64,000 bases of DNA, taken from contig QIBA01000029.1 in the NCBI GenBank assembly GCA_003225175.1, forward strand, positions 1-64,000, given 5' to 3'. The position numbers and the translations under genes are program-made. This stretch comes from Acidobacteriota bacterium (GTDB lineage: Bacteria > Acidobacteriota > Terriglobia > Terriglobales > Acidobacteriaceae). A model generated the notes under the pieces. The model worked only from the letters and a program-made list of their open reading frames with translations. It was not told where the DNA came from and did not search any database. This document shows positions 1 through 64,000 of this stretch, one piece after another; within the stretch, counting starts at the first letter, position 1; the number at the start of each line of letters is the position of its first letter.

Positions 1-928
1 TTATGCGATCGCCTCTTTGCAACGCTGAAGCGTTGTTCCCCCGCATGAATCCACCCCAGCAAACAAACGACGTTTGCTGGGGACCCCGGTATGCGGGGGC
101 CTCCACCCGAAAACCTGGATGCAGAAGGTCCCACCTGAAAAGCCAAATCTGGGGGTCCTACCCTATACTGCATACTGCGCGGCGGCCGGGATGAGATAGC
201 CCAGCATGAATAATGGTGTCCCATTTTGATTTTGTTTGTTGAGCCCTGTTGGGGTACCTGGCTTATTCCGAGATAGGTTTCGAGGAGTGCCGCTCCTCCG
301 GAGCTCGGGTTTTTCTTGTTGCTAACCCAGCATTTCACGCTGGGCTATCGTATTTCGGCCCTCCGGGCCTGATGTTCGGAGGCTGCTCAGGATGACACTC
401 TCTAGACACCCTCAGCAGGCATTCTGACGAGTGATTGGGATAAGGAGAGCAGGGAATAGGCGCCGGGCCGCGCTCGGCTTTCGTTCTGTCCCGGGAGCGG
501 CCATCGCTAAGCACCGAACCTGCCTCAGCACCGAAGCTAGTTCGGTGCTACCACGAGTCAAGATTGCGGGTCAATGAGAAATGTCATTTTGGAACTCAGG
601 CGGCTTGGGAAAGCGCTGGTCGCAATCATTCGACGCTGGCGCGAGCAACGGATGCGAATTTCGCAATTCACTGCTTATTCACTGTTATTCACTGTTCTTT
701 GTGGCGGAGGAAAATCGCGAATTTCCGTAATCCCTTACCGGGCAGGCGGTTGCGGGGAAGTGTCCGTTGCTCGCCACCTTTATTAGAAAAAATTCGCTGT
801 TAAATTCGCTGATAAATTCGCTGTTCCGCGCACACCAGTGAATTCGGCGAGTTTCAGGCTGAATCCGTTGCTCTACCTGAGAATGGATCCCTGCGATCTG
901 ACGCTGGCTAAGACTCGCGCAAAGGAAA
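1..928. repeat. Gene-free stretch with a mosaic of short inverted repeats
   Basis: I see no convincing gene here. Short dyads follow each other: CCAGCAAAC / GTTTGCTGG at about 56-80, a CCCAGC / GCTGGG hairpin near 324-344, GGCCCTCCGGGCC near 357-369, and AGCACCGAA copies in both orientations near 510-550 (AGCACCGAAC, AGCACCGAAG, then TTCGGTGCT). Reading frames here are short and run through the dyads, so I treat them as chance ORFs. Dispersed hairpin elements of this general look are common between genes in Acidobacteriota, but I could not test copy number. Confidence 0.5.
790..825. repeat. Three 12-bp tandem repeats (AAATTCGCTGTT)
   Basis: Three consecutive 12-bp units read AAATTCGCTGTT, AAATTCGCTGAT and AAATTCGCTGTT. 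A looser run of TTCACTG copies lies just upstream at about 668-700. Nothing coding explains them. Confidence 0.75.
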
Positions 929-979
929 TGGTGGCCAGGGACGGAATCGAACCGCCGCCGCCAGCCTTTTCAGGGCTGG
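929..979 (-). other. 3' fragment of a tRNA-Phe gene, probable attachment-site scar
   Basis: On the minus strand this 51-nt piece carries a perfect anticodon arm (CCAGCC, loop CTGAAAA with anticodon GAA, GGCTGG), a T arm with the loop TTCGATT, the 3' half of an acceptor stem (CCTGGCC) and a terminal ACCA. The D arm and the 5' acceptor strand are absent: unrelated sequence starts immediately upstream of the anticodon stem. tRNA 3' ends are classic targets of tyrosine recombinases, which leave a partial copy at the far end of an inserted element. In that model the element would lie towards higher coordinates. No integrase or intact tRNA-Phe is visible in the window, so the extent of any island is unknown. 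Confidence 0.75.
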
Positions 980-1302
980 ACTCAGCGACGGTCATCTTGT
1001 TGACTTTGCGATGGCTTAGCTCCGCCCGTTGCACTATATACAGTGCGGTTTATTGGAACCATAATGGAACCAAAATTTCGGCTCGCCGGAGTTCGCCTCA
1101 ATTCCACTCACTCGATGTCCATTTCTGCTCAATCAGAGGGGATTGGAGATGTAGGAACACGAAGCTCGTGTCTTCACGGACGAAAGAAACGCAACCGCTT
1201 GAAATTTAATCGAAAGGCCGGCGCACTGACAGCCCGTTTTGGAAGCGTGAGGAACACTCAAGAAGCATTATTGGCGCGCGAACAAATGATATTCTTGAGC
1301 AA
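980..1302. other. Non-coding stretch next to the tRNA fragment
   Basis: No supported gene. Two GGAACC copies spaced 11 bp apart (about 1056-1072) sit next to the tRNA remnant and could be recombinase arm sites, but this is a guess. An 87-codon frame ending at 1306 overlaps the next small ORF by ATGA, but its sequence is not convincing as protein. Confidence 0.3.
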
Positions 1303-1506
1303 ATGAAGTACGAGATTTCAGCTTCCGACATCAGCCGCAACGCAGCGATGCTCAAAGAAAACGCGGTGTTACTTCGCAGCAAAGCAGAGAAACTCATTCG
1401 CCGATTGCATGAAGTCGAAGCCACTCAACACGAAGTGGAAATCAATCTGGAACACACAAAGGCGACGGCCAGAACGCTACATTCAAAATTCCTCACGCCG
1501 CCTTAA
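1303..1506 (+). CDS. Small hypothetical protein, predicted helical
   Basis: A 67-residue frame opening with MKYEISASDISRNAAM. It is rich in Glu, Lys, Arg, Leu and Ala, with heptad-like spacing over residues 15-55, which suggests a single long helix or coiled coil. No family is recognised. There is no clear ribosome-binding site before the ATG. It lies in the gene-poor segment inside the presumed tRNA-linked insertion. The composition looks protein-like rather than random, but this is a weak call. Confidence 0.4.
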   Translation: MKYEISASDISRNAAMLKENAVLLRSKAEKLIRRLHEVEATQHEVEINLEHTKATARTLHSKFLTPP

Positions 1507-1664
1507 CGCCAAGGGACGTGATGATGGAATGTCAAGAGTTGTTGCCAATTATGACATGCGTTCGGAGGCCTTCGGACCGCTTATCCACTGCTGCACTTCT
1601 TCCAAATTAAGCTGACGCGCAACTACACGGGGATGTTTAAGAATGAATTCGCGCGACCGACTGC

Positions 1665-1880
1665 CTACATCATTTTTGCTATTTTGCTGCTGAAGGAAGC
1701 ATCTTGGATCAACTCGTCACGATCTTTGCAGCTCAGGAAGCACTGCATCCAGGCTACACAGTTCTGGACTCGAACTTCGGTGACGTCCAGACGGTTGGCG
1801 ATCTCGCTGTCAGTCAAACCTGATCCTGCTAGGCGGTAGACAGGACCAAGCATCCCGACCTTTTCCCAAAATACCTGCAT
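1665..1880 (-). CDS. Small LuxR-type helix-turn-helix protein
   Basis: A 71-residue protein that is almost entirely one HTH: residues 17-45 (LAGSGLTDSEIANRLDVTEV followed by RVQNCVAWM) match the C-terminal DNA-binding helix bundle of the LuxR/FixJ class, including the typical G-L-T-x-x-E-I-A-x-x-L core and a V-Q-N recognition helix. No receiver or ligand-binding domain is present, so it is either a stand-alone HTH protein or the surviving tail of a response regulator. Neighbours give no functional clue. DNA binding is inferred from the motif; the target is unknown. Confidence 0.6.
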   Translation of the reverse strand: MQVFWEKVGMLGPVYRLAGSGLTDSEIANRLDVTEVRVQNCVAWMQCFLSCKDRDELIQDASFSSKIAKMM

Positions 1881-2073
1881 AGCTTCACCCCATCAGACTA
1901 TGGGCTTCCATATTGTATGCAATCTGGTCAAAGTAGCTCACAGGGTTGGAGAATGCTAAGCCTCGGACCCGGTGAGTCGTTAGCCCTCGGATTCGGAGAA
2001 GAGGATATAGACTCCCGGATTCGACACGAGGATTGGACTTCAGGTCTATGGCAGAGGCGCTTCATGACACATC

Positions 2074-2241
2074 CTAGGCTGAACTTGATTGCTCTCGTGG
2101 GCCGTCGATGATCAAAGCATTAGATACTTCCAAGAATGCCCGATTCAATCCGGTACTCAATTTGGAGCGCGTCGCCTCGTTAATCTGCGTTGACGCGTTC
2201 CAGTTGAGCACGACCGCACATTCCAAGATGTTGTCGATCAT
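2074..2241 (-). CDS. Short protein resembling part of the unknown protein at 6764-7294
   Basis: A 55-codon frame whose start reads MIDNILECAVVLNWNAST. Its first 30 or so residues resemble residues 24-60 of the 176-residue unknown protein encoded at 6764-7294 (IEHLLECAVALNW), and a later NRAFLE lines up with that protein's NRSLE. It therefore looks like either a short paralogue or a truncated duplicate copy of that gene. An in-frame stop a short way upstream of the ATG limits the frame, and no strong ribosome-binding site is visible. Function unknown. Confidence 0.5.
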   Translation of the reverse strand: MIDNILECAVVLNWNASTQINEATRSKLSTGLNRAFLEVSNALIIDGPREQSSSA

Positions 2242-2336
2242 GGTGTTCCCGCAGGAAGCACGAGATCAAGGAGCACGAGGAAAAGCAAGAAGGACGAGGC
2301 GATGCGAGCTTCCTCTTATCTAACCAGATACAGGCA

Positions 2337-2837
2337 TTACGCTGCCTTAGATTGAGTCTTGGCTTCGAGTACCTTCTCACGCCCAACGTTAACTTTGATC
2401 TGCTTGGGCTTTGCTTCAGCCTTCTTGGCGAGATTGATGTTCAGCACGCCCTTGTCATAGTGGGCGCTCACCTGGGCGGGATCCACTGAGGAGGGCAGCG
2501 TGAATGAGCGGGTGAAGCTTCCGTAGTGCCGTTCCACACGGCGGAAGTTTTCCTCTTTCTCTTCTTTCTCGATCTTGCGCTCGCCTTGCACGGTAAGGGT
2601 GTTGTTGTCGATGCGAACATCAATGTCATTTTCGTCAATGCCGGCGACTTCGATCTTCAACGTGATGTTGTGCTCATCCTCGTAGATATCGACTGGAGGT
2701 GCGAAGCTGGTGGTGGTCAACGCTTCTTCCGGAGCTTCGGAGCTAAGTAACTCGCGGAAAAGGCGGTTCATGCGATTCGTGCGGTCTTGCATGGTGGAAT
2801 ACTGGCGGAAAGGTTCCCAATTGGCTAAGACTGTCAT
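2337..2837 (-). CDS. Hsp20/alpha-crystallin family small heat-shock protein
   Basis: A 166-residue small heat-shock protein, an ATP-independent holdase that binds unfolding proteins in the cytoplasm. The alpha-crystallin domain spans roughly residues 45-140: FAPPVDIYEDEHNITLKIEV, then a V-x-G-E-R-K-I strand, the ERHYGSFTRSFTLP segment, and GVLNINLAKKAE near the end. A longer frame exists, but the ATG at 2837 (MTVLANWEPF) is preceded by GGAGG at a 9-nt spacing and is chosen as start. Length and layout are typical of class A bacterial Hsp20. It is transcribed alone. Confidence 0.93.
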   Translation of the reverse strand: MTVLANWEPFRQYSTMQDRTNRMNRLFRELLSSEAPEEALTTTSFAPPVDIYEDEHNITLKIEVAGIDENDIDVRIDNNTLTVQGERKIEKEEKEENFRRVERHYGSFTRSFTLPSSVDPAQVSAHYDKGVLNINLAKKAEAKPKQIKVNVGREKVLEAKTQSKAA

Positions 2838-3033
2838 AACACAGTTCCTCCGGAGGGGTGATCTAAGAGGCAAAACTTCAGATGGGCTGACTTAGTTCAG
2901 AGGACCTGAAAGAGTAAGAAGTAAGAGCTTGCTCAATAACCAAGCTAGGCTTACGCACTCGTATTGTCAAGATGCGGTCGGCAACAGAAGTCTCGTAGAC
3001 GACCTATCGATCGCACGGGGCCAAAAAGAGTAG

Positions 3034-3798
3034 TCAATCATGATTGGCTCGCTCCTCCAATTCCTTTTTGGTAACAGCAGTCAGTTCGGGATAAGCCTCA
3101 GGATCGAATTGTCGGGAAAATAGTAATTTTCGCTCCGCGCGCTTGAGCCATTTAGACTCATGCTTCCGACACATGCGGATGATGTCCGGCAAGAATTCAC
3201 GGATTACATAGCCCTGTGCACTGCCGAGCAAGGATCCCTCGACGCGCTCCATCGTATGCGAGAATCCACGTTCCTGTTGGGGGTAGTACGCGTTGCTGAG
3301 CGACTTGACTATGACCGTGCTCAGGACTAATGAACTGTTGAATGTGTTCGTCCCATCATCCTTGCGGGTCACCGCCACACGACTCAAGGCATGTGCAAGC
3401 CGAACTGAAAACGGCTGGCCCGCGCCTAAGCGGAAATATCGAGGATCCTGGTGAAACAGTGACGGCAGAAGAAAAGTCCCGAAGAAGCTTCTTGCCTCTT
3501 GATTCGCGATCAGCGCGCCCCAACGTTTCCCAAACCCCTGCATGCCCTGCCCATATCCCGGCCAATCGTTCATAAGCTGTGCCCAGCCCGCATCGAAAGT
3601 TGTTCCGACTAGGATGTCTTGGGAGGAAGCTCGCCGCAGAAACAAATTAAACTTGTCTCTGCTGGTCAACATTGGGACAGATGCCGAGTAAGAAGGTGCT
3701 TCCGGCAACAGAATCTGCGCAGAGCCGCTTGAAACTACGAAGGCGGTGAACAACGCGAGCAGGAGGCTACGCCATTGGCGTCTGCGTCGGGAGGCCAT
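3034..3798 (-). CDS. Secreted or envelope protein of unknown function
   Basis: A 254-residue protein with an Arg-rich N-terminus followed by a hydrophobic stretch and an SGSA/Q cleavage-like site around residue 27, i.e. a probable Sec signal peptide. The mature part contains FFGTFLLPSLFHQDPRYFRL and SRVAVTRKDDGTNTFN, segments I associate with a recurring secreted family in Acidobacteriota that has no assigned function. The C-terminus is charged (ELEERANHD). An AAGG stands at suitable distance before the ATG. It is monocistronic, between Hsp20 and the permease gene. Confidence 0.75.
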   Translation of the reverse strand: MASRRRRQWRSLLLALFTAFVVSSGSAQILLPEAPSYSASVPMLTSRDKFNLFLRRASSQDILVGTTFDAGWAQLMNDWPGYGQGMQGFGKRWGALIANQEARSFFGTFLLPSLFHQDPRYFRLGAGQPFSVRLAHALSRVAVTRKDDGTNTFNSSLVLSTVIVKSLSNAYYPQQERGFSHTMERVEGSLLGSAQGYVIREFLPDIIRMCRKHESKWLKRAERKLLFSRQFDPEAYPELTAVTKKELEERANHD

Positions 3799-4086
3799 AG
3801 AACACCTTGTTCTTTTATTGGGAGGAAAAATTGCCTCTCCAATCGTCGAAGGCGCCAGGGTTCTGATCGAAAATCGAGCAACGGTGGGTCTTCGTGGAAT
3901 GCAGGACCAAATCTACGCTCAATGAAAATGCCCAACTGTGCACAATGGAACACTTTAGCCAAGATTCTTAGGTCTGAAGCGTTGTTTTAAAAGTGCTCTC
4001 CCATTCAAACCAACATCGAACAACGTCGTGTGCGTTGCGGACAATGTAGGGACGATGAGACGCGCATCACTGCTAGCTGCCTACGC

Positions 4087-5154
4087 CTATTCCGGACCTC
4101 CCAAAGCATTACCTGTTTCGGAATACTTTTGCCAGCGCTTCCAAAGAATGCGTAGCGCAGCCATGATTGGAATCGAGAGATAGACCCCGATTACGCCGGC
4201 GATTTCTCCGCCCGCGAGAATTGCGAACAAGGCAGCCAAGGGATGAAGCTCGAGCTTGCCGCCCATGATACGTGGCGAGTTTACGTAGTCCTGTACCAAC
4301 CGCCAGAGAGACAAGAACAGTGCGAGGAGAAGCAAATGTTGGTAGCCGGTTAGAAATGCAACACCAAGAATTACCAGTGCCGCAACCAACGGACCGGCGA
4401 CGGGAATAAATTCCAAGGCGCCGCCTACAATGCCGAGGATAATCGCGTAGGGCACGCGCAACAAAAGCAGCACGATGATATAAACGACGAGCGACAACCC
4501 AGCCAAGACAAGCTGCGCACGAATATACCCGGCGAGCATTACATTGAGATCCTCAACGATGCTGCTCAAGAATTGGCGCTGTCGGCTGCGTTCCGCAATT
4601 TGAATGACTGAATCCGCAAACTCACGCCCGTCACGCAAGAAGAAGATGGCCAGGATCGGTATGACGACGAGCCAGACGGTATTCGCCAACAGGATGGTTA
4701 CACGACCGCCAAAGTCGCTTGCCCAGGCAATGATGGCTGCACGGTGTGCTGCGAAGAACTGCTGTACGCGGGCCTGCGTATCAAAGCTCCACCCGTGCTT
4801 TCCCCCAAGCTGTGTAACAATCCTGCCCGAGGACATCTGATCCAGAAGACCGGGCAGAGCTGCCAAAAGTTTTCGACCTTCATCTGCTACGCGGGGACCG
4901 ATACCCAAGACAATTCCCGAAATGATCAGCAGCAAGATCAAATAAACTTGGAGAATGGCGAACGATCGTGATCCGCGTGATAGCCTCGACCGGCGCTGAA
5001 CCAGCGATACCGGCAGGTCCAGCAAGTAGGCAAAGAGAACCGCGAACAAGAAGACAATGAGAATACGTCGAGCGCCATAAATGAATCCTGCCACCAGGGC
5101 AAACAGCACAACTGTGCTGAGTACTCGTACGGTGCGCTTATCAAAGAAGCTCAT
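4087..5154 (-). CDS. AI-2E family transporter
   Basis: A 355-residue integral membrane protein of the AI-2E/TqsA-like permease family (PF01594). Two N-terminal hydrophobic helices (residues 8-60) are followed by a membrane-proximal region, then a hydrophobic C-terminal half with FIPVAGPLVAALVILGVAFL and LVQDYVNSPRIMGGKLELHP, the family's signature PxxxxGP and D-x-x-V/N-x-P-R-I-M-G segments. Members have been linked to export of small molecules, including autoinducer-2 in some species and Na+/H+ exchange in others, so the substrate cannot be assigned. It is monocistronic. Start taken at the ATG at 5154 by length. Confidence 0.92.
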   Translation of the reverse strand: MSFFDKRTVRVLSTVVLFALVAGFIYGARRILIVFLFAVLFAYLLDLPVSLVQRRSRLSRGSRSFAILQVYLILLLIISGIVLGIGPRVADEGRKLLAALPGLLDQMSSGRIVTQLGGKHGWSFDTQARVQQFFAAHRAAIIAWASDFGGRVTILLANTVWLVVIPILAIFFLRDGREFADSVIQIAERSRQRQFLSSIVEDLNVMLAGYIRAQLVLAGLSLVVYIIVLLLLRVPYAIILGIVGGALEFIPVAGPLVAALVILGVAFLTGYQHLLLLALFLSLWRLVQDYVNSPRIMGGKLELHPLAALFAILAGGEIAGVIGVYLSIPIMAALRILWKRWQKYSETGNALGGPE

Positions 5155-5618
5155 GTATTTGCTACACCCGATTGCTACCCAAGCCGCCCATTGCAGGACC
5201 GATCAGGACGCGCAGCGGGACTCTACGTTAGGGCCATCGTGAATTCTCAACGCCACAGATGGTTGGAGCAGCCTTCCGCAGAAGAAGTGTTGCCTTCTCC
5301 ATCCTGGCAATGATCGCAATCGGTAGTGTGGATATTGATTGTCCTGCGCAGTTGCGCCTGTCGGTTTTCATATCTGTATAAGCTCATGCTTTCCAATCTG
5401 GGTCACCGGGCAACATGGTGCCCACGTGCTGCGATTGGTTCTTTGGGAGAGGACTTACGTTTTGCGGCTCGCATGTTTAATTCTGAAGCGAGAGCTGGAA
5501 TCTGTTCTGGCTAGGCATGGCGGTGTCATTCATAGATCGGAGGCGGGACGCTTTACTGAGCTGGTCACTATCGGTTCCTAGCGGTGGGGAGGAACAAAGA
5601 GTCCGCCGGAGATGGGAG
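5155..5618. other. Intergenic stretch, no gene seen
   Basis: 464 bases between the permease start and the DUF2934 gene stop. Only short overlapping frames occur in both directions with no recognisable protein features, and I see no RNA or repeat. Confidence 0.4.
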
Positions 5619-5873
5619 TCAGCGCTCCCGATGGAACACCATGCACGGTGCTGTCGCTGGAAAATCTCGGAATTGTTCCCGGCCAGCACGTGGCAAACGA
5701 TTTAGAATCTCCGATTCTGCCTGCAGCCAGTCTTCTGTCGCATGACCATCCTGCTTACGTCTCAGCTCATACAATTCGTGAGCGCGAATCTCAACAAGGT
5801 GCGAAACAGTAGCCGGAAGGGTTTGGAGTGGGCAACTACTTGCAGGGCGAGGCGACGAAAGGTGATTAGACAT
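5619..5873 (-). CDS. DUF2934 domain protein
   Basis: An 84-residue protein with a DUF2934 (PF11154) core at about residues 25-57: IRAHELYELRRKQDGHATED followed by WLQAESEIL, which shows the conserved I-R-x-x-A/H-Y/L-E...G...DW-x-x-A-E pattern. The family is small, abundant in Acidobacteria and Proteobacteria, and has no known function. Its start overlaps the stop of the upstream gene by 8 nt, so it is the last gene of a four-gene minus-strand operon beginning at 7294. Confidence 0.7.
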   Translation of the reverse strand: MSNHLSSPRPASSCPLQTLPATVSHLVEIRAHELYELRRKQDGHATEDWLQAESEILNRLPRAGREQFRDFPATAPCMVFHRER

Positions 5874-6336
5874 CGTGTGGCCTGCTCGCAGTTCTTACTG
5901 TGGGACACTGAGATGCGTACAATATTTCCAGGAGCGTCTTCCTGAGTGCGCTGGTCGAAATCATTGTGTGATAAACGTCCGTCAAAACAGCGCGCCTATC
6001 CTCTCCGATGCCGCACGTGTATTCACCCTTTGCGGCACCGCAAGTATATTCAATTCTCTGGGACATTGTCCGGGACCTGACGTGCAAGCGGCGCGTCACC
6101 GGAAGCTTTCGTAGGACTCTTGCTTCCTCCTGCCCGCCTAGCTCGAAGTCGAGCGTGTCGCTCTTTTTACAGCGATTGATTTCATGGCAGGTGCTCTGCA
6201 ACCATTTCCGCGACTCAGACCACAGTAGAGGAGCTGCTTGCTGCAGTTCCATCAGTTCTCCGCCAGTGACGGTCTCGCCTCGGCCATTTCGCAAACGTGC
6301 AACGTATTGTTTTGCGTACTCGTTCATCTTCCTCAC
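5866..6336 (-). CDS. Unknown protein in the small-gene operon
   Basis: A 156-residue protein starting MRKMNEYAKQYVARLRNGRG. I do not recognise a family. It is basic and lacks signal peptide or membrane segments, so a cytoplasmic location is likely. Two YTCG motifs (EYTCGAAKGEYTCG) form an imperfect internal repeat in the middle. It lies 96 nt downstream of the 117-residue gene and overlaps the DUF2934 gene, consistent with co-transcription. A short acidic or regulatory role is possible but nothing in the sequence shows it. Confidence 0.55.
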   Translation of the reverse strand: MRKMNEYAKQYVARLRNGRGETVTGGELMELQQAAPLLWSESRKWLQSTCHEINRCKKSDTLDFELGGQEEARVLRKLPVTRRLHVRSRTMSQRIEYTCGAAKGEYTCGIGEDRRAVLTDVYHTMISTSALRKTLLEILYASQCPTVRTASRPHDV

Positions 6337-6432
6337 TCCTTCCTTACTGCGTGGCAGTCTTTTCTGTCTGCTTCATTTTTTTCTGTGTGCTATGCAGTGT
6401 CGAAGACGATCAAAGTGTTCGTACTGTCGTCG

Positions 6433-6786
6433 CTATGTTGCTGCCATCCGGAGGCGACGGTTAATGGAATTGAAGCCTCCCTCGTCATCCCAGCGCCACA
6501 AGGCATTCTCGTCTTCGAGTGTCGAATCGGGATCTATCAAGACAGGTGCTACCACCGTGGCCTCACTAACTTTAGTGTCTCCACACAGCGGCTCAGCGGA
6601 ACGCGGATCGCCATCCGAGTCTGCGACAACAGAGTCGTTCACTTCTCGTAATAGCGTTCTTCGCATCGCGTTCAATCTGTCTATGAGAGCCTGAGGCAGA
6701 CGCGAAACTAAGGCGAGATCATCGAGGATGTCCCCCAGGTCTTGATGTACTCGAACTATTCGGTCAGTGCTTGTTGTCAGGAGCAT
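6433..6786 (-). CDS. Unknown acidic protein in the small-gene operon
   Basis: A 117-residue acidic protein. The first 50 residues (DRIVRVHQDLGDILDDLALV) are likely helical; the rest is Asp/Glu-rich and low in hydrophobic residues. Its start overlaps the end of the upstream gene by 23 nt, which supports translation coupling and makes both frames credible. No family recognised and no signal peptide. Confidence 0.55.
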   Translation of the reverse strand: MLLTTSTDRIVRVHQDLGDILDDLALVSRLPQALIDRLNAMRRTLLREVNDSVVADSDGDPRSAEPLCGDTKVSEATVVAPVLIDPDSTLEDENALWRWDDEGGFNSINRRLRMAAT

Positions 6787-7294
6787 TTTGGGGTCCTTGT
6801 TCCCGAGTTACGTGTAAGCTGGAAGGCAGACTGATGCGATCCATGGCTTCAGCCATGCACTTCCTGGCTGCCTTCAATTCGGCTTGGCCCGGACAAGCGA
6901 CCTGGATCAAACCACGTGAGACTTCAGAGGGAGACGGCGTGAACGCGTCTTGATGTTGCATGATTGCATCGAGCATCCAAGGGAGATCGGCTGAAGAGTT
7001 CCCGCTAGTGAATGTCGTTCTATTCTGGTGAGCTATTTCTGAGCCGGCCCGATGCTCGCAGACCAGGTTCCAGTAACCTCGCTTCGTCGATGACCAAAAC
7101 TTCAGACACTCCAACGAGCGATTGGTCGCCGTGCCATATTCAACCTGCACCGAGGTCGCCTCGGCGTGGCGCGTGAAGTCCTTCCAGTTGAGGGCGACAG
7201 CGCACTCCAAAAGGTGCTCGATGGCCACCTTCGATTGGTCTTGATACTTAAGATCAGGTTCGTGGTTGTGAGGGATTGTCTGTGATGCTGCCAT
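6764..7294 (-). CDS. Unknown protein, first gene of the small-gene operon
   Basis: A 176-residue protein of no recognised family. The N-terminal third carries VAIEHLLECAVALNWKDFTR, which is echoed by the short frame at 2074-2241. The middle has CLKFWSSTKRGYWNLVCEH. AGGA precedes the ATG by 5 nt, and a promoter-like element shared with the 10754 operon lies 27 nt upstream. It heads the 7294 to 5619 operon. No membrane or secretion signal is visible. Confidence 0.6.
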   Translation of the reverse strand: MAASQTIPHNHEPDLKYQDQSKVAIEHLLECAVALNWKDFTRHAEATSVQVEYGTATNRSLECLKFWSSTKRGYWNLVCEHRAGSEIAHQNRTTFTSGNSSADLPWMLDAIMQHQDAFTPSPSEVSRGLIQVACPGQAELKAARKCMAEAMDRISLPSSLHVTREQGPQNAPDNKH

Positions 7295-7321
7295 TCAGTC
7301 CTGATTTCTATCTTCAACTCA

Positions 7322-7365
7322 ATTACACTCCACAGACTGATCTGGCACTGTGTAAAACTGCTCAC
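7322..7365 (-). promoter_or_regulatory. Promoter-like element shared with 10783-10830
   Basis: On the minus strand GGAGTGTAAT (with a TGTAAT -10-like hexamer at 7327-7322) ends 27 nt before the start codon of the 7294 gene. A closely similar block precedes the start codon at 10754 by 28 nt, with 10 identical bases at this position, a matching CAGT-n-C about 17 bp upstream, and GCTCA further up. An upstream GCTCGGGTGAGC dyad may be a regulator site. The -35 does not match TTGACA, which suggests an activated promoter. Confidence 0.5.
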
Positions 7366-7741
7366 CCGAGCAGTCACGGATGAAGGCTCCTAACCATGCC
7401 GCGTCAGTTACCCCACCCGAGAATCTGCTTCTCTAAATCTCTAGCCTGCAACTAATTCGTGCGCTGAAGAGAAGCTCGCGTACTGCAATTTCGGCAGCAG
7501 GATCATCCATAGTGACTGCCACACGCACGGAACGGGCGCACAGGTGCCTTAGGAGATCAAGACACCGACTTAGTCTGAAAACGGTTTCGGAAGTTCTTGT
7601 GAATAGCGGAGATGACAACACAAATAGGCTATGAAATGGATGGGGGGAAGCATACGGACGCGCAGAATATCGGCATCAAGTCACATGTGCGCTGAGGCTG
7701 AGAATTGCGGTGAACAGTTGAACGTGCTTCGCTAGGGACGG
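7366..7741. other. Intergenic stretch, one weak ORF
   Basis: 376 bases upstream of the 7294 operon and downstream of the 94-residue gene. A 62-codon minus-strand frame at 7433-7621 is the only candidate. Its C-terminal half (TMDDPAAEIAVRELLFSARI) looks mildly protein-like, but there is no ribosome-binding site or family match and I do not call it. Confidence 0.3.
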
Positions 7742-8026
7742 CTAATCGGCAACATTCCAAACGTAGAGAAACTGTCCATCGGACGCGGTCGCGACATTTC
7801 GCTTCTGTTTGCGTGTCGCACGGTTCAGCGCTGAACGGACATTCTCTTTGGAGTCGCCCAGTTCTGCCAGCTCGATCTTGAGCGCGGCACCGTTTTCCAG
7901 CCGGTCAAGGTCCGCGATAATCGCCGTCACAATCGATTTGTGCTTGCCGTTGCGTCCCTGGGGCACGTCCACTTGAGCCATCGTCGCGAAATGGCGCCCT
8001 GATTTCCCCGTGTTCTTGGTCTTCAT
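7742..8026 (-). CDS. Small conserved-looking hypothetical protein
   Basis: A 94-residue basic protein starting MKTKNTGKSGRHFATMAQVD. It has a central acidic helix-like segment (IIADLDRLENGAALKIELAE) and a Lys/Arg cluster (RATRKQKRN) before a short hydrophobic end (FLYVWNVAD). The size, basic charge and cluster are compatible with nucleic-acid binding, but this is only inference. AGGG lies 6 nt before the ATG. It stands alone. No family recognised. Confidence 0.6.
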   Translation of the reverse strand: MKTKNTGKSGRHFATMAQVDVPQGRNGKHKSIVTAIIADLDRLENGAALKIELAELGDSKENVRSALNRATRKQKRNVATASDGQFLYVWNVAD

Positions 8027-8254
8027 GGAGATCCCTAGCCGTAAACCTGCCGCTAACCTAGCGAATCATAACAAGACGTAAACGTACCCTGCAACGTCTT
8101 TCGCAAACCTGACGGCGGCCTCCCCAGCGTATCGCTCAAGTTAAGCCCCATATAAATGAAGCACTTACAGGCATCGCCGAACCGTCTCGCCGAATTAAAG
8201 ACTCTCCCCGTACGGAAGAATCGCTGTTAGCTTCGAGACTGAGGCTAGCAAAAA

Positions 8255-8425
8255 ATGACCGATCCAAAGACACGGTTTCAGACCCTGAGTCTGGAAGACC
8301 TTAAGAAGATCCTTCCGGAGCAGGTAATGGCTGGAAATCACAATCACAGAGGCAATCACAAAGACAAAAAGAAAAACAGCCAAGACGTAGCGACAAAAAC
8401 AAGCAAGCTGAAAGCAAAGGCTTGA
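8255..8425 (+). CDS. Very small basic protein (56 aa)
   Basis: A 56-codon frame with a well-behaved composition: MTDPKTRFQTLSLEDLKKIL, followed by a His/Asn run (NHNHRGNH) and a Lys-rich tail. The N-terminal half would form an amphipathic helix and the tail is strongly basic. GAGG stands about 11 nt upstream. It ends 188 nt before the Crp/Fnr gene on the same strand. It might instead be untranslated leader of that gene; the clear amino-acid pattern favours a real small protein. Confidence 0.5.
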   Translation: MTDPKTRFQTLSLEDLKKILPEQVMAGNHNHRGNHKDKKKNSQDVATKTSKLKAKA

Positions 8426-8612
8426 CCCGCGTTCTCGGTCCTGCTTCGAGGCATGATTCTCGCAACAAATATGGGCAAATACCGACGGTTTTTGCGCAAA
8501 GCATGAGTCCGAAGCCGGGACTCGCAGATCGCATGCGCGGCGATGCCTGTCGTTTCCCAAAGACCCCCTGCTGTCCGTTTGTAGCGGCATGCGCAGAAAA
8601 GAGTAAGCCGGT

Positions 8613-9344
8613 ATGAAATCACCGAGACTGCAGCAGGTTCGGCCCGAGGTTTTTCTCTCCCAAGCGGGCATCGGCCGGGCGATCGTTGAAGTTCCCAGGA
8701 AACTGCAGCAATTTCAACCTGAGGTGTTTCTGTCCCAGGCGGGCATCGGCAGGGAAATCGTTGAAGTCCCGAAGAACAAGAAAATCTTTTCCCAAGGCGA
8801 GCTAGGCGAAGCGGTCTTTTATATCCAGAAGGGAAGAGCCAAGCTCTCGGTGGTTTCGCGCGAGGGCAAAGAAGCGACCATCTCACTCTTTGGTCCGGGT
8901 GACTTCGTTGGGGAAGACTGCATAGCCGGCGTTCGATCGACGCGTATGGCATCGGCCACCGCGATGACAGCATGCACGGTGCTGCGAATCGAGCGGAAGG
9001 AAATGATGCGCGTGATCCACGAGGAACATTTCTTTTCTGACATCTTTGTCGTTTACCTGCTTGCGCGGAATACCAGGATCCAGGCAGACTTGGTCGATCA
9101 GCTTTTCAACTCCAGCGAAAAACGTCTGGCGCGGGCGCTTCTCCTGCTGGCTAACTTCGGCAAGGAAGGTAAGCCGGAGACAGTGATTCCCAAGATCAGC
9201 CAGGAGATACTAGCCGAGATGATCGGCACAACCCGATCCCGAGTCAGCTTTTTCATGAATCGCTTCCGCAAGCTCGGATTCATTGAGTACAACGGCACTC
9301 TGCGAATTCACAGCTCCCTCTTGAATGTCGTTCTTCACGACTAG
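8613..9344 (+). CDS. Crp/Fnr family transcriptional regulator with duplicated N-terminus
   Basis: A 243-residue regulator. The cyclic-nucleotide-binding fold runs from about residue 55 to 150 (KIFSQGELGEAVFYIQKGRA, then GDFVGEDCIAG), and a winged helix closes the protein (KISQEILAEMIGTTRSRVSF at about 190-210). The FNR Fe-S cysteines are absent. It lacks the full R-x-S/T cAMP signature, so the ligand is unknown. Unusually, residues 6-30 and 31-55 are a tandem duplication of the same 25-residue segment (PEVFLSQAGIGR in both), which replaces the single lead-in of the paralogue at 11191-11922. The two paralogues share nearly the same recognition helix. Confidence 0.93.
   Translation: MKSPRLQQVRPEVFLSQAGIGRAIVEVPRKLQQFQPEVFLSQAGIGREIVEVPKNKKIFSQGELGEAVFYIQKGRAKLSVVSREGKEATISLFGPGDFVGEDCIAGVRSTRMASATAMTACTVLRIERKEMMRVIHEEHFFSDIFVVYLLARNTRIQADLVDQLFNSSEKRLARALLLLANFGKEGKPETVIPKISQEILAEMIGTTRSRVSFFMNRFRKLGFIEYNGTLRIHSSLLNVVLHD
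8628..8777 (+). repeat. 75-bp in-frame tandem duplication in the Crp/Fnr gene
   Basis: Positions 8628-8702 and 8703-8777 are two adjacent 75-bp copies that differ by scattered substitutions but no indels. Each encodes LQQ-x-x-PEVFLSQAGIGR-x-IVEVP. The divergence means the duplication is not recent, or is under diversification. Confidence 0.9.
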
Positions 9345-9472
9345 CCAGAGTAGCGCGTTTGCAAAGATGAACTCTTGTGAGTTGTCCAAAATTAAACAGA
9401 TTTTGAAATCGGCAAATGGGAGACTCTTTTTGCCGCACTGCCTGAGTAATTTGCGGTGAGGAGAATCCCCCA

Positions 9473-10129
9473 ATGCCCAACACTCCAACAAATCCAATCC
9501 TCATAGTTGATGACGATCAAAATAATCGCGCGACAGTGGCAATGTTGTTGGCTGCCAAAGGATATGAAATCTCGACCGCAGAGCATGGTTTCGATGCTCT
9601 CCTGCAGATGAAGAGCAGAGTACCTGAGCTGGTTATTTCGGACCTTAACATGCCGCAGATGTCCGGCTTCGAGTTTCTGTCGGTGATCCGCCGTCGCTTT
9701 CCAAAGGTGTTGGTTATTGCCATGAGTGGAGCTTATGACGCTGCCGATGCGATCCCAGGCGGAGTGATTGCAGACGCTTTTTACGCCAAAGGCACCAACA
9801 ACCCGCGCTCTCTTTTGAGTCTGGTCGCCGACCTGTTTCGCACTTCTGCTTCGCGGGCCGTTGCCCATACCAGGCAATCCGCTCCGGTGTGGGTTCCCCG
9901 AAACGGCAAAGACTCGAGAGGAATACCTTACATCGTGTTGACGTGTACGGAGTGTCTAAGGTCATTTCCCCTGAACGTGTCCTCAGAAGTCACCGCGACA
10001 GTGATGGAAACGCCATGCATCTTCTGCCTTAGTGAAGTGAGATACATCATCGACTTTTCGCTTTCCGTGGCTTCTCCGAAGAAAAAGGACTTAGGCGTGG
10101 TTCGCATCACGGGAAGCGCAACAGGCTAG
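9473..10129 (+). CDS. Response regulator with a C-terminal two-CxxC segment
   Basis: A 218-residue protein. Residues 8-122 form a CheY-like receiver: acidic pocket D13-D14-D15, phosphoacceptor D57 in VISDLNMP, S85, and K106 in YAKG. There is no standard HTH, GGDEF or kinase output. Instead the last 95 residues contain two C-x2-C pairs (C158/C161 in TCTEC and C182/C185 in PCIFC), which could bind zinc. The protein may act by protein interaction or as an unusual DNA binder. No histidine kinase is next to it. GGAG lies 9-12 nt before the ATG. It follows the Crp/Fnr gene by 128 nt on the same strand. Confidence 0.88.
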   Translation: MPNTPTNPILIVDDDQNNRATVAMLLAAKGYEISTAEHGFDALLQMKSRVPELVISDLNMPQMSGFEFLSVIRRRFPKVLVIAMSGAYDAADAIPGGVIADAFYAKGTNNPRSLLSLVADLFRTSASRAVAHTRQSAPVWVPRNGKDSRGIPYIVLTCTECLRSFPLNVSSEVTATVMETPCIFCLSEVRYIIDFSLSVASPKKKDLGVVRITGSATG

Positions 10130-10159
10130 TCTTGTGCCTTCAGCCAGGCGGAATCATGA

Positions 10160-10366
10160 TTCCATCGAAGACCGGTTGCGGACTTATGCGAGAGTATCGC
10201 GGAGGAGCTTGAAGCCCGAGACCAAGTACTACGAAGAAGATCCGAACAAGCCCTGACTTGCTTCCATTACCTGCAAGGATGGGCGGACTCGTTCCGGGGT
10301 GACGGAACTTCTAGCGAGACATTGTTATCTGCAAGAACACGAACAATGCGGCGCTTCCAAAAATGA
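10160..10366 (+). pseudogene. Open frame without start codon, possible gene remnant
   Basis: A 68-codon open stretch between two stops with protein-like content (VADLCESIAEELEARDQVLR) but no ATG, GTG or TTG near its beginning. It overlaps the opposite-strand gene at 10267-10608. The first half looks like a helical coding relic; the second half does not. It may be the tail of a decayed gene that once followed the response regulator. Confidence 0.25.
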
Positions 10367-10608
10367 ATGAGACCAGCATGAGCTGCATTGCTTCTAAAAG
10401 TTCTACGTGACACACGTCCGTCACGTGGACTATAAACGCCTTGCGACGGAGGATAGCGTTGCGCTTCCTCTTTGGAAACTGGATTTAAGATAGCCAATTC
10501 CCACGCTGATTTCTCGAGTCTCAGTCTGACATTTTGCTTATCAGTAATACACCCAGCAATCTGATACTCTCGCGGAGACTTCCGGCGATGCCGAGCAGCG
10601 ATTCTCAT
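10267..10608 (-). CDS. Unknown basic protein, second gene of a coupled pair
   Basis: A 113-residue basic protein (start MRIAARHRRKSPREYQIAGC). No family recognised and no signal peptide. Its ATG overlaps the TGA of the upstream 49-codon frame in the classic ATGA arrangement, which strongly suggests translational coupling and is the main reason to accept it. The high Arg content could reflect chance frame bias, so confidence stays moderate. Confidence 0.45.
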   Translation of the reverse strand: MRIAARHRRKSPREYQIAGCITDKQNVRLRLEKSAWELAILNPVSKEEAQRYPPSQGVYSPRDGRVSRRTFRSNAAHAGLIHFWKRRIVRVLADNNVSLEVPSPRNESAHPCR

Positions 10609-10754
10609 ACTAACGGGTGCTTATCGGCCAGTAAGTCGAGTTGCTCGCAGACGTCTACCAGGTGCTCGATCTCGTGCTGAAGAGCTTCTGCTGCTGACAT
10701 GTCGCGCGCTTCGGCGATTCTCGTTTTCCGATGGAATTCGCTCGGGAGTCGCAC
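10605..10754 (-). CDS. Small acidic protein, first gene of the coupled pair
   Basis: A 49-residue frame with GTG start whose C-terminal half is strongly helix-like and acidic (MSAAEALQHEIEHLVDVCEQ). The GTG is chosen because it sits 28 nt after the promoter-like TGTAAT, the same distance as the ATG in the 7294 operon, and because the bases just before it (ACTGA) also match. An internal ATG at 10700 is the alternative. It ends by ATGA overlap with the next gene. It shares an I-E-H-L pattern with the 7294 protein but no clear homology. Confidence 0.5.
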   Translation of the reverse strand: MRLPSEFHRKTRIAEARDMSAAEALQHEIEHLVDVCEQLDLLADKHPLV

Positions 10755-10782
10755 TCAGTTGTGTATCTATGTATTCATTTTG

Positions 10783-10830
10783 ATTACACTCCGCACTCAG
10801 ACCCGCAACTGTACAGAACAGCTCAGGCAG
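10783..10830 (-). promoter_or_regulatory. Promoter-like element, near-copy of 7322-7365
   Basis: Minus-strand GGAGTGTAAT with TGTAAT at 10788-10783, preceded about 17 bp upstream by CAGTTG and then CTGTTCTGTACAG, an imperfect dyad that could bind a Crp/Fnr-type dimer. Spacing to the start codon (28 nt) matches the sister element (27 nt). The two operons are probably co-regulated. Confidence 0.5.
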
Positions 10831-11001
10831 ACATGTGTGGTGCGGTATTCTAAGCACGCCTCTGCTTGTTGGGACCATATGCTTTAGGTGAGATAGTGGA
10901 AGAGTGTCAAAAATACGGGCCAAGTTTCCAAGATTCCTTTTTCTTAGAAACTAATGGATGTGCGAAATTGCTCATACACGAGCGGGGCAACGTAATACCT
11001 T

Positions 11002-11217
11002 GTGGACACTGTGAAGAAATCAACTCTACTGGATGAAATGGCTCGGGTGGTCAGAACTGAGGCGCTGCGGATCGAAGCCGCCCGGCACGAGGCGAAGCGT
11101 CTTCTTCAGCGCCGCCAGGCCGAACTAGTCGAATGTGGCGCTCAGGAGCTGAAAAGCAAGAGAGTATCGCGTCATGGCACAACATGGGCGCTAGTCGCGA
11201 AGAACCACGGTGAGTAG
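11002..11217 (+). CDS. Small basic helical protein
   Basis: A 71-residue frame with GTG start (VDTVKKSTLLDEMARVVRTE). Nearly all of it is predicted to be one amphipathic helix rich in Arg, Glu and Ala. No family recognised. It converges with the Crp/Fnr gene at 11191 and overlaps it by 27 nt. Composition supports coding; start choice is uncertain. Confidence 0.45.
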   Translation: MDTVKKSTLLDEMARVVRTEALRIEAARHEAKRLLQRRQAELVECGAQELKSKRVSRHGTTWALVAKNHGE

Positions 11218-11922
11218 CGCGCTATTCACGTGCAAGCTGCCGTTGTACTCAATAAAACCGAGCTTCCTGAATTTATTCATGAAGTAGCTCACGCGCGAAC
11301 GAGTTGTACCAATCATCTCGGCCAGGGTCTCCTGGCTCATGTTGGGAATCACGGTTTCAGGTCTCGACTCTTTCCCGTAATGGGCGAGCAATAGGAGCAG
11401 GCGGGCCAGTCTTTTTTCGCTGGAATTGAACAGTTGATCAACAAGATCCTCTTCAATGCGGATGTTGCGGGAGAGCAGGTAGGCGATAAACATCTCCGCG
11501 AAGTCGGTTTCCTTGTGCAACAACTCCACCATAGTTTCTTTTGCAATTCGCGTCGTACTCAGATTTTGCACGGCAACAGCCGAAGAAATGCGTAGCGGCT
11601 GAGCTGCCAGACATCCCTCGCCAAAGAAGTCACCATGTTGCAGGATTGCGATCACGGCTTCCTTACCACGCTTGGAAACTACCGTGAGCTTCACTTTTCC
11701 TGTCTCAATGTAGAACACTGCGTCAGCCCGATCTCCCTGAGAGAATATCGCGTGCTTGTCGCGATAGTGATGAGTAGTTTTTCCAGTTCCCACCTTCGCG
11801 AGAAGCAAATCCGGATGAAAAGTGAGAGGCTTGCGAGGGGCTCGCCCGACGTCGCGATTGCTGAGTTCTTCAATGCGTGTAGCCGAGGCCGAAGACCTCG
11901 ATTTCGATGCGCGTTGCGCCAT
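11191..11922 (-). CDS. Crp/Fnr family transcriptional regulator
   Basis: A 243-residue paralogue of the 8613 regulator. The cNMP-binding fold covers about residues 40-150 (AIFSQGDRADAVFYIETGKV, HGDFFGEGCLA) and the winged helix about 185-225 (NMSQETLAEMIGTTRSRVSY). The DNA-contacting helix is almost identical to that of the paralogue (GTTRSRVS-F/Y-FMN), so the two may compete for the same sites. The region between, LVDQLFNSSEKRLARLLLLL, is also conserved. It has a distinct Ser/Arg-rich N-terminus instead of the duplicated segment. Iron-sulphur cysteines are absent. Confidence 0.93.
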   Translation of the reverse strand: MAQRASKSRSSASATRIEELSNRDVGRAPRKPLTFHPDLLLAKVGTGKTTHHYRDKHAIFSQGDRADAVFYIETGKVKLTVVSKRGKEAVIAILQHGDFFGEGCLAAQPLRISSAVAVQNLSTTRIAKETMVELLHKETDFAEMFIAYLLSRNIRIEEDLVDQLFNSSEKRLARLLLLLAHYGKESRPETVIPNMSQETLAEMIGTTRSRVSYFMNKFRKLGFIEYNGSLHVNSALLTVVLRD

Positions 11923-12324
11923 AATTAATTTCCCTCAGCGAAATTTCGACTGTCCGAGTGCGCCGGCTGCTTCCAAAGGCATATCCCTAAATCAGCGTGA
12001 AAACGAGGAAGGACTACGAGACGCACAGTGCGAGGCAATTCGAGCAGAAACAACAACCGTTTTCTGTTCTAAATTGCACAGCCTCCTAAATTGTTCTCTT
12101 CCGCAGGATCCCCGCACTAGAATGCCTTCCCAGCTTGCTGCTTAAGATGCTGATTCAGTTTGCCAGCTCCGTTTCATTTTTATCAGCCCACATCAAAGCG
12201 AGTCGCGCCATTGTGTGACTGTATCGAACAGCTCAGCAAAGTCGTATGCCGAGGTCTAAAAACGAATAAGTGTCGCTCTCGTCACGAAAGCTGCTGTGAT
12301 CCCAGCGCGCACAGGAGAAATACT
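11923..12324. other. Intergenic stretch, no gene seen
   Basis: About 400 bases upstream of the divergent Crp/Fnr gene. Frames here (for example 11822-12145) run antisense into the regulator gene and show no protein-like pattern. CAGCCTCCTAAATTG near 12079-12093 resembles CAACCTCCTAAATAG near 16359-16373; this may be a shared promoter-region element but is too short to call. Confidence 0.3.
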
Positions 12325-12615
12325 TTGCAAACTCATCGCAGGCAGTTGCTCTGGACATTGGCCTTGGCGCTCGGTGCCTCGGCGGTAGCCCTTACCACTT
12401 CGGGCCGGCGGTCTCGCGCTGGACAGACGAACAATTACAGGAGCGCGTTGCTAAGGTACAGCTATGGCGACAGGAATTAATACAAAGCCATGTACCGCCA
12501 ATCCTATCAGCGCCGGTACCAGCAAGCCTATAACGGGAATAGCTATTACAACGACAAGGTAAAGAACGTCCATGTTGGCCACCGCTGTACGGTTAAGTCG
12601 ATGGTCAATATCTGA
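12325..12615 (+). pseudogene. Small secreted protein gene with in-frame stop
   Basis: A TTG start with AGGAG 7 nt upstream opens a frame with a signal peptide (RRQLLWTLALALGASAVALT). It stops after 51 codons at a TAA (12478-12480), but the same frame continues for 44 more codons with a Tyr/Gln-rich pattern (YRQSYQRRYQQAYNGNSYYN) typical of small secreted acidobacterial proteins, ending at TGA 12613-12615. The simplest reading is one gene broken by a nonsense mutation. Alternatively the short 51-residue product is the real protein. Function unknown. Confidence 0.5.
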
Positions 12616-12698
12616 AGCCGCAAGGAATCCCGCATCCAGGCGAAAACGGCTTCATATGACCAGGCCCTTCATCGATATTCATGAAATGGAGACTCTCA

Positions 12699-13499
12699 AT
12701 GAAAAAGCTCGAAGCATTGCTGCTCGTCGTCGTAGGAGTGTCGCTTACTCCAGTTTTTGGGGATACCGTCACTTTGCGTGACGGCACTCGTTATCCGAAC
12801 GCTGTTGTCACCGCCTCATCCCGCAGCGGAGTCAGTTTCCGTGATCAGGGCGGAAAGGCCCGTCATTTCGGGATTGGGAAAGTGCAGACGGTGGAATATA
12901 GCCCGAACACCAGCCCCTCACTTCAGAGGCGCTTGCCAACCACTAACAACCATCGACACGGCAACTCCAGCGTCTACCGAACGATTCCCGCCGGCACAGA
13001 AGTTGACGTCCGGACGACTGAGCCCATCGATTCAAAGACGGCAAGTGTTGGTCAAAAGTTCTCAGCAAACCTATACGCGGATGTCCTCGACAGTTCCGGA
13101 GCAGTGATTATCCCGAACGGCTCCGATGCAGAACTTGTGATTGAAAGCTCAGCGCCGGGCAGCACGACGCACGCATCGGAGTTGGTATTGGACATGGATT
13201 CCTTGACTGTCTCAGGAACTCGTTATCTGGTCGCCACAAACGACGTGACCAGAAATGGCAACCAGCGGCTCGGGGCAAACCGCAGAACCGCAGAGATGGT
13301 TGGAGGCGGAGCCGCGCTAGGAACACTTATCGGCGTTCTCGTCGGTCATGGAAAGGGAGCCCTAATCGGAGCAGGCGTGGGTGCAGCGGCAGGAGCCGGA
13401 GGACAGGTCTTGACGAAGGGAAAGAACGTGCAGGTACCTGCGGAAACTGTCTTGAATTTCAAACTTGAACGAGACTTGCGGTTGCAGGCTGCACGGTGA
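12699..13499 (+). CDS. Secreted glycine-zipper protein
   Basis: A 266-residue exported protein. The signal peptide is MKKLEALLLVVVGVSLTP and on to FGD. An N-terminal beta segment follows (DTVTLRDGTRYPNAVVTASS), then a larger beta domain (IPAGTEVDVRTTEPIDSKTA), and near residues 205-250 a glycine zipper (GGGAALGTLIGVLVGHGKGA, then IGAGVGAAAGAGG). Such zippers insert in or associate with the outer membrane. The upstream ATG at 12681 is rejected because GGAGA stands 7 nt before the ATG at 12699. It is followed 28 nt later by the PBP1 gene, so the two may be co-transcribed. Confidence 0.8.
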   Translation: MKKLEALLLVVVGVSLTPVFGDTVTLRDGTRYPNAVVTASSRSGVSFRDQGGKARHFGIGKVQTVEYSPNTSPSLQRRLPTTNNHRHGNSSVYRTIPAGTEVDVRTTEPIDSKTASVGQKFSANLYADVLDSSGAVIIPNGSDAELVIESSAPGSTTHASELVLDMDSLTVSGTRYLVATNDVTRNGNQRLGANRRTAEMVGGGAALGTLIGVLVGHGKGALIGAGVGAAAGAGGQVLTKGKNVQVPAETVLNFKLERDLRLQAAR

Positions 13500-13527
13500 T
13501 CGCGGCGTGCCAGGGGAAGGTGCCGCA

Positions 13528-15819
13528 ATGACGCCGGTCTTATCGGAGACTCAGAAGGACGGTTGGGGTTCGATCAGTGATATCAGCACTTGTGCTTCGC
13601 TGGCGAAGAGAACCCGCCGCCTCAATGAGCTGCGACGTCTCTTTGCAGCGCTCCACCCAGTTATTCGCGCTATATTGCTTTCCGCGTGTGTTCTGGGGGT
13701 GGGCGGATTACTCTTCGCCGCAACACTGCTCACGATCACGCTTCACTACCTGTACTTCGATCGTACTAACCTGCCAGACATAGAAGCCTTTGTGCGTTTT
13801 GATTGTCCTTCTATTGGTCACGTGTACGACAACCAAGGTGAATTGCTCGTGGAGCTCTCGCGAGAGCATCGTCACATAATTCAGTACGAGGAGATACCTC
13901 TGATTGTCCGCGACGCGATTCTCGCCGCCGAAGACAAGAACTTTTTCTCGCATGGCGCGGTTGACTACTCCCGAATCCCGCGTGTCCTGCAAAAAGTCCG
14001 AATCAGAACCATACTGACGCGGATGACCCGGGTAGGCCGGGCCGACAAAGCTGAGAGCCTGGCAATGCTTCGTCAGGGTGGATCGACCATCACCCAGCAA
14101 CTCGTGCGCGCTTACTACCTACGTAATCTTACAGACAAAGAGAACGGCAACCAGCTTCGCTCGGGTGTGCTGTCCTATATCGTAGGTGCGCGCAGTGCCA
14201 AGAAGTTGGCTCGAAAACTCGAAGAGATGCGGCTGGCCGTCTGGGTCGAAGAGCAGATGCGTTCCCGTTTCGGGTCGAAGCAGCGAGCCAAGGAAGAGAT
14301 TTTCGCCCGCTATGCCAACTTCCTGTACTTGGGAAACGGACAGTACGGTTTCGCCACCGCGGCAGAGTATTATTTTGGGCTACCTCTCTCAGCCTTCAGT
14401 GGTGCGGATGCCGACCGGGCTGCTCTGCTGGCGGGCATTGCGAAATCGCCTCGTTACTACGCTCCTAACTCGCCCGATGCAGACCGGGTATTGCACCGCC
14501 GAAACCAGATTCTGAGGCTCATGCTGGCCCGCGGCTCGCTGTCGCGAGATGCTGCCAAAGCCGCTGAGAGAATGCCGATCAGGTTGGTCACAAGGAATGG
14601 CGCGGTGCAGGCTGACAACTCAAGCCAGGCTCCCGCTGTGATCGAAACTGTCCTCGATGAGCTGAAACTTCGGTATTCCGGTGCGGATGCTGAAGATCTT
14701 CTGCAGGGACGAATTCAGATCTATTCCACGGCCGACGCTCGCTTACAGCGTGTCGCAAACGAAGCACTGGAGCACGGCTTGATGCGGTATGAGAAGCGGC
14801 ATCCCGCTGCTGCCGGAATTATCCAAGGTTCCGTCGTGGTTCTTCGGAATAGTGATGCCAGCATCCTCGCGGAAGTGGGCGGCCGTAGAATGTTTAACCG
14901 GCGTCTCAATGACTACAGCGACTTCAATCGCGTTACGCAATCGGAACGGCAACCCGGTTCGGCGATGAAGCCGATCGTGTATCTTGCGGCCTTTCTGCAT
15001 GGTCCCTTTACTCTCGAATCGATCGTTCCCGATGAGCCAATCAGCATCCCGGACGGCGACAAGCCGGGCGGGAAGGCCATTTCCAACTACGACGGCGAGT
15101 TCAAGGGACCGATACCTCTCCGTCTCGCGCTGGCAGAATCCCGCAACGCGGTAGCTATCTGGATTACAAAACAGATCGGCATCGGCAGCATTCTGCGTGC
15201 AGCGCAGGAGGTAGGTATCGAGTCGCGGCTCCAGCCGTATCCAACTACTTCGCTGGGCGCTTCCGAAGTGAACCTGCTCGAACTTGCGAACGCTTATCGG
15301 ACGATTGCTTGTGGATCATTCAATACTCCTCATGTAATCCGGCAGGTCTCGCGCGGTGCAACGTTGGTTGCCGCAGCCTTCGCAGAGCAAACCATTCCTG
15401 AGGCCATGAATTCCACTGCAATAACTCTCTTGCAGGAAGGCCTGCGCGGAGTGGTCCGCTTACCGACCGGCACAGCCCATTCGCTCGATGGCGTCGACTT
15501 TCCAATTCCCACGATGGGAAAAACAGGAACGACCAGCCAGTTCAAAGATGCCCTGTTCGTCGGTTCCACCTATGGGATGGAAGGCATCACCGTCGCGGTG
15601 CGAATCGGCTTTGACGATAACCGCTCCTTAGGAAATAAAGAAACCGGCGCCCGCGTTGCGCTGCCGGTATTTAGAGAAATTCTGCTGAATACCTATGCTG
15701 CGAAGCTCGTCGGTGACGTTCCCGAGTTTCCCGCGCAAATGGAAGACAGCATCGCTCAATTCCTGAAACCACCCGCCGAGGTCACGCCCGAAGACGTCGT
15801 AACTCAACCGCAACTCTAG
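13528..15819 (+). CDS. Bifunctional penicillin-binding protein 1 (GT51 plus transpeptidase)
   Basis: A 763-residue class A PBP that polymerises and cross-links peptidoglycan at the outer face of the inner membrane. One N-terminal helix lies near residues 50-75. The GT51 domain shows the catalytic Glu in AAEDKNFFSHGAVDY and GGSTITQQLVR; about 25 extra residues separate the two motifs compared with ordinary PBP1a, and another insertion follows QQLVRAYYLRN. The transpeptidase has the S-x-x-K box (SAMK), S-R-N (ESRNAV) and KTG (MGKTGTTSQFKDALF). The start at 13528 is preferred over 13465 because GGGGAAGG lies 7 nt upstream. Absence of a long C-terminal extension fits the 1C/1A range. Confidence 0.93.
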   Translation: MTPVLSETQKDGWGSISDISTCASLAKRTRRLNELRRLFAALHPVIRAILLSACVLGVGGLLFAATLLTITLHYLYFDRTNLPDIEAFVRFDCPSIGHVYDNQGELLVELSREHRHIIQYEEIPLIVRDAILAAEDKNFFSHGAVDYSRIPRVLQKVRIRTILTRMTRVGRADKAESLAMLRQGGSTITQQLVRAYYLRNLTDKENGNQLRSGVLSYIVGARSAKKLARKLEEMRLAVWVEEQMRSRFGSKQRAKEEIFARYANFLYLGNGQYGFATAAEYYFGLPLSAFSGADADRAALLAGIAKSPRYYAPNSPDADRVLHRRNQILRLMLARGSLSRDAAKAAERMPIRLVTRNGAVQADNSSQAPAVIETVLDELKLRYSGADAEDLLQGRIQIYSTADARLQRVANEALEHGLMRYEKRHPAAAGIIQGSVVVLRNSDASILAEVGGRRMFNRRLNDYSDFNRVTQSERQPGSAMKPIVYLAAFLHGPFTLESIVPDEPISIPDGDKPGGKAISNYDGEFKGPIPLRLALAESRNAVAIWITKQIGIGSILRAAQEVGIESRLQPYPTTSLGASEVNLLELANAYRTIACGSFNTPHVIRQVSRGATLVAAAFAEQTIPEAMNSTAITLLQEGLRGVVRLPTGTAHSLDGVDFPIPTMGKTGTTSQFKDALFVGSTYGMEGITVAVRIGFDDNRSLGNKETGARVALPVFREILLNTYAAKLVGDVPEFPAQMEDSIAQFLKPPAEVTPEDVVTQPQL

Positions 15820-15988
15820 AGACCTCGACTACCCTCTGAACAAGAAACGGCTCAAGCGCATCTTCAACATGCGTCGCAGCTTCAGGAGGTGGAACCGAAG
15901 TGGCAGGAACAGTTAGAGAAATGAATTATCAGTCGGTCGGTGCATATTTCCGATTCATGGCCGCCTACTCGCTCGCAATGGCTGCAGA

Positions 15989-16204
15989 TTACGTTCTGGT
16001 CTTGCCCGCGACCATCATACCGGCGCCGGCTAGGATCATCACTGCACTGATGATGGGCGAAATTTTTTCGCTGTGCTGCGTCTGAACCCCAACTGAGACG
16101 CCACCTGCTGAAATTCCCTGGCGCTCATTGTGAGGAATTGGGATCACCAGCGATAGCAAACCAAGGACGATCAACGCCAACCCAAACAGAAAGAGTATCT
16201 TCAT
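15989..16204 (-). CDS. Small inner-membrane protein
   Basis: A 71-residue protein with two hydrophobic helices: residues 1-22 (MKILFLFGLALIVLGLLSLV) and about 49-67 (ISAVMILAGAGMMVAGK). A short polar loop (IPHNERQG) lies between. AGGAGG stands 6 nt before the ATG, a strong translation signal. It is reminiscent of small DUF3185-like membrane proteins, but the assignment is uncertain. It is monocistronic, convergent with the PBP1 gene. Confidence 0.7.
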   Translation of the reverse strand: MKILFLFGLALIVLGLLSLVIPIPHNERQGISAGGVSVGVQTQHSEKISPIISAVMILAGAGMMVAGKTRT

Positions 16205-16503
16205 CGAAAGCCTCCTTGCGGCACCCGTGAACTAACTTGCTGATCGACAGTTATCCCAAATTAACTCTAGCGGCAATACTAACCCTTGCCAAAACACGCG
16301 ATGCTACACGTTATCGTTTCGTTAGATCTGTTCATAAGCGCTCACATTAAGACTTACTCAACCTCCTAAATAGCGGGACTGGATGCTTACGTTGTCCTGC
16401 AGCATTCCAGTTCTGTTCAATTGTGAACATACGGCTTAACCCAGAGTTGTTATGGTTGCTCCCGAACGCCGTACTGGCGCTGAGCCGAGAAGAAGAGGTT
16501 TGT
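16205..16503. promoter_or_regulatory. Divergent intergenic region with a TGTTCA/TGAACA dyad
   Basis: About 300 bases between the small membrane protein gene and the ice-binding-like gene. At 16414-16429 TGTTCA and TGAACA form an inverted repeat with a 4-bp centre, 75 bp before the lipoprotein start. Geometry (symmetric half-sites, short centre) resembles Crp/Fnr-family operators, and two such regulators lie upstream in this window. This is inference only. Confidence 0.4.
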
Positions 16504-17589
16504 ATGCGGATACAAAGACGTCACAACATCTGTTTGACAGCACTTTTAGTACTCATTTTCGCGGCGGGTTGCGGCGATCCGGACAAGAATGGCGCGGCTC
16601 CCACCGATCCAGTAGCTCCCCCTACAGTCACGTCAGTTACGCCGCCAACCGGCTCTACGCTCATTTGTCCCAACACCGCAGTTGTCACTGCGACCTTCAG
16701 CAAGGCGATGAACCCTTCGACGATTAGCACTTCCACGTTTACTTTGAGTTCAAGCGCTGGCAGCGTGTCTGGGCAAGTTAGCTATGTTGTGGCTACCAGG
16801 ATTGCTACCTTCATACCCACGGCTGCTCTTACTGCAAGCACGACCTTTACGGCTACGATCACCACCGGAGCGGCTGACACATTTGGTAATCCACTGGCTG
16901 CCAATTTCGTGTGGACATTCACAACGTCGGCTCCTTGTCCTCCACCTCCAACGCCTCTGCCCGCGCCCTCGCCTTTAGGAGCGGCTTGTAATTTCGGAAT
17001 TCTGGGCGGCACTCCAGTGGTTAGTAGCGTTGGTCTCACGAAAGTTACAGGAGGAGATGTAGGGATATGGCCGGCGGCTTCGATCACTGGATTTCCGCCC
17101 GGCACAACCACCGGAGCATTTCACGCGGGCGATGCCGTGGCTATGGCCGCGCAAGGAGATTTGACCACCGCATACAACAACGCCGCAGCCGCTCCAGGAG
17201 GAGCAATCCTCCCGGCAGACATAGGCGGACTCACTCTCGCGCCTGGCGTTTACAAAACCACAAGCTCACAGCCATCACTCGGAATCACCGGGAATCTGAC
17301 TCTGTCTGGCGCGGCCAATGGCGTGTGGATATTCCAAGTAGTCTCCACGCTTACAACTGCCGCTGGGAATAGCCAAGTCATCATGGCCGGTGGCGGCCAG
17401 TCTAAGAACGTCTTCTGGCAGATCGGAAGTTCGGCCACGCTCGGAACCAACACGACGTTCTCAGGGAACATCATGGCTCTGGCCTCCATCACCGTGAACA
17501 CCGGAGCAACGCTGAATGGAAGAGCCCTGGCACGCAACGGCGCCGTCACATTGGACAGCAATCAAGTAAATGTCCCCACATGTCCATGA
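16504..17589 (+). CDS. Ice-binding-like (DUF3494) lipoprotein with Big_5 domain
   Basis: A 361-residue lipoprotein. Signal peptide with lipobox FAAGC at about residues 20-24. Next a bacterial Ig-like SbsA/Big_5 domain (PPTVTSVTPPTGSTLICPNT through DTFGNPLAANFVWTFTTSAP), a Pro-rich linker, and a C-terminal DUF3494 beta-helix starting at NFGILGGTPVVSSVGLTKVT, with the family's GDVGIWP, FHAGDAVA, LAPGVYKT and GRALARNGAVTLDSN marks. DUF3494 proteins bind ice or act as surface adhesins; which applies here cannot be told. The ATG at 16504 is chosen (GAAGAGG 5 nt upstream). It is followed by an OmpA-type gene 90 nt later. Confidence 0.88.
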   Translation: MRIQRRHNICLTALLVLIFAAGCGDPDKNGAAPTDPVAPPTVTSVTPPTGSTLICPNTAVVTATFSKAMNPSTISTSTFTLSSSAGSVSGQVSYVVATRIATFIPTAALTASTTFTATITTGAADTFGNPLAANFVWTFTTSAPCPPPPTPLPAPSPLGAACNFGILGGTPVVSSVGLTKVTGGDVGIWPAASITGFPPGTTTGAFHAGDAVAMAAQGDLTTAYNNAAAAPGGAILPADIGGLTLAPGVYKTTSSQPSLGITGNLTLSGAANGVWIFQVVSTLTTAAGNSQVIMAGGGQSKNVFWQIGSSATLGTNTTFSGNIMALASITVNTGATLNGRALARNGAVTLDSNQVNVPTCP

Positions 17590-17678
17590 GCATTCGGAGT
17601 GGACCAGCTTCGGTCTGGTCCACTCCAGCTCCGGCGAAGCACAACCTTTACGTTGATGAAATTCGGAGGAATATTCGC

Positions 17679-19466
17679 ATGTATTCGCAATCAAAGAGCG
17701 GTCTCGGTCGTCTTGTAGCGATGTTGCCGGCAATGATTATTTTCGGGTGCGCATTTGCCACGTTTGCCGTTGCCCAGGATCGCCCAGTTCCAAAATGGGA
17801 GCTTTATGGCGGATACTCCGTCTTTGATCCGGCAGCGGACGTGCATGGTCAACGTCCTGCAGCGTTGCTGCCCTTGAGCAGTCGGCTGGAAACGAATCCG
17901 AAAGGTGTTGGGCTTAGCGGGACTTACAATTTCAATCGCTGGCTTGGACTCACGATCGATGGAAGCAACCACTGGGGCAGCGGCGAAACTACATTCGCTA
18001 CCAGAATTGATGACACTCGCTTCGACAACATATCGTTAGGCCCAAAGTTCACTCTTCGTTCCCGTCATTTCTCTCCATTTCTGGAGGCATTAGCGGGCGA
18101 CCACCGTCTTGTGCCCGAAGCTTTTCATAGCGTCGATAAACTGGGCTTCATGGCCGGTGGCGGTCTGGACATCAATCTCTCCAGGCATATAGCGTGGCGA
18201 TTAATCCGCGCCGACTACGTATTCTCAACCTATCGATTTGCTCCAGGCGGAGTGCCAACGACCGATATCCGAGGCGTAAGGTTGCAGACCGGTCTCAACT
18301 TCATGTTTGGCGGCGGAGAACCTGCAATCGCCCCCAGCGCCGCTTGCTCGTTACAGCCGACTGAAGTCTTCGCCGGCGAACCTGTGACCGCGACCGCCAC
18401 CGGATCTAATTTCAATCCAAAGCGCACAGTCAAATACACCTGGAGTGGAACAGGGCTGAGAGTCGCGGGAACTGACGCCTCAACACAGATTGACACCATG
18501 GGCTTGCAGCCCGGGTCATACGCAGTGAATGCCAACTTGAGCGACGGAAGCAACGGTCTTGCATCATGCAGCGCCACGTTCACCGTGAAACAGCCTCGTC
18601 CTCCGTCGATTTCATGCATGGCAGATCCGGCTAGCGTGCAAAGCGGCGGGAGCTCGACTATCAAGTCGAACGCCAGCAGCCCAGATGGCCGCAGGTTGAC
18701 TTACAGCTACACCGCTAGCGCTGGTCAGATTTCCGGTACCGGTGAGACCGCTACCTTGACTACAGCAGGCGCACAATCAGGTCCTATCACGGTCACTTGC
18801 AATGTAAGTGATGATCGCAATCCGCCGCTCACGGCCTCGTCCACCACCACAGTGAACGTGGAAGCTCCGCCGCCTCCCCCTGCTCCTCCCGCTGAGGTCC
18901 AGCAGTTGGAAACCAGGCTTGCCCTCCATAGTATTTACTTTCAGACTGCTCGGCCCACGGTGCAAAATCCCACGGGCGGACTGCTCGCCAGTCAGGCGGA
19001 GATCCTGCAGACCCTCGCTGCGGACTTCAACAATTACCTGAAATACCGGCCCGATGCCCATCTGATACTCAGTGGCCATGCAGATCCGCGCGGCTCTGCG
19101 GAATACAACAAAGCCCTCACAGAGCGACGCGTGGAACGCACCAAGAATGCCCTCGTAGAGCATGGCGTTCCTCAAGATCACATTGAGACCCGGTCCATTG
19201 GCAAAGAGGAGCAATTGACTGCCGACCAGACAAGGGCGCTGATAGCGCAAGATCCGGACTTGACTGCGGCCGACAGACAACAAATGCTGAACAATCTGCC
19301 AGTGATGGTGCTGGCCAATAATCGGCGCGTTGACGTCAACTTGAGTACGACCGGACAACAATCCACTCGCCTCTACCCGTTTAACGCGAAAGATTTCCTG
19401 GCGCTGATCAATACCAAGGGTGTCGAAAAAAGACCGACGCCCAGGAAGAAAAGCAAGAAGCGATAA
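17679..19466 (+). CDS. OmpA-family outer membrane protein with Ig-like repeats
   Basis: A 595-residue protein. Signal peptide to about residue 30 (FAVAQD), then an eight-strand barrel (WELYGGYSVFDPAADVHGQR, LRSRHFSPFLEALAGD, LQTGLNFMFGGGE) to about 225. Two or three PKD/Ig-like repeats follow (ACSLQPTEVFAGEPVTATAT; ISCMADPASVQSGGSSTIKS). After a Pro-rich hinge an OmpA C-terminal domain (about 430-560) carries the peptidoglycan-binding marks LSGHADPRGSAEYNKALTER and R-R-V-E-R. Asp and Arg for diaminopimelate binding are present. The start at 17679 has GGAGGA 8 nt upstream. It would tether outer membrane to peptidoglycan. Confidence 0.88.
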   Translation: MYSQSKSGLGRLVAMLPAMIIFGCAFATFAVAQDRPVPKWELYGGYSVFDPAADVHGQRPAALLPLSSRLETNPKGVGLSGTYNFNRWLGLTIDGSNHWGSGETTFATRIDDTRFDNISLGPKFTLRSRHFSPFLEALAGDHRLVPEAFHSVDKLGFMAGGGLDINLSRHIAWRLIRADYVFSTYRFAPGGVPTTDIRGVRLQTGLNFMFGGGEPAIAPSAACSLQPTEVFAGEPVTATATGSNFNPKRTVKYTWSGTGLRVAGTDASTQIDTMGLQPGSYAVNANLSDGSNGLASCSATFTVKQPRPPSISCMADPASVQSGGSSTIKSNASSPDGRRLTYSYTASAGQISGTGETATLTTAGAQSGPITVTCNVSDDRNPPLTASSTTTVNVEAPPPPPAPPAEVQQLETRLALHSIYFQTARPTVQNPTGGLLASQAEILQTLAADFNNYLKYRPDAHLILSGHADPRGSAEYNKALTERRVERTKNALVEHGVPQDHIETRSIGKEEQLTADQTRALIAQDPDLTAADRQQMLNNLPVMVLANNRRVDVNLSTTGQQSTRLYPFNAKDFLALINTKGVEKRPTPRKKSKKR

Positions 19467-19572
19467 GTGGCAGAGGCGCTGGGCAAAGAGTTGACTAGCT
19501 ACTAGTCAGTGCCGACTCTCGCCGCGAAAAAGATAGCACGTCAAGCTCGCCACTAATCGAACGCAAAGAAGA

Positions 19573-19604
19573 ACACCGACTGGGGAACACTCCCTGGCCG
19601 GTGT
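19573..19604 (+). terminator. Hairpin after the OmpA-family gene
   Basis: A 14-bp imperfect stem (ACACCGACTGGGGA paired with TCCCTGGCCGGTGT, with G-U pairs) and a 4-nt loop about 107 bp after the stop codon, followed after 20 nt by a T-rich run (TTGTTTGTTTTTG). The T-run is further away than in a canonical terminator. Confidence 0.4.
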
Positions 19605-19848
19605 CATTTCGGGAAGTTGTTTGTTTTTGAGCTTACTATGGACAAAAAATCTCAAAGTGGTCAATTCAGACCAGTAGCTCCCAGGGGGGATGAACGATAT
19701 TAGTTAAGTGCAAGTCTCCGTACGCTTCTGTTTCATGCACGGAGGCAGCCGGTAGGTCTCAGCGTGCCGGACGCACAGGCCTCTCCATCGCACTCCCCGC
19801 CGCGCACTCCGCGCGGCCGTCAACCAAGCTCTCAGAGAGAAGGTAACA
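19605..19848. other. Leader region of the LPQTA-protein gene
   Basis: No gene seen on either strand. It contains the upstream region of the sortase-substrate candidate, including GGTCAATTCAGACC (a GGTC...GACC dyad at about 19658-19671) and ends with GAAGG 6-8 nt before the ATG. No -35/-10 pair is clear. Confidence 0.35.
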
Positions 19849-20511
19849 ATGAAACTCTTCACGAAATGTCTCATCGTGGTTTGCGTTCTCGCGGTCTCCT
19901 TATTTGTGTTGCCTGGCGCGTCGGCAGATGACTGGAATAAAAAGACTGTAGTCACATTCAGCGCGCCGGTCGAAGTTCCCGGCGTCGGCGCTCAGGTCCT
20001 GCCGGCGGGCACGTACGTGTTCAAGATTATGGATTCGCTGTCAGACCGCCACATTGTCCAGATCTTCAACGAGGACCAAACCCATGTTTACACCACCATC
20101 CTAGCGATTCCGAATTATCGTTTGCATGCAACCGACAAGACTGTCATGACATTTAAAGAGCGGGCGCAAGGCGAACCGGAAGCGATTCGGGCGTGGTTCT
20201 ATCCTGGTGCTCAGTCGGGTGAGGAATTCGTATATCCGAAGTCGAAGGCACTAGAGCTGGCGAAGATCGCCAATGAGCCTGTGCTTGAAACGCCTACTCC
20301 GATGGCAGACGTAGAAGCGCTCAAGACAGCACCGATCGAAGCCGTGAATCCAGCTGGAGAACCAGTTCCCGTTGCTGAGGTAGTTCAGGCTCCAGTGCAA
20401 ATAGCCAAGGTGGAAACCCTGCCGCAGACGGCGAGCTATATGCCGCTGCTGTTTTGCGCTGGGATGCTCTCGCTCGCCGCAGCCGGTCTGATCACCAAGT
20501 ACTCCTCATAG
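19849..20511 (+). CDS. Secreted protein with C-terminal LPQTA sorting-like signal
   Basis: A 220-residue protein. N-terminal signal peptide (LIVVCVLAVSLFVLPGASAD). The first 130 mature residues form a beta-rich domain (VTFSAPVEVPGVGAQVLPAG; FKIMDSLSDRHIVQIF) found in many secreted acidobacterial proteins. A Pro/Val/Glu-rich spacer (about 140-190) precedes LPQTA (191-195), a hydrophobic helix (LLFCAGMLSLAAAGLITK) and a short tail TKYSS. This LPxTx, helix, charged-tail layout is that of a sortase cell-wall sorting signal, and a class D sortase is encoded two genes downstream on the same strand. The tail is only weakly basic. Function unknown; anchoring is inferred. Confidence 0.8.
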   Translation: MKLFTKCLIVVCVLAVSLFVLPGASADDWNKKTVVTFSAPVEVPGVGAQVLPAGTYVFKIMDSLSDRHIVQIFNEDQTHVYTTILAIPNYRLHATDKTVMTFKERAQGEPEAIRAWFYPGAQSGEEFVYPKSKALELAKIANEPVLETPTPMADVEALKTAPIEAVNPAGEPVPVAEVVQAPVQIAKVETLPQTASYMPLLFCAGMLSLAAAGLITKYSS

Positions 20512-20638
20512 ATCGTTGGGATTTGCTTATATAGGCTGTACGTCTCCGGAAAACAAGCCGAAGCGCACAGCCGATATTTTGCCGCTATCGCGACTCCCAT
20601 TGGCAGTTAGAACGTTTCGCTTGAACGGAAAGTTAGTC

Positions 20639-21628
20639 ATGTTCATGATCCGTGAATGCGCGTCCTGCGTCCTCGCGATTATTTCTTTCGTAATACCCCT
20701 GATGCTTGTTAACGCCCAGCAGGTTACGCCATCACCACCCTCCGATACTGGTTATAGGATCAGAGTGAACGTTGATGAAGTCGTCTTGCACGCGACAGTG
20801 CGGAACCGTCATGGCGTTCCTGTGGCCGGTCTTAGCAAAGACAACTTCCAGATCTCCGAAGATAGAGTCCCGCAGGCTATCAAACATTTCAGTCATGAAG
20901 ACATTCCGGTCACAGCTGGACTAGTTATCGATAACAGCGGCAGCATGCGGCCGAAGCGTGCGGAAGTGATCGCCGCAGCGCTGGCATTTGCCGGCTCCAG
21001 CAACCCGCAGGACCAGATGTTTCTTGTCAACTTCAATGAGAACGTTTCTTTCGGCCTACCGCATGGCACCTTATTCACCGACCGGCCCGAACAACTAAAA
21101 ACTGCTATGGGCACGGTTATCGCGGACGGCGAGACCGCGTTGTACGATGCTGTGGCCGTCGCACTCGAACGCTTGAAGCAGGGAAATCGAGACAAGAAAG
21201 TGCTGATCGTTGTCAGCGATGGCGCCGACAATGCCAGTGTGCATACCAAAGCACAGATATTGCAGGCCGCAACTCAATCCGATGCGATCATTTATGCACT
21301 CGGAATTTATGAGCCTGACGACCCTGATAAAAATCCTCACGTCCTCAGTGAACTCGCAAAAGCCAGCGGCGGCGAGGCGTTCTTTCCGGATTCGTTACGC
21401 GAAGTGGTGCCGATTTGTGAACGGATCGCACGTGAGATTCGAAACCAGTACACCATTTCCTACCTTCCCACCAACCAAACACAGGACGGGACTTATCGCG
21501 CCATCGAGGTTCACGCCGCCTCTGCTAGTGGCGGCCACTTGCGCGTGACAACGCGCGCTGGCTATATAGCCCGCTCGAAGCCATCAGTCGCAACCGCTGG
21601 CGCAATCCAGCCGAAAACGCGGAATTAA
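20639..21628 (+). CDS. VWFA-related secreted protein (acidobacterial type)
   Basis: A 329-residue exported protein. Signal peptide to about residue 30 (LMLVNAQQ). A short beta segment (VVLHATVRNRHGVPVAGLSK) with the family's F-x-I-x-E-D precedes a von Willebrand type A domain. The MIDAS motif DNSGSM is intact; the later Thr (GETALYDAV) and Asp (VSDGADNAS) metal ligands are also visible. This matches the VWFA-related domain family that is expanded in Acidobacteria. Its own C-terminus lacks a sorting signal. It lies 127 nt after the LPQTA gene and its stop abuts the sortase ATG (TAAATG), so all three are probably one transcription unit. Confidence 0.85.
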   Translation: MFMIRECASCVLAIISFVIPLMLVNAQQVTPSPPSDTGYRIRVNVDEVVLHATVRNRHGVPVAGLSKDNFQISEDRVPQAIKHFSHEDIPVTAGLVIDNSGSMRPKRAEVIAAALAFAGSSNPQDQMFLVNFNENVSFGLPHGTLFTDRPEQLKTAMGTVIADGETALYDAVAVALERLKQGNRDKKVLIVVSDGADNASVHTKAQILQAATQSDAIIYALGIYEPDDPDKNPHVLSELAKASGGEAFFPDSLREVVPICERIAREIRNQYTISYLPTNQTQDGTYRAIEVHAASASGGHLRVTTRAGYIARSKPSVATAGAIQPKTRN

Positions 21629-22270
21629 ATGATTCCGTTGGTTCCTCGTGCGAAGTTTCCGGCCTTGCAGCACAGCCGTTGGCTCTTTCTTGCACTGGCG
21701 ATCGCATCGTTGGGATACGTTGCCTTTTCGCTGGTGGATGCGCAGTCCTTTCAGGCGTACGAAAATTGGCGATTGAATCAAGCAGCGAAGAATGCGCGCC
21801 AACCATCAGCGCAAGCAGAGTCGAAAGTTGTGTCCGCATCTTTATCGCTGCGCGACCACAGCCAGCGCAAAACGCTTGCTCTCGGCTCCGTGCTTGGACG
21901 CGTCGAGATCGGCAGAATCGGCGTTGCCGTGATCATCGTGGAAGGTACCAGCGGAAAAACACTGCGTCGCGCAGTTGGGCATGTTCCCGGAACGGCACTG
22001 CCCGGTGAGCCAGGGAACGTCGCGATCACCGGACACCGTGACACGTTCTTCAGAGCGCTGCGCAATATCCGCGAGGACGATGAAATTACGTTAATGACGT
22101 TTAACGGATCGTATCGCTATCGAGTCGATTCGATGAAGGTCGTTGAAGCGGAAGATACACAAGTGCTGAATGATTCAGACGAATCGATCCTAACCCTGGT
22201 CACCTGCTATCCCTTCTATTTCGTGGGTCCTGCGCCAAAGAGATTCATCGTGCGCGCGCATCGAATTTGA
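21629..22270 (+). CDS. Class D sortase
   Basis: A 213-residue transpeptidase that cleaves LPxTx-type signals and joins the substrate to a nucleophile. A single N-terminal membrane helix (about 17-36) is followed by a stalk and a sortase barrel. The catalytic set is visible: His136 in AITGHRDTFF, Cys193 in TLVTCYPFYF, and Arg205 in APKRFIVRA. The TLVTCYPF context and short length fit class D. In Gram-positives class D enzymes prefer LPNTA-like motifs, close to the LPQTA of the protein encoded at 19849. What the nucleophile would be in a diderm cell is unknown. Start abuts the VWFA gene stop. Confidence 0.9.
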   Translation: MIPLVPRAKFPALQHSRWLFLALAIASLGYVAFSLVDAQSFQAYENWRLNQAAKNARQPSAQAESKVVSASLSLRDHSQRKTLALGSVLGRVEIGRIGVAVIIVEGTSGKTLRRAVGHVPGTALPGEPGNVAITGHRDTFFRALRNIREDDEITLMTFNGSYRYRVDSMKVVEAEDTQVLNDSDESILTLVTCYPFYFVGPAPKRFIVRAHRI

Positions 22271-22664
22271 GCAGGCCGACTGCACAGCCGATTTAGCCCG
22301 CGGTACCGTTCACATTTGTGTGGGGCTTGAGCCATTCGGGAGTGTCATCTCTCTTACGTCCGCGGTCGAGAACCCGTCTTTACTTTTTTGGCCAGAGACT
22401 CGAGCCGGCTGACGTCATCGAGCGTCAAGGTAGGGAACCTGGGCTGAATGGATGCAGTTTTGAAAATTCGATTGCAGCGTCTGGAAATTGTTGTTCCTTT
22501 GTGATCTGGCGAGTTCACTATGCTCCGCTCCTACCCGTCTACGCTGGTCAACAATGAACACTACCTGCACGGCCAAAATTCAATTAGAGCTACATTGACC
22601 AGACCCACGCACGTCTCGCTGCTAACGTTATTCACCTGGACCGATTTCTGAAAGGGCCGTCCGC
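22271..22664. other. Intergenic stretch, no gene seen
   Basis: About 390 bases after the sortase gene. One 79-codon frame has no protein-like features. No hairpin with a T-run was found after the sortase stop. Confidence 0.4.
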
Positions 22665-22820
22665 ATGCTCGGCACAGTACTCATCGTAATTCTGCTACTC
22701 ATGTTGATTGGCACTCTTCGCCGGTGGAGATACAGCAAGAACTGGAATCACTATCCCAGCGGCGGCCTCGGCCTTGCACTGCTCATCGTTATCATTCTGG
22801 TTCTACTAGGCCGGATCTAA
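22665..22820 (+). CDS. DUF3309 family small membrane protein
   Basis: A 51-residue protein with two hydrophobic helices separated by a polar turn: MLGTVLIVILLLMLIGTLRR, then YSKNWNHYPSGGLGLALL and VIIILVLLGRI-like end. The YPSGG-L-G-L turn and the GRI end are the marks of DUF3309, small proteins found in many Gram-negative soil bacteria and of unknown function. It precedes the SYLF gene by 40 nt and probably shares its transcript. Confidence 0.8.
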   Translation: MLGTVLIVILLLMLIGTLRRWRYSKNWNHYPSGGLGLALLIVIILVLLGRI

Positions 22821-22860
22821 GAAATCTATTGCCGTTAACCAAGCTCTGGAGGCTGTAACT

Positions 22861-23547
22861 ATGAAGAAACTCTTGTTGTTCGCAGTAGTGTTTGGTGTCA
22901 CCCACTTATCATGGGCCGGGACAGCCCACAAAGATGCCGTCGATCGAATGGACAACGCAGCCCAGGTGCTGCATGAGATTCTCGGCGCTCCCGATCAGGG
23001 AATTCCGGAAGAAGTTCTCGAAGGTGCCCGTTGTGTCGCGGTTGTTCCGCATATGCTCAAGGGCGGCTTTATCATCGGCGCGAAAGAAGGCAAAGGAGTA
23101 GCGACTTGTCGCACTGCTCATGGCTGGAGCGCACCCGCATTTTTCAGTGTCGGCGGTGGCAGCTTTGGGGCTCAGATTGGCGTGGAATCCGTGGACTTGG
23201 TGATGATCCTTAACGAAAAAGGCATGCAGCGCCTGATTGCCAGCAAGTTCGAAATCGGCGGCGATGCCTCAGCGGCAGCCGGTCCGGTTGGGCGTCACGC
23301 GTCCGCCAACACCGACTGGAAGCTGGATACTGAGATCCTTACCTATTCTCGCGCTAAAGGAGCCTTCGCCGGAGCAACACTGGAGGGAGCATCCGTGAGG
23401 CGCGACGACGACTCTACTCGTGCCATTTACGGAAGCAAGGCGAATACGCAGTCGGTACTTGAAGGTCGAGTGAAAGTCCCCAACTCGGCTCACACCTTCC
23501 TCAATGCTGTGGGCGGAGCACAAGCCGAAGCCAAGAGCAAGTCCTGA
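22861..23547 (+). CDS. SYLF-domain lipid-binding protein
   Basis: A 228-residue exported protein (signal peptide MKKLLLFAVVFGVTHLSWAG). A SYLF/Ysc84 domain occupies about residues 60-215: GARCVAVVPHMLKGGFIIGA, GWSAPAFFSVGGGSFGAQIG, VDLVMILNEKGMQRLIASKF, and SRAKGAFAGATLEGASVRRD. The domain binds phosphoinositides in eukaryotes; in bacteria its role is not known, although envelope stress functions have been suggested. GGAGG lies about 8 nt before the ATG. Confidence 0.9.
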   Translation: MKKLLLFAVVFGVTHLSWAGTAHKDAVDRMDNAAQVLHEILGAPDQGIPEEVLEGARCVAVVPHMLKGGFIIGAKEGKGVATCRTAHGWSAPAFFSVGGGSFGAQIGVESVDLVMILNEKGMQRLIASKFEIGGDASAAAGPVGRHASANTDWKLDTEILTYSRAKGAFAGATLEGASVRRDDDSTRAIYGSKANTQSVLEGRVKVPNSAHTFLNAVGGAQAEAKSKS

Positions 23548-23552
23548 CAATA

Positions 23553-23586
23553 CTGGTCGGGTGTCGCTTTGCGAGCACCCGACCAG
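23553..23586 (+). terminator. Strong hairpin after the SYLF gene
   Basis: A 15-bp stem (CTGGTCGGGTG-TCGC with GCGA-CACCCGACCAG, one bulged G) closed by a TTT loop, 6 nt after the stop codon. There is no T-run, so it may act as an mRNA-stabilising hairpin rather than a classic terminator. Confidence 0.6.
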
Positions 23587-23626
23587 ACCATAGTCGAGGT
23601 TCGAGATACGAAATTGGAGAGAGGCT

Positions 23627-23794
23627 ATGCTTTGGACTATCTTCGCCATTCTTCTTATCCTATGGCTTTTAGGCTTCAGCTTCCATGTAGCCGGGCGGCG
23701 CCAGTGCCCCACGTTCTGTTGCCGAGGGAGCGGCCGGAATCGTCTGGGCAGCGAACCTGCCCGATGGCGGTCCAACTGGTGGTTTCTTCCGTGA
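23627..23794 (+). pseudogene. Truncated small membrane protein (MLWTI type)
   Basis: A 55-codon frame with a good start (GGAGAGGCT then ATG). The first 22 residues, MLWTIFAILLILWLLGFSFH, match the N-terminus of the small lmo0937/DUF5670-like membrane family, whose second helix normally follows. Here the family likeness ends at about 23690 and the rest (RRQCPTFCCRGSG and on) is not membrane-like. From that point another frame becomes coding for an unrelated protein tail, so the gene seems to have been cut by a deletion or insertion. Confidence 0.6.
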
Positions 23795-23828
23795 CGGTAA
23801 ACCGCTCTATAGTGAGAGATTCAAATGA
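23694..23828 (+). pseudogene. C-terminal remnant of a short-chain dehydrogenase
   Basis: A 44-codon open frame without a start codon, in a different frame from the membrane protein remnant that runs into it. It reads RSVAEGAAGIVWAANLPDGG and then PTGGFFRDGKPL, the typical C-terminal end of classical SDR enzymes (A-x-G-A-x-x-I-V-W-A-x-x-L-P-x-x-G-P-T-G-G-F-F-R-D-G). The Rossmann fold and YxxxK are missing, so it is only a tail. It marks the right side of a recombination scar. Confidence 0.65.
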
Positions 23829-23836
23829 CACTCGCA

Positions 23837-24715
23837 CTAGTACTTCTTGACCCAAATGTCCCGAACTGAAACTTTTGAGGGCGCGCCTTCGATCTCAATG
23901 CCGATCTCACCTGAGACGTTATTCGGCGAATTCGGATCGTCGTCGACTAGTACAGCCATCAGATGGCCATTGAGGATGTGGATGAGCGCACCGCCACGGG
24001 CAATGATCAGATATTGGTTCCAGTCGTTGATTCTGACGTAACCCCCCAAGGCTTCGCGATCGGCAATGTTCGCGACCAAGCGCGGCGGTTTGCCCGGATC
24101 CATGTGCACGACCTGACCGCGCCAGGCAATGATGCGGAGCGGCGTGTTTTCGGAATAGATCTGACCTGTGAACGTGGAGGTTCGCGGACTCACCGGATAC
24201 CAAAAATCGGCCTGTAGACCCGTGTCCATCCAATTCAGGTTCGGCTGTGCCTGGCCGGGACGCAGAGCGAGCCACGGCACGCCGGTTTTGCTGCGGTATT
24301 GAATGCCGCTCCCACCACCTTTTTCTACTTTGATCTCGAGCTTCAGGTCGAAGTTCTTACCAGTGAAACCGCGATACGTGATATAGCTGTTGGCGCTTGG
24401 CTTTTCGAGCGTCGATTCGCCCACGATTGCACCTTCTTCGACGCGCCAGATAGAGGGATCTCCGTCCCAGCCTTGCAACGACTTGCCGTCGAACAGCTGC
24501 ACATACCCATTGTGGTCCTCAAACTCGATTGGATCGGGCTCGCGAAAACTCAGCCGACCAGTCTGGCTGCGAGCGGTCGTCCCGTCGGCCTGTGCGGAAG
24601 TGGAAGTAGTACCTGACGTTTGTTCTGCAGTGCTCGTAGCTTGTGCGTGGCCGCAAGGTGCCATGGGTCCAAGCATCGCTACTGCGAGGGCAGCGGCAGT
24701 GCCTTCGAAAGACAT
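23837..24715 (-). CDS. DUF1080 (3-keto-disaccharide hydrolase-type) secreted protein
   Basis: A 292-residue exported protein of the DUF1080 family (PF06439), a concanavalin-like beta-sandwich often found with sugar-degrading genes and in some cases hydrolysing 3-keto-glycosides. A signal peptide (about residues 1-26) and a Ser/Thr-rich linker precede the domain: GYVQLFDGKSLQGWDGDPSI, SYITYRGFTGKNFDLKLEIK, GGGSGIQYRSKTGVPW, and the end GEIGIEIEGAPSKVSVRDIW. It is the last minus-strand gene of the rhamnose locus, 192 bp downstream of the GH3 gene, so it may have its own promoter. Confidence 0.9.
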   Translation of the reverse strand: MSFEGTAAALAVAMLGPMAPCGHAQATSTAEQTSGTTSTSAQADGTTARSQTGRLSFREPDPIEFEDHNGYVQLFDGKSLQGWDGDPSIWRVEEGAIVGESTLEKPSANSYITYRGFTGKNFDLKLEIKVEKGGGSGIQYRSKTGVPWLALRPGQAQPNLNWMDTGLQADFWYPVSPRTSTFTGQIYSENTPLRIIAWRGQVVHMDPGKPPRLVANIADREALGGYVRINDWNQYLIIARGGALIHILNGHLMAVLVDDDPNSPNNVSGEIGIEIEGAPSKVSVRDIWVKKY

Positions 24716-24907
24716 TGTGGGAATCCTCCCGACGCTCTGTAATCAGCTGTTCGCCAAATAAGTCTCTATCGCAGAAAATCGAATTCCGGAACGGGCCGAC
24801 AGAGTTTGTAAAAATAAATTCACCGGTCGGTTATGCGCAAGAAAACTGCGATGATTAAGGGGCGAATTACCTAACGGATTGCATAGTCTGTTCGCAGTTC
24901 CAATGGG

Positions 24908-27463
24908 TTACGGCTTGGCCATGAGCGCCTTTTCCAGTCGGACTTCACCTGTGAGCTTGATTCCGCCTGAGGAGTCACCTACCAGGACTTTGTAGTGTCC
25001 TGCTGGGGCGAGCCACTGCTCTTCATTCACGTCGTAATAAGCAAAAGAGCGCGTCTCTAGCGGTATGGTGACCTTTTGGGTCTCTCCTGCCCTTAATTTT
25101 GCTTTTGAAAAACCTTTCAACTCCTTCGGAGCGCGAGGAATGCTTCCGTCTGGTGCAGAAATGTATAGCTGTGCAACTTCCGCACCAGGCCTCTTCCCTG
25201 TATTCGTGACATCAAATGAGACCAGATATCGTGAACCATCTGCCGAGTTGAGATTTGGCTTTACCGCGAGATTCGCAAATTTGAAGGATGTGTAGGAGAG
25301 GCCGAAGCCGAAAGGAAAAAGAGGCCTGGCCTGGTTGTGCTCGAATCCGCGATAACCAACGAAGATCCCCTCACGATAAGAAACGCGTTTCGTTCCGGGT
25401 TCGGGATAGTAATTGGCGAAAGTCGGATTGTCTGTCTCCTGCTTCTCAAAACTGATCGGCAAGTGCCCAGATGGGTTGACCGCGCCAAAAAGAATTTCAG
25501 CTAGTGCAGTTCCTCCTTGTTCCCCTGAATACCACAATTGAAGATAAGCTGGCACTCGGTCTATCCAAGGGGCGGCATCAACGGCGCCGCCTGACGTGAC
25601 TGCGACAATTGCGTTTTTGTTGTGCGATGCGATCTCTCGGATCAGAGCCTCCTGACCAGTAGGCAGAGAGAACGCTCGATCTGCACCTTCGCCTTCGCTG
25701 TCGCGATTGAAGCCCACTGCTATCAGGACAGCGTCGGCTTTTGCCGCTATTGCTTTAACACGATCGCTCACCAGCTTTTTCTGATCCGCAATCGCCAAAC
25801 GCAAACGGCCACCGAAATGAGATCGTTGAACGTCTTCGACGACAACATGGTGGGGGCCCGATGCGAGTTCAAGAGTCACGTGATCCTGGTAGGCCTTTGC
25901 AAGTTCCCAGTTATCGAACACAATCTTATTGTCGATGGATACGCGAAAGCCGTTGTTCTCGCCTGGACCTTGCACCGCAATTTCATAAGGGCCGGAATCC
26001 TTCGCGATGTAGTAGCCCGTCCACCTACGAGAGGTTGTTTTGGGTGTGCTCGCCAGGAGAGGTGCAACATCCTCCCAATCCGAAAGCGTGTCCCATGAGA
26101 ACCCAGGATTGTTAATGCGCCTGACAACTTCAGTACTCTCCGGTGAACCGGAAAAATCCGCATTCTCAAAGCGCTCCATTTTCAGTCCGGGTTCGCCGCC
26201 CTGAGCTTCAGTCATGAAATTAGTGCCGGAGACCAGCTCCTGCAGCGATGGTATGCCAGGCTCGTAATACACCTTCACTGAATTGCTAAGGATATGCGCC
26301 AGCCCCTCCACAATACTTATCGATGAATAGGGAATTGCAGCCCCACTTCCACCACCGACCGGCTGGGCCGGATAGGCATTTGGGCCGACAACCAGAACAG
26401 ACTTTAGCTTCTGCTTGTCGAGTGGAAGCAGCTGGCCATCATTCTTTAACAACACGATGCTTTCTCGTGCGGCATCAAGAGCGATTTGATGGTTCAATTC
26501 GTTGTACTTCGAAAGAGATAAATCGGTCTGTTCTCGATCAGGCCACCCAAATCTGACAGCAGTGTGAAGGATATGTCGCACTTTCTCATCGATTACCTCC
26601 TGGCTTAGGCGTCCGGCTTGAACCGCAGGGAGCAGGTTCTTGCGATTCATGAATTCACCAGTAGGCATTTCGAGATCGAGGCCGCTATTTGCTGCGGCGA
26701 CGCCATCGTAAGTCGACCTCCAGTCCGACATCACGATTCCATCGAAGCACCACTCCCTCCGCACAACATCATTGTTGAAATATCCGTTCTGTGTCGCGTG
26801 GGCGCCGTTAATTAGGTTGTAGGAGTCCATAATGGCACCCACGTGCGCTTGTTTTACGGCAGCCTCGAAAGCGGGTAGATAGATCTCTCGCAAGGTACGT
26901 TCATCGACTACAGAGTCGGAATCGTGTCGCAAGAATTCCGAGTTATTCGCAAGAAAGTGCTTAATCGTTGCACTTACACCTTGTTTTTGCATTCCGGTGA
27001 TATACCCCACGGCGATCGCAGAGGCAAGAAAGGGATCTTCTCCGAAGTACTCAAAATTTCTGCCGTTGCGGGGCGAGCGGTAAATGTTTACTCCAGGTCC
27101 TAACATGAAATGCAGACCGCGGGCACGTGCGTCACGTCCGATGCCTGCCCCCACTTGCTCAGCTAAATCTCGATTCCAAGTTGCGGCGAGTCCGATGCCA
27201 GCCGCGTAGACGGTTGAAGGGGCGCGGGAATTGCTGCGCACACCCAAAGGTCCATCGGACATCTCCAATGCAGGCAAGTTCGCTTTTGGTACTGCCTTAA
27301 TGGCAAAGCCTGTGCCGCCGATGTAATCAATCTTTTCTTCGAGCGACATCCTGCTGATGATCGATTCCACCCTATCTGCCGACGGCAGCGTCGATTGAGC
27401 TTGCGCATACGTTGAGGAAACACAGGCAATAAGAATTAGACCGCTGTGAAAGACAGTTTTCAT
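24908..27463 (-). CDS. GH3 family beta-glycosidase with PA14 insertion
   Basis: An 851-residue exported GH3 enzyme (signal peptide to about residue 23). The N-terminal (alpha/beta)8 domain contains the catalytic Asp in GIVMSDWRSTYDGVAAANSG, and KHFLANNSEFLRHDSDS. The second domain starts near LLKNDGQLLPLDKQKLKSVL. A PA14 lectin-like domain is inserted around residues 420-560 (FSWDTLSDWEDVAPLLASTP; TGYYIAKDSGPYEIAVQG), and a fibronectin-III-like end follows (EVAQLYISAPDGSIPRAPKE). Such enzymes remove terminal beta-linked sugars. A TTG at 27484 gives a longer frame; the ATG at 27463 is preferred because the signal peptide then starts correctly. It follows rhaI. Confidence 0.92.
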   Translation of the reverse strand: MKTVFHSGLILIACVSSTYAQAQSTLPSADRVESIISRMSLEEKIDYIGGTGFAIKAVPKANLPALEMSDGPLGVRSNSRAPSTVYAAGIGLAATWNRDLAEQVGAGIGRDARARGLHFMLGPGVNIYRSPRNGRNFEYFGEDPFLASAIAVGYITGMQKQGVSATIKHFLANNSEFLRHDSDSVVDERTLREIYLPAFEAAVKQAHVGAIMDSYNLINGAHATQNGYFNNDVVRREWCFDGIVMSDWRSTYDGVAAANSGLDLEMPTGEFMNRKNLLPAVQAGRLSQEVIDEKVRHILHTAVRFGWPDREQTDLSLSKYNELNHQIALDAARESIVLLKNDGQLLPLDKQKLKSVLVVGPNAYPAQPVGGGSGAAIPYSSISIVEGLAHILSNSVKVYYEPGIPSLQELVSGTNFMTEAQGGEPGLKMERFENADFSGSPESTEVVRRINNPGFSWDTLSDWEDVAPLLASTPKTTSRRWTGYYIAKDSGPYEIAVQGPGENNGFRVSIDNKIVFDNWELAKAYQDHVTLELASGPHHVVVEDVQRSHFGGRLRLAIADQKKLVSDRVKAIAAKADAVLIAVGFNRDSEGEGADRAFSLPTGQEALIREIASHNKNAIVAVTSGGAVDAAPWIDRVPAYLQLWYSGEQGGTALAEILFGAVNPSGHLPISFEKQETDNPTFANYYPEPGTKRVSYREGIFVGYRGFEHNQARPLFPFGFGLSYTSFKFANLAVKPNLNSADGSRYLVSFDVTNTGKRPGAEVAQLYISAPDGSIPRAPKELKGFSKAKLRAGETQKVTIPLETRSFAYYDVNEEQWLAPAGHYKVLVGDSSGGIKLTGEVRLEKALMAKP

Positions 27464-27543
27464 GTATAGGCTCTGATTTCCCAACCGAAAGGAGTTGTTT
27501 GAGATCCGGACGCGTAGTTTCTGTAATCAAGACTGTCGGACGA

Positions 27544-28737
27544 CTAGGCGTAAGATGCGACTGCTCCAACGTTCCGATCACGACGCTCTCTCGTGACTTG
27601 CTCCAGATATCCACTTTCGGAAAAGGTCTGGAGTGGATCTTGAGGGAGCCCGCGTACTTGCCGCCATTCACGGACGAGTGGCCGGACATCCTGCCAAAAT
27701 GTAGTTCGGAAACACTCCTCGGCCTCCACTAAGGAGCAGGAGTCCTGAAGTTGAGACAGCCGATCACGATCTACAAGAGCGGCCTTGGCGTAGAGTTCCT
27801 GGGCGGTACACACGGTTTGGATCATGGCCTCGATCTTGCCCTTTAAGTTGTGGCTTTGATCGATCATGAAGGCCACATCAGGACTGGCCCCGGATTCCCA
27901 TTCTTGAACGAGTAACTCGTGAAATATCCGAAAGACCTGATACGGGTCGATGGACCCGAGAGTTAAGTCGTCGTCAGCATAACGCCTATCGTTGAAATGA
28001 AAGCCGCCTAACATATCCTGGTGCAAAAGCCAGGCAACGATCTGCTCGATGTTCTGGGATTGATAGTGGTGGCCCGTATCGACAAGAACTAACGCCTGCG
28101 GCCCCGCATTCCTCGCGAGCGCTAGTGCCATGCCCCAGTCAGCAATATCGGTGTGATAGAAAGCAGGTTCGAAGGGCTTGTATTCAATGAGAAGCCGTTG
28201 GCCAGGTCGCAAGGCCGCATGGACCTCTTTCAATCCTTCTTCAAACCACGCAATTCTCTTGCGAATGCTTTGAGTGCCAGGATAATTCGAACCGTCGGCG
28301 AACCAAGGCGAGACGTCGCGGCTGCCAAGAGCGTCGGCAATGGCAACACACTCGAGGATATGATCCAGAGCTCTGCGCCGGATATCGGGATCAGGATTAC
28401 CAACGGATCCGTACTTGTATTCCTGGTCTTGAAACACGTTGGGATTGATAGACCCAGGTCGGACACCGCACTTTTCTGCGAGCTTCTGAACTTTCGGCAC
28501 ATCGCGCAAACCATTGGGCAGATCCCATTCAACGTGTAGCGCCATTGTCGGACAGGCACCTGTAAGACGATGAACTTCAGCCGCGTCACTGAATTTCTCT
28601 TCAATACAGGTTGCTGCCGCAGGTTGAATGAATTTGCCGAAACGAGTTCCTGTATTGGCAAAGCCCCACGAGGGAATCTCAATCTTTAGTTCGTCAAGTG
28701 CTTCGAAGACGGTTGCGCCTGCGCTGTCTTTAGCCAT
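27544..28737 (-). CDS. rhaI: L-rhamnose isomerase (RhaI type)
   Basis: A 397-residue isomerase converting L-rhamnose to L-rhamnulose in the cytoplasm. It belongs to the xylose-isomerase-like TIM-barrel group exemplified by the Pseudomonas stutzeri enzyme, not to the E. coli RhaA type. Marks: SWGFANTGTRFGKFIQPAAA, ALHVEWDLP, SINPNVFQD, DVSPWFADGSNYPGTQSI, LLIEYKPFEPAFYHTDIADW, LVDTGHHYQSQNIEQIVA and GGFHFNDRRYADDDLTLGSI, which supply Glu, Asp and His metal ligands. It lies 24 nt downstream of rhaB and 80 nt before the GH3 gene, in a minus-strand operon. Confidence 0.93.
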   Translation of the reverse strand: MAKDSAGATVFEALDELKIEIPSWGFANTGTRFGKFIQPAAATCIEEKFSDAAEVHRLTGACPTMALHVEWDLPNGLRDVPKVQKLAEKCGVRPGSINPNVFQDQEYKYGSVGNPDPDIRRRALDHILECVAIADALGSRDVSPWFADGSNYPGTQSIRKRIAWFEEGLKEVHAALRPGQRLLIEYKPFEPAFYHTDIADWGMALALARNAGPQALVLVDTGHHYQSQNIEQIVAWLLHQDMLGGFHFNDRRYADDDLTLGSIDPYQVFRIFHELLVQEWESGASPDVAFMIDQSHNLKGKIEAMIQTVCTAQELYAKAALVDRDRLSQLQDSCSLVEAEECFRTTFWQDVRPLVREWRQVRGLPQDPLQTFSESGYLEQVTRERRDRNVGAVASYA

Positions 28738-28761
28738 TAGATCTCCTCAACTACTCCTTCT

Positions 28762-30231
28762 TCATGCCATCGATTCAGCAGAGACTGTTTCTCGTTCAGA
28801 GTGATAGCGACCAGTTAATGCACGCGCCCAAGCCGAAACCGTGTTAGAAGAAACTCCCACGGAGGATTTCCAGCCCCCCTCCAAGGTTGCTAGTTGCACA
28901 GCAAAGTTGCCGATGGTAGAACTCTCAGCCGGCCCCAGAATGACTTCCAGGCCGGTTTGCTCAGCAGTTAAGCGATTCAGCAGAGTGTTCCTATTTCCCC
29001 CACCCACAATGTAAAGCTTCTGTATTTTCTTTCCGGTTACCGCAGCAATATCTTTCAAAACTTCCGCATATCTTTTGGCTAGACCGTGAAAAATCAGATT
29101 CGCAGTGTCGGCGACGGTATCGCTACTCGAGAGTGGATTTCCGTTTTGCGTCTTTTTCAGTTGTGCTCGGATCTTTTCCGGAATATTTCCAGGCAGCAGC
29201 AAGTCGGGATCGTCAACATCAAAGTAAGTCGTTGGAGGCTGAAGAGCACTGCACGCGTGAACTAAATCGGGAATCGTCCATTTGTGGCCCTGCTCCCTCC
29301 AAGTCTCTAAGCATTGCTGGAGCAGCCACATTCCGTTCACGTTTTTCAAGAAACAGACTTTCTTACCTACCGCTCCAAGATTCGTAAAATTCTTCGAGAG
29401 GGCGTGATGGGTTGCGCAAGCTGTGTCTAATAATGTTCCAACCAGAGACCACGTACCCGAACTGATGAATGCCCAATCATCGCCTTCTGCCGGTATCCCG
29501 GCAACTGCAGACGCGGTGTCATGACAGGCTGGGGCGATCAGTAGAGTGGACTGGAAGGCAGTCAGTTCTGCAATTGCCCCCCGAAGGCGGCCCACGATCG
29601 CTCCGCTTTCAACAATTTGCGGTGCGGCGCTCAAATCCAGTCCGCTGCGATCGAAAATCTGCTGACACCAATTGCCGGTGTTCAGATCAACTAGTTGAGT
29701 GTGCGTGGCGTTGGTGTACTCGGCGACTTTTTGACCTCCAAGCCGAAAGAGAATGTACTCGGGCAAGTTGATCCAGCGAGCGTGTGGGTCAACTCCATCT
29801 TGCTGATCCGCGTAGAGTTGGTACAGCGTGTTGAAACGCAAAAACTGAATTCCTGTTAGTTCGTAAAGATCGTGGCGTGAGACGAGTTGGTGCACACGAC
29901 GCTCGGCCTCAATTGTCCTCTCGTCGCGATAACAGCGCGGATTCCCTAAAGGTCTGCCGTCATCCGCCAACCGGACATAGTCCACCGCCCAGCCGTCAAC
30001 ACCAATGGAAGCTATGCCTTCGGTGGCAATTTCAGCACAGTGGCAGAGGCCTTCAGTTACTCCCCCAATAATTCCTTCGATATTCCAAACCAAGGAGTTC
30101 CCGCGGCGTATCGGACCATTTGCGAAGCGATGAACGACAGAAAGTTGGGGAGAATCGTCATCCCAACGTAACAGAGACACACGACAACTTTCTGCTCCCA
30201 AATCAATCGCAACTGATGCTGCTCGCTTCAA
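28762..30231 (-). CDS. rhaB: Rhamnulokinase
   Basis: A 489-residue ASKHA/FGGY-fold kinase that phosphorylates L-rhamnulose at O1. The N-terminal phosphate loop is AIDLGAESCRVSLLRWDD, followed by SIGVDGWAVDYVRL and PRCYRDERT. The substrate-binding segment is IAPACHDTASAVAGIP, and the second ATP-binding segment is WAFISSGTWSLVGTLLDT, then IVGGGNRNTLLNRLTAEQTG near the end. It sits between the aldolase-dehydrogenase gene (66 nt upstream) and rhaI. The ordering and spacing indicate one operon with them. Confidence 0.94.
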   Translation of the reverse strand: MKRAASVAIDLGAESCRVSLLRWDDDSPQLSVVHRFANGPIRRGNSLVWNIEGIIGGVTEGLCHCAEIATEGIASIGVDGWAVDYVRLADDGRPLGNPRCYRDERTIEAERRVHQLVSRHDLYELTGIQFLRFNTLYQLYADQQDGVDPHARWINLPEYILFRLGGQKVAEYTNATHTQLVDLNTGNWCQQIFDRSGLDLSAAPQIVESGAIVGRLRGAIAELTAFQSTLLIAPACHDTASAVAGIPAEGDDWAFISSGTWSLVGTLLDTACATHHALSKNFTNLGAVGKKVCFLKNVNGMWLLQQCLETWREQGHKWTIPDLVHACSALQPPTTYFDVDDPDLLLPGNIPEKIRAQLKKTQNGNPLSSSDTVADTANLIFHGLAKRYAEVLKDIAAVTGKKIQKLYIVGGGNRNTLLNRLTAEQTGLEVILGPAESSTIGNFAVQLATLEGGWKSSVGVSSNTVSAWARALTGRYHSERETVSAESMA

Positions 30232-30297
30232 CTTAAATCCCTCACGACCCCAACATCAACATCGCGCGCAAGTTCTCTCGAGTTCAATCCGAGAGAC

Positions 30298-32505
30298 TCA
30301 GCGCAAGAAAGCGTCAGTCAAACCTCCATCCACGGGAATAAGATGCCCCGTGGTGCATTGGGACTGTGGTCCCGCCAGAAAGAGGATTGCTCGAGCACAG
30401 TCCTCCGGTCCTATCGGCGTATGAGTGAGAGTGCGCTGCGCATAAAACTTCGCAACGAGATTTCGGAGATCCTCGTCTGAGGCGTCCGCCGAGAACGGAA
30501 TGGAATATTTCGTCAGAGATGCGATCACACGATCTCTGGGAAACATGGTTGATCCTTTGACCACGGTCGCGGGATTAATTCCGTTCACCCGCACCTTTGG
30601 CGCAAGAGAAACAGCCAGTTCACGCACCAAGTGACTCAGAGCAGCCTTGCTGACGTCGTAAGCCTCACTTCCACGCTTTGCAACGACCGAATTTGCGGAG
30701 CTGGTCAGCACGACGGAACCATCGAGCTCTTGGTCGCGAAACACTTGAGCGGCTTCATCGACAAGTCGATGGTTGCCGGTCACGTTTAAGTCGAGCGTTC
30801 TTGTCCACTGCTCGTCGACAATTTGTCCGCTTGCGGAAGCAGGGAAGATCGCTGCAGTGTTGATGATGATGTCTATGCCGCCGAATGTAGCGATTGCGGC
30901 ACGCAGCCCTCGACGTATTGCGCTTCGATCACTAATGTCGATACTGATTGCAGCAGCGCTCTCTTTCGTGCTCGCCTTTTGTGCTAATTCGCAGGTAGCC
31001 TGTCCCCCTTGCTCGTCACGATCCGCGACGACGACGTGTGCGCCTCTGCTCGCGGCCAGTTCAGCCGTGGCGCGACCGATTCCGCTGGCTCCGCCGACGA
31101 CCAGCGCGACTCGCCTGCTCAGCTCCTTTTCGGCAGGCTGGCGACGAATCTTCGCTTCCTCGAGCTGCCAATATTCGATACCGAAAGCCTCAACGGCTGG
31201 CAGCGCAACATAGTTGGAATAGGTGCAGAAGGCCCCTGTCTTCGCGGCTGGCCCGGCCTGAGGCAGAGGATTGACCTTGCTGCCGTCGCCTAAGGCAGTG
31301 GCGCCTTCCATGACATGGATCGCATTGGTGTAAAACTCACCTGTGATTCGAGCTTCAGTCTTGGTTTTCCCAAAACTAAACATTCCTATTCCAGGAATGA
31401 GCACTACAGTGGGATCGGAGCTCCGTATTGCAGGAGATTCCTTGCGGGCAAAACTACGATAGTACTGCTCGTATTCCTCGCGATACCCTCTCAGGGCCAC
31501 ATCAATTTGCTCTCGGAGTCCGCGAAAATCAGTAGACGGCGTCCAAGGCACAAACAAGGGACGGATTTTTGTCCGAATGAAATGATCTGGGCAGCTCGTG
31601 CCAAGGTGGGCGAGCGACTCAGCATCGTGGGAGTTTACAAAGTTGAGCACCTCGGGGCGATCGTTGAAGTTACCAATCATGCGTTGCTGGCTAGACACTC
31701 TCCCACGCAAAAATGGGAAGAGATCGACAGCAAGCTCACGAGGGCTGTTCAAGATGTTGTGCCGCGCCCCGCCGAAAATAGCGTTTCCTTTTTTCTCGAC
31801 GTGCTCTTGGACAAACTGACCGAGCTGATCGATCATCGTCAAAGTGTTCATGTAGCATTCGCGCTGAGTTTCACCCCAGGTGAAGAGACCATGACCGCCA
31901 AGCACAATTCCGTCGCAGCGGGGATTGTCATTTACCGCCGCGCGTAACATCATCGCGAGCTCAAAGCCGGGTCGCTGCCATGGAAGCCAGACCAGCTTGT
32001 GGTCGAATCGGCGATTGAATTCATCCATCTTGTAGCGGCCGTTGGCGGCCGCTGCGAGCGCGATGCCCCAATCAGGATGGAGATGATCTATATGAGAGAA
32101 GGGCAGGAAGGCATGCAATGGAGTGTCTATCGAAGCAGCTACAGTGTTCTGTCCGAACATGCATAGTGGATACAACTCCACCATTTCATCTTCCCAGGCG
32201 ACTCCGCGATAGTGCTCGGCAAGCGCAAGTACCTTGTCTAAATACAGCGTAGCGAAACCCGACAGGGTGATACTGCCGACGTCGCCTCCACTACCCTTGA
32301 TCCACAGAATCTTGCGTTCGGAGCCGTCGAGCGGATCTCGCTCGTTTATTTTTGAGCTGGTATTGCCACCGCCGAAATTTGTAATGCGGAGATCGGAGCC
32401 AAGGAGATTGGAACGATACCGGAGCAGTTCCGCGTCGCTCAACTTGCGTTCAATCTGTTCGTCCCAACGGTCCTCTAAAAATTGCAGCTTTTCTTGTACT
32501 TTCAC
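30298..32505 (-). CDS. Bifunctional rhamnulose-1-phosphate aldolase / lactaldehyde dehydrogenase
   Basis: A fusion of about 735 residues. The N-terminal class II aldolase part (about 20-420) has NFGGGNTSSKI, TPLHAFLPFSHIDHLHPDW and VLGGHGLFTWGETQRECYMN with the zinc histidines, and would split L-rhamnulose-1-phosphate into DHAP and L-lactaldehyde. The C-terminal SDR part (about 470-735) has ALVVGGASGIGRATAELAAS, N-x-A-A (INTAAI), S and YDVSK, and would oxidise L-lactaldehyde to L-lactate. Such fusions are known as RhaEW-like. GTG at 32505 has AGGA 5 nt upstream; the frame can also start at GTG 32520. The regulator motif at 32609 is about 100 bp upstream. First gene of the catabolic operon. 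Confidence 0.92.
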   Translation of the reverse strand: MKVQEKLQFLEDRWDEQIERKLSDAELLRYRSNLLGSDLRITNFGGGNTSSKINERDPLDGSERKILWIKGSGGDVGSITLSGFATLYLDKVLALAEHYRGVAWEDEMVELYPLCMFGQNTVAASIDTPLHAFLPFSHIDHLHPDWGIALAAAANGRYKMDEFNRRFDHKLVWLPWQRPGFELAMMLRAAVNDNPRCDGIVLGGHGLFTWGETQRECYMNTLTMIDQLGQFVQEHVEKKGNAIFGGARHNILNSPRELAVDLFPFLRGRVSSQQRMIGNFNDRPEVLNFVNSHDAESLAHLGTSCPDHFIRTKIRPLFVPWTPSTDFRGLREQIDVALRGYREEYEQYYRSFARKESPAIRSSDPTVVLIPGIGMFSFGKTKTEARITGEFYTNAIHVMEGATALGDGSKVNPLPQAGPAAKTGAFCTYSNYVALPAVEAFGIEYWQLEEAKIRRQPAEKELSRRVALVVGGASGIGRATAELAASRGAHVVVADRDEQGGQATCELAQKASTKESAAAISIDISDRSAIRRGLRAAIATFGGIDIIINTAAIFPASASGQIVDEQWTRTLDLNVTGNHRLVDEAAQVFRDQELDGSVVLTSSANSVVAKRGSEAYDVSKAALSHLVRELAVSLAPKVRVNGINPATVVKGSTMFPRDRVIASLTKYSIPFSADASDEDLRNLVAKFYAQRTLTHTPIGPEDCARAILFLAGPQSQCTTGHLIPVDGGLTDAFLR

Positions 32506-32608
32506 GGAAATCCTATGCACGCGAATGAACGTTCAGCCATGGTCTGCGAGTGTTCCGAGTGCTGAGCAAGATTAATAGTAAGAGCGATTGAATGCAATAC
32601 ATTAACAA

Positions 32609-32622
32609 TTTCAATACAGAAA
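32609..32622 (-). promoter_or_regulatory. Candidate operator, site 2 (TTTCTGTATTGAAA)
   Basis: On the minus strand the 14-bp imperfect palindrome TTTCTGTATTGAAA. It lies about 100 bp upstream of the aldolase-dehydrogenase start. It matches the other sites at 41004, 44467 and 50671, with TTTC and GAAA half-sites around a 6-bp centre. Confidence 0.5.
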
Positions 32623-32640
32623 ACATTCTGGTTTTTAGGG

Positions 32641-35600
32641 TTACTTCAATACGTTCTTAGTGCTGAAAGAATAGGTGCCCGCCGGAAGTTCGTAGCCCTG
32701 TCCCTCGCGATCCTCTAAACGCCGCGCCTTCGGGCTCTGGGTCAATGGCTGTCCGTCGACCGAAAATGAGTTTGCCCCGTCTGCAGATACAAGTAACCAG
32801 GCTCTGCTATTGGGCGGGATAGTAACCGTCCACGATGCCTTCTTCCCAGAGAGCGTCCATTCGGAGTGGATCTTTCCGTATGGTGATTGATACGAAAAAT
32901 CCAAGGCCTTAAACCGCGGAACGAGTGGGCGAAGGATGACGGTCCGAAATCCAGGATCTACTGGAGATGTGTCGACTCCTGCAGCATAGCGATAAATCCA
33001 TTCGGCGACTGCTCCATATGCGTAATGGTTATAGGAGTTCATGCTTGGGTCCCCACGCATCTGATCTCCATTCCATCGTTCCCACATGGTGGTTGCGCCA
33101 TGCTCGACAAGGTAACCCCAAGAGGGATTCTCGGTGTTAAGAAGAAGGCGATAGGCGACATCGGAGTACCCGGTATCCGCTAACACCTCGAGGAGATAAG
33201 GAGTCCCGAGGAAACCTGTGTTGAGACGCCATCCGTTCGCTTGGATTTTATCCACCAGCCTCTTTGCCGACACCGATCTCAAGTCGTTGGGTAGCAGGTT
33301 CATGTACAGCGAAAGGACGTAGCTGGTTTGCGTATCGATCGGCTGATCGCTCAGTTTCCTTGCAGTTCCCGAAGCGAAGACAGGTGGTGGCGCAACGCCT
33401 CCTACGAACCCATCGGAGCGAACGTAAGCTTTATTGAAAGCTTCTTTGATTTTCTCGAACAGAGCAGCATACCTGTGCTCGTCGTCAGTTTTACCGGCTG
33501 CGTGGGCCATCTGCCGCATCAGGCTTACGTCATAAGCCCAGTAAGCAGTCGCGATGAGGTCTTCAGGAGTCGGACCTTCAGGAGAGAGCCAATCTCCGAA
33601 TGGAATGCCATAGTTCTTCTTCCACAGAAAGTCAGGATTGTCCGTCTGGATCGCAGCCAGATACTTCTCCATGCCTTCCCAGTTCTGTTCTATGGTCCTC
33701 TTATTGCCGTACTGTATCCATCCCGTCCAGGGAATGATTACTCCGGCATCGCTCCAGCCTGTACCGTGTCCTGGATTCGGCGTTAGTGTCCCGGGTGCGA
33801 AGATGCCATACATCGGAGTGCCAATCTGGGTACCACGCAAGTCGGCGGAGTACTTCTTCGAGAACTCCGTGAGATTCATGTTGTAGGACGCAGCCCTCCA
33901 AAACACTTGGGCATCGGCGGACCATCCAAGACGCTCATCTCTCTGCGGGCAATCGGTCGGGACACCTACGAAGTTTGAGCGCTGTCCCCAAAGGATGTTG
34001 CTCCAGAGCTTATTCAGCATGTCATTGCTGGTTCGCAATTCTGCGGTGAAGGGCGCATCGGTATGGATGACCACTGCTTGAATTGCGTCTAGCCCAGGTT
34101 TGGAAGGAAGTCCTGTGACCTCGGCATATCTGAAGCCGTGAAAGGTAAAGCGCGGCTGATATTCCTCGATACCGTTTCCGGCCAAGATAAAGTGATCGGT
34201 TGCCTTCGCTGTACGCAGATTCTCGACGTACAACGTACCGTCCGGGTTCAGTACTTCAGCAAACCGAAGTTGTACGTCCGTGCCTGCAGGCCCTTGCACT
34301 CGAAGATGGGGGACACCAGATAGATTTTGACCAAAGTCAAAGACGTACACTCCCGGTTGGGGGTTGGTTATTGATCTAGCCGCGATCGTTTTCTCAACAC
34401 GGATTGGCTGAAAATACTGCCAAATAATGGCAGGCTCCTTTGGAGCAATCAGTTGGGCAGCATGCCAGCGCGAGTCTGAGAATGATGCAGTGTCCCATCC
34501 TCGGTGAACTCGTCGCGCATCGTATGTTTCGCCGTCGTAAATCTCAGCGAAGGTGATGGGAGAGATGTCGGCTCGCCATGATTCGTCGGTGATCACCCAA
34601 TCGATGGAACCATCAGAATGCTCGATTCTAAGTTGCGCTTTAAGGGCCTCTGGCGTGTCCCCGTAGTTGTACCCTTGCCTAAACCACTGCAAAGGAGTCG
34701 TATACCATCCCGGCGCAAGATAGGCTCCGATGGCATTCTGTCCGGATTTCAATTGAGAAGTAACGTCGTAAGCCTGATATGGGACGTGTTGTCTGAAGTC
34801 CATCCATCCAGGCGCAAGGATCTGGTCGCTTACGCGCGATCCGTTTAAGTGCACCTCGTAGGCGCCCAACGCGGTTACGTAAAGCCGCGCTGAGCGGATA
34901 GGCTTCTGCACCGTGAAGGAGTGTCGTAAGTACTTGACTGGTTCCGTCGGCCAAGGGTGACCGAGGTCGCCACTCTCAAACCCACTCCGAGGGGCAACAT
35001 ACTGCACCGCGGGGGCCCAAGAACTGTCATCGAAATCCGGAGCGAACCAATTGCCACTAGCGTTTAGAGTCGCTTTCCAGCCTGTGTCGCCAGTCTTGAA
35101 TGTGCGGAAGATGCCATCGCTTAACTCAACGCAAAGAACGGCGTTCATGGGAACGCGGCTATTCGCATTCGACGGCTGGTCTTTCCTCGCATAGTGGATT
35201 ACATCAATAGCTAGCAAGTTATTTCCGGCACGCAGTGCTGAATCGACCTCAACCTTTATATATGTCTTCCACGGAGCTTGATTCCACGCCGGCAGTGGTC
35301 TTGCTTCAAGAACCGGTCTCCCGTTTATCCAAGCCGCGGCTGTATCTTCGCCAGTCACGTAAAGGTTGGCGTGGCGAAAACCTGCTGGAGCATCAACGAC
35401 GAATCGGAAGTTATGGTGCGTATCACCACTGTCTTTGTAATCATCACTTCCAGGATTGGTTACCCATATGGCATTCGCTTCTCGTAACGCCCGGTGCTCA
35501 TCTTGTTCGTATCCGATCCATTTGGCGCGCCAGTTCTTCGAATCGAGAAGACCGGTTTCCCACCAGCTGACATCGCTCACTGGGTAGAGTCTTCCATCCT

Positions 35601-35973
35601 TATCCCAAATCTTTACGCGCCAGAAATAGCGCTTGCTAGGCTGCAGCGCTGGACCGCCATACTCTATGCCGACTGATTGATCGGACCGCACGCGTCCACT
35701 GTCCCAAATGTCTGGCTTATCTGATGTGAGAAGTGAAACTTGACTCGCAGTCTGGATTTGGTATGAGGTTTGTTTTGCGCCAAAACGATCGTCCTGCAAC
35801 TGCCACGAAAGTAGCGGCTTGATATCGTCGACGCCGAGAGGAGTGACTAAGGAGTCGCACAGTAGTCCAGTCGGCTTGTCCACTGCTGCGGCCGCAAGAA
35901 TCGACAAAGCAAGAAAGCAGACAGCAAAACCCAACTGTCTCAATTTCGGTAAAGCTGTCAGTCGGCGATTCAA
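32641..35973 (-). CDS. Alpha-L-rhamnosidase, GH78
   Basis: An 1110-residue exported GH78 enzyme that releases terminal L-rhamnose from glycans such as rhamnogalacturonan or glycosides by inversion. Signal peptide to about residue 29 (AAAAVDK). Order: N-terminal Ig-like part (LLCDSLVTPLGVDDIKPLLS), beta-sandwich (HFRFVVDAPAGFRHANLYVT), second sandwich, and a C-terminal (alpha/alpha)6 barrel with VGVPTDCPQRDERLGWSADA (the family's acidic motif), SDAGVIIPWTGWIQYGNKRT and GATTMWERWNGDQMRGDPSM. Expressed upstream of the aldolase operon, 56 nt after the ceramidase-like gene. Confidence 0.95.
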   Translation of the reverse strand: MNRRLTALPKLRQLGFAVCFLALSILAAAAVDKPTGLLCDSLVTPLGVDDIKPLLSWQLQDDRFGAKQTSYQIQTASQVSLLTSDKPDIWDSGRVRSDQSVGIEYGGPALQPSKRYFWRVKIWDKDGRLYPVSDVSWWETGLLDSKNWRAKWIGYEQDEHRALREANAIWVTNPGSDDYKDSGDTHHNFRFVVDAPAGFRHANLYVTGEDTAAAWINGRPVLEARPLPAWNQAPWKTYIKVEVDSALRAGNNLLAIDVIHYARKDQPSNANSRVPMNAVLCVELSDGIFRTFKTGDTGWKATLNASGNWFAPDFDDSSWAPAVQYVAPRSGFESGDLGHPWPTEPVKYLRHSFTVQKPIRSARLYVTALGAYEVHLNGSRVSDQILAPGWMDFRQHVPYQAYDVTSQLKSGQNAIGAYLAPGWYTTPLQWFRQGYNYGDTPEALKAQLRIEHSDGSIDWVITDESWRADISPITFAEIYDGETYDARRVHRGWDTASFSDSRWHAAQLIAPKEPAIIWQYFQPIRVEKTIAARSITNPQPGVYVFDFGQNLSGVPHLRVQGPAGTDVQLRFAEVLNPDGTLYVENLRTAKATDHFILAGNGIEEYQPRFTFHGFRYAEVTGLPSKPGLDAIQAVVIHTDAPFTAELRTSNDMLNKLWSNILWGQRSNFVGVPTDCPQRDERLGWSADAQVFWRAASYNMNLTEFSKKYSADLRGTQIGTPMYGIFAPGTLTPNPGHGTGWSDAGVIIPWTGWIQYGNKRTIEQNWEGMEKYLAAIQTDNPDFLWKKNYGIPFGDWLSPEGPTPEDLIATAYWAYDVSLMRQMAHAAGKTDDEHRYAALFEKIKEAFNKAYVRSDGFVGGVAPPPVFASGTARKLSDQPIDTQTSYVLSLYMNLLPNDLRSVSAKRLVDKIQANGWRLNTGFLGTPYLLEVLADTGYSDVAYRLLLNTENPSWGYLVEHGATTMWERWNGDQMRGDPSMNSYNHYAYGAVAEWIYRYAAGVDTSPVDPGFRTVILRPLVPRFKALDFSYQSPYGKIHSEWTLSGKKASWTVTIPPNSRAWLLVSADGANSFSVDGQPLTQSPKARRLEDREGQGYELPAGTYSFSTKNVLK

Positions 35974-36029
35974 ATTTCGTTCCTCCTTAGTGCTGATATG
36001 GGAACAAGTGATCCCCTGCTTGCCTTTGA

Positions 36030-37439
36030 CTACTCCATCTTGTCAATCATGTCGTCGATCCCGTTAATAATCGCTCTCTCTGCACATCCGGGCTTAAGAG
36101 ACGAGCCGAGTACTTGGAAGGTGTATCGTCCGAAAGCATCATCCGTCGGAACATAGCCCGAATTCGACATGCCATTCGTCAGAGTCACAACGATTGTGTT
36201 GTGGAACTTCGACCCTGACTTCACATGCTGTCCAATCATGTTGTAGAGCTCCGCATTTGCACGGCCGAGCGCAACGTCGCCGATACGCAGTGCGCCTATC
36301 CTGATACGAACAGGCTCGAGCGAGTCCTCATACCTCCCAGGAGCGCCTTCGCGTCCTGTATCAAGTCTTCGGCGCCCTGGACAGCTGACATCCTGCTGCG
36401 CACCCTCGATCTTTATTTCAGTGTTCATCGAGCGAATGTGATTCATCACTCGAATGGTCTCTTCAGCGGTGATCTGACCCTGTGATTTGACTAGTTGTAC
36501 GCTCTGTTCCAGTGCGACAGGGTCAAGAGGAATATTGTCCGCTGCTGGGTTCCCCACGAACATGGCATGCATGATGGCCGTGCCAAGGTCGACGTGTTCA
36601 GCATTCATCACCGCGCGAATACGTGCCTCGGTGATCTTCGAATTGGCCCGCAGGTACAGCGGATTCTGATCTCCGGCTGCGCCACTGGTCCAAAGCGCGA
36701 CCGGCTTGTCGTTGTATGTGTGCTCGAGATAGCGCTCGGCCTCACCAGGAAAATCGCCCGACACCTTGCCGTTGAGAAACAGCGAATTCGCGTGCATTGC
36801 ATAGTTCATATACACGGCAATCAAGTCGCCGGTTAATGATTCGATCTTGATTACCGCAAGAGTCTTGTCGGAGGGATACTCAAGATTCGGTTGCTGCGCC
36901 CAAAGGCGTGTGTGCTCGTCAATCGCATCACGGTTCACATTCAAGTACAAATTTCCTGTTCCATACCCGATTCTGGCTGGCTGCATCTTCTCCTTCGCTT
37001 GTTTAGCAGCCTGCACAAGGCCCGATTGCAGCTTCTTCTCGAAAGCGGCCAGGCCCTGGGGAATTTCAGAGCCGGGAGATCGCGGACCACCGAAGATCGC
37101 ATTGTGATCGTGTGTAGCCGAAATGAGAATGTTTGCTGCTGGAACGTTCAGTTCCCGAGAGATCTCGGAGGAGACGTTCTCCGTAATCGTGGTGGCGATT
37201 GCGCCTATGTCTGCATTCAGCAGGACGGCTCGATCATGTCCATTTTCGAGGTAAATTGCTCGGGCATAAATGGGATCCAGGATGGACGTGTAAGGTCGTG
37301 GAATTGCATCGGGATCAGGCGTGATCTCAACGCGTGCAGCCCCTGCCTTCAACGTTCCGACAACAGCTGCTCGCACGTTCGCCGACAGGAGCGGAGTGAG
37401 CACGGCAACTGCGATTGTCGCCTTCAGGACCAGCCTCAT
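36030..37439 (-). CDS. Neutral/alkaline ceramidase-like exported protein
   Basis: A 469-residue protein related to neutral/alkaline non-lysosomal ceramidase. Signal peptide MRLVLKATIAVAVLTPLLSA. The catalytic-domain N-terminal signature is present: GTLKAGAARVEITPDPDAIP, then RAIYLENGHDRAVLLNADIG and the metal-binding ISATHDHNAIFGGPRSPG; later MHANSLFLNGKVSGDFPGEA and LWTSGAAGDQNP. The zinc ligands and serine region look complete, but many such relatives in saccharide loci have unknown substrates. The upstream GTG gives five more residues; the ATG at 37439 is preferred (GGGAAAG 6 nt upstream). It lies in the chain GH106, ceramidase-like, GH78. Confidence 0.85.
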   Translation of the reverse strand: MRLVLKATIAVAVLTPLLSANVRAAVVGTLKAGAARVEITPDPDAIPRPYTSILDPIYARAIYLENGHDRAVLLNADIGAIATTITENVSSEISRELNVPAANILISATHDHNAIFGGPRSPGSEIPQGLAAFEKKLQSGLVQAAKQAKEKMQPARIGYGTGNLYLNVNRDAIDEHTRLWAQQPNLEYPSDKTLAVIKIESLTGDLIAVYMNYAMHANSLFLNGKVSGDFPGEAERYLEHTYNDKPVALWTSGAAGDQNPLYLRANSKITEARIRAVMNAEHVDLGTAIMHAMFVGNPAADNIPLDPVALEQSVQLVKSQGQITAEETIRVMNHIRSMNTEIKIEGAQQDVSCPGRRRLDTGREGAPGRYEDSLEPVRIRIGALRIGDVALGRANAELYNMIGQHVKSGSKFHNTIVVTLTNGMSNSGYVPTDDAFGRYTFQVLGSSLKPGCAERAIINGIDDMIDKME

Positions 37440-37472
37440 TCGTCGCTTTCCCACGTGTTACGCAGACCAGGT

Positions 37473-40400
37473 TTATTGCATTTCAGCGCGGATAACTGTG
37501 ACCGGACCAAGCAAACCAGAAGGCAGCAATGGTGAGCTCGCTTTGTAAGGCTTAACGTCGGCGAACGTCAGCTTTGTGGCTCCCGGCTGTTCATCGCCAA
37601 TTAGCCGGTTGACCCAGGCATTAACTACTCTGATTGTGATCTCGTTTGCACCCGGCTTCAGAGCGGAGGTGACATCCACGCGATATGGTGCGTGCCAAGT
37701 TTGCCCGAGTTCCTTTCCATTCACGGTGACGACAGCCAGGTTTTTGACTTCGCCCAAATCGAGCCACAACTGTGATCCTTTTTTAAACCAGTTAGGCGGT
37801 GCTTGAACTGTCTTCGTGTACGTTCCGCTCCCAGAAAAGTACTTCACGCCTGCATCGCTACTCTGACTCCAATCGAAGAGCTCATTCACGGTGATCGCGT
37901 CTGGAGCGCCGCGTCCGGTCTGAAACGTAAGTTTCCACGGACCGTTTACTGTGACCAACTTTGTTTCACTATCCTGCTCGATCGTACGTGACGTCTGAGT
38001 GGTGGGCTGGCGAAACACTACGAAGGAAGTGCCCCATGGCTCCAGATGAAGGGGAATGGTCGTAACACCGTTCGCTATTGTGAACGACGCTGATTCGGTG
38101 GTGCCGGTCTCCGCACGCCACAGCTCCGGCCGTTTGCCTGTCACACGAAATCTGGCGTCGAGCGCGGCATCGTGATCGCTGCGGTTGTCGACGAAGTAGA
38201 TGTCGCCGCCTCTGAGTTTTCGATGGACGAATTCCAAATTGGAATCATTTCCTTTTGAATAATCGAAGTCAGGCTTGAGATTCAGTGCGGCGAAAACTTC
38301 GCTCAGGTTCTGTCCAGCGTAAACGGTGCCTTTGCCTACCTTGTGCACACTGGTTCCATCGCCGAATAACTGCGATGCAAGCTTCTCGAATTCAGACTGA
38401 TCATCCGCGAGACTGGGATCGTCAGTAGGCTTCGGTCCCGCGACTACAGCACCGTTCTCCACCAGCGCATGAATCGCGCGCAGAACAGGAAGCGACATGT
38501 GCCGACTGAAAGGATCAAGCCCGAGCACCCTGTATTCCATGCCGCTTTTTGTAACGATTCGACCATTCGCGACACTCAACTCGTGAATTAATGCGTCTGC
38601 ATTGATGTAATCGAAGCCATATCCGCGTGGAATTTCCGGAGACTTATGCTGGAAGATTGCCGTCAGATTTGAATCTTCTCCGTAAAAATAGACAAGGTCG
38701 GCGCCGAAGTGTCCTTGCTGGAGCATGTAGCTCGACCGTGCCAAGTAGTCAATCCATGGCCCTGCCTGCTCCGCCCACGTCTCATTCCGGTTGAACCACT
38801 GTCCGAAGGGCCCGAGCGTCAGTCCAGGTGCTTTCCCCACCAACGGTTGATGTGCCGATTCATGGATTACGAAACGGTTGATTCCATTGAGCGATTCCTG
38901 ATCGGCGGTCGGCTTCAGGGTTGCTGGCGACCAACCCCACGGCGCGGCCGCTGCAGTCAACGATTCGGCTGCCGCGATGTTTTGTCCGTAGATGTGCGCT
39001 ACAGAAGCCGATTCTCGATCGTCCGCGTTGTAGCCGTACTGCACGTTGTTGACGCCGGGCCTTTGCGTCCACATCGCGCTCATAGGCACTTCGTTAAGCT
39101 TCTTCACTTCCATCCCATCGGCGACGAATGCGCGTCCGGATTCATGTGATTCCCCGTAATGCCGCATTCCGCGCTCGTGGAGGGTTTCTTCCAACTGAGC
39201 ATAGTGCTCGTTGGCAACAAGATCAGCGATAGTCTTGCGGAAGTCCCACAGAAAACGATCGCTCTGCTCAGCACTTTCCACGATGCGGCCTGTCAACACA
39301 GGGAGCCAGGGAATAGCGTCGTAGCCACGCAGCTTTTTGAACTGGGAGAGCATGTTGTCAGTCCAGTTTTGCGATCCGGCTTCCCAACTGTCGTTGATGA
39401 CATACTGGATGCCTTTCTTTCCCATCTCATCTGCGCCGACTGTTTCTTTGTAGCTGTCGAGGTACTTTTCGAAGTAATCCTTAACAAAGCGCCGATCGAG
39501 CTTGTCGACTTCGAGTCCGGTGGCTTCAGGAGTAGCAGGGTGATTCGTTATGCCAAGCAGGGAATACCCGATACGCAGAACTAGCCACTTTCCGTGGGGT
39601 GGCGTCCAATCGAGTGTGCCGTCCGGCTGCATCTTAGCCGTAAGATCGATTACGTCAGGCTTCTTGATCGCGGTTGAAGGATCGATCGGCGGAGTTGCGT
39701 GTTCGTACATATCGACGGCTGGAACAAACGCTGCTTTCTCCTCAAACTGATTTACTCGCGGATCGGAATGCAGAATAAGCTCTGCGACTTCGTAAGACGT
39801 AGGTCGGGCAGGCGCTCCGATTCCGAACGATGTGGGATCGACTCCCTCCGCCCACGCCGGCCTCGGAGGAGGCGGACTGCGTTTAAAAGTCACGCGGAAA
39901 AACTTTGCGCTTACCGGGACAAAGGAGACCGTGTGTTCAGGCGCTCTGCCTCCACCAAGAGCAACGACCTTCCGGAAATTCTGTCCGTCATCACTGGCTT
40001 CCAGAGTCTTCTCCGGAGCAGCCATTCCGTACATGAGCGCTTCAACGAACCCCGGATCTCTTGTCACATACGTGACTGCTTGCACACTATGTGGAGAAGC
40101 ATATTCAAACTGGATCCAGGAGACGGAACCCGAATCGGGAACTGGGACTTTTGTTGTGTTTTCCAAATCCCCGTCGCTTAGCATCGCAGCATCGAGTCCT
40201 TCACCGCTGGAGGTGATTTTCGGCTGCGCTGCGTTTTCGTCCGAAGAAGTTCGTGGAATGCGGAAGGCTACAACGACAGCATCTGCATAAAATTCCGGTA
40301 GGTTCGGTGCGGGCCGGTTAAACTGCTCGCGTACTCCGATGTCTTGAAATGCGCCAGTCTTCGTTGGAGGATGACGGAGCTTTCCCGTAAAAGGTCGTCC

Positions 40401-40892
40401 ACCATCGACCAGGGATTCGCTCCAGACATACTTCTTCATCCCGTGAGCTGCAGGCACCCATGGTCCACCGGTTTCGCTCCACCCTGGCGAGCCGGCAATA
40501 GCCATCTCCATGCCAAGCTGATCGCCAAGTTTGATGGCGTATTTGAACGCCTCCTTCCACTCAGGTGTCATGTATGCCAGACGCTTGTCGACGACTTGCG
40601 GTGTCTGAAGGGCTGCATCAAAATTCTGGTAGCCCGCAATTCCGACGCGATGCATCCATTCGAGGTCGAGCTTGATGCCTTCTTTCGCGATGTTACCGTT
40701 CATCCAATGCCACCAGACTCGGGGCCTAGCTGATGTGGGAGGGTGCTGGAAGCCAGCCTTTAGCTGATCCTGAGCAGGTTGAGCCTGCGAAAGCCCGAAT
40801 GTGCTAAAGCATGTAAACGCGGTGACCAGAAACAATGGTCGAACTCTGACTAAACGCTGGATGCAGACACGATCTATGAGCAGTGAGAACAC
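37473..40892 (-). CDS. GH106 alpha-L-rhamnosidase-type glycosidase
   Basis: An 1139-residue exported enzyme (signal peptide up to about residue 38, start GTG). The N-terminal TIM-barrel part has PRVWWHWMNGNIAKEGIKLD, AIAGSPGWSETGGPWVPAA, and INDSWEAGSQNWTDNML, which contains the family's catalytic-region E. A beta-sandwich inserts after about residue 200 (NTTKVPVPDSGSVSWIQFEY), then the barrel continues (FVIHESAHQPLVGKAPGLTL) and a C-terminal sugar-binding sandwich closes (WLDLGEVKNLAVVTVNGKEL). GH106 enzymes cleave L-rhamnose from rhamnogalacturonan-type polymers. It starts a gene run of GH106, ceramidase-like, GH78 with a candidate operator about 115 bp upstream. Confidence 0.9.
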   Translation of the reverse strand: MFSLLIDRVCIQRLVRVRPLFLVTAFTCFSTFGLSQAQPAQDQLKAGFQHPPTSARPRVWWHWMNGNIAKEGIKLDLEWMHRVGIAGYQNFDAALQTPQVVDKRLAYMTPEWKEAFKYAIKLGDQLGMEMAIAGSPGWSETGGPWVPAAHGMKKYVWSESLVDGGRPFTGKLRHPPTKTGAFQDIGVREQFNRPAPNLPEFYADAVVVAFRIPRTSSDENAAQPKITSSGEGLDAAMLSDGDLENTTKVPVPDSGSVSWIQFEYASPHSVQAVTYVTRDPGFVEALMYGMAAPEKTLEASDDGQNFRKVVALGGGRAPEHTVSFVPVSAKFFRVTFKRSPPPPRPAWAEGVDPTSFGIGAPARPTSYEVAELILHSDPRVNQFEEKAAFVPAVDMYEHATPPIDPSTAIKKPDVIDLTAKMQPDGTLDWTPPHGKWLVLRIGYSLLGITNHPATPEATGLEVDKLDRRFVKDYFEKYLDSYKETVGADEMGKKGIQYVINDSWEAGSQNWTDNMLSQFKKLRGYDAIPWLPVLTGRIVESAEQSDRFLWDFRKTIADLVANEHYAQLEETLHERGMRHYGESHESGRAFVADGMEVKKLNEVPMSAMWTQRPGVNNVQYGYNADDRESASVAHIYGQNIAAAESLTAAAAPWGWSPATLKPTADQESLNGINRFVIHESAHQPLVGKAPGLTLGPFGQWFNRNETWAEQAGPWIDYLARSSYMLQQGHFGADLVYFYGEDSNLTAIFQHKSPEIPRGYGFDYINADALIHELSVANGRIVTKSGMEYRVLGLDPFSRHMSLPVLRAIHALVENGAVVAGPKPTDDPSLADDQSEFEKLASQLFGDGTSVHKVGKGTVYAGQNLSEVFAALNLKPDFDYSKGNDSNLEFVHRKLRGGDIYFVDNRSDHDAALDARFRVTGKRPELWRAETGTTESASFTIANGVTTIPLHLEPWGTSFVVFRQPTTQTSRTIEQDSETKLVTVNGPWKLTFQTGRGAPDAITVNELFDWSQSSDAGVKYFSGSGTYTKTVQAPPNWFKKGSQLWLDLGEVKNLAVVTVNGKELGQTWHAPYRVDVTSALKPGANEITIRVVNAWVNRLIGDEQPGATKLTFADVKPYKASSPLLPSGLLGPVTVIRAEMQ

Positions 40893-41003
40893 TCCTGTAC
40901 CTCGGCTTTGATATGGTTCACGTCTCCCTACAGCAACAAAATGCTGTCGAAAAAGCGGAGCAACTCTATTCCTTGAAGAGGTTGTGAGTCAATAGCGACT
41001 TTA

Positions 41004-41017
41004 GTTCTCTATTGGAA
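41004..41017 (+). promoter_or_regulatory. Candidate operator, site 3 (GTTCTCTATTGGAA)
   Basis: The 14-bp site GTTCTCTATTGGAA lies about 115 bp upstream of the GH106 start, in the 134-bp gap after the isomerase gene. It matches the motif with two changes at the edges. Confidence 0.4.
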
Positions 41018-41026
41018 TTACAATTG

Positions 41027-42490
41027 TTAACAGACTTGCACGAATTGCAGGTCGAGCAGTTGAGCGAGCTTCCTGAGTTTCGCAGCGATGTGACCCACGC
41101 CGATTGCGCAGTGATGGGCTGGCCCATGAGAATTCCAGTCGTTGATAAATCTTCGCGCGCCTAATGCGAATCTGTAGCGGCTGTTGGTATTTCCGATTTC
41201 AAGAATAGGGCCGGGAACCGATTCGGCTTCCGCGACTAGCAACTTGATTGTTCCCTCTCCTGTTTCAACTACTGACAGAAGCGTGACCGGACCATGTTTC
41301 ACCGACATTTCAACTGAAAGTCCGCGCCCCACTTTGCCGTGGTATGTAGTGAGCGGTCTTACCTTGATTTTCCCTTGAGCGATTGCTATGTGTCCCGGAC
41401 CGTCGTGACCCAGCAACACAACATCGTCGTTGAAATCCGTCGCATAATACTCGCTGAATGAGCCACCGGCATGGAAAGAATCCATAATTTTCATCGCTTG
41501 AACATTCTTAATCTCGTATTCGCCGGCAACAGGAATTCCGCGCGCTGTGAGCAGACTGGTTCCAAGAACGATGGAACTAATGGCATTTTCGTTCTCTGGA
41601 TTCCCTGTGCCCTGATAGTAGTAGGCAAGCGATCCAAGACGGTGGTTGGATACTAGTTTGTCGAGGGCTACCGAGGTGCGGGCAGCGCGTTCGAGTTCTT
41701 CCGGGGAGCAATCGGGCTGCACATCAAAAACGTCCGTAAATTCTCTGCACCGGTTTGCGGCTTCGGCCGCTGTCACGTCGCGCCGTAATGCTGCGACTTC
41801 GTCAACTTCAAGCATTTGGATGTGCCCGCCGAAGCTTGCGCATTGCTGCGTCAGGTCGGAATAGATGTCGAGCATTCCTCCGTAATAATGGCCCATCACG
41901 CCGAGACGGTTATGCTCCATGATGTTTGCAACGCGAGCTGCGTCAATCCATCCCTCGATCTCCTTCCACGCGGCAGGATCGTCCTCAAGCATTCCCGTAA
42001 CCTGAAAAAATGGGATGCGCGACCGCTTGAAGACATTCGCGATCTCAGGCACAGGGCACGCCTGACAATAGGCTAACCACTCTCCGGTCATTTTGGTTCG
42101 ATCACCCAAGCTGTTGAAGCGCTCGTAATCAATCGCAGGGCCAGGCGACAAATTCAGGATGATTACCGGAACCTTTGCGCGTCTCACCACGGAAAGCACC
42201 GTGGACGAGAGAGCATAAGTGGTTACGTGCAGGAAAATGAGATCGACGTCCGCTTTACGGAACTCGTGTCCTGCAGCCAGTGCCTTTTCGGAATTATCGA
42301 CTAATCCAAGATTAACGACTTGCAGGCCCGGCCACTTGAGACGTTCCGCGACGCGCTCGGTGTAGCCGCGCAGCCGGGCCTCCAATCCCGCAAACTGGGG
42401 CCAGTATGTATCGAGCCCAATCCCGAATAGTCCGACTCTCAGGTCTCGGGTGACTTCAGGTCTCGGCATCAGCGGTTCGCGACAGTTCAT
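41027..42490 (-). CDS. Sugar isomerase of the L-fucose/L-arabinose isomerase group
   Basis: A 487-residue protein of the AraA/FucI-type fold. Marks: VGLFGIGLDTYWPQFAGLEA near the start, VDLIFLHVTTYALSSTVLSV, PVIILNLSPGPAIDYE, RLGVMGHYYGGMLDIYSDLT, GSLAYYYQGTGNPENENAIS, and C-terminal DDVVLLGHDGPGHIAIAQGK, with catalytic-type Glu and His residues. The actual sugar is unknown; arabinose or fucose are both plausible since both accompany rhamnose in pectin. Its ATG overlaps the stop of the upstream glycosidase gene (ATGA), so they are translationally coupled. It forms an operon with RhaM and that glycosidase. Confidence 0.8.
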   Translation of the reverse strand: MNCREPLMPRPEVTRDLRVGLFGIGLDTYWPQFAGLEARLRGYTERVAERLKWPGLQVVNLGLVDNSEKALAAGHEFRKADVDLIFLHVTTYALSSTVLSVVRRAKVPVIILNLSPGPAIDYERFNSLGDRTKMTGEWLAYCQACPVPEIANVFKRSRIPFFQVTGMLEDDPAAWKEIEGWIDAARVANIMEHNRLGVMGHYYGGMLDIYSDLTQQCASFGGHIQMLEVDEVAALRRDVTAAEAANRCREFTDVFDVQPDCSPEELERAARTSVALDKLVSNHRLGSLAYYYQGTGNPENENAISSIVLGTSLLTARGIPVAGEYEIKNVQAMKIMDSFHAGGSFSEYYATDFNDDVVLLGHDGPGHIAIAQGKIKVRPLTTYHGKVGRGLSVEMSVKHGPVTLLSVVETGEGTIKLLVAEAESVPGPILEIGNTNSRYRFALGARRFINDWNSHGPAHHCAIGVGHIAAKLRKLAQLLDLQFVQVC

Positions 42491-44043
42491 TCCGCTTTCA
42501 GGACAGTGACGGCAAACGGAGCGAGCTTCAGTTCGGAACCATTGATCTTGGAGGTGCGAGGTTCTTCGTCTCCGGTGTCTTCGTCAACCGTAGATGAGGT
42601 CGCTCGTTGCCACTCCGTCGGCAATTCTACGGTAGCTTCGCGATTCGTTTTGTTCACGACTAAGATTCTCCGGCCTTGCGGAGTGACAAATCCCTGAATC
42701 TTCAGATCATGACGATCGAACATATTTTCCTTGGTCACGACTATCTTGTCGCCGGGATGAAAGTTGTCCTTCAAGAGCTTCAGCACCCAATAGCGGGAGT
42801 TCGGTTTCCCGGTGTTGTAGTTAATCATCGAGACGCTGGGAAATTGAGATGGATATCCGACGAGTTGTGACTCGCCGATCACATCAACCCCTTGCTTCGA
42901 CAACTCCGCGAACAGATACGCGTACAGCGCAGCCGCCGCATTCCAGTAACGATGGAGAATCTTGTCTGGCAGAGCCTTCGACGCCCTGATCTCTTCTCCA
43001 TCACTAGGAAGTATGACTCCCAACTCGTTCGTGTCGATTTTCACTGTAGGCGCTAATCGGTCGCGAATGGCCAGGATGAACCGCGTCGTAGCAATAAAGC
43101 CATCAGCCTGATCGAAAAATGAATGCTGCCAGTCATCGAGACCTTCGTCGGGAGCAGGGGACGCATAGAAGTGAAATGAAATGAAATCGATCGGAATGCC
43201 GGGCTTGTGGTTCTTCGAGTTCAGGAAGTACTCGTAATACTTCGGATTGCCCCCGGTTTTCGCCAGCGCTAAACCCATAAACTTCGTTTGAGGACTGACT
43301 TTCCGAATGCCCTCAACGATGGCGTCGTAACGTTCGGTGTACTGCTCAGGCGTAGTACTGTGCTCTGCCTCGACTTCGTTCAGTATCTCCCAATATGGAA
43401 AGGTGTAGTGATACCCCGACGTGTGCTGCTTCCCATTTTCATCAGTGAATCCGCCTTTGGTGTACCAGCTGACAAGCCGGCCGAAGTAGCCGCCTAGTTC
43501 TTTTCCTGTCGGATCCCGCAGTTCGGTGCCCTGCGTGTAATTCCAAAAGACCTGATTGGGATCGTCTGGATATTTCACCGGCTGGTCGGTTTTGAACATC
43601 CACGCAGGAATGGTGCTGAAGTTGATGATGGTGCTGTGGTTCTCGGTCGCGTCTAAGAAGTCTTTAGTGACTGGATCGATGTAGGTAAAGTCCCACGAAG
43701 TGCGCTCGGCAGTGGGTGGTTCGAGTTCGGCAACCGCAATTTTGGGATAAGGCAACCACGGAACATATCGCACATAGTCCGCACCGAGCGCCTTTAGCGC
43801 GTTGAAAGCGCCATCGTGAATCGGCGAACCGCGATTCAGCATAGGGTTAGTGACAACCTGCAAGGTCGGCGTGGACTTGGAAACTCGAATGATCTTCGTC
43901 CAATCAATGTCGGCAACGGTGGGAGGGTTAACTTGTGATTCAGAAGTTCCTGGCACTAAGAGCGCGAGCAACAGCAGATGACTAGCAACCAAAAAGTGAT
44001 TCACAGTATGACTCTCCGGTGGCGACACAGAAGAAGAATTCAA
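42487..44043 (-). CDS. GH-A clan glycosidase, GH39-like
   Basis: A 518-residue exported glycosidase. Signal peptide (LVASHLLLLALLVPGTSES). A TIM barrel follows: RGSPIHDGAFNALKALGADY, then the acid/base region YWEILNEVEAEHSTTPEQYT with conserved Asn-Glu, and the nucleophile candidate KIDTNELGVILPS about 150 residues later. A small beta-sandwich ends the protein (KIQGFVTPQGRRILVVNKTN). Spacing of NE and the second Glu fits clan GH-A; GH39 is my best guess but GH30 or GH5-like are not excluded. It lies directly after rhaM and before the isomerase gene (4-nt overlap). Confidence 0.75.
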   Translation of the reverse strand: MNSSSVSPPESHTVNHFLVASHLLLLALLVPGTSESQVNPPTVADIDWTKIIRVSKSTPTLQVVTNPMLNRGSPIHDGAFNALKALGADYVRYVPWLPYPKIAVAELEPPTAERTSWDFTYIDPVTKDFLDATENHSTIINFSTIPAWMFKTDQPVKYPDDPNQVFWNYTQGTELRDPTGKELGGYFGRLVSWYTKGGFTDENGKQHTSGYHYTFPYWEILNEVEAEHSTTPEQYTERYDAIVEGIRKVSPQTKFMGLALAKTGGNPKYYEYFLNSKNHKPGIPIDFISFHFYASPAPDEGLDDWQHSFFDQADGFIATTRFILAIRDRLAPTVKIDTNELGVILPSDGEEIRASKALPDKILHRYWNAAAALYAYLFAELSKQGVDVIGESQLVGYPSQFPSVSMINYNTGKPNSRYWVLKLLKDNFHPGDKIVVTKENMFDRHDLKIQGFVTPQGRRILVVNKTNREATVELPTEWQRATSSTVDEDTGDEEPRTSKINGSELKLAPFAVTVLKAE

Positions 44044-44367
44044 CTACTCCAAATAAAACACTTCCTTCATCATCGCGAATCGCTCACCTGGCTTAAGATC
44101 CGAGACCGGTTCAAAATAACGAGCCATTTCCGCCTGCCAGCGCAAGTTAACGGGATCGCGGCTCAATGCATACCAAGTCCGTTCAAAATCCGATGTCCGC
44201 ATGACAAGAAACAGGTCCTGACCGCGTCGAAATACTGAATAATCGGAGATGCCCACTTCCTTGAGCTTTGCCAGCAACTCGGGCCAGACGTGCTCGTGGG
44301 CACGGTCATAGGCCTCAATTGCTTCTTTCTTCACTCTGAGTCGGAACGCATAACGCGACGAGGCCAT
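44044..44367 (-). CDS. rhaM: L-rhamnose mutarotase
   Basis: A 107-residue protein of the RhaM/DUF718 family that interconverts alpha and beta anomers of L-rhamnose. The family marks are RYAFRLRVKKEAIEAYDRAH, EHVWPELLAKLKEVGISDYS and the following RRGQDLFLVMRTSDFE; Tyr, His and Trp of the active site are present. It is the first gene of a run with the GH-A glycosidase and the isomerase, with only a 0-1 nt gap to the next start. A candidate operator lies about 105 bp upstream. Confidence 0.93.
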   Translation of the reverse strand: MASSRYAFRLRVKKEAIEAYDRAHEHVWPELLAKLKEVGISDYSVFRRGQDLFLVMRTSDFERTWYALSRDPVNLRWQAEMARYFEPVSDLKPGERFAMMKEVFYLE

Positions 44368-44466
44368 AGCTGTTTAAAGTTCAGCACGAAACTTTCTGTT
44401 CACAGTACTCGTGCTTCAGCGGACACACGTTAGCGTCGTCTGAACCGTGCGTCAATACCTAATCTG

Positions 44467-44480
44467 TTTTCGTATTGAAC
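44467..44480 (+). promoter_or_regulatory. Candidate operator, site 4 (TTTTCGTATTGAAC)
   Basis: TTTTCGTATTGAAC lies about 100 bp upstream of rhaM and just before the first ATG of the divergent CRTAC1-like gene. It keeps the TATTGAA core but has weaker ends than the other sites, and could serve both genes. Confidence 0.4.
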
Positions 44481-44481
44481 C

Positions 44482-46299
44482 ATGTTGAGGGCACGAGGGA
44501 AAATGGCAATAGTTTCGCCTACACTTTTCGGGATATCGAGGCTAGTACTGGCATACTCACGAAGAGCGTTTCTTTTTGGAATGTTGGGCACGGCAGGCGC
44601 TCACTTCTTTGGCCAGGGAATGTCCACACGGAAGGCGCCAGTACAGCCACGAGGCAGGGCATCCGGCATCGCTTTTGCAGCACACTTCACCGATGTTGCA
44701 CCTCAAGCCGGTCTGACTTCTCCCACTGTTTACGGAGCCGGCGAACGCAATCAATACATTCTTGAAACGATTGGCTGTGGCTGTGCCTTCATCGACTACG
44801 ACAACGATGGGTGGATCGACATTTTCCTATTGGGAGGAACTCGTCTGACAGGAACGGCCGAAGGCGGCGGCAACAGACTCTTTAAAAACAACCGCGACGG
44901 CACTTTTACCGATGTCACCTCGCGAGCCGGACTGGCGAAGACTGGCTGGGCGTGCGGTGTCTGTGTGGCCGACTACAACAACGACGGCTTTGACGACATC
45001 TTCGTTAGCGGTTGGGGTGACAACATCTTGTACCGCAACAACGGCGACGGCACCTTTACCGATGTCACGAAAGCGAGCGGCTTGAAGCAATCTGCTGGAC
45101 GTTGGGGAACAGGGTGCACTTTTCTGGATTACAACCGAGATGGCAATCTCGATTTGTTTGTGGCCAATTACATTGGAAGCTTCGATCCGGCAAAGGCTCC
45201 TAAACCGGGAATGGCTGCAAACTGCCAGTACTCGGGTATGCCGGTGTTATGTGGGCCGCGTGGCTTTCCCTTCGGCCAGCACAGTTTGTATCGCAACAAT
45301 GGCGATGGCAGCTTCACTGATGTCAGCGTTCAATCCGGCATTGCAAAAGCTCGGAACAGCTATGGCTTGACGGCTATTGCCGCCGATTTTGACGATGACG
45401 GATGGCCGGATATCTACGTTGCCTGCGATTCAACTCCAAGTCTTCTGTTTCTCAACAATCACGATGGCACGTTCCGGGAAGAAGGCGCCTTACGCGGAGT
45501 TGCATATAGCGAAGATGGACAAGAGCAGGCGGGAATGGGCGTTGCCGTCAACGATTACGACCTCGATGGCCATCTCGATATCTTCAAGACCAACTTTGCC
45601 GATGACACGTCCAACGTGTACCACAATGACGGAAGAGGCAGCTTCGACGATGTCACTCGAAGAGTGGGGCTTGGAGTTGAGAATCGTTTTGTAAGTTGGG
45701 GATCCGGCATCGTCGACTTAGACAACAATGGCTTGCCTGACTTGTTTGCCGTAACTGGAAACGTGTATCCAAATCTTGAAAGACTCTCTCCTAATTACCC
45801 GGTCAAGAGCCCTCGAATACTCTTTCGGAACTTAGGAGGTGGCCGGTTCGAGGAACTTTTCGAAGCAGGAAAGGCGCTTGCCGAGGCTCACGTTAGTCGC
45901 GGCTGCGCCTTTGGCGATTTTGACAACGATGGGGATCTCGACATTCTTATCGTCAACTTGAACGAGACGCCTTCGCTGCTGCGAAATGATCTCTCCTCAA
46001 GTAATCACTGGCTCAAGGTCAAGCTGATCGGAAAGATCTCGAACAGAAGCGCGATAGGAGCTCGACTTGTAATCAAAGCGGGGGATCAAACGCAGACGCA
46101 AGAGATCCAGAGCCAGTCGAGTTTTCTTTCTTGCAATGATCCCCGATTGCATTTTGGGCTGGGCTCTGCCACAAGCGCCGAGATAAAAGTTAGATGGCCA
46201 AACGGAGGTTGGCAGAGCTTTTCCAAAGTTGAGTCGAACCAGTTAGTCTCCATCAAAGAAGGAGTGGGCATCGTGCCCACGATCGGGTGGAGAGCATAG
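44482..46299 (+). CDS. CRTAC1-type FG-GAP/ASPIC-UnbV protein with Tat-like signal
   Basis: A 605-residue exported protein. A twin-arginine-like leader (YSRRAFLFGMLGTAGAHFFG) is followed by repeated FG-GAP/VCBS units with Asp-rich loops, e.g. CAFIDYDNDGWIDIFLLGG, CVADYNNDGFDDIFVSGWGD and AIAADFDDDGWPDIYVACDS, which form a beta-propeller that binds calcium. The last 100 residues are an ASPIC/UnbV domain (HWLKVKLIGKISNRSAIGAR and KVRWPNGGWQSF). Proteins of this type are abundant in Acidobacteriota; function unknown, perhaps extracellular adhesion or glycan binding. Start uncertain: ATG 44482 gives the longest frame, ATG 44503 is also possible. It is divergent from rhaM. Confidence 0.85.
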   Translation: MLRARGKMAIVSPTLFGISRLVLAYSRRAFLFGMLGTAGAHFFGQGMSTRKAPVQPRGRASGIAFAAHFTDVAPQAGLTSPTVYGAGERNQYILETIGCGCAFIDYDNDGWIDIFLLGGTRLTGTAEGGGNRLFKNNRDGTFTDVTSRAGLAKTGWACGVCVADYNNDGFDDIFVSGWGDNILYRNNGDGTFTDVTKASGLKQSAGRWGTGCTFLDYNRDGNLDLFVANYIGSFDPAKAPKPGMAANCQYSGMPVLCGPRGFPFGQHSLYRNNGDGSFTDVSVQSGIAKARNSYGLTAIAADFDDDGWPDIYVACDSTPSLLFLNNHDGTFREEGALRGVAYSEDGQEQAGMGVAVNDYDLDGHLDIFKTNFADDTSNVYHNDGRGSFDDVTRRVGLGVENRFVSWGSGIVDLDNNGLPDLFAVTGNVYPNLERLSPNYPVKSPRILFRNLGGGRFEELFEAGKALAEAHVSRGCAFGDFDNDGDLDILIVNLNETPSLLRNDLSSSNHWLKVKLIGKISNRSAIGARLVIKAGDQTQTQEIQSQSSFLSCNDPRLHFGLGSATSAEIKVRWPNGGWQSFSKVESNQLVSIKEGVGIVPTIGWRA

Positions 46300-46389
46300 A
46301 GGAAAGTCGCACTAATCATAGCAAGCTGAGGAGCTCTGGAAACTGTCATGATCAACTCCGGCTGCAAAGCCGATTGCAGCTAAGAGGAT

Positions 46390-46977
46390 TCACCTCGACA
46401 GGCGTTCAATTTTCACAGAAGCCATTCCAGCAACCTTGGCAGCTTCAATTCCCAAATCCGAATCTTCGAATACTAAACAATGCTCCGGCCGTACACCCAA
46501 TCTTGAAGCAGCAATCAAAAATGGCTCAGGATGAGGTTTGCTGTTCACATAATCACCCTGACAAACAATCACTTCGAATTTGCTCAGCAGCCCTAAAGTT
46601 GTGAGAGAAGCCACAACGGAATCCCGAGTACTTCCAGAGACCACCGCATAACGGATTCTCCCCTCTTCCGCTTCGATATGTTCCAGCACTTCAGTTATGG
46701 CTTTCAATTGCGGAAGTGAGGCGTAGTACAGTTGCTCCTTCCGCTCTGCCACCACTTGCACAGGCATATCTAGGGCGTTTCTTTTATTGAGCAAATCAAT
46801 GATTTCTGAGGGAGGCTTGCCTCCCCAGGCGTAAAACAGGTCTTCTTCAAACGCGCAGTTCCACTCGCTGAGTGCTTGGCTCCAGGCGAAATAGTGCAAT
46901 GGCATGGAGTCCGCAATGGTGCCATCACAGTCAAACAAATAGGCTTCGTATGAGCCAGGTGGCAGCTGAAGTTTCAT
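46390..46977 (-). CDS. HAD-family phosphatase (beta-phosphoglucomutase-like)
   Basis: A 195-residue cytoplasmic HAD hydrolase. Motif I is LFDCDGTIADSMPLHYFAWS, motif II a Ser in VVSGSTRDSV, motif III the Lys in NSKPHPEPFLIAASRLG, and motif IV VFEDSDLGIEAAKVAGMAS. A helical cap follows motif I. The second Asp of DxDGT is present, so it is catalytically complete. Substrate unknown; a sugar phosphate or a lactaldehyde-related phosphate is plausible from context. Its ATG overlaps the stop codon of the preceding oxidase gene by one base (TAATG), so the two are coupled. Confidence 0.88.
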   Translation of the reverse strand: MKLQLPPGSYEAYLFDCDGTIADSMPLHYFAWSQALSEWNCAFEEDLFYAWGGKPPSEIIDLLNKRNALDMPVQVVAERKEQLYYASLPQLKAITEVLEHIEAEEGRIRYAVVSGSTRDSVVASLTTLGLLSKFEVIVCQGDYVNSKPHPEPFLIAASRLGVRPEHCLVFEDSDLGIEAAKVAGMASVKIERLSR

Positions 46978-48176
46978 TATGGATTGCTGTGAGAACCTAG
47001 TGAAGGAATAAAGTCTCGGGACAGATTTACGAAGCTCGGATTTAGTTGATCAGCGGACGAACAGCCAAGCAACGTGAGAGTGCGTCGCAAGTCGTCGCGT
47101 AATATCTCCAGCGCTCGCTCCACCCCCACTTTGCCATATGCAGCGAGACCATAGGCGTATGCTCGTCCAATGAGAACGGCGCGAGCACCTAAGCAGAGAG
47201 CCTTCACAATATCGCTGCCCCGTCGAATACCACCGTCCATTAGAATCTCGGTTTCTTTCCCGACTGCAGCATAGATTTCTGGAAGAGCTCGCAGTGATGC
47301 GGGAACGCCGTCCAACTGCCGCCCTCCATGATTCGAAACCACGATGGCCGCAGCACCATGATCAACAGCCCTTCTAGCATCTTCGGCTGTAAGTATGCCT
47401 TTGACGACGATCGGTCCTAGCCAGCACCGACGAATCCACGCGAGATCGTCCCATTGCACTATTGAACTGGAAAGAGCAGCAGCAACATCTGTCATGGCGA
47501 GAGGTCCCTTGCCAGGCACCACGACGTTTTCCAGCTTCGGAACACACCCGTCGAGTAAAAACGATATGAGCCACCGAGGGTGTTTCAGAATCTGAGGTGC
47601 AAACCGTATCTTCTCCAGAAGCGTGCCACTCAAAAGTTCTCGCATTCCGTTACGCGGGTCGCGCTCACGATTTCCCGCGACAGGAGTGTCAACAGTAATG
47701 ACTAGGACGGAAAAACCCGCCCGGCGAGCCCGTTCGATAGTTGACTCTGCCGCTTCGCGACCTCCTAGAAGATAGAGCTGATACCAGAGAAGACCATCCG
47801 ACGCGGCTCTCAACGCTTCGAGCTTATGGCCCGAGATCGTGGAGAGCACAAAAGCTGTGCCTGCTTCGTGGGCTGCACGCGCCGCAGCAATTTCGCCATC
47901 GGGATGCATTAGGCGGCTATAGCCCACCGGAGCGAGTATCACCGGCATCGACAACTGCTGCTCCAGCACACATGTTCTCAAATCCACCGCTTCAACATGC
48001 ACAGCCTGTCGCGGTCTGAAAGTAACCTGCTGAAAGGCGTGCACATTGTCCTGCAGGGTGATCTCGTTCTCGGCGCCGCCTTCGAGGTAATCGAAAACAA
48101 CACGAGGCAGACGACGCTGCGCAACACGTCGAAGATCATTGATGTTGATGATTCGAGGAGAACTCAAGCGTGACAA
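46977..48176 (-). CDS. FMN-dependent alpha-hydroxy-acid oxidase, probable L-lactate dehydrogenase
   Basis: A 399-residue member of the FMN alpha-hydroxy acid dehydrogenase family. Marks: LPRVVFDYLEGGAENEITLQ at the N-terminus, ILAPVGYSRLMHPDGEIAAA, and the active-site stretch VSNHGGRQLDGVPASLRALP with catalytic His, followed by MDGGIRRGSDIVKALCLGAR. The family oxidises 2-hydroxy acids, most often L-lactate, to keto acids. Position next to rhaT and downstream of the rhamnose genes suggests that it oxidises the L-lactate made by the aldolase-dehydrogenase. It lies 24 nt after rhaT in the same direction and before the HAD gene. Confidence 0.88.
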   Translation of the reverse strand: MSRLSSPRIININDLRRVAQRRLPRVVFDYLEGGAENEITLQDNVHAFQQVTFRPRQAVHVEAVDLRTCVLEQQLSMPVILAPVGYSRLMHPDGEIAAARAAHEAGTAFVLSTISGHKLEALRAASDGLLWYQLYLLGGREAAESTIERARRAGFSVLVITVDTPVAGNRERDPRNGMRELLSGTLLEKIRFAPQILKHPRWLISFLLDGCVPKLENVVVPGKGPLAMTDVAAALSSSIVQWDDLAWIRRCWLGPIVVKGILTAEDARRAVDHGAAAIVVSNHGGRQLDGVPASLRALPEIYAAVGKETEILMDGGIRRGSDIVKALCLGARAVLIGRAYAYGLAAYGKVGVERALEILRDDLRRTLTLLGCSSADQLNPSFVNLSRDFIPSLGSHSNP

Positions 48177-48200
48177 CCAGAAACTTTCATTCGTGGGAAC

Positions 48201-49376
48201 TCAGTGTTGGGAGGAGGAGAGTCCGAGGTAGTTGCCGTATCCGACGATCACCGTAGACGCGACAAGCACAAAAAGGCTGAGCGCAACCAACCACTTAGTC
48301 CGTGGTCCAACTCCTTTCCACTCCTTCAGCGCAATTCCCCAGAGAGTGCTGAAAATAATGATGCTGGCCATATGCAGCGTCCAACTGGAGAACTTGAATC
48401 TTCCCATTTTGGTCTCGCCCATCGTGTAGAAGAAGAATTGCATATACCACGTCGTTCCAGCCAAGGCGGAGAAAAGATAATTGGCAACCATAGGAGCGCG
48501 TGCCGGCTGCTCAGTAGCGACTGCGACGGCAACTGCCATCTCCTCTCCTGGGGCATCCGTCGCCGTTTCCAAGACATACTCCTCATCTCGGGAGGGCACC
48601 ACACCACGAATTTCGGAATGAAGGTATTGGTAGCCGGTTTTGTTGCGAATGTTCAGAATCAGGCACCAGATGAAGTTCGTAGTGAAGCCTCCGAGGAGAA
48701 GGACGACCAAAACGGGAAGTCCCTGCCAGAGAGGGGCGGTGCCGTGTTGAATTGTAAGCGCCTTGATCGGATCGCCTGCTGCCAAGCCGTAAGCAAAACA
48801 AGCACTCATGATCCCGCAGAACGTTGCGACTAGCAGTCCCTTCTTCAGTGCAAATTCCCTAATAGATGCACGCTTTTGCTCTTCAGAAAGTTCCCGCTCT
48901 TTGTGCATACCGGCTAATCCCGCAAAGACGATCCCGGCCAGGCAGGCCGCCACTCCTATGAGGATCACTCGACCCGAGGTCGTTCCCAAAACCTCAGTTG
49001 CGAACACTCCGCGAAAGATCGGAGGCATCAGGGTTCCGAAGGCTGCCGTATAGCCCAGTGCAACTGCCATGCCCAGAGACATTCCCAGGTATCGCATGGT
49101 CAAACCGAAAGTGAGTCCCCCCAATCCCCACAGGACGCCGAAGAAATATGTCCAAAATAGGGAGGTAGCTGGTGCCTCATGCAGAACCTGGAACAAGTCG
49201 TGGGTCAGCAACGAACCGAGCATCCAGGGCACAATGATCCAACTGAAGAATCCTCCGACGAGCCAATACGTCTCCCACGCCCACAGCTTTACGCCACGAT
49301 ATGGAACATAGAAACTGCCGGAGGCCAGTCCTCCCAGCCAGTGAAAGATAACGCCGATCGCGGGATTTGGATTCAT
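48201..49376 (-). CDS. rhaT: L-rhamnose/H+ symporter
   Basis: A 391-residue polytopic inner-membrane protein of the RhaT family (about 10 helices). The start is NPNPAIGVIFHWLGGLASGS, followed by FYVPYRGVKLWAWETYWLVG, the RhaT sequence pattern. TMRYLGMSLGMAVALGYTAA and IFRGVFATEVLGTTSGRVIL are the next helices. The C-terminal part includes WGIALKEWKGVGPRTKWLVA. It imports L-rhamnose with a proton. It leads a small operon with the oxidase and HAD genes, and is divergent from the regulator gene. A poor match to the operator motif (TTTCCCCATTCCCC) lies about 115 bp upstream. Confidence 0.94.
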   Translation of the reverse strand: MNPNPAIGVIFHWLGGLASGSFYVPYRGVKLWAWETYWLVGGFFSWIIVPWMLGSLLTHDLFQVLHEAPATSLFWTYFFGVLWGLGGLTFGLTMRYLGMSLGMAVALGYTAAFGTLMPPIFRGVFATEVLGTTSGRVILIGVAACLAGIVFAGLAGMHKERELSEEQKRASIREFALKKGLLVATFCGIMSACFAYGLAAGDPIKALTIQHGTAPLWQGLPVLVVLLLGGFTTNFIWCLILNIRNKTGYQYLHSEIRGVVPSRDEEYVLETATDAPGEEMAVAVAVATEQPARAPMVANYLFSALAGTTWYMQFFFYTMGETKMGRFKFSSWTLHMASIIIFSTLWGIALKEWKGVGPRTKWLVALSLFVLVASTVIVGYGNYLGLSSSQH

Positions 49377-49524
49377 GAACGCTTCGATCTCAAATAGACT
49401 CGCCGACTCTAAGTCTTAGTCTCCCGTTGTGTCAATGAACAAACTATGTGCCAAATGAAACCATGCAATGTGAGTTGTATACTGCGGCTTTCCCCATTCC
49501 CCAGAATTCTGAGGCGAAATCAGA

Positions 49525-50631
49525 TTGCGTAAGACGGCTCCCAAAAGGCTCTACTTGATTCCGGTTCTTTCGAAGGCACTTGATGTACTTGAATTGCTCC
49601 AGTCGGACAATCGTCCTCAAGGTTTGGAATCGATTTACGAGCAGACCAACATTTCTAAGACGACGGTGTACCGAATTCTCAAAACCCTCGTGCACCGGGG
49701 TTATCTCGCGCAGACCCAAGACGGCTTATACCGAATAGTTTCGCGTCCCAGAAAGATCCGTTTCGGCTTCGGAAGCGAGTCATCGGAGATGCCGTTCTCT
49801 GTCGATGTCACTAAGAGTCTCAAAGCCGCTGCAGCTTCCGCGGGAGTGGATCTAATAGTTCTGGACAATCGATATGATGCCACCGCAGCTTTAGAAAATG
49901 CTGACGAGTTCGTTAAGCAACGCGTAGACCTGGTGATTGAATTTCAGATCGACGAGCATATCGCGCCAATGATTGCGGACAAAGTGCATGGTGCCGGCAT
50001 TCCGCTGATCGCGGTCGATATCCCTCATCCCCATGCAACATTTTTTGGAGTGGACAACTATCGAGTCGGCTTTGAAGCTGGCGAATTTCTCGCGCAGCAC
50101 GCAAAATCTGCATGGAACGGGAACGTCAAGTGGGTGATTGGCCTCGGTATCAGTGAGGCAGGTCCCCTCGTGCAAAGCCGCATAAGCGGAGCCTTTGCTG
50201 GAGTTCGATCGCGGCTTCCAAACGTTGGAGAAGGAGTATTCCTCAATCTTGATGGCGAAGGATTGCGAGAGAAGAGCTACCGGCTCACACGTGAATTCCT
50301 GCGCAAACATCAGGGTGACAAGGGGATTTTGATAGCTGCAGCAACTGATACGAGTGCTCTTGGTGCTCTAAAAGCAGTTCGCGAGCTCAGACGTCAAAAC
50401 CACGTTGCCATCGTGGGCCAAGACTGCATCGAAGAGGCGCTCCAAGAAATGACTGCAGGTGGTACTCCGCTGATTGCCTCGGTATCTCACGAAGCGCCCT
50501 CCTATGGTCCCCGATTGATTCATCTCGGTTTGGCATTGCTCAAAGGAGAAACCATCGCTCCTTATAACTACGTAGAGCACAAGCTAATCACAGCCTCATC
50601 GCTTACCCATCGTATGCGAGCTGCGAGGTAG
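49525..50631 (+). CDS. IclR-HTH / periplasmic-binding-protein-like regulator
   Basis: A 368-residue protein. The first 70 residues are an IclR-type winged helix (VLSKALDVLELLQSDNRPQG; SIYEQTNISKTTVYRILKTL). The remaining 280 are not an IclR GAF-like domain but a periplasmic-binding-protein fold of the LacI/RbsB type: SVDVTKSLKAAAASAGVDLI, RVDLVIEFQIDEHIAPMIAD, LIAVDIPHPHATFFGVDNYR, VAIVGQDCIEEALQEMTAGG and PLIASVSHEAPSYGPRLIHL. No signal peptide, so it is cytoplasmic. It is divergent from rhaT and upstream of the TonB receptor, so it is my candidate rhamnose-responsive regulator. TTG start; GAGG is about 10 nt upstream. Confidence 0.85.
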   Translation: MRKTAPKRLYLIPVLSKALDVLELLQSDNRPQGLESIYEQTNISKTTVYRILKTLVHRGYLAQTQDGLYRIVSRPRKIRFGFGSESSEMPFSVDVTKSLKAAAASAGVDLIVLDNRYDATAALENADEFVKQRVDLVIEFQIDEHIAPMIADKVHGAGIPLIAVDIPHPHATFFGVDNYRVGFEAGEFLAQHAKSAWNGNVKWVIGLGISEAGPLVQSRISGAFAGVRSRLPNVGEGVFLNLDGEGLREKSYRLTREFLRKHQGDKGILIAAATDTSALGALKAVRELRRQNHVAIVGQDCIEEALQEMTAGGTPLIASVSHEAPSYGPRLIHLGLALLKGETIAPYNYVEHKLITASSLTHRMRAAR

Positions 50632-50670
50632 GTCTTCAAGCAGCCTCCATCTCACTTCTTCCACAATTAG

Positions 50671-50731
50671 TTATTTCAATAGGGAAATAAGTTCTGATTT
50701 ATCTTGACAATGCAATTCCGAGCTGTCTAAA
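50671..50731 (+). promoter_or_regulatory. Candidate operator and promoter of the TonB receptor gene, site 1
   Basis: Reading in the gene direction: TTATTTCAATAGGGAAATAA (50671-50690), a near-perfect palindrome containing the motif, then TTGACA (50704-50709), a 16-bp spacer and TCTAAA (50726-50731). The start codon is at 50780. The operator lies 13 bp upstream of -35, a position typical of activators, though repression by looping cannot be excluded. This is the best promoter in the window. Confidence 0.65.
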
Positions 50732-50779
50732 GTGCCCACGCGAGTTTCTACTTCGCGTGCCGAGAGCACTGGAGGTTGA

Positions 50780-53700
50780 ATGAGGACCACGAGAGCCACT
50801 CATTTTTTTGCCTGCCTGCTGATTGCTGTCGCTTCTGCAAGCCTGATGTTTGCACAGGGAGGCGCGACCGGAACCATTTTGGGAACTGTCACGGATCAGT
50901 CTGGAGCAGTAGTGCCCAACGCAACCGTGCAGATCATGAATGTTGGCACCGCCATTACACAACAAGTGCGAACCACGGGCTCCGGGGACTATTCGGCTCC
51001 GCTTCCTCCCGGGACTTACCGGGTGACGGTGGAAGCTCCAGGATTTCAGAAGGCAGTCGTCGACAACATTGGATTGGCCGTGGCTCAACAGGCACGCGTC
51101 AACGTCTTCATGAGACCTGGTCAAGTCACCGAGGTTGTCGAAGTCACTGGTTCGACGGCCGCGCTCGATACCGACAGTTCCTCAGTATCACAACTGGTGA
51201 GCCAGAAGCAGGTTGACCAGCTGCCCTTGAACGGACGCAACTTCCTGAATTTGTTGTTCATCGGCGCGGGAGCCGTGGAAACTACCGGCGAACAGGGCCA
51301 GATGCGCCAGGGCGCTGGTAATGCAATCAGTATCAATGGGTCCAGACCGACCTCGAATAACTACACACTGGATGGCATGGTGAACACTGACACGGCCCTG
51401 AGCACACCAGCCGTCATACTTTCACAAGACGCTATCCAGGAATTCAAAGTTCAAAGCGAGACCTATTCGGCGGAGTACGGGTTCAGCGCTAACCAGGTCA
51501 ACATAATCAGTAAGAGCGGAACGAACAGCCTGCACGGCACAGCCTTCGAGTTCCTACGAAATGACGCGTTGGACGCACGAGCGCCTTTTCAAGCTACTAT
51601 TCCAAAACTCCGACAGAACCAATTCGGTTTCGTAGTTGGCGGCCCGGTCTATATCCCGAAGGTTTATGACGGGAGAAACAAGACGTTCTTTCTAGCAAAT
51701 TATGAGGGTTGGCGTATCAGCAGCGGCATTAATCAGTTCTTTAATGCCCCTTCTCCAGTGTGGTTGACTGGTAATTTTTCTTCTCTGGCCGGCCTCGGCA
51801 CTCCAAAAGCAGCAGGTGGTGCTTGCGTTCCCGGACCAACCACATTCTGCCGTCCAGTCGATCCGCTTACCGGGTTGCCTTTTCCGAACGACACCATCCC
51901 CGCAAATCGCTTCGAACGACTCGCGAATGTTTCGCTCGCAGCTCATCTGATTCCAGCGCCGAATTGCTTAGCTGGTCCACCTGCATGTCTGGGGAACTTC
52001 AGGCTGAACGCTACGTTGCCTCAAACAGTGAATCAGCAAACCTATAAGTTGGATCAAGAGCTACGGCAGTTCGGCAGGGTATTCGTCCGATGGACCCATT
52101 CGACGTATCAAAATCAGAACGTGAATGGTGCCGATTCAGTTCCTTTCGGATTTGGTGTGTTTGACGTGCAGCCGGAGAGCTGGACGATTTCGCACACCAA
52201 AGCTCTAGGGACGAGGAATGTGAACAACTTCCGGTTTGGTCATCTCACTGCCATTAGCAATCAAGGCGGAGTTCCCGCTCCCAGTTCTGACGTGACAACG
52301 CTCGGACTAAGCGGCGTTTTTCCGAACCTCCCTAACGCTGCCCGCCTGTATCCCGACTTTGGTTTCAACGGCCCTGGACTTACTAATTCGCGATCTGGCA
52401 GTCAGGTTAACGATACGACGACCAGCGACATACGAACTTGGGAGTTTGCCGATTCTTTCACAACAGTTCGTGGCAAACATTCTTTGAGTGTGGGATTTGA
52501 CTATCGCCGCTGGATTCAAAAACGGAATCTCTCCGCGGACTTCCTGGGTAGCTTCAACTTTGCTAATGAAAACATAACCTCGAATTCCGGAGGATGTCCC
52601 AACGCGTCGGCTCTGTGCGGAACAGGTAACTCTGTAGCCGACTTTTTGCTCGGTTACTACCAAACTGGGTCCACCTTTCAGCCGGGGCCATTCAGCAATC
52701 CCTCGGCGGCACCGGGCAACTTGAACCAGTTCCACTACCTGTATGTCGCTCCCTTCATTCAAGATGACTGGAAGGCCACTAGTCGCCTCACCGTAAACCT
52801 TGGCTTGCGTTGGGATTATCGATCTGTACCCACTGAAGAACACAACCAAATGTTCTGGTTCGATACTGCTAATCCAGGCGGCGGATTGTGCTTCGCCAAC
52901 CCTGCCTTGGGAACGGAGACGATCGCCGCCCTTGGCAGTCCTATTGCTCCCCCCGGTAACGGCTTTTATCGATACTGCGGGCGACGCAACCCGGCCGACG
53001 GTTCCAAGCAACCCTTTGCACCGCGCACGGGCCTTGCTTACCGAGTATCGGACAAAACGGTAGTTCGCGGCGGCTACGGAATTTTCTTCGACTCCGCCGA
53101 GACGCGCGAGATCGATAATACTGGCGACATATACCCGATTATCGTCCGCACCGCCCTCAGTCCGAATACCATTCCTACTCTTCCAAAGACGACGGATCAG
53201 ACTTTCCCTCCGGTGACGCTGCATCAAGTCAGCCCAGCGAAGGACGGCGGCGCTTTCTTTGCTGTAATCATCTCGGAAAAGCCACGCAATCCTTACGTCC
53301 AGCAGTGGTCGCTTTCGGTACAGCGTGAACTGGCGAGCAACACTACCTTGGAAGCCAATTACGTGGGCAACAAAGGTACCCATTTGTTGAATCGGTTCAA
53401 TATTGGTCAGCCTTTACCGCCGCCAAATCCAGCGCTGTGCGATGCCACCGTGGGTGGGAATCCAACCAATGCTGCGGCCCTTTGTCCTGTGAGTACTCGT
53501 CGTCCGCTGGCGAATATCACTTCGGCAAATGGCTTCTTGGACAGCGAATGGAATGGGTACTCTAACTACAACGCCGCTAATCTCAAACTCGAACGCCGTT
53601 CAAGTTCTATGGCACTGGTCGCGGTTTATACCTGGGCTAAGAGTCTGGACGATAAATCGGCCGCCGCTGGCGTCGGAGCCACGAATGCCTTTGCCGGACA

Positions 53701-54322
53701 CATGAACGAACATAATACTCGTGCGGATTATGGACGTTCAGATTTCGACGTAAACCATCGCTTCGTTGTGAGTAGCGTTTTGCAGTTGCCTTTTGGCCGC
53801 GGGAAGCGTTTTGGCGGGAATGCGAACAGGGCGGAGGATGCTTTGATCGGAGGATGGCAGTTCACCACAATCGCAACGTTCCAAAAAGGCTTTCCATTCT
53901 CCGTGGCCGCAAATAACAAAGACAATCTGCTGGTTACATTCACGGAACGAGCTAACTTGGTGCCCGGTTGCGATCCCAACAATGCTCCCAGGAATGTGAG
54001 CCAGTGGTTTAACACGGCGTGCTTTACGCAGCCCCTATCGGGTCAATTTGGGAACAGTGGCCGGAACATACTCCGCGGGCCCGGCATTAGTAATTTTGAT
54101 CTCGGTCTGGGTAAAGAATTTAAGTTTACCGAGAGCGTTGGCTTGCAGTTTCGGCTCGAGGCGTTCAATGCATTGAACCACGCGCAATATGGATTTGACC
54201 CAGCAACCAGCACGGGTATAGGTAGCGCAGTTGGCAACAACCCGAGCGGCGCAAACTATGGTGTGGTCACCGCCTCTCGGCCAGGCCGCACTGTCCAACT
54301 GGGGGCCAAAGTAGTTTTCTAA
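50780..54322 (+). CDS. TonB-dependent receptor, Oar-like with carboxypeptidase-regulatory N-terminus
   Basis: An 1180-residue outer-membrane receptor of the acidobacterial Oar-like type. Signal peptide to about residue 26. CarboxypepD_reg-like domain at about 28-110 (ILGTVTDQSGAVVPNATVQI, GTYRVTVEAPGFQK). A plug follows (VDQLPLNGRNFLNLLFIGAG, SINGSRPTSNNYTLDGMVNT), then a long beta-barrel, e.g. FVGKGT-like NTTLEANYVGNKGTHLLNRF and KSLDDKSAAAGVGATNAF, ending in aromatic F (QLGAKVVF). Likely imports oligosaccharides with TonB energy. It carries the operator and promoter of site 1, so it may be part of the rhamnose regulon. GGAGG lies 4 nt before the ATG. Confidence 0.95.
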   Translation: MRTTRATHFFACLLIAVASASLMFAQGGATGTILGTVTDQSGAVVPNATVQIMNVGTAITQQVRTTGSGDYSAPLPPGTYRVTVEAPGFQKAVVDNIGLAVAQQARVNVFMRPGQVTEVVEVTGSTAALDTDSSSVSQLVSQKQVDQLPLNGRNFLNLLFIGAGAVETTGEQGQMRQGAGNAISINGSRPTSNNYTLDGMVNTDTALSTPAVILSQDAIQEFKVQSETYSAEYGFSANQVNIISKSGTNSLHGTAFEFLRNDALDARAPFQATIPKLRQNQFGFVVGGPVYIPKVYDGRNKTFFLANYEGWRISSGINQFFNAPSPVWLTGNFSSLAGLGTPKAAGGACVPGPTTFCRPVDPLTGLPFPNDTIPANRFERLANVSLAAHLIPAPNCLAGPPACLGNFRLNATLPQTVNQQTYKLDQELRQFGRVFVRWTHSTYQNQNVNGADSVPFGFGVFDVQPESWTISHTKALGTRNVNNFRFGHLTAISNQGGVPAPSSDVTTLGLSGVFPNLPNAARLYPDFGFNGPGLTNSRSGSQVNDTTTSDIRTWEFADSFTTVRGKHSLSVGFDYRRWIQKRNLSADFLGSFNFANENITSNSGGCPNASALCGTGNSVADFLLGYYQTGSTFQPGPFSNPSAAPGNLNQFHYLYVAPFIQDDWKATSRLTVNLGLRWDYRSVPTEEHNQMFWFDTANPGGGLCFANPALGTETIAALGSPIAPPGNGFYRYCGRRNPADGSKQPFAPRTGLAYRVSDKTVVRGGYGIFFDSAETREIDNTGDIYPIIVRTALSPNTIPTLPKTTDQTFPPVTLHQVSPAKDGGAFFAVIISEKPRNPYVQQWSLSVQRELASNTTLEANYVGNKGTHLLNRFNIGQPLPPPNPALCDATVGGNPTNAAALCPVSTRRPLANITSANGFLDSEWNGYSNYNAANLKLERRSSSMALVAVYTWAKSLDDKSAAAGVGATNAFAGHMNEHNTRADYGRSDFDVNHRFVVSSVLQLPFGRGKRFGGNANRAEDALIGGWQFTTIATFQKGFPFSVAANNKDNLLVTFTERANLVPGCDPNNAPRNVSQWFNTACFTQPLSGQFGNSGRNILRGPGISNFDLGLGKEFKFTESVGLQFRLEAFNALNHAQYGFDPATSTGIGSAVGNNPSGANYGVVTASRPGRTVQLGAKVVF

Positions 54323-54342
54323 CAGCGAAGTCAGTCTCACGG

Positions 54343-54378
54343 ACCCGCCTGATCTGCCCATTTGGTCTGGCGGGTTTT
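54343..54378 (+). terminator. Rho-independent terminator after the TonB receptor gene
   Basis: ACCCGCC and GGCGGGT form a stem around a longer loop, followed directly by TTTT. It lies about 20 nt after the stop codon. Confidence 0.7.
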
Positions 54379-54404
54379 CCCTTATAGGGGATAGACTCCC
54401 GATC

Positions 54405-55616
54405 ATGCTCATGGCAGTTAGAACTTCGATCAAATTGATTGCTATCTGCGTGTGTTCTTGGGCTGCGCCTGTACTCGCTCAGTCAAACGACTCCGCATTG
54501 CTCGCCCAATACGGTGAAGAAGGACAAGCAGCTCTCGCGTCGGGGCATTATGCGGACGCTGAGATAGCGTATGAAAAGCTCCGGCAGCTCGCTCCGGGAG
54601 CCGCCGAAGTGCACGCGAACCTCGGCCTAATCTATTTCGAGGAGAAGAAATTTGAGCAGGCGGTGAGCGCTCTACGGCAAGCACTGAAGTTGAAGCCCAG
54701 TTTGGCGAAAACAGAAGCACTGCTCGCAATGTCCTTATCGGAGTTGGGTCGGTTCCAGGAAGCTGTTCCTGGACTTCAAAAAGCCTTCCGCCAAACTAGT
54801 GATCCCGAAACGAAACGTCTCGCCGGGCTTCAATTGCAACGCGCTTATACGGGGCTTGGTCAGCATGACAAGGCGGTGGAAGTGGCGCTTCAACTGAATC
54901 GTCTGTTCCCGAAGGATCCAGAGGTCTTGTACAACACTGGTCGCTTATTCGGAAATTTCGCGTTCTTAAGTATGGAGAGGCTCGCGCAGGAGGCTCCGGA
55001 TTCCTTGTGGAGGCACGAGGCTGCGGGTGAAGCCTATGAAAGTCAGGGAGCAAACGATCTTGCGATAAGGGAATTTCGCGAAGTACTCGCCCGCGATCCT
55101 CAACATGCTGGAATTCACTTTCGCCTGGGGCGAACACTCTTGGCGCGCTCTCGTGCTGCTTCTTCAGTCGAGGATGCAACCGCAGCCCAGGAAGAATTTC
55201 AAGCGGAACTCAAGCTCGACCCGAGCAATGCCAATGCAAGCTATGAGCTTGCAGAAATGCACCGCAACGCTGGTCGATTCTCTGAGGCTGAGCAGTTGTT
55301 TGAACAAGCGCTCAAGTACTATCCGGAATTCGAGGAAGCCCATCTGGGCTTGGCTGCAACCCTGTTATCTGAACAGAAACCTCAAGTTGCGCTGCCGCAC
55401 CTTAAAAGAGCGATCGAGTTGAACCCAGACAATGACGTGATCTGGTATCGGCTTTCGCAAGCTAACAGAGCTATGGGCAATTCAGCGGAGCAACAAAAGG
55501 CTTTCACGGAATATCAGCGCCTTCACGCGAAAAAGGAGAGCCAACAAGCGGCTACTGGTGAAATCTTTTCGCGCAGCGAAGTCACTAAGCAGGAGATCGG
55601 CCCGCGTGACAAGTAA
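54405..55616 (+). CDS. Exported TPR-repeat protein
   Basis: A 403-residue protein. Signal peptide to about residue 24 (WAAPVLAQSND). Then at least eight tetratricopeptide repeats: GEEGQAALASGHYADAEIAY, PGAAEVHANLGLIYFEEKKF, KPSLAKTEALLAMSLSELGR, and at the end NPDNDVIWYRLSQANRAMGN. TPR proteins form protein-interaction scaffolds. TonB-receptor/TPR pairs recur in Acidobacteria, and it could partner with the receptor upstream. Start is the first ATG; no clear ribosome-binding site. Confidence 0.88.
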   Translation: MLMAVRTSIKLIAICVCSWAAPVLAQSNDSALLAQYGEEGQAALASGHYADAEIAYEKLRQLAPGAAEVHANLGLIYFEEKKFEQAVSALRQALKLKPSLAKTEALLAMSLSELGRFQEAVPGLQKAFRQTSDPETKRLAGLQLQRAYTGLGQHDKAVEVALQLNRLFPKDPEVLYNTGRLFGNFAFLSMERLAQEAPDSLWRHEAAGEAYESQGANDLAIREFREVLARDPQHAGIHFRLGRTLLARSRAASSVEDATAAQEEFQAELKLDPSNANASYELAEMHRNAGRFSEAEQLFEQALKYYPEFEEAHLGLAATLLSEQKPQVALPHLKRAIELNPDNDVIWYRLSQANRAMGNSAEQQKAFTEYQRLHAKKESQQAATGEIFSRSEVTKQEIGPRDK

Positions 55617-55673
55617 ACGTTTTTTGCGTTGTTGCCCGGATCGATCAATTCAAATCACTTTTAGGAGAATTCA

Positions 55674-56261
55674 TTGAGACGTGCCGTATTGAATCTGTTC
55701 GCAGCAGTGTTGATTACAACCGCAGCTTGGGGACAGGGATCCGAGTGGCAGATAGACCCTGCTCACACTACTGTCGGCTTTACCGTCCGTCATTTGGGCA
55801 TCAGCAACGTACACGGACGATTCACGAAGGTGAGCGGCTCGGCGACTGTGGATGACCGGGATCTCACCAAATCAACGGTGAACGCCACCATGGATGTCGC
55901 TTCCATCAACACCGGCAACGACGGCCGAGACAACGATCTGCGCAGTCCCAATTATTTCGACGCGGCACAATTCCCGAACATGACATTCAAGTCCAAGAGC
56001 ATCACGAAGAATGGTGATAACAAGTTGAAGTTAGTGGGCGACTTGACGATCAAGGGAGTGACCAAGGAAGTCACCCTCGACGTAGATGGGCCTTCAGCTC
56101 CCATGAAGATGGGGCCGAATCAGCGTCGCGGGCTTTCAGCAACAACCTCAGTGAACCGCAAGGACTTCGGAGTCGGTGCGAAGGCGCCGGCCGCGATGAT
56201 TAGCGAGGAAATCAAGATTGACCTCGACGTTGAACTCACTCAAAAAGCAGCAGGACAGTAG
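55674..56261 (+). CDS. YceI-family periplasmic protein
   Basis: A 195-residue exported lipocalin-like protein of the YceI family. TTG start with AGGAG 6 nt before. Signal peptide NLFAAVLITTAAWGQ. Core: WQIDPAHTTVGFTVRHLGIS, NVHGRFTKVSGSATVDDRDL, VNATMDVASINTGNDGRDND, and LVGDLTIKGVTKEVTLDVDG. YceI proteins bind isoprenoids or fatty-acid-like ligands. It lies 57 bp after the TPR gene. Confidence 0.93.
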   Translation: MRRAVLNLFAAVLITTAAWGQGSEWQIDPAHTTVGFTVRHLGISNVHGRFTKVSGSATVDDRDLTKSTVNATMDVASINTGNDGRDNDLRSPNYFDAAQFPNMTFKSKSITKNGDNKLKLVGDLTIKGVTKEVTLDVDGPSAPMKMGPNQRRGLSATTSVNRKDFGVGAKAPAAMISEEIKIDLDVELTQKAAGQ

Positions 56262-56309
56262 CGTCACAGCCGAAAATAGTTAAGTCGGGCGGATGGTTCC
56301 GGAGAGACC

Positions 56310-57323
56310 TTGATGATCATCCACAAGGCGCCTGCGGCGCTACTTTGCGTCGTTTTGGTTGCAACCACCAACGTTCCGTGCCCGTCACAAAACACCGGCA
56401 CAGCCGTGCCACCGATAATCGACATTCATTTTCACGCGATGCTTGAGTCTCGTCCCGGCGGTTTAATTTGCCCTAACGAATCCAAGTTCCTCGCTTCTGA
56501 CCCGAATAGCAAGGAGGGTCCGTCCGGGTGGAGTCACGAAGACTGTACCCCTAAACTTTATCCAGCCGCGAAAGGCGAGTACGTTAAGGACGTAGTGGCC
56601 GATATGGAACGGCTCAACGTCACCGCAGTGGTCTTTGGCGATCCTGCGAGCGTACAGAAGTGGAAGGAAGCTGCGCCGGGAAGGGTCATTCCGGGAACCA
56701 GTTTCAGTCAAGGCCAGCCCCCTGGCAAGCGTGTACCACTCGATGAGTTACGCAAGAGCTTCACTCAAGACGGGTTCAAAGTAATGGGGGAGATCGGGCT
56801 GCAATACGAGGGTCTATCGCCGAGTGATCCTTCGGTCGACCAGTACTTCGCACTGGCAGAGGAACTTGATATCCCCGTCGCGATTCATATGGGCACAGGT
56901 GGATCAGGCCGGGCAAACATCGCCATGCCCAAGTACCGCGGCTCCATGGGTAATCCCTTGCTGTTAGAGGAACTGCTTGCGCGCCACCCAAAGCTGCGTG
57001 TGCAGGTAATGCATGCGGGCTATCCGATGATCGACAACATGCTTACGTTGCTGCAAGCGAACTCGCATGTATATGTCGATGTGGCTGGACTAATCTGGAG
57101 CTATCCGCTGAAAGAGGTCAATCGATATATTCAGAGACTCGTCGAAGCCGGATTCGAGGACCGTGTAATGTTCGGCACGGACCAACTGCAGTGGCCGAAG
57201 TTGATGGCTTATTCCATCAGCCTCATTCAGAACGCCGAGTACCTCACCCTCGAACAGAAACGCGACATTCTCTACAACAACGCAGCCCGATTTCTCCGGC
57301 TCGATACAAAGCCAGCGAACTAG
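56310..57323 (+). CDS. Exported amidohydrolase-family protein
   Basis: A 337-residue protein. Signal peptide (ALLCVVLVATTNVPCPSQ) and an amidohydrolase-2 TIM barrel (PF04909): IIDIHFHAMLE (HxH metal ligands), VKDVVADMERLNVTAVVFGD, VAIHMGTGGSG with the third His, RVQVMHAGYPMIDNMLTLLQ with the fourth, and VMFGTDQLQWPKLMAYSISL with the catalytic Asp. Substrate unknown. ATG at 56310 with GGAGAG about 8 nt upstream. It follows the YceI gene by 48 bp, so the two may be co-transcribed. Confidence 0.85.
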   Translation: MMIIHKAPAALLCVVLVATTNVPCPSQNTGTAVPPIIDIHFHAMLESRPGGLICPNESKFLASDPNSKEGPSGWSHEDCTPKLYPAAKGEYVKDVVADMERLNVTAVVFGDPASVQKWKEAAPGRVIPGTSFSQGQPPGKRVPLDELRKSFTQDGFKVMGEIGLQYEGLSPSDPSVDQYFALAEELDIPVAIHMGTGGSGRANIAMPKYRGSMGNPLLLEELLARHPKLRVQVMHAGYPMIDNMLTLLQANSHVYVDVAGLIWSYPLKEVNRYIQRLVEAGFEDRVMFGTDQLQWPKLMAYSISLIQNAEYLTLEQKRDILYNNAARFLRLDTKPAN

Positions 57324-57443
57324 ATTCGATGGCGGACCGATACGGGCACTGAACGGCAGACCACTGGAACTCGAGGATCATGCATTACATTAGGCTGCGC
57401 ATCGGATCAAAGTTCACGATCTCATGGCGCCCCCAGATAAAGT

Positions 57444-60254
<2,811 letters not shown>

Positions 60255-60484
60255 ACCACCGCTAGCCGGACGATAACATTTTTTATTGACTTAGGCAGCG
60301 AAAACCCTGAAGACAAGCGGACACTTTGCGGGTCAGGAAGCAGCCAATCGCGCTTGCGAACGACGGGGCGAGTTCTTTCGAGAGCTAAATAGACGCCCTT
60401 CGAAGAGTTTCCACCGCATACTAGCCACACGCGATAAACCGAATGCCTACTGCGGACAGCCTTCGTGTTGCCAAACTTCTCAAA

Positions 60485-60676
60485 CCGTCCGGTCCTGACC
60501 GGACCTTGTCCAACCCGCAGCGCTCCGCTACCTGAGACCAGTGTCGGTGACCAATCCCTGCCAGAGACATCGGTAATCGCGTTCAGCGGACCAGGAGTCC
60601 CTTCGAACTCGATTCCAACATCGCGAGCCCGCAGTTTCGATTGCACACAGGCAAGACTTGTCGGAGGTAAGATCAA
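60485..60676 (-). pseudogene. N-terminal fragment of a DmpA-like (P1 family) aminopeptidase
   Basis: Codons 16-63 of this open frame read RARDVGIEFEGTPGPLNAIT, DVSG and later LVSGSGALRVGQGPVRTG, the N-terminal signature of P1/S58 aminopeptidases such as DmpA, in which EGTPGPLNAITDVxGVxVGHxTL is conserved. The segment between (RDWSPT) no longer fits, as if a base was lost near the expected GHTT, and after VRTG the frame diverges to unrelated residues. No self-cleavage Ser site remains. So it is a dead gene fragment. Confidence 0.7.
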
Positions 60677-60769
60677 AAAGAGAGCAGATAAAGCGGAAGC
60701 GCATGGTCAGGGATTATTGCACGCGCTTTCAGAATCGCTTCAACACAGCTCGGCCTAAATCTGTTGTCA

Positions 60770-60821
60770 TTGGAACAGATGTAACAAATGCAACTGTTTC
60801 CATTTGTTACATCTGTTCCAA
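60770..60821. repeat. Perfect 21-bp inverted repeat
   Basis: Left arm 60770-60790 (starts TTGGAACAGATG) and right arm 60801-60821 are exact reverse complements around the 10-nt loop CAACTGTTTC. Confidence 0.9.
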
Positions 60822-60837
60822 GCGAGCGGTGTTAGAC

Positions 60838-60892
60838 GCGGTGAATGTCGGCTGACATTCACCGCTAAAGGCGTCGCGTCACGACGCCTTTA
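60838..60892. repeat. Two adjacent hairpins
   Basis: GCGGTGAATGTC / GACATTCACCGC (60838-60865, loop GGCT) is followed at once by TAAAGGCGTCG / CGACGCCTTTA (60866-60892, loop CGTCA). Both stems are perfect. Confidence 0.85.
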
Positions 60893-60908
60893 ACCATTCC
60901 ATTAACGG

Positions 60909-60968
60909 CGTGTCCTCAGGGACACGTAATCGGGGACACGCCTGGGGACAGGACACCTGTCCCCGATT
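60909..60968. repeat. Nested GGGGACA inverted repeats
   Basis: CGTGTCC/GGACACG forms one hairpin at 60909-60926. AATCGGGGACA (60928-60938) pairs with TGTCCCCGATT (60958-60968) as outer arms, and inside it GGGGACAGG (60944-60952) pairs with CCTGTCCCC (60956-60964) with loop ACA. The alternatives are mutually exclusive. The pattern resembles REP-type elements or transposon ends, but no transposase is present. Confidence 0.75.
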
Positions 60969-61126
60969 CATGCTCTACAACCACGCTTGGCTGGCTGTAA
61001 GGGTTCACAGTCATTGTGCGGGCGCGATTGCCAGCAGACTGTGAAAGACCTGCACCAGCGCTACGAGGCATACATCTGTCCGCTGGAGGGCATGTCTGCC
61101 ATGGGAACAGAATGTTTCCAGATCTG

Positions 61127-62679
61127 TCATTTTGCCCTGTCTCCATGTTTTTTCAACAATTCGCCCTCGAGCTCAGCGAAGGGAATTACTCGCATTGGCA
61201 TTTGTCGCAGATATGGCGTCATTAAAGGATGATCCACGACGACGTATCCGTCGACTCTCCAGTCTTTAGTTTCTTTTATTTTGAGCCACTTCAGGACGGA
61301 TTGTAGATTCTGTTTTATCCAAGTCACTCGTTTGTGATGGCGGAGCGAAATAGGGTTGCTGACCCTTTCACTGCTGAGCAGATTTTCAATTTCCAGTCGC
61401 ATTTCGTGTGGTGTCCGTGCATTCGACAGGTCCTTGCACTCGATCACATCGAGGCGTTTTCGTAGAGAATCGGCAACCAGGACATCCAAGTCGCCGACAT
61501 TCTTGAGCCCAGTGGTTCCTGGAATTTTACTGACCCGTTTGTGGACGTCCAGACCTGGATAAGAAAACAACTTTGCTACCTCATCATTAAAATGCAGTCC
61601 TTGGCGATTCGTGACGGGACTAATGAAATTCTTCATCTCTGTGGTGCTTGTCCGTAGGCGACCACTGAGACAAAGCTTGAGCAGGTTTTCATGGGCAAGA
61701 TGCAGGTTGCGATAACCCCAAGCGATTTGTTTCTGGCCGCTCCGTGTTATTTCAATCAAGGGCCTGCGCATATATGACAGATTGCGGTTAAAGCGCCAGG
61801 GTAGACTTCTGCTGTTGAGAACGGTGGTTCAGGCCTGAGGAAGTCAGCACGAGGCCGGAGGACCATTGATTCAACGATTTTGGTGATCTGTGCGTTATTC
61901 CAACCCGTCGCATTGCGCACCGCGGTATCTAGGTCATCCCGATTGGCGTTGCAGAACGGCTGCCCAGAGTCACTCATCTGGAGGAGCGCACCCATGAATC
62001 TATCCAAATCGGATATTGAATAGCCGAACTCGGCGAACGCAGCTTTATCTAACTCTCCGACGAGTTGCGGCGGCTCTTCGTCGGCTTCGATCGGCACCGT
62101 CAGTGTCCGAAATGTTCTGGGAGAAACATACATTTCATGGCTCGCAAACGCTTCCATGTATTGGCTGCTTGCTTTCCTATACTCATCACCTCTGATTCCC
62201 AAGCGCCCTGAAGGCACAACACTCAGCTTGAGATCCGTGAGCTCGTTTTGGACAGAGTCGCTGAGCATTCCGAAATTAGTGATTTCGCTGGCCAGCATTA
62301 GCATCTCATCGAATCGCTCCAGCGTCATCGGCAGTTGGCCAGACGGCGGTGTCGCGGCGAGATACTCGATAAGGAACCGGACAGCAATGGCATCGCGAGC
62401 CTGACTCTGCAGGTCGTCCCGAAAGCCAGATACAAGCCTGGAGTCATTACCAAAGCATGCAAGTCGCGTCGCAATAGTTGATCTTCCGAGGGCCTGCCGG
62501 TGCAGGATTGCCTCATGCTGCTGCATCACGAATTGCAGTACGCCTTCCTCGGCGAGTGATGCAATGAGATTTTCCAGCTTGCTGTAGCAAAAGCCGACTA
62601 TGTTATTTAGAACGGCCGTACGATCCGGATCAGGAATAGGTCCGATGGCAAGCTGTGCCGCTGCCAAATGCTCTCCCAC
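61127..62679 (-). pseudogene. Large PD-(D/E)XK-nuclease-related gene, frameshifted
   Basis: Two overlapping minus-strand frames (62679-61756 and 61771-61127) look like one gene. Frame one ends with STAEVYPGALTAI and stops soon after; if one base is added in the CCC run at 61799-61801, it reads STAEVYPWRFNRNLSYMRR and continues smoothly into the second frame. The combined product is about 517 residues. Its C-terminal part has a PD-(D/E)XK-like core: VGDLDVLVAD, then RLDVIECKDLS (Asp94, Asp96, Glu111, Lys113 of the C-terminal frame). The N-terminal two thirds are helical and unrecognised. It may be a defence or DNA-processing protein. Sequence error at the homopolymer is possible. Confidence 0.7.
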
Positions 62680-62700
62680 TGAATCGAGCAGTTTGCCGAT

Positions 62701-64000
62701 CTAGTACTTCCGTACACCTCTGTACAGAGGCAGACCGCGCTCGTCGAGAGCCGCGTCGGCCCTAACATTGAAGGACAGCAGTTTCTTTTTGAGCCCTAAA
62801 GGCGCAATCTGCTCCACGAGAGTAGCGACTTGGTGTTCAAGTTCCAGATTTGGCGTCATCAGAGCGAGAAGTAGGGACTTGAGCAATTCACGGTCGGCGC
62901 GATTATCGGGCTGACGAACGAGGTCGTGAAACGTCGAAGTAAACACGAGCTTCAGGGCGGAAGCCCCGGTGCTCTCAACCAGAAGTGCCGGCAGAGATTT
63001 GCTCTCTTCTACCTTCCCTTGGAACTCTTCTGCAACGGCCAGTTCGATTGTTAAAAGCGAAACATGTTTAAGCTTTCCATGCAAACGAACACTCGCATGC
63101 CATAGCCAAAATGCAACAGCATCTGCGAGTTCGCCATAGAGCGCGTCATTGTCGGACTGATCTGGCCCGAGAATCCAAACCGGAGTCTCAAGCGCTTCGA
63201 GGTAGACCGCTACCCGCCCTCTTCTTGGGCCCAGTGGAATGTAAATTGGAATCTCAGCGTTTCTGTGCAACGATTGCACTTCAACGCTGCCCTTGAGTTG
63301 ATAGTGTGAAACAGCATGTACACCCAAGAGGTGCGACACCTTACATCTCAGCGGGCGAGCAAAGTCCGCAGCGTGAATGGAAATTACGTTAGGTACACGA
63401 TCGTCTCCAACATAGAAGCTGTATTCGTGCGCCGCAAAAAATCCATACTCATCCAACGTGTTCCATACCTGTACGCGCACGCCCTTCTCGCGCAATCCGT
63501 GAGCTGCCTCGGCGAAGCTTCAAACAGCAAGCGGATCGCCAGCCTCCAGCACGCTGATTGTTCGGAGGTCAGCCGCACTGACCATGTGAAGCATAGAGGT
63601 ATCTGAGAACTGCGGAAACGCGACACCGTAAGCCCGACCGATAGCTTGGTGAACTAAAAGAAACAGAATTCTGGTGTTGGAATCCTCAGCGTGAATCTGT
63701 TGTTCGAACTCTTTCATGCGATCCATAAGAGGAGTTATCAACGCATCCATGTTCCAATAGCGAGTTTTCCCACTCACGTCATAGTCTTCCATTGGGTCCG
63801 TTACTATCGCCACATATGCCCTCTTGTCCTTGTCGATTTCAGCCAGTATCTCCGTTATCGTCGATGGTAAGGTCAGTTTTGCTGGAGGGGCTAAGACGAT
63901 TCCGTTTACCAAATAACCAAGACTCTCTGAAACTGACGCTTCAACGGAGTGGTTGTATGCGAGGGCGTACTGAGCCTGCAGGTTATTTTGGATTGTCAGA
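62701..64000 (-). pseudogene. Upstream part of the nuclease-related locus, with internal UGA
   Basis: A long minus-strand frame, open to the window end at 64000, with a single in-frame TGA at 63520-63522: SVLEAGDPLAV-stop-SFAEAAHGLREKG. Both sides read as one protein, which argues for a TGG to TGA change. It ends in TAG at 62701-62703, but 7 codons later the same frame continues into the frameshifted gene (LLDSVGEHLAAAQL), and no good ribosome-binding site stands before its GTG. So the two may be one coding unit with up to three lesions. No family recognised. The 5' end lies outside the window. Confidence 0.6.

Follow-up and report, generated by a model that had tools for sequence, protein, structure and literature searches.

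Textbook accounts usually associate the anchoring of proteins by sortases with monoderm bacteria that have a thick wall. A 2006 paper on bacterial evolution treated it as a defining Gram-positive trait, the only exceptions known to it being a small proteobacterial set and one Chloroflexus homologue (PMC1586193). In the literature searched, the sole mention of acidobacterial sortases was a tally of six for Solibacter usitatus (PMC3174227), and no description of acidobacterial sortase-substrate cassettes was found; such cassettes appear to be undescribed, and the kind of system to which they belong, the dedicated sortase system, is already known.

BaSrtC of B. anthracis (2LN7; substrates BasH and BasI, LPNTA) cuts between the Thr and Ala of its motif and uses the side-chain amine of meso-DAP as acceptor (PMC3297441). 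It is the nearest solved sequence relative of the sortase analysed here, and the two systems have in common an LPxTA motif and a meso-DAP wall, indicated in our case by a motif in the genome. However, the host of BaSrtC is a monoderm endospore former, whereas the present system belongs to a diderm and has one substrate gene per sortase, a substrate domain without known family, and a VWA partner. CpSrtD of C. perfringens (4D70), our top Foldseek match, also has an operonic anchor protein with LPQT; in the part of its published account consulted, this Gram-positive enzyme prefers LPQTGS, found in the operonic neighbour, and no VWA partner is reported there (PMC4498605). The proteobacterial class GN systems (TIGR03784/TIGR03788) likewise consist of one sortase and one adjacent target in a diderm, but the VWA protein described below differs in having neither a VIT domain nor a tail, and the GN pairs of the family (L135 and L138) branch off deeply as a clade of their own, together with the L136 sortase. 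With respect to NF058671/NF058670, our sortase passes the NF058671 cut-off, whereas the tail reads LPQTASYM and differs from LPxTATN.

Gene layout, sortase and substrate tail

The window, that is, the whole stretch of 64,000 nucleotides analysed, corresponds to contig C29 of a 5.73 Mb genome (99% complete). An earlier sequence-only reading had proposed a three-gene arrangement in which a VWA gene lies between a substrate gene and a sortase gene and abuts the latter. The ORF coordinates bear this out (Table 1), with the sortase start codon directly following the VWA stop codon (21628/21629). Promoter and terminator scans gave signals no better than shuffled sequence.

Table 1 Coordinates of the cassette, its neighbours and related loci. 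Plain numbers are positions in the window; other locations carry their contig or locus label.
Feature	Location	Strand	Details
Candidate substrate precursor, 220 aa	19849..20511	+	Sec signal peptide at about 1-26; beta-rich domain of ~150 aa; variable spacer of Pro/Val/Ala; sorting tail
LPQTA motif, substrate residues 191-195	20419..20433	+	
Hydrophobic helix and short Lys-containing tail of substrate	20434..20508	+	SYMPLLFCAGMLSLAAAGLITKYSS
VWA protein	20639..21628	+	TIGR03436 acidobact_VWFA; signal peptide; MIDAS-like DNSGS
Class D-like sortase, 213 aa	21629..22270	+	N-terminal membrane helix within residues 11-56; H136, C193 (TLVTC), R205
Secreted Big_5 and ice-binding-like (PF11999) protein	16507-17589		Upstream of cassette
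OmpA-family protein	17580-19466		Beta-barrel, PKD/Ig-like repeats, OmpA C-terminal domain
SYLF/Ysc84-domain protein	22861-23547		Downstream of cassette
Genome pair, type A	Window		LPQTA protein upstream of sortase
Genome pair, type B	C33 (L063:7359-8451)		LPAGS protein directly upstream of sortase
Genome pair, type C	C34 (L064:7309-8831)		LPKTG protein directly downstream of sortase
Further tailed secreted proteins of the genome	L147:886-1590, L149:1498-2364		LPQTA, LPQTS
Type C-clade sortases followed by DUF4136-like protein	L130:3852-5135, L133:3770-5091		
ORF of ~600 aa between substrate and VWA/sortase	L233:6751-8565		Malic enzyme (PF00390+PF03949)

The residues named as catalytic in the sequence-only reading (His136, Cys193 and Arg205) were exact, and its class D assignment is supported in the form of a class D-like sortase by triad and fold. 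The protein matched Pfam Sortase with E=6.7e-32, the His, Cys and Arg were invariant in 28/28 aligned sortases, and the TLVTCYP motif was intact. The best-scoring models were those of class D: the LPxTATN-specific model NF058671 (SrtD exception model) was passed with 152.7 bits (curated cut-off 140), and the general NCBI class D model NF033746 gave 134.4 bits, below its cut-off of 165. All 28 aligned relatives matched both models at E<=1e-15. The class C (pilin-polymerising) model and the class GN model TIGR03784 scored 90 and 98.8 bits, below cut-offs of 160 and 158.25, respectively. The structural model (pLDDT 87) featured a sortase barrel and a single helix of membrane-spanning length at the N-terminus. 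Foldseek ranked C. perfringens SrtD first (4d70; E 1.3e-13, TM-score 0.75 over target), with class C structures close behind, and the best sequence matches were 2ln7 (BaSrtC; 1.5e-19) and 4d70.

The predicted substrate ends in the tail KVETLPQTASYMPLLFCAGMLSLAAAGLITKYSS, in which a spacer leads to LPQTA, followed by a hydrophobic helix and TKYSS. A single Lys makes for only a weak positive charge behind the helix. The LPxT[A/G] pattern by itself is near chance, with 797 DNA matches in the genome vs 715 for the reversed control. When a tail profile was built without the window's own sequence, the window tail was the sole significant match in the window (E=2.1e-7, genome-scaled). PF00746 (LPXTG signal) did not match this tail in a whole-genome search, although the motif/helix/tail architecture is present; it matched 5 of 23 substrate homologues, and TIGR01167 matched 2. 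NF058670 likewise gave no match to the window tail, which does not read LPxTATN, and weakly matched two relatives of the substrate. The domain preceding the spacer had no Pfam or NCBIfam match; its model was beta-rich, with pLDDT mostly 76-95 over residues 31-180, and yielded no confident fold match (best Foldseek E 0.19; best VIA-align Z 3.9, mostly to hotdog-type proteins), a result that does not by itself indicate a new fold.

The VWA protein scored 193 bits against TIGR03436 (cut-off 81). Its start is probably the ATG at 20639 rather than the in-frame TTG at 20516, because the signal peptide fits the former and a shorter orthologue exists in L107. No sorting tail and no VIT domain were found in it, and it reached 22.8 against the VIT/VWA target model TIGR03788 (cut-off 551.65). 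A class GN, VIT/VWA reading of the window system was rejected, with both sortase and VWA far under the profile cut-offs. The likening to proteobacterial VIT/VWA targets made from the sequence alone does not hold. True GN systems occur separately in the same family, and the VWA protein is not a sorted substrate but probably a partner.

Among the flanking genes, the OmpA-family protein is near the cassette in few relatives and the SYLF/Ysc84-domain protein in 16 of the 80 named loci introduced below. The OmpA, ice-binding and SYLF neighbours were rejected as cassette members, recurring at few loci. Across loci, only substrate, VWA and sortase recur.

Conservation and co-occurrence of sortase and tail

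Using a nine-sequence substrate alignment (A4), 80 named acidobacterial loci were independently retrieved, of which about 7 appear to overlap genomes of the family set. All but one of these relatives, which is labelled Planctomycetota, have records as MAGs of Acidobacteria (Terriglobia: Acidobacteriales, Bryobacterales, Solibacter-like), and the nearest is MAG gp1 AA112 (99% identity). The LPQTA-type motif had been open to dismissal had it been lost from orthologues; an LPxT[A/G/S] tail is kept in 78/80 loci, and the remaining two run off the contig end. P-x-T is also kept in all 23 family loci of the 19849 type (type A). In a 103-sequence alignment, Pro192 and Thr194 are present in 101/101 rows reaching the tail, whereas the X residue varies (A, K, Q, H, S and others), as does the spacer in length and sequence.

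A same-strand sortase lies downstream of the substrate gene in 63 of the 71 named loci with room (at least 2.5 kb downstream, or a sortase found); the other eight are tailed and have no sortase nearby. Each of the 23 type A sortases adjoins a 19849 homologue, so that an adjacent single target gene, the hallmark of a dedicated system, was found in 23/23 loci. Short paralogues (~160 aa) stop before the spacer and are tail-less. The substrate gene decays where the A-type sortase is absent, as observed in two cases only: in G011, a tailed homologue is split by an in-frame TGA and no A-type sortase was found, and in G110 (82% complete), the homologue retains a membrane helix and lacks LPxT, and the genome yielded no sortase. 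Bryobacterales-type loci carry a ~600-aa ORF between substrate and VWA/sortase (L233 and, similarly, L208, L219, L226, L239 and L250), which in L233 is a malic enzyme.

In a phylum sample of 297 genomes, sortase and tail occurred together in 39, the tail alone in none, the sortase alone in 20, and neither in 238 (Fisher p=2.8e-34, a value that takes no account of shared ancestry). The corresponding numbers in a family sample of 150 genomes were 54, 4, 3 and 89; this figure is partly circular because the profile used to detect tails derives from loci of this same family, and the phylum figure is nearly free of such circularity. Outside genomes G000 and G050, 41 of 53 tails lie within 4 kb of a sortase. 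Sortases occurring without a substrate, which the sequence-only reading had named as evidence against pairing, proved to be a minority: 10 of 77 family sortases lack an adjacent substrate, and at phylum level 20 of 59 sortase-bearing genomes have no profile-detectable tail, some of which may carry tails missed by the profile. Judged by sequence, the pairing of sortase and substrate is well supported, and motif conservation, linkage and co-occurrence together argue for the LPQTA protein as the predicted substrate. Its recurrence across Acidobacteriota, a little-studied phylum, suggests that its members bolt selected proteins to the cell wall.

Proposed anchoring reaction and alternatives

The window genome encodes LptD, so the host is expected to be diderm; with the named relatives, this agrees with the acidobacterial diderm host assumed from the sequence. 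Its MurE carries a DNPR motif, which we take to mark meso-DAP-adding enzymes. We consider that the 19849 protein would be exported by Sec and then retained in the inner membrane via its C-terminal helix. The inner-membrane sortase, with its catalytic domain in the periplasm, would cut between the Thr and Ala of LPQTA through Cys193, and the Thr carboxyl would be transferred to an amine, most likely the meso-DAP side-chain amine in lipid II or nascent peptidoglycan. This cut and this transfer appear the most likely because BaSrtC and CpSrtD are the nearest relatives. Cleavage at this position by the window sortase is very likely, and meso-DAP is, by analogy, quite a likely acceptor. The acceptor had seemed non-obvious in the sequence-only reading and would now be less mysterious, given that BaSrtC uses meso-DAP (PMC3297441) and that the genome has a MurE with DNPR. 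The domain would thereby be bound covalently to the thin wall that underlies the outer membrane. We infer the periplasmic face of this wall as its default place, in preference to the surface attachment envisaged in the sequence-only reading, and the VWA protein, co-encoded in most cassettes, would probably bind the anchored domain or its ligand. As a whole, a dedicated three-gene cassette whose sortase cuts LPQTA after Thr and joins the protein to meso-DAP peptidoglycan is, in our judgement, a fairly likely explanation.

The same cut could instead pass the product to an outer-membrane glycolipid, a polysaccharide amine or water, leaving the protein surface-displayed or released. The exosortase and rhombosortase systems of diderms share the arrangement of motif, helix and basic tail with no known wall acceptor (PMC3237569), and the conserved cassette encodes no wall-acceptor component. 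Such an outcome is nonetheless unlikely: the closest relatives of characterised activity are transpeptidases of class D, including one shown to use meso-DAP, and the window sortase retains the catalytic Arg and TLVTCYP.

The position of the VWA gene, between the pair in 16 of 23 family type A loci, and the presence of a homologue in 63 of 80 named loci would suit a sortase that joins the 19849 protein to VWA or another protein as a covalent two-protein complex. Seven type A loci, however, have an otherwise intact pair and no VWA, so VWA cannot be the general acceptor, and no conserved acceptor motif was identified; we rate this complex as very unlikely.

A pilin-like self-polymer through a VYPK lysine is suggestive but disfavoured on sequence grounds, and is given little credence. 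Here F-V-Y-P-K (residues 127-131) would act like the VYPK(N) motif of pilins: its Lys would attack the acyl-enzyme formed with the LPQT of the following subunit. The motif is near-invariant, with Lys in 78/80 named orthologues and in 97/103 tailed homologues vs 3/7 tail-less ones. Yet Arg, Gln or Asn replaces this Lys beside an intact sortase (L093, L110, L071, L126), and the F-x-Y core also occurs in tail-less paralogues, which makes the motif mainly structural. In addition, the fold searches gave no pilin-like match, each cassette has a single candidate subunit, and the sortase scored below the class C cut-off.

That the tail is merely a membrane anchor, for which the C-terminal helix alone would do, and that the sortase is adjacent by accident is hardly credible in view of the invariant Pro/Thr, the phylum-wide co-occurrence and the linkage.

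Sortase types in the genome and family

The window cassette does not stand alone: its genome holds three such pairs, and the family at least four types. The genome has three sortases (Pfam Sortase), each beside a tailed secreted protein (Table 1). A 35-position tail profile returned exactly five clear tails, the next match having E above 1, and two of the five are unlinked (C59, Ser/Thr/Asn-rich, E 6.6e-12; C71, E 4.1e-6). With five tails, three sortases and two tails unlinked, a relation of one sortase to one target is seen at the level of the cassette but not established for the genome as a whole. The tailed proteins at L147 and L149 have no sortase within the stretch examined.

Sortases were found in 57 of the 150 family genomes. 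Within ~9 kb around each of the 77 family sortases, an adjacent tailed protein was observed at 66, and a 67th (L090) lies at a contig start. Substrate families defined with tails removed (type B was partly grouped by tails) comprised A with 23 loci, D with 14, B with about 16, C with 9, and GN (VIT/VWA) with 2. When substrate labels were mapped onto a maximum-likelihood tree of these 77 sortases, 14 changes sufficed, vs a mean of 46 for shuffled labels (0/200 as low). A single branch separates all type A sortases from the rest (89/87; 93% of bootstrap trees), with fine placement inside A unsure because two long branches meet there. The C-type sortases form one group that also takes in a few sortases with a different substrate or none. 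Type B is nested in D, and GN is far apart. The family has four class D-like types, with sortase clades largely following substrates, plus genuine class GN/VIT-VWA systems. The latter were observed at L135 and L138, with VIT/VWA targets, and in the sortase of L136; the L135 and L138 pairs pass the GN models. At L130 and L133, the gene directly after the type C-clade sortase encodes a DUF4136-like protein (supported by a Pfam match for L130), and neither locus has a tailed protein nearby.

In most of the 16 type B loci, whose substrates are small and Asn/Ser-rich, the motif-Thr position is occupied by Gly, Ala or Ser (LPAGS, LPVAG, LPAAS, LPPAS, LPEGG). The tail helix, LPLLSVIGFGxLxGGxxSAxRTR, is unusually conserved, and the type B sortases keep His, Cys and Arg. 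We know of no other sortase specificity with Gly, Ala or Ser in place of the motif Thr; if type B tails are cut at the same place, the specificity would be new. It is possible, and we put it forward tentatively, that diderm Acidobacteriota possess several orthogonal class D-like sortases, each with its own substrates and motifs, among which type B has swapped Thr for Gly, Ala or Ser.

The recurrence of these cassettes in a major outer-membrane soil phylum suggests that sortase machinery belongs naturally beneath an outer membrane. The cassettes open a direct way of asking what acidobacteria attach to the wall, and types A, B, C and D offer naturally occurring series of sortases that differ in specificity, both in single genomes and in families.
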